This document shows, in pieces, positions 1-64,000 of a DNA stretch of 64,000 nt. Numbering within the stretch: the first letter of the stretch is position 1; the number at the start of each line of letters is the position of its first letter. Below the pieces are notes generated by a model. The model was not told the origin of the DNA. It saw nothing but the letters and a program-made list of their open reading frames with translations, and made no database searches. The position numbers and the translations under genes were made by a program. Source of the stretch: Neelides folsomi (Eukaryota > Arthropoda > Collembola > Neelipleona > Neelidae); assembly GCA_034687125.1 (NCBI GenBank), contig JAQGBZ010000021.1, positions 365,802 to 429,801 of the forward strand, given 5' to 3'.

Positions 1-724
1 AAGGTGAAAGTTCTGTGTGTGTTTGTGTCGGGACAAGGCGACGAGACACCGAGCAGGAGAATGAAGGGTTTCAATGCGGGTTGGTTAACTGAGTCGTTTA
101 AATATTAAGTATGTACACTGCGTGTTTTAAAATGAGGGCTAAATGAGGTTCAAGAAATTTTTGACTTTTTTCAAGTACCTAAAACAGGCAATGCATCGGA
201 AACTTGTGGGAGCGTTTCCGCCACGAGATTGTGAAATACTGTCAGTGATAGTAAAATGGTCACCCCTATGGACACGAGAGCAATTTAAATATTAAGGCAA
301 ATTACACCCATTTTTCATATCAATTATTCAATTAAACATAGTAAGATTATTAGTTTTTAAATATTGTAAGGAAAGTACCCGCGGCCGGCCCGACTCAAAG
401 TGATACGAATAAGAATTTAATTATAAGCTAAGATAATTAACTATATTAAGACTGTATTTCATAATTAACATTTAATGAATAGAATTCCATCATGAATTAT
501 TCGCAGCATTTAGTTAGTTATGACATTCCGTCTAAATTACTTTCTCTTTACATCCTCCCCAAGTTTCTGTCAAAAGTGAGACCGATGAAGATATTTGTAA
601 TAATTAGTTAAAGTTATTAGGAACAATTCAAGTTAAATTTTCTTCATTCTTGTTCATCCATTGTCGGATCTAGTGGTAGAAGCAGTGCAGGAGGAGAAGC
701 AAATAGAAATAAGGGAGAGTTTAC
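1..724 (-). other. intron 9 of nAChR gene (partial)
   Basis: The intron begins at the GTAAAC donor at 724 and runs past the left edge. The sequence is AT-rich. I looked for the TM3 exon on the minus strand and did not see it, and I see no other gene. Confidence 0.85.
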
Positions 725-811
725 CTAGTAAAGGCACTGCGTCTGAGGTTGCTGGCATTGTTTCCGCCACCATGTTTAAGAACACTGTTAAACTAAGTAA
801 TATTGTCACAC
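725..811 (-). CDS. nAChRalpha6: nAChR exon 9: rest of TM2 and TM2-TM3 linker
   Basis: This exon is too short for a simple ORF search but clear from homology. The acceptor is TTTTTTTCTCCGACAG, followed by 87 nt encoding [20 protein letters not shown] then TSDAVPLL, with donor CTAG|GTAAAC. It carries pore residues from 5' on, including the 9' Leu gate, 13' Val and 20' Glu ring, and the [11 protein letters not shown] linker that is near-identical across insect alpha6/alpha7. It completes the Gly codon left by either exon 8 copy. The next exon (TM3) is not within 1-724, so it lies outside the window. Confidence 0.96.
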
Positions 812-3800
812 CTGTCGGAGAAAAAAACGGTTAGGCCCGAGAAAATCCAATTTCATTCATTCAAAACTCCACAATTTTTTTCAAAATAAAAATCGAATGT
901 CATTGAAAAAAACGTGCTCAAAAATGATAAAGTAATTTGATGTGTTTCAACGTGTAAGATCACTTTCGGAATTTTGGATAGTAAAAATAAGTAATACAAG
1001 TAAAACAAGTGACAATTGAATGAATCATGTGATAAAAATCAAATAATGTCATCAGTGAGTGTACACGTGTAAACAGCATAAATTCCATCTTGAACAGATA
1101 TTTGAAAATTCATCTATATGTAAAAAAAACATCGTTTGAAAATATCCGAAAACCAATTGTGTAAAAAAGGTTCAAAATGTCCGAACTTTCAAAAATAAAA
1201 AATTTAAATGAATTGTAAAACCGGAGCAAAATAAATTAAGTGCTGATTGTAAAATGTCGTAATTGTTGGGAATGAGTGTCTTTTGATATCATTAGGGTGG
1301 AGAGTATGAGGATCGAAGAGTGTCGAAAGTCGTCAAGTCGTCAGCCGTTTGTGCTTTTAGCGCAAGAGAAGAAGTTGCCGGGAGAGGAAAGAGAAAGTCG
1401 TCGTGACGTAGCAACGTTGCAGTTAAATCGATCCGGATCTCGAGACCCAGTTCCCGCATTCTCAATGGGACCCTCCCCGTCGAGGATTCAACCATGGACT
1501 CCTTCCCAACACTCCCATTCATCACATTCCCTCTCGAAGCTAATCAATCCAGCTACCGACTCATCAAACCACCCCCACCGAAACACAATTATCCTATCAC
1601 CCACCTTCACCTCTTTCCAAACACCTTTTAATTCCCATCATTCCCATCAAAGGCACTCAATTCCTTTCCTACTTCATTCTCCACGAACCTATCAAAAATT
1701 CCTACCCGTTCTATTAATTGCTTTAAATTATTAATTTTAACATACCTAGTACATAATTAACTATTCAAATTTATAAGATATAAGGCATTATTTGATATTT
1801 AGCTTTCAAGATAAAATATTTAGATACTTATATGAGTAGTATTTTTATTGGTATTTAAAATATTCTTGTACAGACGTTTTTATCTCCTACAGATATCTGA
1901 TATGTTTATACAGTATAAATATCATTCTATGGGATGAAGCCGAATAAAAAGCAATAGAGAACTGGGGATAAAACACAAGTCCTCATTGGGCTCATCGAAG
2001 TGGGAAAAGTCAACAACCGAAATGTGTGGGGTGTATTCATTAAGGGGCTGTGGGCAGACCGCGGGAGAGGGAAAAATGAATTTTCGTTCCCTACCAAGCG
2101 TCAGTTTTTCCCCACACTCGTGTGGCAAGGTGAATCCGAGCAGAGTCATAGAAGATACCATGATCCCCGGGATGATGAGGTTTACCATGTAGAAGAGCGT
2201 CCGTCTCCGAATAGTTACATAGAAAGTGATGTCGACGTAGGGCTCAGGGCAGCAGGCGTAATACTTCACATTGCGCTTTCCTGGCATCTCTAATCACACC
2301 TCGTCACAATCCTCATCAACTCGCGGAATCAGTGATGGAAATGAGGGGGTTTCTTACTCGAACTTTCCCAGCTTGACGTAAATAAATAGTTACCAACAGA
2401 CTCTCCTCTAATCCTCAACTTCCCAATAATGAATGGCTCATTCTGCTTCAATTCACAGTCGAATTAACAGTCGTCAAAAATTAAAAAAAGGTAAAAAGCG
2501 ACGAAAATGTGGTAAAAAGAGTTGTAAAAAGATTGTTTACCTAAAGATAATTTTTCTCCTGAATCGGGAGGCAGTGTAAACCCAAGCACGGCCATAGAGG
2601 CGATTAAGACGCAAGGAACGATTAAATTGAAGAAATAGTATAGCGTACGCCTTTGAATGTTAATCACAAATGTTATATCCACATAAGGCTCTGGACAGCA
2701 ACCGTAATAGTTTACATTTCTTTGCCCTGGAACCCCTACAAAAAATGTCAAAAATGATACAAAAGTATTTGAAGACAAATTAGCCCCTTAAACCTAATGG
2801 AAAAACAATTTGGAAGTTTGTGAACAAAGAGGCTTAAATCATTTCCTTAATCGCCCTCCAAAGGGGAAAGTGACTTTCAAAATGCTAAATGTCAAAGTTC
2901 CAATTGATATAAAAGGGTAAAGGATTTGAAAGAGGAGATCAAATGAATTTGAGAAGGATCCCCAATGAAAGAAATTTCCCGGGAGGAGAAAATATATTTT
3001 CTCAAAACTTTCTTCAGGCTCATTAGAGTAATTAAAAGGCCCTCGTTTTTCTCCCTAATTCACTTAATGGACTCCAAAGTTTGCATAATAATATAAAATG
3101 AGTGATATTTAGCCCCCGTTGATTGCCCCCATTCATTTCTTGAGTAAGAAACCCATCACTGATTGGGAGAACTGGAGGGAACAGACCTTTGAGTTGCCAC
3201 TCCCCGTTGGTGATGAAGCTGCTGATGTCACCGCCATCCTCTGACTGCAGCTGGAGATCCAACTAAACAAAACAAAAAACAATACTTTTAATTAATCCTT
3301 CCTTCCATTAAACAAACTTTACAATTAATAAATTCATAGCCATAAAGCAAAAATATCACAGTTCCGATAATTTCGACCAATCAGCCAATACAGTTTCAAT
3401 ACGTTTTTATTTCACTAGGGATTGATCCAACGTATTAACTACTTATTAACGCGTTATCACAAGACAAGAATCTAACTAACTTTAAAATAAATAACATTTT
3501 AATCATTAAAAATATTATTTAATAAATACATATTCGGATTTATATATTTTTGTGAATATATTTCATAAATATAAAATATATCATAAATACATATGTTGCA
3601 AAATCAATATTGTAGAGGTATAAAAAGTAATTTCATATAAATAAAAAGTATGTAATTGTCATTCAAAATAATTTGGTATATATGGTATATATACATAACA
3701 TTAATTAAATGTAATAAATTAAGTAGATAAACACCTTATTAAATTGAATTTTAATTTTAATAAAATTATTTAAATGAATAAATTAATTTGGTAGTAAGAG

Positions 3801-6800
3801 GTGAAAGCGTTTTTGTATACCTGGTATCCGTCGTAGGTCCAGCTTCCAAACTTCATCTCGCACTTTTGCTCGTCGAAGGGGAACCAAGTGATGTCGATTT
3901 TGCACGTGCTCTTGAAGATGCCTGGAGGGATATAAGAGCAGCTCCCATTGTTCTTCACAACAACGTTCGTTTGGTACGTCCCGTCGAACCCTTCGTCCGC
4001 ACTGCACAAACATCCCTCAATCACTCTCCGAACACCTTGGTTCCTCTCTTGAACTTCTCAAGAGAGGATCTGTGATGTTGAGGTGGATGAGTTAATGACA
4101 CCTCACCTGTTGTACATGAGGACGTCTGGTTTCCATATTCTGTGTGGGGGGATTCGAAGGTTCGTGACGTTCCCGTGTTCACTCGGAATCCACCTCAAGT
4201 TGTAGTCGTTCCATTCCTGGATCATTTTCCAAAACCTCAGCCCCGTCTGGCGGACTCCGAAGGACGGTGGGAGGGCACGGTTCTTCCCCGACCCGGCGGC
4301 CCGCTCCCTCTCCCGAATTTCTCCACTGCTTTCACCGCTTTCTCTCCTTTCTCGGGGCGCCGCGGGAGTTCGGGGCGGTCCGCTCGGGTCGGCGAAGGGG
4401 AGAAAGCAAAACCAAGAGGAAGCGGAAGAAGCACAGAGGGGAAATAGCGGTTAAGAAGCGAATAAGAAGCGAGAGAAGACGAGTTGAGTACGAATCGTAA
4501 TATTTTAAGGTTTAAAGGACGTTTAAGAAGTAATTGTCTTTTCATCCTTCTTTAAAACCCACTAAACCCTCATGATGAGAATACGGAAGTATTTTTGGGA
4601 AAGTTCTACGCCATGGGTGCTTGAGTCCTGCCATGTGAATATCAAAAGATCACATTCGGCCTCCTCCACCATTTTTCACTTTCTCACCCATTGAGATGGA
4701 GTTGGGGGGAGTCTACACGTGAGAAGAAGTTCATTAATAGGCGGAGATGAAAACTTAACCTTACGTGTATACAACCAGTAAATATCCAAAATAGAAGCAC
4801 GAGTGAGCAAAAGTCAAAATCCCTGCAAGATGCATCGAGCATTTAATTAAAACCCATTCCAAACCACAACTGACCGATCAACAATTACATTCAACTCAGG
4901 CTCTATATAGGAAAAGACCAAGTTAGATTCAATTTACACACATATAAATCACAATGTTACACAAATACAAAAAGTTGATGAACATGCAAGACATGCAAAT
5001 ATGCAAATGCAAAGAATTAAATATTTAAGGCAGGACGAGAGAGAAGTTAAATTGATACCATTATTACAACCATGCCCGCTTGCACTTTCCCACAAACAAC
5101 ATTCGTCGATGTGGAGATGCCGAAGAACGAGTCGAATTAAGGAAAACTAAGAAGCCCAAGACATGACAGTAAAATTATCCTATTGAGGTGGTGGGCCGTC
5201 GTTGATGAGTCACCCATTGGAGGTCTTTTAGCATGGGTTTAATAGGTATTGGATCTGTCGTCTCAGAGGCGGGGGTGGGAGGGACGGGGAAGGAGTGAAT
5301 TATGTAAATTTCCGCCGGAGGAAATATAAAAAACTTCCTCTGTACGGAGGAATTCATGAGGATAATCATATGAATATATTTGAAAACTTTCCAAATCACC
5401 CCGTCCCGTAAACTCCCTTTTATTTGAATGGGCGGGGAGGGCCGTCTCCGCTGTAAATTACCCTCAAAGACCCTTCAAGACGGTCGAAGGACTATTGTAA
5501 GTATATTTCCCCCGAAAACACTTTCTCCCGGCCTTCTCCCAAGCTATTCAATTTACCCTCCCTTCAGAAAGACTGCCAAGAGTGGGACCCATAATGAAAC
5601 ACCAACCATGGTCGGGGAAAATCATCTCACAAGTGGAAGGATTTTAAATTGAGAATAAGAGAAATTCATTTTCACTCCCACATGGATAATTCATGTGAGT
5701 TCCACCTTGGAACCCGGGCATTGGTTGATGGGATTAAACCCAGTGGAGTGAATTGACAATGAGCGGAAATTGAAGGGTTCAAATCTGCTCAATCACTCCG
5801 GAGGAAATATCAAATTCAGTGAAGGGTCAGGCTCAGGTTGCATAACTTGACAAGTGATTTCAAAAGCGTGTCAGGGAGGGGATTTGTATATTTTGAATAT
5901 AATGAAAGCGGGGAGGTTTGAAGTCTCGTCGACGGTCAAAGCGATTTCTTTTGTATATAAATATGTGGAAAGCGAGGGAGATTCTGTGTTGATTACACTT
6001 TGAGTGTCTAAATGGTTCTCATGCTCTTTTCCTCTTTTTAGAGCCTTTTTCCTCTCATTTGCCTTCTGTGAGGGATTCCGGACTTTAATTGTTTGTGGTG
6101 ATTCGTCATGTGTGGTGTGGAAATCAATGAGCCGCTTCCAAAAATATTTATGAAGCAAGATAGTGTGTAGTATATAAAAGGGGCTTCGTATCTCGTAGTA
6201 CGTGTGTGCTACTTCTACGGCAAAAAGTGAATTATATAAAAAAAATTGCAAATTAAGAGTGGAACTTGGTGTGTCTCGAGAGGGCGGCGGGCGGGATGGA
6301 GATTTGCAAGGTCACTCACCATTTTCAACCAAATTGTGGTGATTAGGAGCTGATTCTTCTCGTCCTTTACATTTTGATTTAGGGCCAAGGAGAGTCCATG
6401 CAAAAAAAGGTCAGAGAAATTGTTGGTCAAGAGAACGAACGCAACCCTTGCGGAAGGCGGGAGAAAGGGAAAACTCCCGTCAACATCAACAATCCGAGGT
6501 TCCCAAAAGCGGGTGGACCCGCAGTCTCCTCCGAACCTCAAAACATGGGCGCCTTGGAGTGTATTTCTTTCGCTATATTTATTGATAAGGGACAAGCACC
6601 GACGAAAGGGAATGCACTCACAGCTTCTAGTCGGTCACACACAGAGAGAGAGAAAAGCCACAAACAGTGACGAACGAACAGGCGGCTAATTATCATATCT
6701 TTATGTATCCTACTTATCCATATTGAGTATATGTCCACATGAACCTGATTCGCATTTGGTGAAGAACCGAGCTGTCTGTGTTGGGGGAATGTGGGTCCCT

Positions 6801-9800
6801 ACTTCCGCTTGTCAACTCAAGAGAGGCCGGGGAAAAGAGGACGCTAGAAAGAAAGAAGGAGGAGGTCGAGAGAACATTGAGAGGGATGAGGACCGCACTG
6901 CCAAAGTACACGTTTCGCTGGGGCAAGGCCAGGGACTCACACGAGAAAAAATGAGAGACACGTCACATTTGCTGCTGTTGCACTATTTGTAACGAAGGGA
7001 GAGGGGGGCAGCTTTTGTATAAAAAGAGGCGAGAGGGGAGGGCCCCTCGGACACATAAACGCGTTCTTCACTTACCAAATTTAGCCACGTATTGGTTATA
7101 AGAATTTGATTCTTTTCATCCTACAATCAAAGGTAAACGATGAGAATCCCGCCCTGCTTCCAACGGACTTGGGAGGATCTCGTGGGCGGAAGGGAAACCG
7201 GCCGGAGTTGGACGAGTTTTTATTTCCTTTAAGCCGGATTTACGGCCCAACAACTAATTCAATCCGCGAGTGTGGGGAGCAGGAGGAGATGGATGACGAT
7301 CCAAACCCAACAACTTCCAAAACCCCACAAATCCTCATTTCCCACCCAAATCTCAACACACGCGCTCCCTTTGTCTACTACACCCATCCAATTGATCCCG
7401 TAATTGTGCATAATTAATCCCTCCTTATTTACCAATTTTACTCCCTAATACATTCACGAGCTCCAATGGATAAATTTGGCAAACTTGAGCTTCCTTCACA
7501 ATAAATACAGTTAAAGGCTCAATGAGGCCTTTTGTAAAGGCTTTAATTCCTCAAAACAATTCCAAACTTGGCGTTACCTTCAGTCCTTTCAAAAATTTGT
7601 TTGCTTTCGCAACTGTAGCTCCTGAGCACGGGAAAGTCAAATACAACTTTCCCTTTTAATCAACTCATTAAGAAGGAGGTTTAATGTTTAAAGGAAATTC
7701 CTCCCAACTTTCCCAACTCGGCCAAATCCAAAGGACTTCCATCAAACCCCCTGTCAAAATCCCCCAATTGTTGTCAAAAACCCCGTTTGATGATAAGTTA
7801 ACTTTCTAATATCAATATTAATAAAGTTTGATGTTCAGACTTTTCCTTTCCCCGCTCCGGGGCGGGATTTGGAAAGTCCTTTTGAATTTGTACTCGAATG
7901 GGCTATTTGCATTGGGAGGTTAAAAATGACGCTGGGAGGAAATAAATGATAATTATATGAATGAGTGAGGGAGATTATTGAAGAGCTGTGGGATGTTGGG
8001 AATTGGCGGTTCGAGCTCGGTGTAATTCCCATATTAGAGATGGATTGAGGGTGAACGATCTCGTTAAATGGAAATTTCCGCAAGGAGGGGAAGGCGATCG
8101 ATTCTAATTAAAATGAAAGGTGTTCCTAGGGGCCCTTTTAAATATGGATATCACACAATGCCTTATTAACATAAAGAACCTTCTCGACGATTCATACTCA
8201 ATCATATTGAATATTCCCATCTTTCATTGAATTATAATGCTTTGAGCCGTCTTGATGTCCCATAAATTTTATATGATTCTTCTTATATATTTTATATTCC
8301 AATTTTCCGAGTTTTTTTATGTACCTAACATATGAACGCATCTTTCAGTTGAATACGGCGCCTTTTCAAAATACTACTTTATCCACAGATAAACCAAAGC
8401 GGGCTAAAATGGGTGATATGTGTATTTATGATGTCTGATCCTATAACTTATTGATATTAGAGGAAATAAGTAAGAGTAGATCTGTGTTGTCTCCGCATCG
8501 CTCTGTTCGATCAATTTGCAGCGGATTGGTTTGATTAACAAAAAACTCCTGGTTCTATAGGCGGATGGATACGCAGAGAAATAGAAAGCCTTGCGGTTCC
8601 GCAAAGGGGTTATTTGACCCCGACTATACTCCCGAATCGGGTATTTATGAGGGAGTCTGGGTTTGAAAATCCGCGGTTAGGGAAAATGATGAAAGGGCCT
8701 AATAGTACATTTCTTTTTCGTGGGAGTGTGGGGCATTGTTTACGGGCCGGGTATGTGGAGTGAGGGGGCGGCGGAGGTCGCGTTGAGAGAACCGACGCAT
8801 TGCGACAGACATACGGGATCCTTACATCTGTCCGGTATAGTGGGCTTAGAAAGGGAAAGTGCGCTGATATCGGAGAGCTCGGGTTTCATTCAACTACCCT
8901 CATTACTACACTCTCTCAACTCTTATAATTCACGCCTCGGAGACCCGCGACTTTTGAGGGTCTCCGAGCTGAGAGAACTCATTTAATAAATTCACTCCTC
9001 CTTCAATTACACGAGAGAGCTTAACCTCTAAATGTTATTAAAACTTTGGAGTCCTGTGGTGTAATTGAAAGTTGAAAACAACCAACGACATCTTCGTAAT
9101 TAATGGGAATAAGATGGGGATGTCAGAAAAGGAAATTAACTTTTAAAGATTTCTCCTGCCCCGCCACTGTCACAGAGGGAGAAAAATGCCGAGGCATGAA
9201 TGGATAAAAATGGAGACAGATGGTAAGAGAATGGTAAGAAATGTGTAGAGAATGAAAATATTTTGTAGGGTTGAAGTGAAAGGGCCGATGTGGGGTATAA
9301 TGGGGATTAAGGGCAATAAATAAGGAGGAATTTGGCCCTCGAATCCTTTTTCTCCGAATGTGAAATGGGGCGGAGTATCTGGGAGAGAGATACTACCCGG
9401 GTTTGAATCTGCCCTTATCTGCTGGCCAAAGGCGGGTAATGAATGACCCGACTTAATTTAGACGTGACGTGAAGGAATCGGCTCCCTTCGCCCGACATCC
9501 CTCCAACCATATTTCCAGTGTCATAAGGAGACACGCGGGATCAGGACCAAATCCGGAAATCACAATAACCTTTTAAAATCCTTTCTTGCCCATCAAGGGT
9601 CCAACCCCATAAAGATGTCCGGACGGCGGGAATTATTGAAAAATTGAATGAATTTGGGGCTGATTTTGGAATTTACGATAATTTGCCCCAGGACCGTTCG
9701 GATCTTTGGATCTTCTTTGGATGAGGAATGGACGTGCGTGCAGAGGTTCTCATTTCAATGAATTATTGATTCCAGCTAAAGAGTGGGAACGTCGGTGAGT

Positions 9801-12800
9801 TTTGAGTCAACAGGGGGATTTGTATTATCATAAGTGTGATTTATGGTTGGAGGGATTTGAGGAGATGGTGCGGTCCAAACACATGTTCTTCCATGTCCAT
9901 CACTCGATTAGTCTCGATGGCCCTCCATTACCTACTTTCACGTCATTGAGAACCTTTTGGCCACAAAGGAGAGGAAGCCCAAGGAAAGCTCACCTTCTTC
10001 CACCCGCACATTCAAGTGAGATGGATGAGCCTTCCCGATTCCCACCATCTTTCCCCCATTTGCGACGATTTATAAATGAATCCTTCCTTGAATTATGATC
10101 TCTCCCACAATCTTGGCCATTTTTGAATTCACCGCCGCCACTTGTGAAAACTGATTTCCTTTTCCTCCTCCACACACGAGGTTATGAGGAAGGGTTGAGG
10201 TAGAACGAGGAGGGAAACCCATTTGTTTCATCGGAGAATCCGCTCAATGAGAGACGCTTTCTTTTTACGACCCAACAATGTATATGCTTATTTATCATCC
10301 TTATCAATCTGGGAGAGGGGAATGGGCGAAGAGTCGTAAAAACCTCCGAGATTCTCGTCCAACTCCGTGCAATTTCCCCTTTTCCCCACTCGTTCAACTG
10401 CAAAGGATTCCTTCACATGACTTCCCTCGTTCCTCCTGTCTTTTTGCCCTATCTCTCGCCACCCATCTCTCCACCATATGATCCTCATCAACAACTTTCG
10501 CTACATTTCTTAATTCCTCCTTTAACTTATTCCTCGCTTCCTCCAAACTCAATTCATCACCGGTTGAGGACAAAGATTTTACTAATGGACCTCAGCTCAA
10601 TCTATTGGAAGTAACAGATGCCCGTTTCCTAAATTCCATTTGGCGTTATTTAGTAGCTCACTTTTGGTAGTATCATTATTTAGTAAATTGGACAAGTTTT
10701 TGATTTATTATTCATTTCACTGAATTTCATTGAATTTCATTTGTGTTAGAAATTAGATTTGATCGCGAAAAGGGTCATTTTAGTAATTAGTTGATTATTT
10801 GGTTAGGGAGTTGTTATCCAATTAATTGTTATCCAATTAGTAAGTTATTGATCCTTGTTAATTCATTAAAAAGTGAACAATGATTTGTGTGACTTGTTCA
10901 TCCGTTCTGTCAATTGGTTAATTTGAGGTTTGGGACAGGAGGGCAGAATTCCCTTACCACATCGATGATCTGCATGAGTGTGAGTCCGAAGGAGAGCTGA
11001 AGCGGCTCCGACTCATTGGCCACCGGACGCTCCAATGTATTGTAATTGTCGAGCAACTCCTTCAGCAGCTCTTTCTCACTTCTCCCTTGCAATGACCCTG
11101 GAAAATAGAAAAAGATTTGAATCAAATCCACAGACATAAAAATGTATTAACTTGGCGTTTACATAATAGATATTTATATTTAGAAGGAATTGGAAAAGCC
11201 CTTCGCTCCTTCTCAAAGAAATCATACACATATTTTCCATATGCACTTCTCTTTGTCCCAATAATTCCTCCCAAGTTTTTCCTTCCAGACCCCATTAACT
11301 TTAATTCAATCCCTGGGAAGCCATTAAAGAAAAGTTATATAAGGGAAAGTTATAATGGGCCTCTGAACCGTTTTCATCTCAGATTGAGAAATACATAATA
11401 TAAATGCTTATATGCTCTCATTTATACATAAATTCATATGAAATTTTAAACATACTAAGGAAGAAGAAAGAAACAATATGGGAGTATATGAAAACCCCAA
11501 GCCGTAATTTACCCAAATATTACACATGTAAGAATGGGGAGTGCTCATCGTAATGAATACTCGCAGAGAGACTTTTAATTTATTAAAACCGGAATGAAAT
11601 TAATTGCGAAGGAAAAGGGTATCCGAAGTGAATTGGAGATTCAGCCTTGGCGAGTTTTACAAAGGGAAAAAACACATTCCATTTCCATTCCAAGTTTTAA
11701 GAGATTCGATACACAGAGGATTGAATCTCAATTCCTCTAGGATTTCCTCACAAACTTTTATCTCCTCAATTCCTCCTAACTTTCCAACGCCCAGGTGAGA
11801 AATTCCTCTTCCCCCCAAATGCTCGTTTAACAAACTTCCAACTTCCACAAATTCCAGAATATATGCGAATCAAACTCGGAGAAGTTACATGGAATTTAAA
11901 TATTTGCATATTGTTCAATGAAATTTGAAGAAATAAAACCCTATTTCATCTTTGGTGGAATCAATGGAAAAAGAGTTAATCTCACGAAAGAGGTTTTGTT
12001 TAGAGAATAAAAGGAAGTGGAAGAATATATTTGGACAGGTGACGAGGAGGGAGATTTAAACCCTCCAACTTTCCACCAACGAACACGAACAGTTTTCCGG
12101 GGAAAGGTAGAGAAAAATATGAGTCCCTCGAGATAGAAAACAGACAATTAATTCACCACTTTCAATATTCAATTTATGGGAGGTAAATTAATTGGGAGTC
12201 ACTTAAAGTCTCTGGTTGCTCTGATATGTTTTTAGTTGTTTCAAGAGTTGTTTTTGCAAAAAGGTTTGCAAAAAGGTTTAGAAAACTGTTGAGTGGAGAG
12301 TTGAAAAATCCAGGTTGAGTTTTTTGGTTAAAGAATCGATCCAACCACGGTCCATTATCCTCAACGGCCTCAGAGAATGAAAAAAGAGAGACACGTGGAG
12401 TTTGGAATATGAAAACAAGGGACATGGTGGGTCGGAGAGGAATCCCAGGTCCAAAATCGAAAATTGGAATTCACTTCCCCTCCGTCCGGGACACCGACCC
12501 CGAAAGAAGGAATAAAATTCACTTACACCACAGAGAAACATCTTTTACCAAATACGCCCATATACCCGGTTTTGAATAAGAATCATTTTTATTCTAATGC
12601 ACTATATTTATATATACTCCCTCACAATAAATTCCGAGCTCGAAACATCATATTGTTCTGTATAAGGATTGTCCGGGGACCTTTTATGTTCGTATTTTCT
12701 TTAATGCAATGGTCCTACTGCGGATCTCAGCTATAATAAAAAAACACGCTTAACATTCCCTCCTGATTCATGTTCAAATATCGAGGGCTACCTTATATAA

Positions 12801-15800
12801 TGCATTTACATCTTGTATACTGTTCATAATAATATTATGTATTATGTGCGTATACGACACTATTACTTTAATACTAATTGTATGTACTTATTTACATTTA
12901 TATGTTATGTACACACTCCCAGTGTCAGCGAATTTCCTATGGAAAAGTTTGTCCGGTTTTCCGCATAAAGAGAATATGTCTTTAGAGAGAATATTGGACA
13001 GGGAGAATGAAATGTAAATATTTTATACTGAGACCGACCAGATTTATTGTATGGCCCAATACTCTTTTTTTATACACCCATAGATTGGAAGTACACATTG
13101 GAATTGTGGTGGGTTTGAGAGAGAAGTTCTTTTTAGAGTTTCCTTTCACCGAGTTCCAGGGTCGTAAATGGAGTTTGAGGGAAGATAAAAACGTCGTGGG
13201 TTGTTTTCGGTGTACCTTGGGCGGGAAAGTTGGAAGAACTCTTCTAATTAATATTTCCTCATTTCTCCTTCCGTGGACAAAGGAGAGTGATTGACACTCC
13301 AATTATTTTTAAGCTCTTAAGACCCTTTGTTCTCAATTCACATCTCGACGATCGCATCTCTTCTCTAAATGGTTTCAAAGTAACAAAGTTTGTCTCAAAT
13401 GTCCTTTTCATTCCGCTCACATAACCCTTCCTAATGATGAACATCATCAACACCGTAATTGAAAAGATAATATTGACCAACCCGTTTTCACATCGACCTT
13501 TCACTCTAAATATTCGTCTTTTTATCATTGGGGCACAGCGGGCGAATGGGGAATTAATTCATCCATCATCGACTATTCGACTCGAATAAAACCAGCCCAA
13601 ATATTGGATGGCTTATAAATTAAATTCCGTTCATCGTTTTAAACCCTCAAATTGTTCTCGATCGAGATTAAAAACGGGATCGATGGTTCATTTATCAATC
13701 TTCCAACAAACCCAAATTTTCCAACAACATGTAATTAATATTCATTCCACTCTGCGACCATTTCATAATTAATGAAATAATGAAAATTGTCCTCATAATG
13801 TTTCATCAACTTAATATTTTATTTTCAAAGTTTGGGATGATTTTGTAAAATTAAATTTTTCAAAGCTTGAGGGCAATTTCTGAACAAGTTCCAAAAACTC
13901 GGTCCAAAAAATAATTTGTTGATGGGATGAATTTTTGGCAAGGATGATGGGTGTGGAATAACTGGTGACTTTCTCTTTATCGACTTGATTCCCGTTTTTA
14001 ATCTCCATAATTATCCGGGCAGACCCATTGAGGGAATTGGACATTAGAGAGAGTGAATGGGAATTGGAAGGAGGGATGTTCAATATTTAAATGGGCAGCA
14101 TGGTGGTAATGGTAGGAACATACGAGGGATTTTCTCTTCTCCATCGCCCCGAAATGTTAATTCGTTGCGGCGGGGAGGTTTAAAGGGCCCTTTAAATGCA
14201 TTCCTTCCACTGCTCCTCCCGCACTGAACGTTTCTCTCCACTGGACATTATTGTAATCCAAAACTCCCCATTCCCACGTCCCTTCACTTCATTAGTTATA
14301 GATGGAGGAATCGGGGCAAATCCGGCACCACGCCCGAGCCCGCCTCTTATTAACAGGTACTGGGGCCGAGACGCCTCGTTGGAAACAATTGAACCTCAAA
14401 TGGGCTGCTTGGGAGTCCTTGTAGCTTTTACCCTCCTTAACTGCGTATTCATTTCCCTCCCTCCCAGAGGGATACTTATTGCCCCTTCCAATTGGAACAA
14501 TGGAGGAACGTGGACACTTTCCAAGAAATGCCAGGTAATGCCACGTAATAACAAAGAAAAAAACCCAATTCCTCCTCGCTATACAACTACCGACTTGGTA
14601 TAGACAGATAGATTCCATTTACAATGCATTAAAAGCCCCATTTATCTTGCTCATTTCCCATGTACTTACTATTAGTATTAGCATTACTCCTTCCCATCAA
14701 CATGAAGGGAATTAATTTTTTGTCAACTATTCATTTGCTTCCTTTCACCAAAGAGGAAGAGATAAAACTTGACTTATATATTCCCTTTGTCGGCCCCAAA
14801 TCCGTCTCGAATTTATTATGAGAGATGTGTAAGTACAGGATTCTACTCAATTCGCCTCAATCAGAGAGAGCCTCGAAATAAAATATTTGGGTTTCCCCAG
14901 TAAATCAAATAAAAATCTCGGCTCGTTAACTGGAGAAGGAATTGGGGGGAGATAAAAGAAAGAAAACTTTAGATTTATTCCGCTCTATCTCCCCCAACCA
15001 TCTACATTTTATTACCTAAAAATTCTCCTTGACCTCTCCTTCTCCATTGATTTATATCTCTTCCACTACAATTCTCCCTATTACAAACCTTCATTCGAAA
15101 TCCATTGGATGGAAAACGATAGCCTCAGACACATCCCCAGCTCAGCGGGTTCTATACATGTGAAACATGGAGGGATGTGTTTGTGTGGAGGGCTCAAAGC
15201 GGAGAGCTCGTAAGTTAAAATGGCAGCCAGAATTCTTCCTTCTTCCTTTGACTCAAATAATTAAAAGTGCACAAAGGAGATTACAAGTGTTTAAGAAGGA
15301 CGAGTAATTTAATCCCTTAGATTCTCATTAACGAGAGGATTTGCAATTAATTCGTTTGAAGTGTAAATGGAAGTTTGTAAAAAAGCGGATTAGATCTTGG
15401 GAGTTCACCATAGAGCAGGGATACATAACCATCATGTATCTTGTATGGAGAGACATGGTGAGGGAAAGTGAGAGTTGTTGGTCCGTAAATTCATATCCAA
15501 ACACGGTGGATTTTAACCAACTTGAGGGGCTCATGAATAATCGACCCTTCTTGGAATGTATTTCTTGGGGAAGCGTAAAGGATACTCTTTGACCTCCCTC
15601 TCTCCTCCCGAGACTCTTACAAGTAAATAATGGGGAACCTTCGTCTGGACTCTCAAGCCCACAATGGTCGTCCTCCCGTGTTCGCAACAGAAACCCCCAA
15701 ATTCCCTCCTTCCAATTTATGTCGTTTCGGGAAGAGGAATGGCCTTTGTAGGACCAACCCGCACACACACATCCACACACTCTCCTTCTCTCTTCGGTGT

Positions 15801-18800
15801 AATGGGGAAAAGTTGGAAGACGATGAATTCCCTTTTGGGGACGGAGGAAAAAGGAAGGAAGCTCAGGGACGAGTTTAAAATTTAAATAACTCTTTCGATC
15901 TCTTTGGAGCAAGAGCAGACTCCATTACGAAACTACCTCATTTCCTACACTCACTTCCTCTTTCATTTATTTAATGAAAAATTATTAAATTTTTCCCTCC
16001 ATACCAGGAATGTAATGTAATAGGTCAAAAATTAATGTTCCGAATCTGGAATTATTGTGCAAGGATTCCAGCGGCCCAAATATGCCTGCAAGGATTCCTC
16101 CAATAATGAAATTACAATTTTGTGCTTCCAACGAGTAAAATATTTGGTCGTAATAATTGAAGCGGCTGGGAAGCCAATCGGAGGAATGATGGGAAAAATT
16201 GATAGGAAGATAAAGTTGGAAAATGGGAAAAAGTAAATAAACATAAAGTTGGGAGTTTAAATGTGGTCGTTGGGATGGCCATTATTTTGATGTAGTCAGA
16301 TGGAAATAATGATTGAGGGGAGTAAATTGGATTAGAGTTGAGATTAAAGTGGCTCCTACTCTTGTGAAACTTGGAATGAATGATCGCGAATTTGAGGGAA
16401 TATTTCTCGTCCCAACCTCTTCGCAATTACAATTGGGGAAAGTGTCTTTGGAAAGTTTGAGAACTTGAGTTTCCTTTCTCAAGCCGCGGCGTTTGATCCC
16501 TTCTGGAAAGAAGTTCTCTAAACTTGTAGCTTTTTATATTTCATGAGGAAGAAGTTTCTCGGGCCGAGTGGAGACATTTTCAAAAAACAAGATTTTGAGA
16601 GGGATTAATTCAACTATGAGACCCGATTCCCCATGTGTTCCTATTCAACGACTGTCGAATTACTCGTGATTGATCACCAGAAGGACTTTTGAATATTTTA
16701 TACACACTTACCCTCTCCACTTTGCATATACTTTGCATATAACTACATTCCTTCTATGACCTCCCACGCAGAAGTCCATATTTTAATGTTCGGGATTAGA
16801 GCGGGGAATCCGCGGAAATCTCTTAGTAATTCAAGATGGCAGTAGAGAGAACAAGCCAGCAATAACAATGAGAGAGACCCGGGTGACAATCAATTGTAAA
16901 ACGGGTGAGAAATTGATTTTCTTTCTCCTCCTATCACATTACTCAATCATGTGAACCTCTTTTTTACCATTTCCCTGTCCCAAAAAATGTATCAATGTAA
17001 GTGAAGGCTCAAGAACAACTTGTTTGGCTTCAATGTTCAATGGTAAAAAGTCGTTTTAGAGCATTCGATAGAAAAAGTCATTTAATATAGAGCTTTTTCC
17101 ACGTATCCAGCCTTCCAATGGAGAAAAAATATTTGTAACAATTTAGGCTTTCTTCCTTGATCAAATTAAACTTTCATTGATCGAATTATTATAAGTTAAA
17201 TATTAAATGTCAATCTCTCGACTTTTCACTTTCCATTCTCCATTTATCTCCTTTGGAAATATCAAGTGTCAAAGTTTCATTTTCCTCACGATTAAAATCC
17301 CATTGATAGACGGAAGATTTGCTAATCGCATCTTCCTCCGCACAATGTAAATGTCAAGAGTCAAAAATGTTCTGAAAAAGTGAAGAGGGTTCCTATGGCC
17401 GGTGAGTGGATTGAAGGAGGATATTGGGAAGGATGATTGATAGAGTGCGAGGGGAGTGATTAGGGCGGTTCTTGTCGAGCGAAGGTGAGCGGAGGCGGAG
17501 ATTCCCTGACACTCACATTGAGAGCATTCAATCCAGTTTAATTAATCAGGAAGGAAGATTCGGTTTCAAAGAGACGCGAAGCAGATGGGGAGATTATGTT
17601 CGAGCAAGCGACCGAAACACGACACGGAATCAACTCAATCACTCTTCAACTTCATTTAACTCTTAATATACCTGTTTTACGCATCCATCACTTCCAGATC
17701 AATCCATTATTAGGACCCATGTTCATTAAAAATGAATTGAACCTCAATTAGAAGGCGATCAAATTGAACAGCAATTTCAGATACCAAATGGAACAAAAGC
17801 TATAGCTAAAGAGTAAAAACAACTCCGGAAGGAGAAATTGCTCCATAAATATCATAAATTAGAGTTATGAGATTAACATGAAGCTCATAAGGAGTTTTAT
17901 TTATATTACAAGATTCAAGTTATTTGTGTAAGTGGTAAATGAGGGATGTGTTGAATGGATGTTTTTATACATATAACTACTCATAGTGGATACTTATAAG
18001 ATTCGTGATTAGAATTAATATTATGTAGAGAAGTATGTAATATATTAAGTATACCTTAAGGATATCAGTATGTTTGAATGTAATATATTAGAATGTATGT
18101 AATATGATATGTAGATAGTTATAAAAGGGTTTGCTAAATATGATGGCGTCCCTGAGCCGGTTCCTTTTGGAGAAATGAACAGAATTTTCTCCATATCTCT
18201 CGAGTTTGGAATTATTGGCTCGGGTTTTTGGTCCTCGTCCCCAATTTGTCATCCGCATTGTTCCACTTAGGGAAATGGATGTGGGATCCATTGGAGCTCA
18301 TTAGGGTCCCCCGCCCTCGAAAACCCTCGAAACTTCTTCATTAAACTCGGAGCTAGTTGCCTTCAAACGGGTCATTTATATTCGCCTCTCCTCCTTTCAA
18401 AATCATATCTCTAAGGACAGACTCCCGCTCATTTTCAGCCTCAATTTATTCCTCAAATAATGCTCATTTTCGATTCCTTCTCTGCACACTCCTCGGGTGG
18501 GTCTTGAGAGGCCCAATAGGGAAACTTCGTACTTAATTGATACATCTTTCCACGATCTGGGGAGGGAGCCAGTTTAATTCAATTAGACCTTCTTGAAATA
18601 TACATTCGTCTTCACTCCCAGTCCTCCGGCCGACTAATTTATTAATCCATATTTTCATAATAGATATCGGTCGAAGGCGTTTAGTCCAAGGGAGAAAAAC
18701 TATCCCCCGATCCCAAAGACGGGAAATATTATAAATTGGGATATAATGAGTTTAATGAGATCGGAAAGGATAATGAAATTCAATATTCATGGAGCCGGTG

Positions 18801-21800
18801 AATGGGCGTTTGGATCATAATGGCTTTTGTATTGGCGAAGATCGTTTTAATCATCTCAGCTCCTCCTTGTAGATTATCGAGCTCTTCCGGGCTTCTTGGG
18901 ATGCGAAGCGGAAGGACGAGTGATGATGAGACGAGCCACTCTCCTTAAGTAGCTCATCTACGCTCCTCCGCACATTTCCGACAACTTCCCTCCACCAAAT
19001 CATCGACAATTGATAAAAAATATGTTCCTTTCTTTCCCCTACACAATCATCATTCATTCCCAATGCGGGGATCGTTTTTTAAATGGGCTTTTTTGATAAA
19101 TGCGAAATGAATTTCCCCTTAATCGATTGGGAAGATTTTTATTTTATAATTTGGAAAGTTTTGAGAGAAAAATGATTGGATTTCTGGTTCAATTAAAGCT
19201 CTTTGGAGTTTAAAACTGTTTGAAAAGAGACAATAACATAATAAGATAATAATAACGATAATGAAAAAGTTAGTTCATTTAATACACTTTTCAACTTTCC
19301 GCCATTTATTTACTTAAAGGATGAATCTGGAAGATAAGGAACCTCCCAACGTGGAGATTGGCGGAAGACCCAAGATTTAATTTCGAGATAGCCAATTCCA
19401 CACTATTGGACGGAAATGGACATTGAAGAATAATGAAATTTTTTATCTTTTAAATTTAAATCTCTTTTGTGAATCTAAATGAGATTTCTCAAGTTTGAAA
19501 AACTCGGTTTCCAGACATTGCGACGCTTAACGAGTTGCCCAATTATGTATGCAAGTGTTTTGGGGCATGGAATAGGTTGATCTGCTCACTGCGGATGTTT
19601 TCTCCTCCATGTATACACATGTATCAGAATGTATGTTGGACTATTGTGAACGGAGAATGGGATGTGATTGATGGGGGGATTGGATTGAACACCTGCGGGT
19701 GAATATCCCCAGAGGGTTTGCAAAACATCCTCCGCATCTTCCTCATTTCCCCTCATCCATTCCTGAAAATTTCATTTCCCGCGGTGGGCCCTCCGCCCCT
19801 TCCAATAAGGTGGGCCAGTAAAATAATTTTCAATGTCTCTTCATAAAACTTTATGAAAACTCCGCCTTTCTCTCTCTCGTCGAATTTGGGCAATGGGCCA
19901 ATGCACCCCCGTCGTCCTCCCCCTTCCTCCTACTTACATTTCTTAATTTGATCTAAGCAATCGAACCCTTCTGCCCGCTCCAATTTATTCAAACCTTAGA
20001 CCCGCACAACAATAATACTAATGCAGGCGAGGTGCATGAATAAAATGTTTTCAAAGCACGTTCATTTCATAATACTCCATATTACATTCATTATCACTAC
20101 ATTTGCTTAATTATTTTATACAAAAAATTAATATTATGGACCAATTTTAAGACTCAAACCTGAGAAGCTGAAAATACATTTTCTGTGAAAATAAGAATAC
20201 TAAGTATGTAAACAATGTAAGAATATACCGCAATATTTATCCAAAAAAGACATGTCTTTAAAAGTGAGTTTCCCACAATTTTGAGATTAAATCGTAAAAG
20301 ATGAATATGGGATTCCCTCAGGTAAAAGGAGTTTTATTGGAGCGTCAAGTCGGATTTCCTCTGTGTCACCTCCCATGTCTTGAGTGAATGGAGGGGGAAA
20401 TCTATTCAATTGTGTCCAATTGTTCTCAACTTCTCTTCCGCACTGCACACGAGTCCTCACAACTCCCCATTCCTCATCCCTCTCAATAATGAAGGGATCC
20501 CTTTGAGAATAATAGCCCACTCTTAACCCGGAACCAATCTTTTCATCTCCAGGAGAGAAAAGCGTTAAAAGTGAATGAGACACTCCCAGACGGTCTTTTT
20601 GAATCATCTTATTGACTTCTTTCCCAATGTACCTGCCAAATATGGTCCTTGTTCGACTCCCATATTCTTAATGCTCCTTATAAATCTATAAGGCCCCATA
20701 TAAGAACTTTCTCCTCGTAATTTTTCGCACTGGTGAATGGGGTTTAAATCTGGCCATCCTTTTTTATAGGTCTATATTCCCCAGAATGCATAATAATGTG
20801 ATTGTGAGGGTCGCCCGAATTCCCACCCACGACGGCCCTCCCAGAACAAAATTGAGTCAATCCGGAACTGAAAAGAAACGAAGGATGACAAACGCCTTTC
20901 CAAACAATTCCGCAAATTGGGCAATCAATAGTGTACGTCCTCCCTTTTAACTCTTCCCCTTTGGGCTGTATGTGTAGGGCCTATGAAGTCACGGTGGTAT
21001 GTGAGGTGACGTTCCTTGGAAAATTAAAAAGATAAAAAAACGGCTGGTTATGATGAGGAGCGGAGAAATTGGGGAAAGTTTTTGAGCGTGAAGTTCCCTG
21101 CGGGGCGGTGTGTAATCAATAGAATCCTCTTAGCGGCTCCTCGGTGCTTCTCCATAAATTAAAAAATGTGTATTTATCTTTGATCTCCTGATATTATCTG
21201 AGTTAGTTAGCGTAATAATTACTTTGAGAGGACGTAAGCCGGAGTAATGGAGTCAAAGAAATCTTTTGAGGGTCTCAACCTGCGGAAGGATAAAAGGGTC
21301 GAGTTTTAATGGGCAAAGTTGGGCGTCGAAATCTCTCCCGTGTTCATATTATGATATGGTTTTCGAGGCTGTTCATTCTTCTTAATTCTCCTTATTCCGC
21401 CGCCCGTTCCCCATATTTGTAATGAATGGCGAAGTGCTTCCGCGCCGAGGAAGTCGACATAAGGATCCACAATACAGCCATAGGAGTTGAGAGCCTATAT
21501 GCGGGAGAACATCTCCCGGCCCGTCCTACGCAGAGAAATCGATCCGCCGACTTCCACACCCCGCCAAACTCAACAATCCTCTCCTAATTCCTCCCTACAC
21601 ACTCACCCGGTTCCACACGGGGATTCCCGTTTTATTTATTCTGCCCTCGGAACTTCCCCCAATCTCCCGCGAGTCCAAAGATCCAAAAAATGACTTTTCA
21701 CGCTCTTCGGCCCCTTAATTTTAATGGGAAGGAGAAATATAAATTATTGGGCGGAATTCTGAAATTTCGGACTGGGGGAAAGAGCGTTAAAAAATTAAAG

Positions 21801-24800
21801 ATAAACTTTGAATAAAAGTTTGAGAGATGTGTTGAAGGGACTGGGAGAAATGTATATACGGGATGAAAAAAATGAGGCGAGATAGACGCTGGGTGTTAAA
21901 TAATGGACCATGGGGCCTGTGGATAACTCGAGAGTTAGCGGGAGAGATTTCGGAAGTGGGAATTGGGAACTCCCTTCGCATTCTCAATCTCTCCAACTTT
22001 CCTACGCCCTGACTTTGTCAGGAGAGTGTGGAAGTTATGGAAATGAGCCGCCGCCGACGTCGAGAATCCGAATGAGCCAAAAACTTAGCCCAATGGATCC
22101 AATTCTCCTTTACCCCTAATTACTCAACCCACCATTACATCCATCTACTACATACGCAACATCAATAATCAATTTGAGTCCACAAGTTCTCCAATTCCTA
22201 TCAACTCCTTTCTCCCGTTTCTCCAAACGGGGAGATAAAAAAGAAAGAGAAAAGGGTCTCACAACTTAGGCAATCAGACACAAATAAATGTCCCAACCTG
22301 TATCAATACATGTGGGAGTTTAATTGGGCTGACTCCATTTCTCAATGTGTTTATGTGCATTGTGTATAATGTATTTGTCGGGAGTCAATCCGCTTACAAC
22401 TCCTAATCCCAATTTCTAAGGGATTTTAGCTATTGAGCCATCGCAAAATGAGTAGAAGAGAAAAAATGATGGGGGAAATGGGTAGATGAGAACTTGAATG
22501 CCTAATCTCATTTCCCCACTGTTGACTCAACCAGCCTCGCACCAATCAATTCATCTTTCCTGAAACTCATATCTGGCTTAATCTACGGAGACAACGGTGA
22601 AAGTCGAGCCGCCTTATAAGAACCCCACGTCCTGGATAAGAGGGCCAATGTTGGGTGAATGTAAAAGATAGGATGTGTCGATAAATAAGAACTTATATAA
22701 ACATAATGGCAATTCCTCTGGCCTCTGTTGGGATATATGGCCCTAGTGATTGAGCATAGCCGGGAGTGAAGTCATGTTGAGGTTATAAAGAATTGTGAAT
22801 TCGCTTAATCTACTTAATCTCTTCCTAACTTTCAATTTCTCCTTCAACACTCCACAATTTCCTTCCTTCCTCTCCACCTTTCAACATGAGTAGTTCCTTT
22901 CGTCAGCGACTTAAAAGGTCACGCAGAGGGAACTCTTTAACGCCCTTGCGTGTCTCTAATGGTCAAATGAAATTCCAAGCTTAATCTCTTCATTTGAATC
23001 AATCTCTTCCTTCATCACGGCCCTCGTAAACTAACTATAACTACATATTTAGTTATAAATATACGGAAATGCTCAACACATGTCAAATGATAAACCTGCC
23101 ATGTTAAACATTTTTATCAAGTTATACGTCTAACCGAGTTAAAGAATCGCGCCTTTGAAGATAAAGAAAATTTCAGGATTTATCTCTTAAACTATTTCAG
23201 TTTATATCAATTTATTATTAAATTTAATTAATTAATTTCCTTTAAATAAAATCGTGGAATCTGGTTAATAATATTGTAACTAATTTTAATAATATAAAAA
23301 GAAAAAGAAATTTCAAATGGTGAGAATTTTTTGGTTTAAGAGTCTTAGGAGTTTGTTGGTAAATGTTTATGAAATGTTTATGTTGTGAGTTGTTGTAGTT
23401 GAGGTGTGTCGGCAGGTGTTTTCCTCTCTGTGTCTCCCCATGGGGCTTCGTGTGCGGTCAGAGATTGATTAGGAAGAAGCAGAGACATTAGGAGTTTCTC
23501 CTTTCCACATGTGGACTTCTCTGCTCCTGTCCCCATCGATTTTCTCGAGTGGTCGATAGGAACGGCTTCCCTGCTCCCTCAATCCACTACTACCCTAATG
23601 AGAAACTCTTCCGAGTGATACATGCATTCTCGAGGTCTCACTCTCCCAGACGGTCGTCTGCATAATAAACACGCTACTTTAAATAATAATATTTAAATAC
23701 CCTCATTTACTTATTATTTAATCCCATCAAAGCCCTCCCCTTCCACCCATTTATCCACAATTACAATTTAAAGATGAACAAGGCAATTTGGCAAGGACGG
23801 CCTTCAAGATCATTGTTGACAATATAAAGCAATTAAATGGAGCGAGTGGGCGTGGAGGAAAGACATCATAATGAGAAGGAATAAATTGGTCCGATTCATT
23901 TCCCAACAAGATGTCGACATAAGACGAGGGATTCCGAAAGGAAACCGCACCAGGCTCAATCCCACGCTTATCCCATTATTCAGATTTCGCATGGGGACGA
24001 AGATCATCGAGAGGGGGATTGGGGAAATTGGGATTGTCGGCTCGTTCAAAACCCTTGTGACCTTACAAGGGCTTGGAGAGTAATTATTACCGATTCGGGT
24101 GTAACTACCTTTAATGGCTATACATCCACTAATGATATGAATTGGGCCAAAAGCCGCAGAGTGAAAGGACCAACCTCCGCATGAGAAAACCCCAACTGAC
24201 TCTTCCAACTAAATTAACTCATTTGCTCCTCTTCATATTGGTATTTAATGAAGGAAAGTTCAAATCCCGTTTTATGAGCTCCAAATCCTCCAATCCCCAC
24301 ACTTGGGAATCTTTTAGGGAAAAGAAACGGGTTTACATCATAATAGCCCCACCAATGGGTAGCAGAATCCCATGATGGGAAATTCAATTGGGGAAGATGA
24401 TACATGGGAATTTTTCTAATCCGTCCCATATTGGGAATCAATAATAGGGTTGGAATTTTTAACAGAGAGGTTCTCCGGTCCGTGAAAACTGTTTGAAGAG
24501 CCATGAAACAAAGCAGAGGGCGGAAGTATGATTGATGGGGCAAGGAGAGAGATGAAACGGAAGTGAAAAATGGAGTTGTCACGAAAGAGAAAACTGTTTC
24601 GAGCCGAGAATGTAATCTCATGGCGGGTTTCCATTCCGCTCAATCTACATATGTATATGGTGGGAGTTGGAATATTCTCCCACCCAACCAACCTGTTTCT
24701 TCCGCCCGTATCAATCATTCCAGGTAGGGAGATTAATCCCACTCGCCCTTTCCCTTAATAATCCCCAACACTCCCATCCCTCATCCTACTTACCATTTAA

Positions 24801-27800
24801 TAATGCTAAAAGAACGAAAAGTTTGACTGCGCTCTCAATGCGCCTCTCTCGAGTGAAACTTGAGATTAAATAAATTAGCCGAAATTACAACGATTGCTTA
24901 ATCTTGAAACAGAATTGCTTTGGGCGCAAGCCATGTTCGTTAAATTAACCGAACCGAGCCAGCCAACTGAGAATTTCGATAAACAAAGGGTCTTTTAAAG
25001 CCAAGTGGAAAATGGGGCAAAGATGGTGATTATATCTCTATACTTTTTAAATGGGAAATCCTTAATTGCTTTTTTCTCATTGAAAGGAGAAAGATCGGCG
25101 ATTTGCCTTCGTTCCTTATGGAGCCTTTTATTATTAGTTCCGCTCTTGAGTCAATATTTACATTAGCTCATTATTGACTCCAGGAGAGTGATTGGATTAA
25201 TTTGGAAAGTTTTAATACACTCAACTCGGGCCGGCTCAAGAAGTTCCATGTGTGTGTGTTGGAGGAATGAATGAAGAACTGGGGAGGTTTATGACTCGCC
25301 TCGGCCGACGCGTGTCGAAATGTTCTTCCTTATGAATACTTAATCGCCCCATCAATAAAGGAGGAGGAGGGCGAAGCTAATTGAATGACTTCGCCTCGAC
25401 CTGAGGAATTGACACTTTTTCCCTCCCAAGAGGGAATTCCAATTCGTTCGAACCACGCAAAGGATCCAGAATACCCAACACGACCACCGAAACTACTCTT
25501 GACACTAATGCCTTCATTACTCTGACAAACCACAACAAGAGCCGAAGAATCTCCCTATTATACTTCCAGAGCCTCTTCAGCCGCATCGAGACGACGCCGA
25601 CCCAAATTGCCCTCCGATGCCTCCAACTTCAAAACTTCGCTCAATGTCAATCCTCATTCCGTGTAAAACGAGGGCTACATTTGAATCCAACTTTACAGTT
25701 TCTTAGGCACATCCAACAACAGAAATAAAGTCTTTATAAACTTCAAAGTTTTAAACTTTCAATTGTCGATGTTCAATTCATATTACTTTATTCAAATCAC
25801 TCGCAGAAGGGGGCTTATGATGGAATTGAGCACAATGGCTTTATGATATTTCTTCGAACTTGTTGGGATCTGTTGGGAGAAAATTGTTGAGCAAATGCTA
25901 CAATTTTCTTTAGTTAATTAAAGTTATAGAAGCGGAAAAATTTAAATAGGAAAAAGAGATGGGGAGTTGATAGTAAAATGAAGGTTGAATGGGGGAAGTT
26001 CATCCTTTTGAATGATGAATGGAATCAAGTGGGATGAGAGTAAAAAAGGAATTGAAAGGCTTTTCTATATGGGACTTTATACCTCCATCCTCCCCATACA
26101 GTCGAGACATACACGGAGTCTCCTGTGGATCCTCGCCAATTGGCTAGAGTCAATCTTAACTTTACAAAAACCCCTTTTCACTCAAGCACTTCATAGAACG
26201 GCTGGGAATTTAAAAACTCGGGAAATGAATAAGGTTGAAAGGAACAAGGGCCTTATAAGAAAATAAAAAGAGAAACTTTCTTTGACAGACGGTCGTACAT
26301 TACGTTCGATCCACTTTTATTGTTTCCTACATAAATAAAGGGGAGTTTGCATAAGGCCCGGCCGCCGTGACTTATGAGGAGATGTCAGACGGGAGGACAA
26401 ATAGTCCAGATGCCGTCGAAATGGCCAAGAGTGGACCAAATCCTTCCCTCGCTACGACACATCAGTCATGGGAGTTGGGCCCATAACTTCTCACCCAACC
26501 ATCTTGCTCCACTTCATTCCTTCAACTCCTAATGGAACCACCTATATTACTATACTTATTCATCCACTCGGCCCGAAAAAACAAATGTCATCCTCCTGGC
26601 TTTTCTTCTCAAAGTAATCCGACAGATTCTCGCAAGACACACAAAAGTTTACTCCTCCGCGCGCACTTTTCCCCTCCCATACTTATGAGGGAATCAAATG
26701 GCTAATTATTCTTCATTTTTCCACTTCGAGTCCAAGTCTGGCGAATGTCTGGGCAAGACGGGAGAAACAAATCGAGCGGAATCAGGAAGGTGAGTCACGT
26801 GAATTTCTCTCTTGCCCTTCTCCCGCTCCAGCCCCATCCATCTTATTAGGCTTCTTCATTGCAAAGTGCGGGAGTGAGTGTGAGAGGAATTGAGCGGATT
26901 GTGCATAATACCCGGATTTATTATCCTGAAAGGGGAACCTCCATGCAGAGGCTCTTTAAACCTCCTAAATGGAGCCAAGAGAAATAGGTGGAATTTTATG
27001 ACGGCTAGGACAAAAAAATCCCTCTCCACTTTCTCTCCGCTCCTGGTCCATGGTGTGTCTGTGAGATACGATACGAACAAGGCCTATGCATACATAGGAG
27101 TACATACAAGGAGGATAAATACATATATTTATATAAAGAGGATATGCATACTTATTGGGCATATGCGAGGAATTCCTTCACTTTAGAAGTCAAACATTAT
27201 TCTTTGGAGTGTCGCAAGAGGAGATTAGATAGGGAGTCTCATGAGAAAGTCATCAATCCAATTATACTTACATATTCCATTAGTTGGGTGGAGGGGATAT
27301 ATAGGAAAGTTTTGGAAAGATTTGAATCTCGTTTGAGAATCCCTTCACCTTTTGCTCAATTTCCTTTCTAATCATTTTATGATCTCAGAGGACGTGTGAA
27401 CCATACGGGAACTTCTCACGAGGTCACTTATTGGAAAACTCTTATTTCAACATTTGTATGCGAGCTCGAGAGTTTGATTCGAGGAGGAGAGGAGAAAGGA
27501 ATAAATCAAGGGACTTTAATGAAATTTTAATTCAAGAACCTCCCTTCAACGAACACTTCCAATTTTATACAGGACATCGTTAACACGTCTCCTCCGTCCA
27601 AACACACATCCTCACTCCTCCCCAGCATGGAAATTAGGAGTATTAGAATTCCAGTAATTCCCTCCTCCTTCTCTCACATTTATTCGCATTATAACTTCTA
27701 ATTACTTTCTCAACTTTCAAATTAAACTCTTCGCCTCAATGGAGGAGATGCCGTTCAACTCAAAAAATTTACTTTACTCCCCTGTGAGCTTTAAAAATCA

Positions 27801-30800
27801 TTAAATGTACTCAAGAAAAAATCTTGATCTGCTGTAATGAAAAAACACGAATTCTTGTTTCAAATCCAAATGGACTTCTTATGTCCTTCTAAAATAAAAT
27901 GAATTCCGGCCTATTTTCTAATTTTTAAAAATTTTATTTTTTATCCACTTGTGCTAAATAACATTTAAACGGTTATATAATATAATATAGTAACGTTATC
28001 ATATCCCGTACTTAATACACTCTGTAAGACATTAATGCATATCATGAAAATATCTGTTTTATAAGTAATACGCTATGTATACATATTTTTTTATTGAGAA
28101 AGTCTTTCATTCAATATTGAAGGACGATTGTTAAAATTTGATATTTTTAGGCATTCTATTTTTGTACGTGTCATTGAAACACACCTTAAATCAATCCTTC
28201 AAACATGGAGCGGACGTCATTTTGAATTAGATTTTGAGGGAATGAAATGAGTTTAGGGAAAGAGAATGCGTTCGGAATAATATGGAGTCTATAACTGTCT
28301 GGGATCTATTTGGAAGGTTGAGTATATGAATAATTCTCCTCCGACACTCTCAATTCATATTTGAAGCGAGAGAGTGATGGGCGGATTGGGTGAATGGATG
28401 CATGTGTGTGTGGGCCTCTGAATTCTTCATAATGGAGAAAATGTATAAATGTGGCTCATCTGCTCCAAACCCCCCTCGACGAATCCATAATTCCCTTCTA
28501 CACTGATTAAAAGTCTTCAGAGCGGATCCTCAAGGAAATCGGGAGAGATAAGGAAGATTCTCATTAATTCCTCCCGTCTCCGTTTGGAGGAATGAGGCAT
28601 TTAAAAATATTCCTCCACCCCATAAACTCCTCGCGAAACACGTAAGAGAAAAAAGTGGAGAATACCCGGGAAAGGGGTTTTTTCCCTTAATGACACAACG
28701 CCGGATCTCTCTTACAATAATGAGGAGAGGAGAAGGAACGTATTTAAAAGTTTGATAATTCCGACTTTTAATTAGTAAGGAATTTCCTTCTTTCTCCGAC
28801 GAGGATTCCTTGCAGGTAATAAATAAAAATTAAAAGTGGAAGAATTACGCCAACAAATGGGAAATGATAACGAAGAAGGAATCTCACGGCCAATTCGTCT
28901 CTTACGAATTCCACTTCTTCTCAATTGATGGAATAAACAATGAGATGCGGCGGGCGGCGGAAAATTCCCCTCATCTCTCTTCCATCCAGAACGTAAGATA
29001 GAAGGAATCCTTGGTGCACGTATTTATCCCATTTCCCATTTGATCCGCCAACACAATGAAACATTTCAGAGGCCTCGGAACAGACGACTTGTATGGACTG
29101 GGGATGCCATGGCTTATTTACATACAGATGGAACTCGGAGATTGTGAAGGAGGAATTCGAAAAGATGGCCATTCCAGGATTCCTCCTTCGTGTGATTGAT
29201 GGAGGATGAGGAGCCGATATTTGGAGATATTTATTCAACCGACATTTAACCATAAATTACCCAAATTAATTTTGGACGCTACAATGAGACACGGGATGGG
29301 TTTAAAATCGGGCCGTTGCTCCAGAATTACTCCACCGAATATCCCTACCAAATTACCCGTTCCCTTCTATATAGAGTTTTGATTCAAGGAATCCGGGCCG
29401 TTGCTCATAAATCCTCTTCACCCACTCTTAAAGTTTGAGGAGAAGTTTGAAGAAAGCTCATAAATCCTCGGGTTGAAAAGGAAGCTGGAGGAAACAAAAA
29501 ATGGCGGTGAAACTCAAACGTTTCTCATCCCGCGTTTCTTCCTTGGAGGATGTAACTGGCGGCTGCCTACTGGCCAACCACCATTACAAATAACACGGTG
29601 CTCCCATTACCCGACTACATATAATACAACCCGGGTCTCGAATGAGTCGTACGTGGAAGTATGTAGATGGGGAAAGTTGGGCCGTATACCACGGCCAGTT
29701 CTTCCTGTGTTGTTCTGGGACCGCCGAGATCTCCCCTTGGAAAGTCTACGAATGTGAAATGCTGTTGGTGTAATGGAGAAGAAAGAGTCTGCACTTTACA
29801 GCTCCTCCTAAATCAATGGTGGGAAAGTCCTTTTGAAGTAATGGCTCTCATTACTTTGCCTCCCAGTAATTCCTCGAGGGGATATTTCCATTCGAGAGGG
29901 CCGGAGATCCACACGGGGCAAAGAGCACATTCAACCCCGGCAGAGCCCAAGTTGGAGAGTAGTAAACATTTAATTCTTCCCGACCGCATTTACCCTTCAG
30001 ACTCCAATTGACTCCCAACATCCGCCGATGGCTAATTACTCCTAATTATCTCCTATTCCCATTATTTAATCTTTCTCCACTTTATCACTCATTATTTACT
30101 CATGGCATTTAATAATTCCCCACATTTCCCTTTTATCTTCATAATTAATCGGAAGATCCCGAGTGTGATAGATGCCCCCACCACCCGGCCCAAATATCCC
30201 ACATGCACTTCCCAGATGAACAAAGTCATTTCCTTCAATATTCATGTCGCAAATGTTCAATTTGGACCCGGGATGACTTTTATGGAAAGTAAATGCGGAT
30301 TCTTAGTCAAAGTAGGCCAGAGAGGAGATATTGAAGAAATGGTGCAAGGTGCTTGGGAGCACACTTTGCAAACGGCGATAATGTCCGAGGAGCAAGGGAA
30401 AGTATGGTAATCGGGCCGTGGTATATGAAAAGGAAGGGTTGATTAATTGTAAGCGGAAGATTGTTTTATTCTCCCTCCCCCGGGTTTTCTCATCATTTAT
30501 TCAGGGAGTATTTGTTGTCTGAATTATGGTTAGATTAATGTGGGAGGGAGTGACTCCTTTTTCCCCGCTCTAATTACTTTCACCGGCTTCCCGGCCATCG
30601 GCCACTGCGGCCCTTGTTCTCCGCAATTTATGAGACGTCTGCCCTCCGGCCCATATCGATATTCCTGCACACAGACTCCTTACCTCACCATCGACTTGTT
30701 ATTTATATGCCCAGCCCAAACCTACAACTCTAATAAACTTAACTATAAGCTCCAAGATCCGCACAATCATTTTTATAAACAGCTTTGAACTCGTGGGGTA

Positions 30801-33074
30801 AATAAAACAAATTAATTCCATCATAAATTTAAACCCTGCGCAGTGGTGGTGAAAAAATGCGACCACTATCAAGTTTATTTGTCACGCAAATCACGCCGAG
30901 CTTTCTCAAGGACATTCGCTTTCTCCCAATTCAAAGAATCTTGTTTAAAAATATTATTTAAATAAATTACCATTGATTTAAACCTCATCCCAAGCTTTCA
31001 TGATCTCTTGAGCATCAATTGCTTTTCAAGCATATTAAGATCCTTGTTTATTTAAAAAATGTAAATCTTCAACATTTTCCCTCAACTCCTTGGTTCGTTT
31101 TCCTTCATTTTCTCATTCTCATTGAAAAATCGTAGCTTAAATCCGAACTGATTTCGGTTAAAAAGGATTTCTATATATTTGGGCTTGTTTTGCTTTCAAT
31201 TTTTTTAAATGTTTAAATTAAAGATGATTAAATGAGTATGAATGAATTTTAGTAATTAATTATCATTAATCATATTTTATAAATTACTTCTTACAATTTA
31301 ATTTTAAATAATAATCTATTCCTTGAATTTAATTTAATAATTTATTAATAATTTTTTTCTTTAAAAAATAAATTTTAATAATATTTTTCTTGTATAAGTG
31401 ATAAAATTTCTTTGTTTATAAATTTTTTTTATAAATTGATAAAATTATTATCAATATGTAAAATTCGATGCGAAAGATGCATTCGTTCAAGGGTTCAATT
31501 ACTGGGAAAAAACTAAATTGAGCTCGAATAAAAAATGTTCTAAACAGGTGAAATTCAACCAGGATTTATTTATCCTGGAATGAGTTTTCCTTAAAACGAT
31601 TCAGGTAGAGTCTGAATTTGGATATTTGGGAATGATTGAAGCGTCTGTGAGAGCGAGGCAGGTGGGAGTCGTAAGAAGCTGTTTAAGTAGCTCACATAAT
31701 TTACTTTCTGTTTTTGGAACAGAGGAATGGCGTCGTCCCAGAGGAGTTGGGCTAAAAAGACTCGATATTCCTCACCATCACTCTCCCGCCCATCCACCGC
31801 ACCGCCATGGGAAAGCTCATCTTGACCGAGAATGGAGGTGAGATCCGTTATTCAGATATCCGACCCTCATGTGCTCAAGAAGAGAACCTTGGTCTCTTGG
31901 GGCGATAGGCCGTAATTCCCCACGATCGAAGTGGAAGAGGTTTGGAATCCCAAATTGGGTGAGTTATGGTTCCTCTAATTAAACGGAGATGTTCGGGAGT
32001 GAAATGATAAGGAGATCTGGATCAATAGAATCCCATTGTTTATCCTCAGGCCCTCGCGGCATTATTTGGCCCACTTTCCGCGTTGAGGACGGTTGGGCAG
32101 AGATAATATATATTTATAGAAGAAAACCCTCTTGATATAATTACTTCAATATTTCTCTTTTTTATGGCTCACAGCAGCCGAGTTTCAACTCCAGCCACAC
32201 GACCAAACTTTTTACCTACTCCCTATAAAATTTCATAGAGGAATCGTTAAAGCCGCTCGAGCTCCAGAGACCCTTCTTCCTCTCAAATGACAATTTTTGA
32301 GTGAAATTTCATTTCCTTGAGTGTCCAACGGAAATTTGAACCGCGGTGGTGATTCCTCCGCAGCATTTTTATTCAATTCCAGAAGGGTCAGGAGACACGG
32401 GGAGAATATTTTTATTGTGTTCCAATTGATATTAAAATAAAACTAATATTTTAAAGATCCTCTTTGGACCAATTATGAAGAGAGTTTCCCTTTAACCCCT
32501 TCCGGCCCCCATTCCCTGCTTTATTTCCATTTGAATGAGATAAGAAGGAAGGTTTTCCCTCAAATTGAAATTACATTATTCAAATTCATCTGTTTCTCCT
32601 TTTACGTATGCCGACTTGGACCGATTTTTGAGCGGAGGTGTTTAAGGACCCCGATTCGATTTCCTTCATTTTCCGCTGGTGATTTGAGTCATTCCGGTAA
32701 GGAATGAGATTTCCTATGGCTTGGAGCAGTAAGTGACAGAGACGCGAATCTCCGCATTCAACCTCCAATTACCCTCCCAAGCCACGTACTGTGAGGGAGC
32801 AGAGAGAGTAGATTTACACTTCACATCTTTCCCTGTGGCGGAAGGCGATAAGGAGGCGAGAGAGCCGATCATTTACAATTACCTTTCCAAATCTTACGGT
32901 GTCGGATTCCATTTGAGGAACAGTTGGTTCTTCTCAACGAAATATATCGAGAAGGAGCGGATGCGTTTGGTAATAGAAAAATAGAAAAAAGGGCTTAATG
33001 GAAAACTTTCACTCACCTTTTGGAAGACATAAAAAATAGGCCAAAAGATTGAGGAGGGCGAGGGGGGTGACCAT
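725..33074 (-). CDS. nAChRalpha6: nicotinic acetylcholine receptor alpha subunit, alpha6/alpha7-like (5' part, through TM2)
   Basis: This is a subunit of a pentameric cation channel opened by acetylcholine at neuronal plasma membranes. Coding segments in transcription order are 33074-33017, 11097-10958, 7120-7076 or 6364-6320, 4216-4107, 4001-3821, 3262-3187, 2735-2541 or 2289-2095, and 811-725. They join in consistent phase (1, 0, 0, 2, 0, 1, 1, 1) with GT-AG borders, giving 297 codons plus one base. Visible marks are a signal peptide, the [12 protein letters not shown]-terminal helix region, loop D Trp, loop A WKPD, a Cys-loop with 13 residues between cysteines, loop B SWTYDG, loop C YYxCC (the vicinal cysteines make it alpha-type), TM1, and a TM2 with Glu at -1' and Leu at 9'. 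TM3, cytoplasmic loop and TM4 lie left of base 1. Duplicated exons 3 and 8 are the known hallmark of insect alpha6; an alpha7 paralogue remains possible. Confidence 0.96.
812..2094 (-). other. intron between exon 8b and exon 9
   Basis: This 1,283-nt intron has AT-rich ends and a GC-richer middle (about 1300-1560) with frames open on both strands. Those frames show no receptor homology or supported splice sites. I searched for a third exon 8 copy (YYxCC...PYVD) and did not find one. Confidence 0.8.
2095..2289 (-). CDS. nAChRalpha6: nAChR alternative exon 8, second copy (8b): divergent loop C, TM1, start of TM2
   Basis: This copy has the same length (195 nt) and phase as 8a. It encodes [20 protein letters not shown], then [15 protein letters not shown], then [20 protein letters not shown] and HECGEKLTL. 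Of 64 complete codons, 41 give the same residue as 8a. It keeps loop C cysteines and the GEK charge ring but replaces the TM1 Pro-Cys with Pro-Gly, puts Cys in the TM1-TM2 linker (HECGEK) and changes pore 2' from Ser to Thr. G or C occupies 42 of 64 third codon positions, against 24 in 8a. The acceptor is purine-rich and weak (GACGAGGTGTGATTAG|AG); the donor is CTTG|GTAGGG. It is an open, maintained exon rather than a relic. Confidence 0.95.
2290..2540 (-). other. intron between exon 8a and exon 8b
   Basis: This 251-nt intron separates the two exon 8 copies. It is long enough to be spliced normally, so crowding of splice sites cannot by itself make the copies exclusive. It ends in a purine-rich, weak acceptor. 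Confidence 0.85.
2541..2735 (-). CDS. nAChRalpha6: nAChR alternative exon 8, first copy (8a): loop C, TM1, start of TM2
   Basis: This 195-nt exon, phase 1-1, has a good acceptor (CATTTTTTGTAG|GGG) and donor (TTAG|GTAAAC). It encodes [20 protein letters not shown], then the TM1 segment with [20 protein letters not shown], and then [17 protein letters not shown]. The YYGCC pair is loop C of the alpha agonist site. The conserved Pro-Cys of TM1, the -1' Glu ring (GEK) and pore 2' Ser are present. This is the canonical-looking copy, very close to insect alpha6/alpha7. Of 64 third codon positions, 24 are G or C. It lies 251 nt before the second copy. Confidence 0.96.
2736..3186 (-). other. intron between exon 7 and exon 8a
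   Basis: This 451-nt intron opens with the unusual donor GTCTGT and ends in a good pyrimidine tract, TTTTTTGTAG. I see no other element in it. Confidence 0.85.
3187..3262 (-). CDS. nAChRalpha6: nAChR exon 7: beta strands before loop C
   Basis: This 76-nt exon follows the acceptor GTTTTGTTTAG and encodes [20 protein letters not shown] then EWQLK plus one base. It supplies the extracellular strands between loop B and loop C. LDLQLQ and GGDIS are typical of arthropod alpha6/alpha7. The donor AAAG|GTCTGT is well off consensus (GTRAGT), but it is the only one that keeps the frame into either exon 8 copy. The exon is not a multiple of three, so skipping it would shift the frame. It forks into Gly (GG+G) with exon 8a or Glu (G+AG) with exon 8b. 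Confidence 0.95.
3263..3820 (-). other. intron between exon 5/6 and exon 7
   Basis: This 558-nt intron is one of the most AT-rich parts of the window (about 3480-3790), with short TATA- and ATAAAT-like repeats and no coding signal. Confidence 0.85.
3821..4001 (-). CDS. nAChRalpha6: nAChR fused exon 5/6: Cys-loop and loop B
   Basis: This 181-nt exon begins with the T that completes Ser and encodes 60 residues, from [20 protein letters not shown] to [10 protein letters not shown]. It contains the signature Cys-loop ([17 protein letters not shown], 13 residues between the cysteines), which couples agonist binding to gating. It also holds loop B (SWTYDG, with the aromatic Trp of the binding box) and an N-glycosylation site, NGS. 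The acceptor TGTTTGTGCAG and donor CAG|GTATAC are acceptable. The intron to exon 4 is only 105 nt. Human CHRNA7 has an intron after the PPG segment; none is present here. Confidence 0.97.
4107..4216 (-). CDS. nAChRalpha6: nAChR exon 4: extracellular beta strands and loop A
   Basis: This 110-nt exon enters in phase 0 and leaves with two bases of a Ser codon (AACAG|GTGAGG). It encodes [19 protein letters not shown] followed by [18 protein letters not shown]. The WKPD motif and the following Tyr form agonist loop A of the principal face. NVT is a possible N-glycosylation site. The length equals the matching human CHRNA7 exon, from memory. The acceptor (TTTTGGAAAATGATCCAG|GAA) is purine-rich and poor, and a very GC-rich block lies just upstream of it in the intron. 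Confidence 0.97.
4217..6319 (-). other. intron between exon 3b and exon 4
   Basis: This 2,103-nt intron contains the GC-rich block at about 4255-4400 near its 3' end. A long minus-strand frame at 5871-6251 is open by chance and has no recognisable protein. No other gene is supported. Confidence 0.85.
4255..4400. other. GC-rich intronic block next to exon 4
   Basis: A compact, strongly GC- and CpG-rich segment (for example CCCGACCCGGCGGCCCGC and GGGGCGCCGCGGG) lies 40-180 nt upstream of exon 4 in the 3b-to-4 intron. The surroundings are AT-rich. Frames on both strands are open across it, but none resembles a receptor segment and no splice-site pair is convincing. It could be a splicing element, a structured RNA region or an internal promoter. 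Confidence 0.4.
6320..6364 (-). CDS. nAChRalpha6: nAChR alternative exon 3, second copy (3b)
   Basis: This 45-nt, phase 0-0 exon encodes [15 protein letters not shown] and replaces the copy at 7076-7120. The loop D Trp is kept. The residue at alpha7 position 57 is Lys here and Asn in the first copy. The donor is strong (ATG|GTGAGT), but the acceptor is weak: AAATCAAAATGTAAAG|GAC has almost no pyrimidine tract, so inclusion probably needs help from regulators. Including both copies would add 15 residues, and skipping both would remove 15; neither changes the frame. Confidence 0.95.
6365..7075 (-). other. intron between exon 3a and exon 3b
   Basis: This 711-nt intron separates the two 45-nt exons. 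Purine-rich plus-strand sequence (about 6825-7045, seen as pyrimidine-rich in the transcript) is notable, including a dense stretch at 6830-6890. Pyrimidine-rich RNA like this could bind PTB-type splicing repressors; that is inference. Confidence 0.75.
7076..7120 (-). CDS. nAChRalpha6: nAChR alternative exon 3, first copy (3a)
   Basis: This 45-nt, phase 0-0 exon encodes [15 protein letters not shown]. The acceptor (TTTGATTGTAG|GAT) has a fair pyrimidine tract and the donor is strong (TTG|GTAAGT). It holds loop D of the complementary agonist-binding face. Its Trp aligns with Trp55 of mature alpha7, and the residue two places later, at alpha7 position 57, is Asn. It is the first of two tandem copies; the other lies 711 nt downstream at 6320-6364, and 10 of 15 residues are identical. 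Insect alpha6 genes are known to use exon 3 copies alternatively. That use here is inferred from the duplication and matching phase. Confidence 0.94.
7121..10957 (-). other. intron 2, between exon 2 and exon 3a
   Basis: This 3,837-nt intron precedes the exon 3 cluster. It has one clear structural feature, the 11-bp inverted repeat at 8936-8968, and several copies of the AATTCCTCC nonamer. Open frames (for example 9802-10098 plus) are short and unrecognised. I looked for additional exon 3 copies and did not find any. Confidence 0.8.
8936..8968. repeat. perfect 11-bp inverted repeat (hairpin) in intron 2
   Basis: CTCGGAGACCC (8936-8946) and its exact reverse complement GGGTCTCCGAG (8958-8968) flank an 11-nt loop. 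Outside the stem, CTCTCTCA on the left and TGAGAGAA on the right could extend pairing across an internal loop with one mismatch. As RNA it would be a stable stem-loop about 1.8 kb upstream of exon 3a. Confidence 0.8.
10958..11097 (-). CDS. nAChRalpha6: nAChR exon 2: N-terminal helix and first beta strand
   Basis: The acceptor reads TATTTTCCAG|GG and the donor GTG|GTAAGG. The 140-nt exon encodes a partial Gly plus 46 residues: [20 protein letters not shown], then [11 protein letters not shown], then [15 protein letters not shown]. This is the N-terminal alpha helix and first beta strand of the extracellular domain. ANES carries a likely N-glycosylation site. LERPVAN and QIIDV are near-invariant in alpha7-like subunits. 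From memory, exon 2 of human CHRNA7 has the same length. The exon is isolated: intron 1 is 21.9 kb and intron 2 is 3.8 kb. Confidence 0.97.
12253..12276. repeat. short tandem duplication, 12-bp unit x2
   Basis: TTTGCAAAAAGG occurs twice head to tail inside intron 1. It is a minor local duplication with no evident function. Confidence 0.7.
31807..31837 (+). CDS. possible start exon of unknown nested gene
   Basis: A near-ideal start context (ACCGCCATGG) opens ATG GGA AAG CTC ATC, encoding [10 protein letters not shown] plus one base, then a good donor (GGAG|GTGAGA). It would be antisense inside intron 1 of the receptor gene. No partner exon was found and the peptide matches no family I know. 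A 31-nt frame with a donor can easily occur by chance, so this is only a candidate. Confidence 0.12.
33017..33074 (-). CDS. nAChRalpha6: nAChR exon 1: start codon and signal peptide
   Basis: The exon starts at ATG 33074-33072 and encodes [19 protein letters not shown], a short hydrophobic signal peptide that would send the subunit to the secretory pathway. It ends after one base of codon 20 at a strong donor (AAAG|GTGAGT). That single G joins GG at the start of exon 2 to make Gly, so the protein continues [10 protein letters not shown]. An in-frame TGA at 33140-33138 lies 63 nt upstream with no ATG in between, which supports this start. The next exon is 21.9 kb away. Linking the two rests on matching phase, a fitting signal peptide and the expected position; no transcript was available to confirm it. 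Confidence 0.87.
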
Positions 33075-33132
33075 TGCACTGTTAAAGTGTTGTCTCCTGT
33101 GGGGGGGTTCCCTCGTGGCCGGGGGAGTTTTC

Positions 33133-33141
33133 TCAGCTCAT
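33133..33141 (-). promoter_or_regulatory. minimal upstream ORF (Met-Ser-stop)
   Basis: ATGAGCTGA forms a two-codon ORF whose ATG overlaps the stop of the 31-codon upstream ORF in an ATGA arrangement. It ends 58 nt before the receptor ATG. Minimal start-stop elements like this can stall or recycle ribosomes; function here is inference. Confidence 0.3.
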
Positions 33142-33233
33142 CGTGGTTCGGGTCGCCCCAGGTTCGTCCTCAGCGGAAGTCTTCGGTTCCGTGCGGAGGG
33201 TCCTGGGCTGGGACGCGGAGTGACTGCCCGCAT
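33138..33233 (-). promoter_or_regulatory. upstream ORF of 31 codons in nAChR leader
   Basis: ATG at 33233-33231 opens a 31-codon frame ending in TGA at 33140-33138. It is in frame with the receptor start but stops 63 nt before it. If it lies inside the transcript it should lower translation of the receptor. The peptide is basic and Pro/Arg-rich with no recognised domain. Confidence 0.35.
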
Positions 33234-33360
33234 TCTCTGCCCCTGCACAGTCTTCCGCGCCCTGAAGGAGTCGGCGGAATCGATTACTTCACCCGCCCAA
33301 TCCCCGCTCTCCTCCTCCTCCTCCCGACCCCCCAAACTCAGACTCTCTAATCCCAATTAA

Positions 33361-36300
33361 CATGACGAGCGTTTAGGCCCATTTTTCACCCTAATCACGG
33401 TGGGGGCAGTTGGGGGTGTGGGGCTTCATCCCCTCGCCCTCATCCCAAGGGTTGGAGGGAGAGAGCCCGACTTTCTCTCTCAGAGCCGACCCTCTGCCCC
33501 ACATTCCCCGTCCCGGGATTCCCTCACACTCGCTCCCAATATTTAATGAATGGATCGAACAAGTTGAGGATCAAAGTTACAGAGATCCACTCGGTTTTTT
33601 TCATTTTTTCCAAAAATGAGGACTGGAGGATCGGGGTTCATGTATGAGTGGCAGGAGTTGTTGAAGTAGTTGTATTCCATGAGGAACTCGTCCTCACTAC
33701 CTTCATCTTTAATGTGGGTGGAAGTTTGGCGATATTTGTATAGGAAGTAAATTCGTTGGATGCATGTGAGGATGTGGGTTTGGGATATATGGGGGCCGCC
33801 ATGGTGGATTCATCTCACGGAATTCATTCCTTCACACTTATTTCTTCAAAGGAGGGAAAGTGTAATCTCTAGAAAAAATTATCAGAAAGAATATTTGAGT
33901 CTATGTGGGGCTTTTAAGGAATAATTTCATTACGCTCGTTGGTGGTCTTTCCTTTTCATCATCTTTCCACCAGATTTAATTTTTAAAAAGAATAATGGCT
34001 TTTCTTCTCCGGAAATGTAATAATTATTTCATTTCATTTTTTATTTTGTTTTATTGGAGTTTGTAAGTGAATTTGTTTAAAATTGTATTGATTTGTTTTG
34101 TCAAGAATTTTGAAAGTTTGAAATGAGTTTGATTGTACATGGGGAAGTAATGAAATGGTGATTTGTTTGAATTTAGTTTCTCCTCCTTGTTTGTCTCCAT
34201 GAAGTGAGTGAGTGAGTGGAAGTGAAAGGAACGTCACAGGAGAAGATGACAGGAGGAAGGTGAAGGATTCTCCACATTTCATTCTTCCTCTCCATATTGA
34301 ATAGTTAATGAATGGGAGGGGTGGTGGGCAGGTGGAGCGCCCAATTGACATTTCCTCGGATGGGTGATGGAATATAAATTCTGATCTTCCGCTCCTAGCC
34401 TCTGTTTTATGGGGATTGTAAATCTGGGGAGAGCTGGGAGGAGAGGGAATGGGTTGCGGATGGGAACTCCTCCAGAGAATTACTCTCGGGTCGAGAGTGG
34501 AACACTTACGGATAGATAAAGATATTTTATATTTTTTGACTCTCAGTTGAAGGAGAGAAAAAGAATATCGATTTCTCTCAGATTTCTCTACTTGTCTTCT
34601 CTCGCCCTCATCACGTACCCCAACACTATGCGATCCTTCGCTTAACCGCACTTTCAAAAATGTTTAACCTCTGAACGCCCATTTCCCTATTTCTCAGGCT
34701 TTCTCACGAAATGGAATCATTTGTGCTTACGCGTTAGTTAAACTTCTATTCATCTCGTCTAGTTTTCTATTAAAGTGCTTTCTTCAGATCATGGGAGTTT
34801 CGATTAGGGCAATATAAAGGAACATTATAGACATATAGACAAGAGAAATGGAGGACAAGACAAGAGATGTCATTTTTTAACAAAAACACACATTTAATAT
34901 ATTGGGAACAACTCCGTTCCATTTAATAATGCCAAGGAATGGGATCGCGTGAGGAAAGAGAATTTGCGGAAATTCATTTACAAATCCACGCATATCGCTA
35001 TGTTATTATAAACTCATTTCCTCCCAAATAGTCACATTAAACATGAGTGGGCGGGTGGTCGGGGAGTAATAACTTCATTTTCTCCATTTTTTATCCGTTG
35101 GAAGGGGAGCCGCGGCTTATTGGGGGAATTGATAGATGAAGGTGTTTGAGCGGGGTCATAAATGTACTAAATCAGGAATATGTGGAGAAATGGGAGTAAC
35201 AATGGTGGAGGGATGAAAGAGACTCACTGAGTGAGTAAAGAGGATAATGGGGTGAAATAAAAGTGAGGAGATGAAAGAAGAGTTCAAAGCCATTAACTTC
35301 TTTTAATTATCTTTTAATCTGGAGAAGAGGATACAATTATGTTCGAGGGCCTCAAGATTAAAGTCAAATGGCTAATTATATTTACGGACTCTAAATAATT
35401 AAATGGGGGAGGTCCGTCCAACTCACTCAAAGGGAGGCGGAGAGAGAGCGAGAGAGCGATGAGACTTTCCTCCACAACTTCTCCAAGTGGGCTCGGACGC
35501 TAATGAGGAATAAAATGAGCTTTCTTTGAGACACGAACGAGGATTTCTTTTATGTAATCTTCATCCGACCCACTTCTGACGTAATTGCCATTTCGTGAAC
35601 CTCAACTCTTCCTCTTCCTTTTCAAAATTGTGGAATCGGATATGTTTGAATAAATAATCTCTCAAACCGGAGCTCAACTTCGATTCTTTTCACTCCAACT
35701 CCATTTGAGTTTCCTTGTGAAAACAATGGAGAGTTCGTCTTTTAACTACCCTTCTGCTTCCTAAGCTAATCGAACGGAAGTCTCGGCTTTCAACTGCGTT
35801 TTACATTAGGAGCAAGAGTATTAGCCTGTGTTTACAAAAGTATTACTCAAAATTGAGCTCCTTACTATAGCCCTATGATCTCAAATCCTTGTTGGTCTTA
35901 TACAAATAGGTTGACCTTATAAGAATTCCAGTTAAAATGTATCATCAGTCAGTAACTACCTAACTAACATTATGTATACAAGTAAATGTACATACCTAGA
36001 ATGATGTATGTAATGCAATGCAATGTAAATACTTTTAGATGCATAGAACCCCATTCTTTTCTATTAATTCCAAGCGATTGCAAATGAGGGAAATACATTT
36101 GTAAACTGAGGAGATGAAAGTATCAGGAGTAAAAGAAACATAAATATAGTATTTTATGTGGGCGGCCGGTCCTTAATGGCCTTCTAATTGTAAGTTTGGA
36201 AAGGTTAAAGAGTGAGGAAAGATGTAGTGGGTTGTTAATTAGGAAAGGGAAAAGTTTTGTTCTCTCCTTCCGATGATCGTGGGACGCAAGGGGAAGATTC

Positions 36301-39300
36301 ACTTATTCATTTCCCCAACTCCTATGTATAATGGAGAAATAAGTCCACGTCCTTTTCCACCTCATTCATTTACTCTTCATTTCTCTTTCTAATTCAATTG
36401 TGGAGGTTAAAAAGGAAAGAATTGTTCATCCAATTAGAATGGCTACCTCTGGAAAAACCTTCCCATTCATCTTTCACATTCCAGGAAGACTCTTTTGAAT
36501 GGGAAAATTGAATGAAGGAGATTTCATTACTCTCCACGACAAGTGGACTGAGTGAAGGGTGAGGAATGGAGAAATTAAAAATTTTCTTTCCCACTTCCCC
36601 CTTTTATAAATGGAGCGGAGGCGTGAAGGGAAATCCAAACTCTTTGGCTCCTGTTCCTTTCTCACCCTCATTGGAATCAATCAGATTGGATTGTTGGGGA
36701 TTTCAATTAGCGGGATAATTAAAGGGGAGTTGTCGAATCAATTATTGGAGTCTCAAGGTTGCGGATGTAAATGTCCCTACCCCGCCCTTCTTCAGCTTAG
36801 CTGCCACCAATGTAGAAGGAAACGAAACTGGAATAACTTTCTATTTTCGCTTCCTCGTTCTCCTCCATCTAACTTTCTCCGGGTAAGGCAGATTTCGATG
36901 GAGACCGAACCGAACCGAATTTTGGTCTTGGGCCAGAAGAGGATGCTCAAATCTTCGGTTCAATTCCAACTTGGATTTTTCATTTTCGCTTGTCTATCCA
37001 CTTTGTGTGTGTTCTCCCAAGCGAGGCGTCTATTTATTGTTTAAATTAAAAGAGTATTAGCATATCAGGGTCTCGTAATCAAAATTTTTCCCTCAAGACG
37101 TTCTTTGAAAGAGATGGAAGTGCAGTTCAGTTGTGCTTATTATGTTATTCATATTTAAATCTCAATTTCTTCCCTTCCAATTTACGCTTTCAATTAAATG
37201 GAATGGGATAAGCCTATTTTTATCGTAGGCTGTAAGTTTATTGGGCTTTCCCTTTAAGTCTCCTTTATATTGCGAGTAAATTCATTTGGGAAAATTTTCT
37301 TTACGTGATCCTAGGATTTCCTATTTCAATTCTTAATGAAATTTCTATTATTCCTAATTGAAGGAGAGTAGGAGTAATGCGGATTTCATTCCAGGGCGCT
37401 ACTAACAGTAAATATAAATTATTTAAAATACTTCCATCATCATTAAAGCAAATAAGAGGTGGAGTTCTTATTGTTCTCTCAATTCTTATCTGATTAATTA
37501 TTTAGACCGATAAACTATTATTAAGCCATTGAGCCGTTAAGCATTTTTCATTTCAAAAGCGGTGAAAATAATTAAACTATTCAATTCAATTTACTTGAGA
37601 ATTCTGAATTATAAATGGCTAAACTATGGTTTAAGGCTACCTTTTAAGGTATTAGTGGAAAGGGTTGTAAATTTCTATTGTGTAAATGTAATCTGTTGGA
37701 TTATCTCAGATTAACTTGAATTAGTTAAAGCTACGATGCTACGAGTAAAAGATTAAGTTAAAGTAAATGGAATGAGGTGAAAGACTTGAGTTAAAAGCTT
37801 TTAGAACCTTCACTTGATTAAGGTTCTAGCAATTACTTATTTATTAATTAAAAAATAAAAGCTTTATTATTTATTAATTGAAAAATCGAAATTCAACTCT
37901 TAATTATTTACTATTAAAATCACACTGTAAAATAATAAAATAATATAATATAATACCGACTAAAGGTTAATGAATTAAAATTAATTTTGTTAAAAAAGAA
38001 TAGTAAAAAGTCAAAAAATCCGTTTGTTTTTTTAATCTAAGGATGGATTTTACCCCATTAAAGGAGAGTGGCGATTAAGGAGAAGTACGTAAGATTTCTT
38101 GTAAATTGGTGAAAGGGGAAAGGAAAATTGAGATAATTGATAACAGGAGGGTCCTTGATGGGGGAGTTGAGGCTGAGGTAAGGACGCGTACGTTCGTTAC
38201 CTCCACTTCAATCATAATTAAGGAAGAGGCTCCGAGACTTTCCCCGACCGTCTCCTTCCATCCCACCCACATCCGTCCCACAGTGGCTTCATTACCCTCC
38301 CGCCTTCAACTTCTTTTTTTGAAGAGGGAATCTCCCCTGACGGCGTCAAGATGCCATCTCATGATTTATGTTCCGCGAGTTGTCCTTATCTCCTCTCTCC
38401 CGTCACCTCCTCAGAAGTCCTTTGGAGATGTGGAGAGATCCGATTTCCCCTTTCACATTCCAATTGAGTGAATTGTGAGTGAATTGCTCTCCATTTTGCA
38501 TTTCCCTATTTTTTCCACGTGGAGAGGGAAAGTGGAGAGCACTTGGGGTGACTCCTTGTGGCTCCATTCCTCTTCCGTTATTTCCATTGTGACAGACTCT
38601 TTGGGGACGTGGCGGTTGTAAGAGAAAGGGGTGACTTATGAGGAAAAATTCTCCGCGGAGTCTTTGTCTTAACTTGGCCCAATGGGATGTGAAGGATGAC
38701 AAAGCGGAGACGCGACTTCATTGTTTCAACCCTCACCTTCAAGAGCCTCTTGAGAGATTCAGAGACGACTTTGTTTACGTGTCAGAAACACTTCTCCACA
38801 CGCGTCCATTTATCCCATTCTATAATTTAATTTATATTGGAACACTAACCTGGTTTATAAATTTTATTTACGTATATCCATTTACAATTGTGTCAAGTAT
38901 GAGCTCTGGCTGCATTAGACATTTCGACAAAGAACAAAATGCATTTATGTTAATTGGACAATTGTTTATTCATTCATCTTCTACTTTAACTCTATTATAC
39001 GGAGATAAAGGCTCATAAATAAGCCAACTAACAATTACAAATCCCCAACTTAACAAAATAAGGAATTTTATATGTAGAATGTAGAATCATGTTTTATAAA
39101 TAATATTTAGCTTTTAGAAGTTGTAGTTTATTTATTGCTTGTATTTTCTAATTAAACATATCTGTAATTAAGTATAATATTTTCATTATCATTATTATCA
39201 ACGCTATAATTAAATTAAATCGAACAACGAATATTTTAAATTATTAATTCTGACATCGGGATAATAATGAAGATTTAATCTAATGATTCCAAATGTATTT

Positions 39301-41299
39301 ATGATGATGTTTTGTAATTATTTAGTAATTATTAACTGTCGCGTCCATTAATAACTTCTAAGTATGTGTTTAAATTCACTTGAAATATATTACTGAAAGT
39401 TTTATGACAGTTTAATGTCACTCGTTCTTCATGTGTGAAAATGGGACAAGTACCAATGATATTTGTATTATGGGCATAAGCAGACAGAATTTGAATTTCA
39501 ATGGGATTTCAACTTCAGTGTCACGGTCTTTAACTTTTAACTTTGTTGTGTCCTGTGAGAGAAAGTTTTGAATTTAATATATGAAACATATTCTGGTCCA
39601 GTCTTGACATGTTTGACAACAAGTTTTCAAAGTTCATAGAGCCATATTAATCTATAAAAAATATTGTTTATTTATTATTATTGTTTCAATCTTTGTTTTG
39701 TTCGCGATTGTAACAATGATCGAACCATTATTATATGTGGTATACATCATTTTTTTGGTAGTAATAAAATTGGTCTTTAGTAAATTTTTTAAAGAACAAT
39801 AATTAACTAATTAAGAACAATAATATTGTGATTATTGATTATCTTTGCTAAAATACGTACCTATTTAAAATTTAGTTCAAACAAAATATTTGTCTGAAGG
39901 GAATGTTAAAAGAGTAAAGAATGAATTTGGAGTAATTGTAATTAGTTTGGAGTTGTCTAATGGCAATAGTATGCTTGGAATGTATTTTGAAAGAGACCCC
40001 GGATCCAAATTCCTGGTTTGTGGTTTCAATTGGTCGGAGAAATGCTTACTGAGCTCTTCTCAATGGGATCTTTGTAATATCCCTGTCCACCTGCTGCTGA
40101 GTGAGTTAGATTCGAAGCTTATATTGTTTCCTCCCCACGAAATGAGTAAAAGATGAACATCCACACATGGTGAAAATAGTGGAAATGAACAATATCAGCA
40201 TGATGTCTTATCACTGACATTTTACATTATCTTTCTCATGGCACAAATTGCAATTTCCGACTTTTCAAATTGACTCAAAAAAATTGAATTTATTTTTGAC
40301 AATAAATATAATAAGTAGATTCCTTTCTCCATAAAAGCATTATTTGAGCATTATGAAAAAATATGAAGTTTCCTTTTTACAAGAGTTTATAGGAGGAGCA
40401 TTAGATTTTCTAAATTAGCTCCAGAGAGAAATCCTTTGAATGCCAGGTATTTTCCCAAAGAGAATAACCATTTTTTATTTATTTAAATATTTTCAATCCC
40501 GCTATATCTGCCAATCCCCTGAGATCGTTTAAATTCCTCATTTGAAAAAAGTAGTTTTCCGACAGGATGTGCGAACCTCCCTCAATCCCACCTCCGTTTT
40601 GGAAACTTTCTTTCCAAGTAGATCCCAATGTGGATTGAGCCCTCGAGGATCGCGTGTGAGGGAAAACAAGGAAGTTCCATCACATGATTAATCAGTGGAA
40701 CAAATCCCGCGGTGAATTACACTGATTAACAACTTTGGGAAATACGTAAACTCATTGACAATTCCACAAAGTAATTAATTCACTCGACAAATCCCAGTGC
40801 ATTACATACATACTTATCTAATTATCTCTCATGTCCTTTCAATTCGGCTAATCTCCTTTGAAAGTTGGAAATTAATTAGTTATAAAGTTTTTTAAAACTT
40901 GCTTGGTTGCTTCCAGTAAAAGCAAACATCCGAGTGAACAAAATTAGGGAAATACAAAACGTTAGCAAAACGTGAGCACTCTAAATGTAAATCTATTAAA
41001 TGGAATTTGAAATTTATATTACAATCAATACATTCACGAATATTGTAAATACATATTACCTAAGCATATTGAATATTGTTACTATTTATTGTACAATATA
41101 TTACGCATAAATAACAAGCATAAAAGGAACGCAATTTGAAACGCACGTTCCGGAGGGGTTCAAAGTGCTCAAAGGGAAATTTTCCTATCTAGGGTATTTT
41201 TGAAGGTAAAGGGCGGGGGATGGAGGGTGGTGAGAATAATGAGGATTTGTTGACAGCGTCTGTGAGTTTGATGGGTGTTGACCGTGGTGGGAGTAATGA
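33361..41299. other. divergent intergenic region, no gene seen
   Basis: About 7.9 kb separates the two GC-rich first exons, which point away from each other. Open frames such as 34034-34657 minus (207 codons) and 36610-37044 plus (144 codons) lack recognisable domains, and their composition matches the surrounding DNA. The 37400-41150 part is AT-rich with TA-rich runs (about 37830-38040, 39030-39420). Enhancers shared by the two genes could lie here, but the sequence does not show them directly. Confidence 0.6.
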
Positions 41300-41574
41300 G
41301 TAACGTTGGTTGTAATTAGAGTCTGTTCGGTGTTCGCAGGTGTGGAGCTGTTGATGGAGAAGGCAGACGCTTGCGTTGTCTCCGTGAATCGATTCGGATG
41401 GCCCGAGCAGCAGCGTGCAGCCTCGGCGTACCTGCCACTTGTACATCATCCAGAGCCACTTGTTTTCTCTCCCTATAAGCCCCGTCCCAGGACCCGGAAA
41501 CTCTCACTCTCCTCACCTCGTAGCAGAAGCCGAGGAGGTTCTTCCGGGGCGACCGGCACCATGGGACTGCCTAG
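41300..41574 (+). promoter_or_regulatory. GC-rich leader / probable promoter of second gene
   Basis: The sequence changes from AT-rich (41000-41160) to GC- and CpG-rich from about 41330. There is no TATA box. A possible acceptor at about 41320-41340 (TCTGTTCGGTGTTCGCAG) means part of this could be an internal 5' UTR exon. It leads straight into the signal-peptide exon at 41575. Confidence 0.35.
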
Positions 41575-41578
41575 ATGA
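41561..41578 (+). promoter_or_regulatory. upstream ORF overlapping start of second gene (ATGA)
   Basis: ATG GGA CTG CCT AGA TGA has a strong start context (CACCATGG). Its stop TGA overlaps the ATG of the signal-peptide exon in an ATGA arrangement. The same frame is already open from an ATG at 41354. Scanning ribosomes would meet this start first, so it could limit or couple translation of the main frame. Confidence 0.4.
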
Positions 41579-41638
41579 AATCCACAGGACTCATGGAACC
41601 TCTCCTCCTCCTCGTCATCCTTTACATCTCCGGGAAAG
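41575..41638 (+). CDS. probable signal-peptide first exon of an unidentified gene
   Basis: ATG AAA TCC at 41575 opens a frame encoding MKSTGLMEPLLLLVILYISG then Lys, followed by one base and a good donor (AAAG|GTGAGC). The Leu-rich core with short flanks is a credible signal peptide. A second in-frame ATG at 41593 would give a shorter version beginning MEPLLLL. The phase-1 end and GTGAGC donor match exon 1 of the receptor gene on the opposite strand, so a second nAChR subunit is one possibility, but many secreted or membrane proteins share this layout. No following exon was found up to 64,000. The gene family is unknown. Confidence 0.42.
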
Positions 41639-44600
41639 GTGAGCCGTTTTCCAACCCTTCACTTTATATACATCGCATCGCCCCAAATCCCCCCTTTTAT
41701 TTTCTACATTTTATACTCAACCCCATGACATTTGTCAACGGGTAATCAGATAAACGGGAGAAAAATGTGGGCACATTTTTATTTGTCGTGTTTGTGCCAC
41801 ATTAGAAAACTTTTAGGGCTTTTCTCACTTTTCATATTTTATTAGAACTTTTAAGAGCTCTCAGATGGTTTAACCCATTCCTTCCGCTTAGATTACTTCA
41901 TAAAATGCTCATGATGGAAAAAATTGGGAATTTAGCCAATGGGAAAAAAATCCGGATTTAATGTTGAACATTTTATTACTAAATATTTCATGTATGGATA
42001 CAAACTGTTTATAAAATTTGCCATTTTTTCACCCTCATGAATAAGGGATGGGGATGAGGTTTAAGTAGAGGGGCTTTTGAGTCCTTAATTTCATTCCTTT
42101 ACTTTCAATCACTTTTGAGAAGTGGAAGACTCTCCAGCGGCCTCAGTTGAGAAGGCTTAAATTCCCAATTTCCACTTCACCTGAGACACACATGTTCGTT
42201 CGTTTGGTCCATAAATCTCTCGTTTCGACGACCCACTAATTTCAAGCATATCTCCACAAGACGCTCCTTGCATCCTCAAATGCTCAACCACATACAGTCT
42301 AATAACTTTCACATTACGAAATGTGTTGGCCCTTTAGAAATACATATTTCATTTCAAATACGACTACGAGCATTATGAGTACAATATAAGAAATGTGTCG
42401 TGCTTAAAGTACTATCTTTAAGTATCTGTATAGTAGCAATAAGATCGTCTTTACACGCGTATTGTGTCAAAGACGCATGAAACGTTCGAGTAATATTCCA
42501 CAATATTGTAGTGAACATTATTTTTTGAAGGAGTTAAACTTGTATGTGTGTATTAAACCAATCACTTTTACCTACTCGGAAATATTAGTTAGAACTTTCG
42601 AACATTTATACCATGTATAGAGAATTATATAAGAAACAAGTCACATTAAATATTCAACAATAAAGTTATATATTGCATCTGAGAGTAGGAGTGGAATTGT
42701 GCAAGTTTTCTCCTGATGGGCTCAGTTGTGAAACAAAAGGGGAAGAAAACACTTTTGAATGACACTCTGAGAGGATGTTGTCAAGAATATGGAAATAGTT
42801 GAGTGAGGATCGAAGATCCATCATGAATAATCTCTTTGTCAACGAAATGAGTCGGAGAGATAATTGTGTGCGAGGGAGAAAGTCAAAGTTGAACTAATAT
42901 TGAGAGAATAAAAGTTCTCCAATCTCATTTCCCCAGTCCTTCGCCGGGGTGAGTCAAGGCACGTTGGAGAAACTAGAGTTTCATAAATTAATTCTCTCCC
43001 CGTCCCCTCTCCCACATAATGACCCATGGAGGAGAAGAGCGAGAGATAAAGTGGGACAAACAATGCTTCCCCCTCAACCGCAAATGACTTCCTCGACGGC
43101 TCGCCTCATTTTTAACCATATCCTTCCTAGTTTGTATTTTTTTGGAAGAAATCGCAGATCGGAGGACGAAAAGATTAATTTTGATGACTCATGGAAATGT
43201 TGTTTTTTCTTTCATCGTGTGGGATTAGGATGATTTGGTATTTACCAAGGGTGTGACCTTGTGACCCAAATATTTCAAATGTACAGCTTTGAACTTGATA
43301 TTTGTATTTGCTGACATAGGGCTTGTGAGTTAATTCGCCGACAGGGCAAATTCCGTCTTCATTAGTCAGAGTATTTTTTTGTAAAAGGTGAGCGTAGCGT
43401 GAGAAGAAGAGTGAATAATGAATAGGGAGGATGGTGGAGTTGGGGAAGGGTGTGTGAAAGTTCCGATTTTCCTCCAATCTCTGAAATAAATAGTAAAAGA
43501 GAGAAGTGGGGATTAATTTGAAGGAAAGTTTTAAAGTTTCGAGGGAAGGTTTTGAGTTTCGAATGGTCAATTAATAATTCATGGATTCATTATCGGTGTG
43601 GAGGTTCGGCTGAGGCTCTTAGTTCGATGTGACCCTTATTAAAAAGGTCCCGTGAGGAGGAAAGTGTTCCGTGGGAAGTAAGTAGTTGTATATGTATAGT
43701 TGAGGGCGTAATGGAGAAACTCCACTTATTTTAACTCCCTGTGTGGTTCTTCCGTTCTTCCTTCAAATTCTTCGGGTGGAATTTCGCACTTACGAAAATT
43801 ACTCTTAACATCTCTCGGAAGCGAAGATGAAAAGAAGAAGAGGGCTCGTCTCTCACATGGGATTAGATGAGATTGGATTGAATTTGATTCACTTTGGAAG
43901 GAAATGAAAGGGCGAGGTCCCATTTTCTATCCTCCCACTCCGCCTTATCTTTATTACTCTATTTGTCTAAATAAGTCGGAGGTCTTTCTTTAACGGAGAT
44001 TTGAATGGGAGCATATGCCCCCTTCCGCGCTTCAATTCCCGTGTCAGAGGTCATTACTGGTCCCTGGCTGTCGCAGTTCAAACTTGGGATCCTCTCTCTG
44101 CAATTGTCCTCGTAGATGGATGGAGCGAAGGGGAATCGGACTTTATCTCGCCACTCAATTGAATCTTCAATCCCCGTCACTCCCACTCGACCAAACCGAG
44201 ATAAAGGAACCGGGGAAAGAATTATTTCCAAAAACATTTCACACTATCTCCCTTTCTCCTTCAGCTACGCTCCGTCATGAACGACATGAACAGAATCTTT
44301 TTGGCCCATCACCCTACTTTTGGGATGGGGGAATAAAATGCACTTTATTAACCCCCAAAATTAACAGATCTAAAGAAAACTTTTCAATTATTACTTATAA
44401 TTATTAAGTAAAATTTATTATTTTTAAAAATGATTTAAACTTTTTTTGCTTTACAAATCTTCAAAATACAGATAGAGTACTACCATATCAGTAGCTAACA
44501 TTTCTCGAGACGTGTGCCACGTATAAACATCAGATTTCATCGGTTGAAAACATTTTCGAGATTTTTATATGGATTATAACAGAATAAGTATCTATGTCCC

Positions 44601-47600
44601 TTCGAGCAGGTTAACATTATTTGTAATATTTATGAAGGAATTCCCACGAATCATCTTAGATACTGGAGGAAAATGGGAAATTTCCCCTTTTCAACCTTCT
44701 CTATCTTCTGGAACATAAATATACTGCTATGATTGGTCCATCGGAGCTCGTGATGAAACCAATATCGGTCTTAACTGATTTCTTTGACTATCCCACAAAT
44801 CGCTACAATAATAATTATAGTAAGATTAACGATTACAATGGAAGATTTCCTGAGGAAATCCTGTGATCCTCAATTGAAAGTTCTTATTATGGTTGCTCAT
44901 AAGGAGTGAAGCAAAATATCGGCACATTAATCCCTCTTTTTCAATAATGGAACTATGCACATACATATGGTTTGCAAGCAAGAGGTTAAATAAGCTGAGC
45001 GAGTGAAACGGCACAGAGTCACGGACTTGTCGTAATTGTCTCTGTGTTGTAAAGGTGAGGTGGTGAGGTCCATTCCTTCACTCTTTACATTCATACTTAA
45101 CTGACATTACATGTGTGCTGCTCCACGGTTTCCAATCGATCGAGGAACTCTGTTGGGAGTCGCGGAGTCTTGAAGGAACTTCAATCCCTCACTCCGCCAT
45201 ATCCGGATTTTTGATCCATGCGAGATGTTCAAGTATGCAAAGGCCAAGTGTTGTTAATTCCGGAATTACGCAGAAGGGCATATTATATTTGAATTCGCAA
45301 AGTTGGAGTTCCGGGCTGCATACATGCATTTGAGATTAACTTCTTATTCCCCAACTGAAAAATGAGTTTTCCGGTTACAGAAGAGGTCCTCCGGCGAGAG
45401 TTGAAATTCCTCGGGAGTAGTACATGGGAATCCTCGTGAGAGGAGGAGGGGAGCTAAAAGCTTTTCCTCGACCTCATTAAATTCATATACATGTTTCAAA
45501 GACCGAGCGTATCAAAAGAACAACTTCCATGACTTGGTCTTATTTATCACAAAATCACTTATTATTCCAAATCCTTCCATTCTCCCTTCAATAAGAGGGG
45601 AAAAGGGTAATGGCTCAAATCTTGTTCTTGTGTCGGAATACAAAGTAGGCGTCTTTCAAAGATTCAACTTTCAAAGAATTTAAAATGAGGAAAGTACTTT
45701 CATTTAAAACTTTTAAATATTATAAAGTAGGAGCAAATAAGTAATTCCATTAATAAATACATAAGAATATAACATTAGTACATTGTAATATAAAATATAA
45801 AAATATTGAAGTAATGTGTGTATTACGTAAATATAAAATATTTAAAAGGAATTAAAGGAATACTTATATCATAGTCGAAATGATGAAATTCAACATTATA
45901 ACATTTTATAGATTATAGATTATAAAGAAGGAATTTTAGTATTATTGAGTAAAGCATAAAGGAATGAAACTTGAGTTTACTTATAAATTGTGGGTGAGTA
46001 TAGCTAAATGATATTGAAATGGAATGAATGTAATATTGTGGGTGCGGGGAGGGCTTCTCTTCCTATTAGACGTCAAGGCCGGAGACAGACAGCCGGAATG
46101 GAGGAAATGGGGAATGAAGGGAAAGGAGGTAGGTGGGGGATTCTCCAAATATTGAAACTGATGGGAAAATAAAAGGAAGGAGACGTAAAAGCGACGGAGT
46201 TCTTTTATTAAAAATTACTCCTTACAAAGGAACGACGGCCAAAATGGCAAATGCCCATAGACAGGAGAAAAATCTTTCCGGCCCCATCCTCTAATTAGGA
46301 GTTTAAGGGCCGGGAGTCGAGAACTCAGGTTTGAAGTGATAAACGAGGAAATCTCCTCAAGGGTCAAATGAAATCTAAACAAAATCTGCGGGTTGGATTT
46401 CTTTGAGCTCGACACGTGGCCGTGTGTGTCTAATCGAAAAGAAACAGTTTTCCCTTTCCCTCCAATCTCTCCCACTGCACGCATCTTCTCCTCAGGAGAA
46501 AAGTTTTTCTAAGGCCCCCAATTTTCAAATTCTACTTCAACTCCGCTCAAAGTCACATTCGTTTCTCGAGACTAAACGGCTCTTGACTCGTCTCATCTCC
46601 CCATTCTCCTTTTCAACAATTCTTTTTACGGCTCTCCCCCCTTTCTTTTCCCTTCCACCTCATTCATCCGACAATGGCTCCCTGAAAGTCATCTAGAAAT
46701 GCGAGAGGTCACGTCCTTTTTTAAAAAAAGTCTTTCACGTTCTCTTCAAGCGCATAATTACATCCCTATCTTTCAGTATGTATCTTGGAAAGTTTGAACT
46801 TTTCTTTTAAGAAAACACTCCTCATTTCCGCCACTCCATTGCCCAAAGTGATATGAACAAATTAAAATTGGATTATTTTCTCAATCGATAACACATTTTG
46901 TAATGGACGGGTAATAATAATATTTGGATAGTTTTGCTCGTCAGTCCGAGTACCTAATCATAATCATAAGTTTGGGATAAGTTTCAATAATAGATTTAGA
47001 TATGTGAAGTTGAATCTTTCAAGGAACGCGATTATGATAATAAGGATAATGAAACTAAAGGGTTATTCGTCCCATTCAAGAAAGATTTCTCGGTCGTGGG
47101 AATTGCATATCTCGAAGTGAGTTGAGGCTTCTGGTAATGATGATGATAAGGAATTACGTGAAAGGTAAAAGATGAGCATTTCGACTCGTGGAAGTTGGGT
47201 GGGGGGGAGAATGGGCAGTTTTCCCATTCCAAGGGAGGAAAAGGATCTTCGAACCGTTACGTCTTTTCCCGTCCTCCACTTCTCTTTTCTTCTCCTCACA
47301 CAATGGGTTTAATAAGGGGATACTTTCTTTCTTTCTCCCTAATTGTCAATGTGGCGGTCGAAGTTTGTTTTAACGGGAAACGTGGAGGTTCATTGATCTT
47401 CCCAAATCTATTATATTGTAGTATACGCATCTCTACATCTTGAGACGTCTTTGTATTGATGTACTGGAAACTACATAAGTATTTATGGTATGTGTGGAGT
47501 AAGGAACATTACGCGGAACTCATCCATCAGTTTATACAGTCAAACCCGTCCTCTGAAATTTCACGTTCAATGTACAATAAGTACATTGTATGTACGGAGC

Positions 47601-50600
47601 ACTTAAGGTCCTACAACCAACTTTTCAATTTTCTATGGATTCAGTCCTGAATTTCCCAGGAACTTATTTACCAAACTACTCACCGCCTTTGGATGTCACT
47701 TATAGAGAAAGGATTTTATCTCTCTGAGTGGATCTACTTTAATGATAAATTGACTTTTTTGTTTCAACTTTTCTATTTCTCTCCACAATTGATTTTATCG
47801 AGTTTTGTATAAAATGACTTTTTTTCGTCTCCTCATCAAGTTCTTAGAAAGGAAATGGAGAGTTTGGAGAATGGCATGTTTTTTCTCTCCTTTTTAAAAA
47901 AGTTTTTCGTCGAAGGGGGTCGAGTCAACAAGGTAGAAAATTCAGCTGGGGAATTTGGGAAAAAACTTTCCTCCTCCCCACCCACATCAAGGATGCGAAC
48001 AAATGTAGGAGTTTAAACTACATCGCTCTTCCTCGTTCTTTGAAATGAGCGCCGAAACTTTACTTTCTTTACTTCGCATTCTTTTTAACCATGCAGTTAA
48101 AATAACCTACAAGGATAATTACAACTCCTATCACTTTGATTCGCTTTTGATCTCTTATGCATTTAATATTTAGGAATTATAAGTTATGTTAGGTATGTGC
48201 AGACTGGAAATTACACAACCTGTATATCTCAGATTGTATCAATTTGAAAAACATAAGCGTCAAGTTAGACTTTTGAAATTGTGGGAAGTTTATAATAAAT
48301 TTAATATAAATTTAGAAAGTGTGGGTTTTTGGTTTATTAATTCTTCGTTTTCCCAAGCTTGATAGTTTTGGCTTGGTTTTGAGTAGTTATAGAGTGAAGT
48401 ATGGAAATGAGACTTATGTGATTATGATTAAGTAAAGGTCTACCATGGCATAGTTTATATTTTAAAGTTTCTTCATTTGCCCAGATGAGTGCTGGTTGAG
48501 GTCTTGAGGTGGTTGGAGTCGTTGGTTTGAGTTTTAAGTGAGGACGACGTAGGAATTAGGTCTATTATAAACTTTTTAATTACTCTTCAGTTCCCGTTAG
48601 AATTGAAAGTAGGAGGCGGAATTTATTATTTACCAGACTTTACCGGAGGAAGATGAGCTGAATATCATTCCCACGAGACTTGAGCCATTATAATTATACT
48701 CAATCTCCTCGTAGTGAGGACGTAATGAGGAACCAACTCATTTCATACCTCGCCAATTCATATATAGATTTCTTTTATTCTGTTTATCTTTTGAGCAATC
48801 GGTTGGAAGGGTCAATAAACATTTCTTTGATTCGCGCAATGACATCGTTAATGAAAATATGGGAGTGGCTCATCTCCCTTTCAACTCCTCTCTTTTAAAC
48901 AGTTCGAACAGCTCAACTGAAATCATCCGGTTTTTCTACCAAAGGACTTCATTTGCTACGGATCAATGTTTATTGTAATTATGTTATAAATGAAGTTTAT
49001 TCATGAATCATGATTTAAACAATATACCCTCATTTGCATATTATTGCAAAATCGATGAAATTTTAATTATTTGTAAGTGCAATATGTATAATGTTAGAGA
49101 TTTAAGTCCAAAATTGTACATAAATACATATGTAATATGTAAAAAGTGCAATCAATATCTGTAGTTTTGAAGAGTTATTAAATTAGTTTTTAATGGATTT
49201 TTAATATATTAATTTTGCATTTCTATTTCAGACCTTTTTTTATTTTAAATATCTCATATATAGTAGTAGGTAATCGAAATTATGCATAGGTTATCAAACG
49301 GTTTAAGTGTCCCTATAATGTAATAATTCGGTCCTTTATATCAATGTTTTTTTTTAATTTTACAAAGCTCAAAAATGCTGCAAGAATATATTAGTTATGT
49401 ATATGTAGTGCCTAAATAAGTATATCTGTACATAGTTATACATACTTATTGTATTCTATAAATGTATGGAATTAAGAGCTTTACGCTTACCAACGCACTT
49501 TCTCATCGTCAGTTGAAAGCACTGTGTGTTGGCCATTGGTTTGCTGAATGGAGAAAGGAGTGAAAAATCCTTTTAGCAGGATAAGGGTGACAGGGAGCTC
49601 GACGTTTGAATGATAATTCTTACCAGCCTCTGACAACGTGCATATTTAAACCTTACATAATAAATGGTCGGATTTTTCTCCATTGTCGTTCTTAGGACCC
49701 GTCACGCCCCTTTCTCTCTTTCTTTCCCTTGAATGTGGTGGGAAATGAAAGATTGAGGGTCTCATAAGAATAATTATCATTACGTCCGTTTAGTCCGGTA
49801 AATGAGATGAATCGACTCCGTTTGATCTCCGGAAAGAGGAACGGAATTCCGGACTACATTTCCAACCCAAAGTAAATCAGCTACATTCTTCTAAATGGAT
49901 ATAATTCCCAATCTCGCCCAATTATAGCTATAATGTATATCTTATAAGAATGGGAAACTTACTTTCTCAGTGGGGATTCGATAGGAGTGATAAATTATTT
50001 TAATCTTTATTGACTTCTATACAAAATGAGAACATCCTTCCATATGCATTTCGTATCTAATATTTAAATCCGCGGTTCGTTGAGGCTTAATTTGTATTAG
50101 AATCTATGTATGTTTCCCATATTATCTCTCTCCATTCCCAATGAATTCATCTCATGTGTGTTTGGACAGTAAATGAAATAAATTAATGGAGATCCTGAGG
50201 GAGAATGGGGAGCGGCCTTAATTCACAATTTAATAAGTTTGGGCCTAATTAGTATGAGACATTGTTGGTTACCTTCCTTTTGGAAAGTTGGGTAGCAGGA
50301 AAATTCTTTCTCATCGAATCAAAAAGTAATCATTACGCTCCGTTCGCTTGCATCCCGCCTCGAGGTAGAGGAATAATTTGGGCTGGTTGGGAATAGAAAC
50401 AGGAAGTTCCGGTGTGTGAGATAGGAACTCGACACTCAGACCGGAAAACTCATTTTCGACTATCTGTATAGTTATAACTTGTCGCTGGTGGCAGAGAAAT
50501 ATATGAACCATTCTGATAAGCCCATTACTATTTGACTCATACTTTTAACATGTTTTTGGTACAATGAACCCCATTTCTTTCCTGTTTGATTTTCTTCTCG

Positions 50601-53600
50601 TGGGAGTGAAGTGGAGATTTGCGGCTCCCTGGCAGACGACCCAAAGAATACAAATCGCGGATGATGGGAGAAAATATGAAGGATTTGAGTGAGTTGTTTC
50701 TCCGAATTCTCGAGATTCATTAGGTAGGAGAAGATTGAGGGGGATCCCGTCAATTTCACATTTCCTAACTTCCCTCGTTGTGTGTGTGTATGTTGGTGGG
50801 GTTGGAGGGAATTTCCTTCCCCCTTTCAATTATCATCTCATTTCACTCTTGAGTTGAGGCGGAATATTCGTTCATCTCTTTCTTTTCTATCTCATTTCTC
50901 CGTCCCGACCTTCTGTCAAAGGCCTTTCTTAAATAACGAGATTCTCCATGGGCAATTTTCTGGTTCACGCCCTTTTCCTCACTTTTTTTTAATATTACAT
51001 GAGTGAGGCGGAGGAGCACTTCCTTATTCATAGACTCCCATTATAGTAATTCTATTTAACTTTTACGACCGAATCCTCACTTTAGATTTGAATGATAAAC
51101 AGGGAAATTGAGGTGATAATATTGCATAAGCAAAGGACAAATGGCAACTTTTAGGCCTATTGAACAGAAGGGGAATTTGGCTGAGCGTAACTGAGAAAGT
51201 AATAAAGTTGGTTAGGTGGAGTAATAGTATAAAATTTATGCTTAAGGGCCTTCTCAGGCGGAAGATGTGTTTTGGGGTGAGCAAAGACGTTTAAAAGTTT
51301 GTGGGCCATTGTGAGGTCATTTCTCCCTCAAAGTTTTGAATGTATAATTCCTTCTCACGAGCGGAGGAATTATAGAAGCGGTGGCTCATAAATAATCCGG
51401 GACTCTTATTGAGCTACAGGAGGATAAAACTTGAGATTGGAGTGTGCGGATCCTAATTACCTCACATCTCTCACTCATTGTTATTTGAAGAGAGTTATTG
51501 TGTGGAGTTTGAAATGGCTCTTATCGCTCTTTTTCGAGTGGAACGGGAAGATTTACCCAACACTCAAAATAGTCTTCCTTCTTTCTCCGCGTCTTTGGAT
51601 GCCAATTCAGTTCCCGGTACATTTAATCCGAGCGAATTCAATTTATGGAACAAGCAGGATTTGATTATTCGCGAAAGGAGAAATCATTATGACAGCCAAC
51701 GCGAGCCGTCTAAGGCTTTTTATGTGATTCAAAAGGGAAAGAAGTTTACTTCGATATTGATCTCGTAAGATGATCATTTTTCTTGAAGAATTTAGGAATA
51801 TTAAATTCCGAGTTTACTTTTGCCAAAAGGGAGCCAGTGAGAAATTTGTCTCTTTCCCCACTTGCCCGCATTAGGAGTTGGGAGGGTCATAAAGGGGAAG
51901 CCTTAATGCCTCTATTTGCCCTCATTTATGAGGGCGGGAGTTTTCCTTCTCTTATGATTCTCCTTCTTATTCACAAGCCGCTGGTTTGTGTCATTAACAT
52001 TAAACCATTGTCTTGAACGAACATACGACCGAGGATGATTCATTTTATTCAATTTCCTTGTTTAACGCCTTCCTTTCCCACAGTGATAATAATTTTTCCT
52101 TCCTATTTCTCCTCATTTTAATCCCATTAGTATTTGGACTTTTTCTCATAAAAATTGGCTATACAAATGTGTGATTAAAAATTAATTTTAGATATTTTTT
52201 CTTCATATTTCTGCATAATATATCATTTCTAAATATGCTCATATAATTTATTTTATTATAATATAAATAAAGTTATTTATTATTCTATGTGATAAGTATA
52301 CTTAAATTACCTAAAAGTTAGTAATTGTAAAATAGTGTGGGATTTGTGCATATATGGTGAGATTGGAAATTTGATACGGGTTAATCGTGACCTTTTGACG
52401 AGAAATTGGAAAAGCTATAAGGAGAGTGTTTGAAAGTCCGAGGACTTCTTTGAAGATAAAGTGAGTTGAGATGTCTCGAGGGCCCTTGAACAACAGAGGA
52501 GTCCATAACTATGCAAATGGAACTGCCTGCACATTACCCCCCTTCTTCCACTTGAGTCTCGCGAAATGGGCGAAGTAAATCGATTTGTAATTTCTTCCTC
52601 TTCCATCGAAACGTCAGGGATTTTGGACCTTTCTTACCTGCTGTCTCTGTGTATAAGAGATGCTGTAAATAAATAGGAGGGATGTACATAAGTACAACAT
52701 AGCGTTCATAAGTATACTACTCTTGCATAACATCCTTCCTTGCGTGGTGGAATGTGGGAAGGTGAAAGTCTTATTTTCTCCCATTATGTTTGAAGGTGTG
52801 AAGGGAGGGGTTTAATTCACGGTGGGTATTCGGAGCACGCAGTGGCCCAAATTCACAACTTCATCACTCACATTCTCGAGATTCTGAGAGAGCTGAGTCT
52901 TCAAACACCCATTCCCACAATCCCACACTCGAGGAGGAAAAATCCTCCACACAAATCCCCCTTTAAAAACACATTTCGGAAATCCGGGGCGAATTCACTT
53001 TTCACCTCTTCATTTTTGATTCCTAATAAACGAGGTGATTTGTGAAATTCATTTAAGAATATTCATCAAACGCCAAAATGATGCACTTACAATGATTGAA
53101 CTTTTTTTAATGGATGGGAAATAAATGGAGCGATTTTGACTTGAACTGTCTTATGTCTAGCTTATTGTTTTTGAAAAGTTGAAATCCATTAACATTCGGA
53201 GATGATGGAAATAAAAGGAAAGTGGCCGTGAGACACTCGATGGTGGACATTTCGTTTCAAAAAAATCTGTTTTTTCCTCTCTTGGGACGTATCAAAGTAT
53301 TCGGAAACTCGAGGTCGATTTCCGATACCCTCTGGCCCACAATTTTCAAATGGAGGAATCCGGGATGGAATCCAGGAAAATACATTTGAATTGCATTAGA
53401 ATAGCTTTTCGCGCCAGGGGGTTGAAAGTCTCTTTGTCTTCTCGACGCCCTCACCTAAAAAATTCATCACTTTTGTCACTCTAGTTGACATTATACAGGG
53501 GAACCCTTTGGAACATTGGCATTGAGTAAAGATATATCTTTCCGATCTCGGCCACTAAGATTCCTATATTTAAAATTGTTGATAGACACACTAAATAATA

Positions 53601-56600
53601 TGGTTGTACTTATGCAAATACCATTATACGAATGTTAAGAATCATAAGCTAAAAAATCTGTTCCTTTTTTATTATTCTCATGAAGATTTTCTTCATACTA
53701 GGAAAAGCTCATTTTGGAACTCAAAAGAGCTGAAGTTGAATTATTAAAGAAAGAAGTTGAGAAATAAATCTATTGAGTGGTTCCATGAGTTGAAAATTAA
53801 ACGCAGGATTAAAATTGAAATTAAAAACAAACAAAAATACACACAAAGATTATTTCAAAAGGAATGATAAATGGAGAAAGTTCCATCCACTTAAAAAGGG
53901 TTTCTTGGGATTTTAAGGGCGGAATTTTTGTGGGTGGTTTAAAGGTTTTGAGATCATCTTCCGCTCTTCGTTCGTTCATGGGAATTGAGGTCAATATTTA
54001 CAGTTGGGGCTGAATGGGGAGCCGAATAATGTCGAAATGGGTCTGAATTCATATATTGTGAGTTCTCTCTCTACATTCTTAAGTGCAAATATCTCGGATT
54101 TATAATCCTGTCGCATCTGAAGAGGGTAAATATTCGGATATGTTACCTCGCCAGGGCTGTAAATTTCCCTCGACTTTCCCTCTCCATCCGCATTTTAATT
54201 AACTTTCACGCTGACCTCGAGGGGAAATTCTTTTCATTTCCTCTCAATCGAGTAATTGTGGCTAATTCCCTCCTCATTTCCCCTTCATTATGCTTGGCTC
54301 GTGGAAGATCGGCTACACGCGCCGTGGATTATTGGGATTCCATTGAGGAATTTTATAATTCAACTATTTTTAAAAACCTTAAACATTGCAAATATTACAT
54401 TTTGTTAATTAATTTATTATTAACACATATTGTACTCCATATACATACCATAATACTAATGGGTTGGACAACTGGACTACTATTGTATTGCCTTTAGGTC
54501 AAACTTTTCTATCTTTGCCCTCTCATTGGCTGTACTCACCCAGCCTGACCAATTATCGACCAACATTTTACTTATTGTTAGAACGCTGTGTGACGATCTT
54601 GTTTGTTGTTTCCGAAAGATTCTAAAGCAAACGATAAGCAGTGTATTCTATCTTAATATTTACTAAAGACAAAACGCTTTCACTCATTGTCAGTGCTTGT
54701 AAATATGTAATATAATAGTCAGTATGAGTACTTATGGTAAATGCTGGAGGTTTATTTTGTATTATATGAACATTGTTATATTCATAAATCTCTTTTTATT
54801 AGTTGAGAGAGCTCTAAGGGATCCGACGCCTATAACCTCTTTGTAATCTGTAATCTGTTCGCATTTTTCCTCAAGAGGAGGAAACTATTCAATTTAATTT
54901 GCGTTCCTTTAAAGTGAATTTCCTTTTCTTTCGTCGCCTTCGTTCTTCTACGTCTACTCATCACTTTTTCTTACTATTAAACTCAAAAGATTTATAATAA
55001 GTTGAGAGATGGTTTAGCAAATTGGCAAATCTTGCGATTTCATCTTTTTACTGACTCGAATGTTTTGGCAAATTATATTAAAACTTGCCATATATTAGCT
55101 TGGTCGGTTTATTGAATCGTTCCTCAACATTAATTTTTATATTAAATGGATAAATTATGAAGATAATAATTTAAAAATATCTGAATTTCAGTCAATTTAC
55201 ACAATTTTGAACCTTGGCATAACTTGAATTTCTCAAATATAATGAATAGAAAGGGTCATGTGCGAGTATTTCATATTTAGGAAAGCATTTGAACACTGGG
55301 CACGTCTCGTCTCATTTTCTCTTTATTTTGAAGAAATAAAGGTAGATAGTAAGAGGGGCCTGATGGTCATTCACAATCCTCGTCCTAATAAAAGAGATTC
55401 TCCAGAGGGGAGAGTAAATGGGACAAAGTAAGGAGATAATCATAAAAGAAGAGCAACAAGAGGGATGAAGTTAATTATTAAATATAATTCCTCCCTATCC
55501 TTTATTTAAATTAAAACGTCCCTGGGTTTATTATCTTTCCCTTACATTTTTTATTTGGGTTTAAAATGAGGTTTTCATAAAGGGGCGTTTGAGTTGATTG
55601 ATAATGAGGAAGGTGGTCTCGTTTGATGCGTAAATTAATCTCTTGGTTGATGGATGAAATGAGAGTGATGTCGATTTAAAAGGCGTGGGATCTAGAGGAT
55701 CGATATGTTTTTTAATTGAATTAAAGGCTCCCTGTTTGTCTCCCTCTCCCTTTGGTAGTAATGAGTGGAGATGAGGAACTGGGCTGCCTTGTGCGCCTCA
55801 ATCGATTGGATCCTCCATGGGAGCTTAATAGGCCAACTGAACCATATTTCCATCCCAATTCTTCTCCTGTCTCTCAACTGCCCTTTAAAATCCATCTCTT
55901 CGAATTGAACGAATTTCGCCCGGTAAATCTACTCAACTTTTCCTATTCATCTTGCTCCAATACTTCCCTCGTGCTATCTTTTATATTAACACGCACCCTT
56001 TTTTCATTTTCAAAATGTCAAAAATACACCATTTTATCTCTGCCTTATTTTTATTAAACGAATCAAAATAATGTTTGAAACTTTGGAAGTTCAATTATAA
56101 ATCTTATAAGACAAACGTCTAAAAGCCATTTTATAATATTCGAAATTGGGAATATTTTCTACTATTTTTAAGTAATTTTTATCTTTAGAAAGTCCTATGT
56201 ATTAATCCTTCATTTAATGGAAATGGTTCTAATTTTTGAGCTTAAAGGGGAAATAAGTCATGAATATATGAAGGATTTTTGAGAGGGCTCTGTGTTGACG
56301 GAGTGAATGGATATGAATGGATGGAGTGGATTAGATTACGCTGAGGGTGGATGAAGAAGTGGATGTTTTCCTTGGCCCGCCTTCCTCATCATTTCTAATT
56401 CAGAATGTCAAAGAGATTGAATGGGGATGATCTTAAAAAGAAATGAATAGGCCATGAGTGTTGAGCTTGAGAAAGGAAAGAATGCACAAACTATCACGCT
56501 CCATTCGCAAACCCACACAATCCCAATTCTTCACGATCTCCCAATTCTTTTCCATTTCTCTGTCGAGTGGGTTAGAGATAATAAACCCATTAATTTTTTA

Positions 56601-59600
56601 TTCCATGATACTTAAAGTCATGATGATTCGGACGTGTAGGTCTCCAACGAGGGTTCAATTGCTCTTAGTTCAACTTAGTTCCCAAATGGTGAAGGATGGA
56701 GAATTTTGACTTTCCCTTCCCATTTTCAACATTCGCCCTTAATTAAGAAAGGTGAGAGGAATGGAGAAGTGGAGTAATTGCTAATTAAGGTCGAACTACT
56801 TCCACAACTTTCTTCAAATGTATTTACTCAACATGCATTTTTAATGAATGTTCGATTCCTTAGCACATCGGGTGGGAAAAGTAATTAGTTCCAATTTGTG
56901 TTAGGTTTTGTAGAATTTTAATAAGGTCTTATTCAAGGATTTGTAAAGATTTATCAGATAATTTTGTACAAAATTTTTGTTGTAAACTTTTCACATTCAA
57001 TAAGAGTAGACCCATTAATTTTCAACTTTGAATCTTTGACTTGAGTGAAATTAGGGTGTATTTGTAATAAATGTAAATTTATTTGTCGAACCATTTAAAA
57101 GTTTGCGGATAAATTCGGCGGTTGAAAGGAAAGATAACTGTTTGTGTTGGAAGAGACGCACCTTTGGAGTCAATGGGCCTACAAGGGCAAGATTAGGGCA
57201 AGGAAGGCCTTTCAAAGGAAACTTCCGCCTCGATGAATTATTAAAAGTGGCCCGCGTATTCTCCAATCTTCTCCCCCGATTCAATGCCTCAACACCACCG
57301 CTCCGCCACTGAGAATAATTGAATGGAAGTTAATAGTCGAAATATTTCGAGATTCTCATTTTCCTGATAACCGAATTACGGTCCTCATCTTCCCCAACTC
57401 ATCTTTTCGAGAGGTTCGTGGAGATGAGGAGGTTAGATAAATTCCTCAGTCTGAGACTAGAAGAGGTGAAGTTGATGGTCGGTGTGTGCGCTGGTGAATG
57501 ATTTGGTTTAGTGAGAATGCGATTGAAGGAAATTGAATGTGAGCCTCTTCGTCCCTCAACTTGTTTTGAATTCTGAAATAATGGGCCCTAATATGCATAA
57601 TTAAAGAGGTGATTAGAATGCAGGGGCCGTTGAGTTTCACGGCCCTTCGAACCTCGTGAATTCCCGATTGATGGTAAGAGCGAGGAGTTTTCTGTAACGA
57701 TCAACCGGATTCTCATAATGGACTCCCAAAGTATTTTCCTCGAAGGAAAATTGAGTTTCCACTCTTTTTAAATTTCATTATACGGTGGAGAACTGTGTCT
57801 CTTTCTTCTCCCATTTGCATGGGAATTTCCTATTTGGAGGGGTGGGGAGAGGGATATCAAAAAGGCCGTCCAGCTCCCCCATTTTACTACATCCATCCCT
57901 CCACCGACGGGGACGGAACAACTTTCTCCAATTACCCGCCTTCTTGGAAGAGAAAAAGGACAAAAATCCATATCCTCAATAATCCATCCAAAGTTGCAAT
58001 TGAAAAGGGAACGTCTTTTTCCTCCGAATGGGAAATGGGCTAATCCCCCCCTCAATTTCAAATTATATTTCCCGAGATTCCTCTGTTCTCCTTTTCCTCT
58101 ATCTCGAATGGTCAGTCTAATGGGGATTGACAGGAGTGGAGATTCAATTTACAAAATATCCAATTCACTTTCCCTCTCCTTAACATCCATTTCTATAAAT
58201 GGGTAACTTAGCCTACATGACATCCACTCTTTACATCTTTACATCTCGTCCGTTCGGTGTAGTCAATACATTTCCCTTTCAACTTACCCTTTACAACATA
58301 CCAGTCACATTTATAACATTTAAACAAGGAAGGATCCCAAGCGGAAATATCGGAACTTATGCAAGATTTTGACTATAGGCATTTTTCAAACTTTCCACTT
58401 ATGAATTCATCTCACCCTCAGTCAGTGAGTTATTATGAATTTGATTCAATTCAATTTGCTTCAGAGTCAATTTACTCCCTTTAGTCATAAATTGACTTGA
58501 CATGTCCTTGAGAAAGGAACTGTAAAATAATGCATTTTATATAAATAACTACTGAATATAATATGCGCTACACATAACACACAGATATATCCTATCACAT
58601 TTTTATGCTTATTTTTACCATGTCTGATTAGTAAATGAGAATGAATGGGCAAATGTCGGGTTGGATAATGAAAGGATGATTGAAAAATAATATTTATATG
58701 GATGGGAACGAGGGACTCTGAAGGATTTCTATTGATCTTTTCTAGAATAATGGAAAGTTATGATTCCGAGGATACGTGGATTTTGATTCCGTGCATTTCG
58801 GGCATTTGGATCGAATTTCTAAGGGTCGGCGAGTGGGAGTTGGGGAAAGGGGAAAATCAAAAAATGGATCTCCTACAGATTCTCCCTCACACACTCACTC
58901 TCAGTTCTTCCTCGGAGATGAACTCTTCAATTTCTATCTGAGGAATTTCCTTAATCTCCATATACTCTCATCGGGAAATTATTTTGAACAGCTGAAATCA
59001 ATTACATTCAATTATCTTTCCTTTTCTTCAAACAGAATGAGTAATTGGAAAATCCAAAACGAGATTGAATCTTCCTATATTCAAAATTACCACATTTCAC
59101 TATACCACATTTACGTATTTCAAACCACCAAGTCTATGTATTATGTATGTCTGGGTTTAGCATATTCACTTGTGTCCTGAAATGGTTTATTGAGAATCTT
59201 AATGATAGAATTTCAAAGAGAAATCTCACCAAATGAAGTTATGAATTAATAGAGTTGAATATTTATAAAAGCTCTCTTCTTTTCCCTTAATATCTCAATG
59301 AATGAAAAAGCGGAAAATGAAAATAAAAGCACTTTGTGATTTCTAATTCAATTTTAATCCAAATATGAGCTTTCAAACAAGAAAGACTCAATTTTCTTAT
59401 GAAGGATTCATATCCGCGCAACTTGGAATTTTCCCTTCGTTTCCTAAAAGCTCTGATTAAAAGATGAATGACTCTCGTCTTCTTCTCTTTGACTTCACGG
59501 TCATAAATTTAACTTAAACATCTCGGAGATCTGGCGGAATCGCCCTTTAACTTGGTTCTGGTAATGGAGAGGAAAATTTAGAATTTTAGATCCATCGAGG

Positions 59601-62600
59601 ATTTTTATGTCACCCGGTGGTATTTCCACATTACCCTAATTGCCCACACACGGTTTAATTTGAAGGGGCCGCGATGATTGTCCCTTAATGCTCGTATCTG
59701 TATGCGTGGAAGTGGGGCTTGAAACGGGCATTTTAATTTGATAGGAACATAAAAGGTATTGAGAGAGCCTCATTAGCCAATCAGTTCATAAATGATTCGG
59801 GGGAGTGAAATTGAATTTTTATTTCACTTTGGGACGATTTGAATGGAAATTCCCCGCCCTCCTCCGCCCTATCTTTATGTGAGGAATCTCAATTTAATTC
59901 TTTTGCGAATTCTCTTACGAGTTAATCGGGAGTGGGAAGTTTGGGAGGAAGGGAAAAGGGAAATTTATGACTTTTCTCAACTAACTTCCAAATCAAAACG
60001 CATTACTCACGGTCTCACGTCTAGGAGAAATTGGACCAGAGAACTCCAATGAACCTTCATTACAAAAACTAGACGATACACATCATACCTATAAAAAGAT
60101 AAAGAAAATGGAAAGATTTTCTTCAAAGTCTCGAAAATTAACTACATAAAATAAGTAAAATAATATATCGTTAGATAGAAAACCTTGTGACATTTTATAC
60201 TTATCACTACCATAAAAGAGCAAGTTGTAGAAAAGGCTGTAAGTTTTGTAAGCAGTGAGTAGAAGTTCATTGAAGGAATCTGGCACGATTGGGAAGTATT
60301 TAACACTTTGTCATTTGTCACGTTTCCTTCTAGAGACTTAAGAAGGTTAGCTGGGAGAGTCTTTGAGTGAGAATGTATCGAGAATTAGTAATGTTCTTGG
60401 GCGATAGATAGGAAGGAGGTGGAGGACCGAAGTGACTGCTACAACATTTCCGCACTCTCTAGAATTAATAGGGCAATTAGTGGGCCATTGAAGAGAAACC
60501 TCCTTCACATTGTCACTCACAACATCGACCCAGATCGCCCTTCTGAGAACCCAACTTTTGTCGGAATAGTTTTTAAGGTGATTTTGAGACACAAAGTCAA
60601 GTTTTTTTGTCAAGTTCTTTCCACAAATACAATTTACGACTGATTGAAAGATGAAAAGGGGAAGATTAGCGAGAGAAACTCTGCCCAAACTTTTCAATTA
60701 CTCTTTCCTACGCTGGATTACGCTCCTTTCCAATACTTTCCAAAATAGGGATTAATTCTCAAAACAAGGCACACACTTCAATCATCCTACTCCATTTTTT
60801 TCCTTTTCTTTTGCAAATGAACCAGGTGGGGATTTGTATTTTATAAAATCTAAAAATTCTAGACACTTTCTCTATCTAATGGTTTATACAATGTTGACGA
60901 TGGTATATGGTTTTTAAAGTACAAACTTAAATCTTAATATTGCAAATTACCAGTCAAATTATAAATCAATTGATTAATAAATTCAAAATTAATTTCAGCA
61001 TAAATTATCAGTAAGAGATTTGGTAAGAGAGAGGGAATCTACTACAAATACTTGTTATATTTAGAGTATGTATTTTAATGCAAAAATAATTTAAAATTGA
61101 AATGTGCGGTATAAAATAGGATGTGCCATTAGAATATTGAATGTTTTGGAGATGAGTGAAGGATTTAAGGTAATAGATATGTAATTCGATGGACGTGGAG
61201 AGTTTCTTTTTGACGGGTGGGGAAAAGTCTTACTTGAGTTAACATAAGATTTACATTGGGCCTTTGAAGAGGCTTTTGAAGAATTCTTTTTATTGCTCCT
61301 CCTTTCAGCTCACATTGTGGGTTGAGTCTTGGAGGTTCTCGTGGACGTACTACATGGGTCCTTACAAAGGAGATACTTTCCCCATTGTGAATTCCACGAC
61401 GTTCCCCCGACTATAACCATTGATTAGAAGTGGGCTATCGACCGAATGTAATTTATTGTCTCCCCCCTCTTCACCTGGACTCCCCAAAGTCTGTAATGGA
61501 CGAGTCTTAACTCTTAATGTCATTCTTCAAAGGAAAGTCGGGCTTTTGAAGTGATGAGTCAAAACTTCGACAAGGCTTTCTCTTTTTATGATCAATATGA
61601 TCAATAAGAAAATTAGTTTTTAATTTCATTTTAAATAATGAAATTCATATAAAATTCATCGAATGAAGGGACACGGTTAAAATTTTAAAATTTTAAAATC
61701 ATTTTTCCACCAAGACCTAAGCATTGGATTGAAGAGAGGGAGAAAAGAATTACACTTTCCTTTCTCATTTCTCTGAGGAATTCTTTCCTCATTTTCTCTT
61801 ATTCTTTGGAGATGCGTGAATTCTCATTTAAGCTTTACTATTGGATATAATAAGGGATATATACAGATTGTATACAAACGCATTATTCTTCAGATGCTGT
61901 GTAGCAGTTTTTATGAAATTGTATGGCATACAGAAGAGGTATTGAGCTTTAGCTGAGCTATAAGTGAGCATTTCTTATGAGAACATTAAGGATACGAAAC
62001 GCGCTGTTTCATCATAAAAACGCAGGGCGGAATGAATGAATGAAGTTGAGGGAAAAGGAGATTTTGTTTGCGAAATCCTATTTTAAATATTCTTGGAGTT
62101 ATAGCTGAGGAGGAAGAGGATGAAAATTTCCTTGAGTTTATGAGGAAGATTCGGGGGGATGTTGCGTGCGAAGTAAACCCGCTCGTAATTCTCCCAATAC
62201 TGTGTGTTGAGGTTTGTAGTTAATGGTCCAGTTTGGGAAGTTGGTTGCGTGAGGGTCCTGCACTTCAGAGCCCAACCGGATCTCCATAAACTTTCAACCA
62301 AGGGGGCTTAATGATTGAAACCTTGTTATTAAACCGGGGCTGCCAGTTCCTCGACCTTCATTAACACCCTTTGGATTGGATTAAATAAAAAGAGGAAAGT
62401 TGGGTTTTCCTCCACGGAAATCCTATACTCAATTTTGAGAAGGGAAAGTCTTCCCGAAGTACTCTATTTTTCTTTAGGTGAGTGAAAGGAGGAATGAAGG
62501 GCTTTTAGTAATTTGGGGAATTACACTTCGCCGATTCAATTGACTTCTTTTTAAACTCAGTTTGTGAGTTGGGAAGTTCTCGTGTGAGAGCGTCCATTCA

Positions 62601-64000
62601 CTTCCTTTTCAATCCCACAGGAGCCTTGAAGAATTTCACGACATCCCGACACGGCCCTTCGTCACTCATTAGCTAAAACGTCTTTACTCAATTATAATTA
62701 AATCTCGCGTGCTCAAGGAAGGGGAAGTGAGAAAATTCTATTCTTGATTCTTTCCCTTCTTGATTTCATACCAAAATTAGTTCTCGTTAAAAATGATTCA
62801 TTTATCTGCTTTACGTTTAACAGTATTGGTATACTCATAATCTACATAACTTGACTTTTATTGATTTTCATATTTCATAATTTGATTATCTGAAATCTGA
62901 ATACATACTATCTTACATGTTTTAATATGATAGGTATTCCTTTTGCGTAATTTAATTTAATATTTTTCATCCTTGATAAAAATCTTTGAATAATATTAAT
63001 ATTACAAGAGGGGATTTTTATTGACTTTTACATTTAGATCAAAGGGAGTAAAAGTCGAATAATGGAAAAGGCTCCGTGTTTGAAGTTTTGGATTTTTATT
63101 GTGAGTTTGCAAAGTGAGATGTATGAGATTGAAAAAGCATTAATCATCATATGAAAACATATGAAAGCTTTATATTTGATCTATGCGGAAATGCCAAAGT
63201 GTGCTTTTTCATTTTATTCTTTCAAAAATGTCATCTTACCACGTTGTTTAGGGAAGCCGTAAAATTTGTGAGATCGTAAACGAGCGTAACATACATACAT
63301 CTCCCAACTCCTTCCACATACTATGCAAGTTGAATTTGGATTGAGTTGTCGGCTTAGGTAAGAGCCAGTGTGGGAAGTATGGTAATAAAACATGTGGAGC
63401 TGCTCGAGATTGACTCCGACATCGTTATAAAGCCGAGATAGTTGGAGAGATTGATGGATCCCCATTCAGGCCTTTCTTCCCATCTCCACCAAACTTACAT
63501 TATTAATTGAGGGTGACAAGAAGGGAAGTGTCGAGCTCACTTACACTAATTACCCTGTATGAACCAACCCTTGTTAACACCCATCGGCCCCTTTTTAACA
63601 AATTATAGACATAAATTGGAGATTTGAGAGATTCTTTGGAGGAGGAAATTGTCAGGATTATCCGAGTTAGTTTTAAGGATACAAAATATAAAGCTTAATT
63701 AATGTTACTTACACAAGACAATACATATGTGTTAAATACACACACACATATTGCATGTACTTATATTACATCGATGTAGGTATATCTTATGTTAGTAGGA
63801 TTTTAATACATACATAGGTAGTTACTTTATAAGGTGTTGTCTCGTGAATGTATAGTGCATTATATATTTGTTATGTATGGTATATTTAAAGGTATACATA
63901 TACACATTCTATATACATAGGTATGTACAGTGACGGTACTTTTTATTTACACCACTTGTGATGGTCACATTTACTCTTCAATACATCTCTGTCGTTTCAC
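41639..64000 (+). other. no supported exon; probable first intron of second gene
   Basis: I searched both strands for receptor landmarks (LERPV, WKPD, the Cys-loop, YYxCC, GEK-TM2) and found none. Frames such as 60347-60697 minus, 62083-62301 minus and 63214-63465 minus are open but unrecognised. AT-rich blocks occur at about 49000-49460, 52140-52330, 54640-54800, 60930-61120 and 62820-63010. The region may instead include intergenic DNA. Confidence 0.4.
63660..63930. repeat. AT-rich, simple-repeat-like tract
   Basis: The tract is rich in TACATA, TATGTA and a short (AC)n run near 63738-63750, giving alternating purine-pyrimidine DNA. Similar TACATA-rich stretches occur near 12800-12900, 27085-27160, 40800-40830 and 49390-49460. 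They are probably decayed microsatellites. Confidence 0.5.

Follow-up and report, generated by a model that had tools for sequence, protein, structure and literature searches.

Three tandem exon pairs in an alpha7/alpha6-type nicotinic receptor gene

Gene structure and subunit class

The window analysed here, a 64-kb stretch of DNA, ends at the contig end. On its minus strand lies a gene for a nicotinic acetylcholine receptor subunit. The exons, and the intronic segments considered as candidate pairing sites, are located as follows.

10958..11097, minus strand, exon 2, 140 nt
7076..7120, minus strand, exon 3a, 45 nt, phase 0, loop D
6320..6364, minus strand, exon 3b, 45 nt, phase 0, loop D
4107..4216, minus strand, exon 4, 110 nt, single
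3821..4001, minus strand, exon 5, 181 nt, Cys-loop, single
3187..3262, minus strand, exon 6, 76 nt, single
3142..3164, minus strand, arm in intron 6, candidate pairing site, AATCAGTGATGGGTTTCTTACTC, 22 nt inside the intron
2541..2735, minus strand, exon 7a, 195 nt, phase 1, loop C and TM1
2347..2359, minus strand, complementary block 1 in the intron between 7a and 7b, GAGTAAGAAACCC
2327..2338, minus strand, complementary block 2 in the intron between 7a and 7b, CCATCACTGATT, 37 nt ahead of the 7b acceptor
2095..2289, minus strand, exon 7b, 195 nt, phase 1, loop C and TM1
725..811, minus strand, exon 8a, 87 nt, TM2
559..577, minus strand, candidate arm in the intron between 8a and 8b, 19 nt
179..265, minus strand, exon 8b, 87 nt, TM2

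Both Pfam domains of nicotinic receptors, the ligand-binding domain PF02931 (5.5e-74) and the membrane domain PF02932 (2.5e-53), were present on the joined 3b/7b/8b form. The joined 3a/7a/8a form, the only one compared with the PDB, had alpha-7 as its best match (E 5.8e-158). Of the 41 PDB sequences listed at E <=1e-80, the top 13 were all alpha-7 (5.8e-158 to 2.6e-145), and the next entry after this block was alpha-4 (5e-109). The cysteines of the Cys-loop are separated by 13 residues, the YxCC motif of loop C is present as YYGCC or YYACC in the exon 7 copies, and GEK stands ahead of TM2 in 7a and 7b. Judged from its sequence, the locus is an alpha7/alpha6-type nicotinic receptor gene of the arthropod alpha5/6/7 clade.

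The peptide strings of the exons gave no match in a text search of the literature. Neither Rfam nor a tRNA scan gave a match in the window, and none of the 10 ORFs submitted to Pfam, out of 24 of at least 110 aa at 12000-64000, had a match (0/10). For the host, an arthropod and possibly an insect, there were 37 Chitin_bind_4 matches at E <=1e-5, two PBP_GOBP matches (27.8 and 27.5 bits, cut-off 22) and three 7tm_6 matches (best 36.3 bits, cut-off 25.8), whereas a 17-base 18S pattern gave none.

Three exons are present as tandem pairs

A preliminary description of this DNA had reported two duplicated exon pairs. The two 45-nt copies of exon 3 (7076-7120 and 6320-6364) were found as described, with the same length and phase and with AG/GT borders. 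The second pair, two 195-nt copies at 2541-2735 and 2095-2289, is real as well, but its label of exon 8 was rejected. In insects TM2 is encoded by exon 8, and by homology the 195-nt pair, which carries loop C and TM1, corresponds to insect exon 7. AG lies directly before and GT directly after each copy of exons 3 and 7. The parallel drawn with exons 3 and 8 of insect alpha6 holds for exon 3, whereas for the 195-nt pair it named the wrong exon and missed the pair that does correspond to exon 8. This third pair, 87 nt each and encoding TM2, lies at 811-725 and 265-179. Both of its copies end in G, and exon 9 opens with the GT of GGT.

The third pair, besides those of exons 3 and 7, makes three clusters and raises the possible forms to 2x2x2 = 8, so that the expectation of exactly four (2 x 2) had to be abandoned. 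All of the eight combinations (8/8) are open up to one terminal stop, giving 478 aa counted from exon 2. Additional hidden copies were rejected by a tblastn scan of the gene and by a search of 83 kb of the contig. In the former (11 peptides, 13.7 kb, 12000 to -1700), no further copy of exon 3, 7 or 8 was found below E 0.01 beyond the six. In the latter, no second copy of exons 4, 5, 6 or 9 was found at E <=0.01, and exon 2 had one additional match, which lies inside a neighbouring receptor gene.

A paralogue with three TM2 exons

The same genome has an alpha6-like paralogue on contig C239 (L034) with the same exon order. Within the 10 kb scanned, it contains three TM2 exons, a single exon 3 and a single exon 7. 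Exon 8a is closest to the paralogue copy C8x (24/28 residues, versus 23/28 for C8y), and exon 8b is closest to C8y (25/28, versus 19/28 for C8x). The three TM2 exons of the paralogue suggest that the TM2 cluster arose before the two genes separated. In an exon 7 tree of six rows, 7a, 7b and the C239 exon grouped together (96/93), with the branching inside this trio not settled. The exon 8 tree, based on 29 residues, gave no resolution.

The copies are diverged but constrained

Between copies, pS was 0.72-1.06 and pN was 0.16-0.23. Identical residues were found at 10/15 positions for 3a/3b, which was matched by 5/2000 neutral simulations, and at 41/64 full codons for 7a/7b and 21/28 positions for 8a/8b, neither of which was reached in any simulation (0/2000 each, with maxima of 30 and 17). 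Such similarity exceeds chance and marks the copies as homologous. The copies are at or near synonymous saturation, yet their amino acids are kept far beyond the neutral expectation.

The presence of a second alpha6-like gene on C239 raises the question of an assembly artefact, in which a collapsed or mis-joined gene duplicate would look like tandem exons of one gene. The copies differ at 33-38% of nucleotides and follow each other in order within the same gene, and the exons between and around the clusters (4, 5, 6 and 9) occur only once in 83 kb. These features make such an artefact extremely improbable.

Exon 7b has the weakest splice sites of the 13 exons described, with 7/20 pyrimidines before the AG and 5/9 donor matches. 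The constitutive exons 4, 5 and 9, however, have only 8/20 pyrimidines ahead of their acceptors. Exon 3b has 9/20 versus 14/20 for 3a. The poor sites of 7b are what would be expected if only the exon 3 and exon 8 clusters were alternatively used and 7b were a constrained relic or a rarely used exon, leaving effectively four forms. The single exon 7 of the paralogue points in the same direction, as does insect exon 8c, the least conserved copy there, which is also the least used. Against this, 7b matches 7a at 62% of nucleotides (119/192) and keeps its frame open through all 195 nt, although a stop was gained in 1867/2000 neutral runs of exon 7. The residues shared with 7a exceed the simulated maximum, and 7b keeps YxCC, the TM1 proline and GEK. 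We consider it unlikely that 7b is such a relic.

Predicted differences between forms in the binding site and the pore

Variation at loop D, loop C, TM1 and the pore had been expected from the two pairs first described, if both choices are regulated. The exon 7 pair does alter TM1, where its changes are concentrated (11/22 residues). In loop C, however, YxCC and the tyrosine are unchanged, and the sole pore change of this pair is the 2' residue, S or T. Variation of the pore helix falls mostly in the exon 8 pair.

The exon 7/8 junction lies at 4' within TM2, according to the TM2 numbering that we assume here. Exon 7 supplies positions -1' to 3' (S2' or T2') and exon 8 supplies 5' to 20' (L15'/M17' or H15'/L17'). 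Because the junction is inside TM2, the pore helix would be assembled from two choices. We tentatively propose, while regarding it as rather doubtful, that the pore helix is combinatorial, built from independently chosen exons 7 and 8 with exon 3 as a third choice, that these choices are set by intronic RNA duplexes, and that the exon 7 duplication adds a newly described source of diversity to the alpha6/alpha7 clade. A third cluster would show that one more exon of this clade has become a set of alternatives. The number of possible subunits would also double, and a direct test of whether pore and binding-site choices are independent would become feasible.

Probable choice of one copy and intronic complementarity

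In all three clusters the adjacent copies are homologous and equal in length and phase. A U12-like donor carries the motif GTATCC. U12 sites were rejected as the cause of a one-copy choice, as the sites are GT-AG and no GTATCC donor was found in 12 donors. A frameshift was rejected because all copies are multiples of three, and a short intron was rejected because the copies are separated by introns of 711 nt (exon 3), 251 nt (exon 7) and 459 nt (exon 8). The criteria for excluding these causes were those given in the available text of PMC6071210.

With copies that are multiples of three, double inclusion keeps the frame in all three clusters, and copies might be joined together in some transcripts to give longer or dominant-negative subunits. 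Both exon 3 copies are included in Bombyx adults, and a cDNA with a doubled exon 3 is cited from earlier work. Skipping is known besides, as in a Plutella form that is without exon 8b and stays in frame. A doubled exon 7 or 8, on the other hand, would repeat TM1 or TM2 and would be expected to upset the membrane topology, and joint inclusion seems very improbable to us. Three tandem clusters of alternative exons, most likely with one copy of each per mRNA and with a proposed control by RNA pairing, are probably the best explanation of the locus.

In the proposed control, intron 6 would pair with the intron between 7a and 7b, which would loop out 7a and put the exon 6 donor close to the 7b acceptor. 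The intron between 8a and 8b would pair with the intron 3' of 8b, looping out 8b. The intron 6 arm AATCAGTGATGGGTTTCTTACTC has one match only in the genome with <=3 mismatches allowed, and the 19-nt arm between 8a and 8b has a one-mismatch complement 3' of exon 8b, beyond the window (-439 to -457).

With one-gap scoring, the complementarity of intron 6 to intron 7a-7b was equalled in 4/8000 shuffles and that of intron 8a-8b to intron 8b-9 in 0/2000. Gapless scoring with G-U pairs gave 2/60 and 1/60, respectively, and lenient gap costs gave 75/5000 and 150/200. Ungapped scoring of the intron 6 pair gave 41/8000, and the duplex energy of two short segments gave 2/500. Among 45 intron pairs, introns 2 and 6, which flank no single copy, likewise stood out (0/40; 3/500). 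No stand-out complementarity was found for the exon 3 intron pairs (10/40 and 8/40 shuffles), for intron 7a-7b with intron 7b-8a (33/40) or for intron 7b-8a with intron 8a-8b (20/40). Set against the 80 nt ahead of 3a, the start of intron 2 gave 8/200 shuffles. No competing partner was found ahead of 7a, since 152/200 shuffles were equally stable when the start of intron 6 (70 nt) was set against the 80 nt before 7a. In the C239 paralogue, no pairing stood out in 10/10 intron pairs (lowest 60/300). The complementarity itself is present in the introns, whereas its role in splicing is putative. As a lead to how 7a and 8b might be looped out it is suggestive, but it depends on the scoring.

Comparison with known systems

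Insect alpha6, the spinosad target, has been well studied as an example of diversity from tandem exons, and its pattern includes A-to-I editing in exon 5. The present gene and insect alpha6 (Drosophila D-alpha6 and its orthologues) are both alpha7-type and have two 45-nt copies of exon 3. Insect alpha6 has two or three copies of the TM2 exon 8, and two are present here. The exon 8/9 border within a glycine codon, G275 in thrips, is common to both. In contrast, insect alpha6 has a single exon 7, whereas two 195-nt copies are found here, and we do not claim membership in insect alpha6 itself. The accessible portions of the insect alpha6 literature describe exon variants for exons 3 and 8 only, and no duplicated exon 7 was found described in them. 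Copies of exons 3 and 8 are thus already known as the insect alpha6 pattern, and the exon 7 duplication seems to be undescribed.

Another nicotinic receptor gene, Bombyx mori alpha8, also has alternative exons in tandem at its pore region, namely two copies of exon 7. According to the portion of PMC2045683 available, this exon 7 is located at TM2 and TM3, and its duplication is more recent, with copies 86% identical. Dscam, 14-3-3-zeta and srp differ from the present gene, in which no competing partner was found for the same arm and no stand-out pairing was seen for the exon 3 cluster. In those genes, as described in the accessible part of PMC6071210, arms in the outer introns that are complementary to the inner intron loop out one copy, as is proposed here.

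Structure of the gene and naming of its exons

The nicotinic acetylcholine receptor (nAChR) gene on contig C21 is real and well preserved; it belongs to the alpha6/alpha7 clade and carries three clusters of tandem exons. The assembly has 75.1 Mb in 840 contigs, and the window is the terminal 64 kb of C21 (bases 365802-429801 of 429801). The gene lies on the minus strand, leaves the window at its low end and was followed in 20 kb of contig (19 kb beyond that end) as far as the stop codon. Its exons from exon 2 onward are listed below, with negative coordinates for positions beyond the low end.

Exons of the nAChR gene (all minus strand)
Exon 2: 11097-10958, 140 nt
Exon 3a: 7120-7076, 45 nt
Exon 3b: 6364-6320, 45 nt
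Exon 4: 4216-4107, 110 nt
Exon 5: 4001-3821, 181 nt
Exon 6: 3262-3187, 76 nt
Exon 7a: 2735-2541, 195 nt
Exon 7b: 2289-2095, 195 nt
Exon 8a: 811-725, 87 nt, TM2
Exon 8b: 265-179, 87 nt, TM2
Exon 9: -880 to -989 (outside the window), 110 nt
Exon 10: -1080 to -1245 (outside the window), 166 nt
Exon 11: -1303 to -1631 (outside the window), 329 nt, with the stop codon

AG was present at 13/13 acceptors and GT at 12/12 donors, and the reading frame was open in 8/8 exon combinations, each of which encodes 478 aa when counted from exon 2 up to the stop codon. The joined product contains both nAChR Pfam domains, and its closest solved structure is alpha-7 (E 5.8e-158). No second copy of exons 4, 5, 6 or 9 was found in the 83 kb of contig scanned.

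The 195-nt pair, called exon 8 in the preliminary description, is exon 7, because in insects the name exon 8 belongs to the exon that follows, which encodes TM2. In Plutella, skipping of exon 8b deletes TM2 and keeps the frame (PMC2792709), and in thrips the glycine 275 codon is divided between exons 8a/8b and 9 (PMC3644170). As in thrips, the glycine codon here is divided, one part lying in the 87-nt exon and the other in the exon that encodes TYFNCIMF. The Bombyx intron 7 primer tabulated in PMC1919356, when translated in this analysis, gave GMPGKKN, with which the loop C exon begins. The preliminary description also overlooked the true exon 8 pair and expected four forms from two pairs. Since exon 8 is duplicated too, there are three clusters, and judged from the sequence eight forms (2 x 2 x 2) are possible from the gene.

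Constraint on the copies and predicted effect of exon choice

Synonymous differences between copies were saturated or nearly so (pS 1.06 in exon 3, 0.87 in exon 7 and 0.72 in exon 8), and pN was 0.16, 0.21 and 0.23, respectively. In a neutral simulation (2000 runs per exon), copies were changed to the same nucleotide identity as observed. The 10/15 identical residues of exon 3 were attained in 5/2000 runs, while the 41/64 of exon 7 and the 21/28 of exon 8 were attained in 0/2000 (maximum 30 and 17, respectively), and 1867/2000 neutral exon 7 copies acquired a stop codon. The copies are old and constrained, a pairwise result that does not by itself establish use of every copy.

Protein changes are given with the usual TM2 numbering and segment limits. 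Exon 3 choice changes 5/15 loop D residues, with the tryptophan retained. Exon 7 choice changes 24/66 residues: 5/23 in the loop C hairpin, where YxCC and the next tyrosine are retained, 4/9 in the stretch before TM1, 11/22 in TM1, 3/6 in the linker and 1/6 at the start of TM2 (S to T at 2'). Exon 8 choice changes 7/29 residues, among them 15' (L to H) and 17' (M to L), and the copies are the same at 9', 13' and 20'. With the exon 7/8 border at 4', the pore helix would be put together from two choices.

Possible ways of selecting one copy

Apart from competing RNA structure, PMC6071210 gives frameshift-triggered decay, short spacing and U12 sites as the usual explanations. Frameshift-triggered decay is ruled out as the enforcer of exclusivity, since the length of every copy is divisible by three and the tested joins with a doubled or skipped copy were open in 6/6. 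Crowding is unlikely, because the introns between copies are 711 nt (3a-3b), 251 nt (7a-7b) and 459 nt (8a-8b). No U12-like donor was found among the 12 donors of the gene. Second-copy acceptors have fewer pyrimidines of 20 than first-copy acceptors (exon 3, 9 versus 14; exon 7, 7 versus 14; exon 8, 13 versus 15), which would fit the first copy as default. However, the constitutive exons 4, 5, 9 and 10 have only 8-9/20, and the donor of 3b is closer to the consensus than that of 3a (8/9 versus 7/9).

Intron complementarity was scored over 45 intron pairs against shuffles, with scoring picked after an initial look. Intron 6 (3164-3142) can pair with intron 7a-7b (2359-2347 plus 2338-2327) through 23 bases with one bulge, and its one-gap score was matched in 4/8000 shuffles (about 0.02 corrected for 45 pairs). 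The arm in intron 6 lies 22 nt from the start of that intron and the partner stops 37 nt before the 7b acceptor, so the duplex would loop out 7a. Similarly, intron 8a-8b (577-559) has a 19-nt complementarity, with one mismatch, to a site that follows exon 8b (0/2000 shuffles as high); this pairing would loop out 8b. Genome-wide, the intron 6 arm had no other match at ≤3 mismatches. The 8a-8b arm matched itself, its partner and two further places at 2 mismatches, and a reversed control pattern matched four.

The following observations make RNA pairing as the basis of copy choice a lead rather than a result. For intron 6 with 7a-7b, ungapped scoring gave 41/8000 shuffles as high and lenient-gap scoring 75/5000; the latter gave 150/200 for 8a-8b with the post-8b site. 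Introns 2 and 6, which flank no single copy, scored 0/40 and then 3/500, and the 7b-8a and 8b-9 introns 1/40 and then 38/800. Complementarity did not stand out in the exon 3 cluster intron pairs (10/40 and 8/40) or in 10/10 intron pairs of the paralogue, and no competing partner for the intron 6 arm was seen upstream of 7a. The complementarity between introns 2 and 6 (9054-9035 with 3091-3069) covers 20 nt, contains one small gap and scores above most shuffles.

Paralogue and other receptor loci

The paralogue on contig C239 (region L034, C239:78000-87999) has a single exon 3, a single exon 7 and three TM2 exons, each with AG and GT borders.

TM2 exons of the C239 paralogue (L034 coordinates)
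First: 5899-5813
Second: 5582-5496
Third: 4673-4587

Of these, the first is the closest to exon 8a (24/28 residues; second 23, third 20) and the second to exon 8b (25/28; first 19, third 20). Within genes, 8a and 8b have 21 of 28 residues in common, and the C239 copies 21 (first-second), 19 (first-third) and 22 (second-third). On the simplest reading of these likenesses, the TM2 exon was duplicated before the two genes split, with gene conversion as a possible alternative. The TM2 exon tree gave no resolved grouping. The exon 7 tree, of 6 rows, placed 7a and 7b in one group with the C239 exon (96/93), with their order not resolved.

Same-strand nAChR exon matches at C21:339228-348197, about 17-27 kb past the low end of the window, suggest that a second nicotinic receptor gene adjoins this one. 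Matches on both strands over about 57 kb of contig C1 (C1:561958-619283) suggest a cluster of several nAChR genes. Upstream of exon 2, no gene was recognised at window positions 12000-64000, where Pfam gave 0 matches for the 10 ORFs scanned out of 24 with at least 110 aa; this stretch may be intergenic or belong to a very long intron 1. The assembly also has 37 matches (E ≤1e-5) to Chitin_bind_4, a cuticle domain typical of arthropods, and 2 odorant-binding and 3 7tm_6 matches above cut-offs with low scores. The cuticle-domain matches point to an arthropod, and the low-scoring matches make an insect possible.

Comparison with known alpha6 genes

According to PMC1919356, insect alpha6 genes have two copies of exon 3 and two or three of exon 8, and mostly one copy enters each transcript among the species studied, with Bombyx among the exceptions. 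All six exon combinations are transcribed in Tribolium (PMC2064938). Arachnid alpha6 is described as a single clade co-orthologous to D-alpha5-6-7 (PMC9219234), in a text where 'splic' has 0 occurrences. No duplicated exon 7 of such kind was found in the accessible text of the open-access nAChR literature searched. Compared with insect alpha6, the exon 3 and exon 8 clusters here are of the known kind, and the exon 7 cluster is apparently new.
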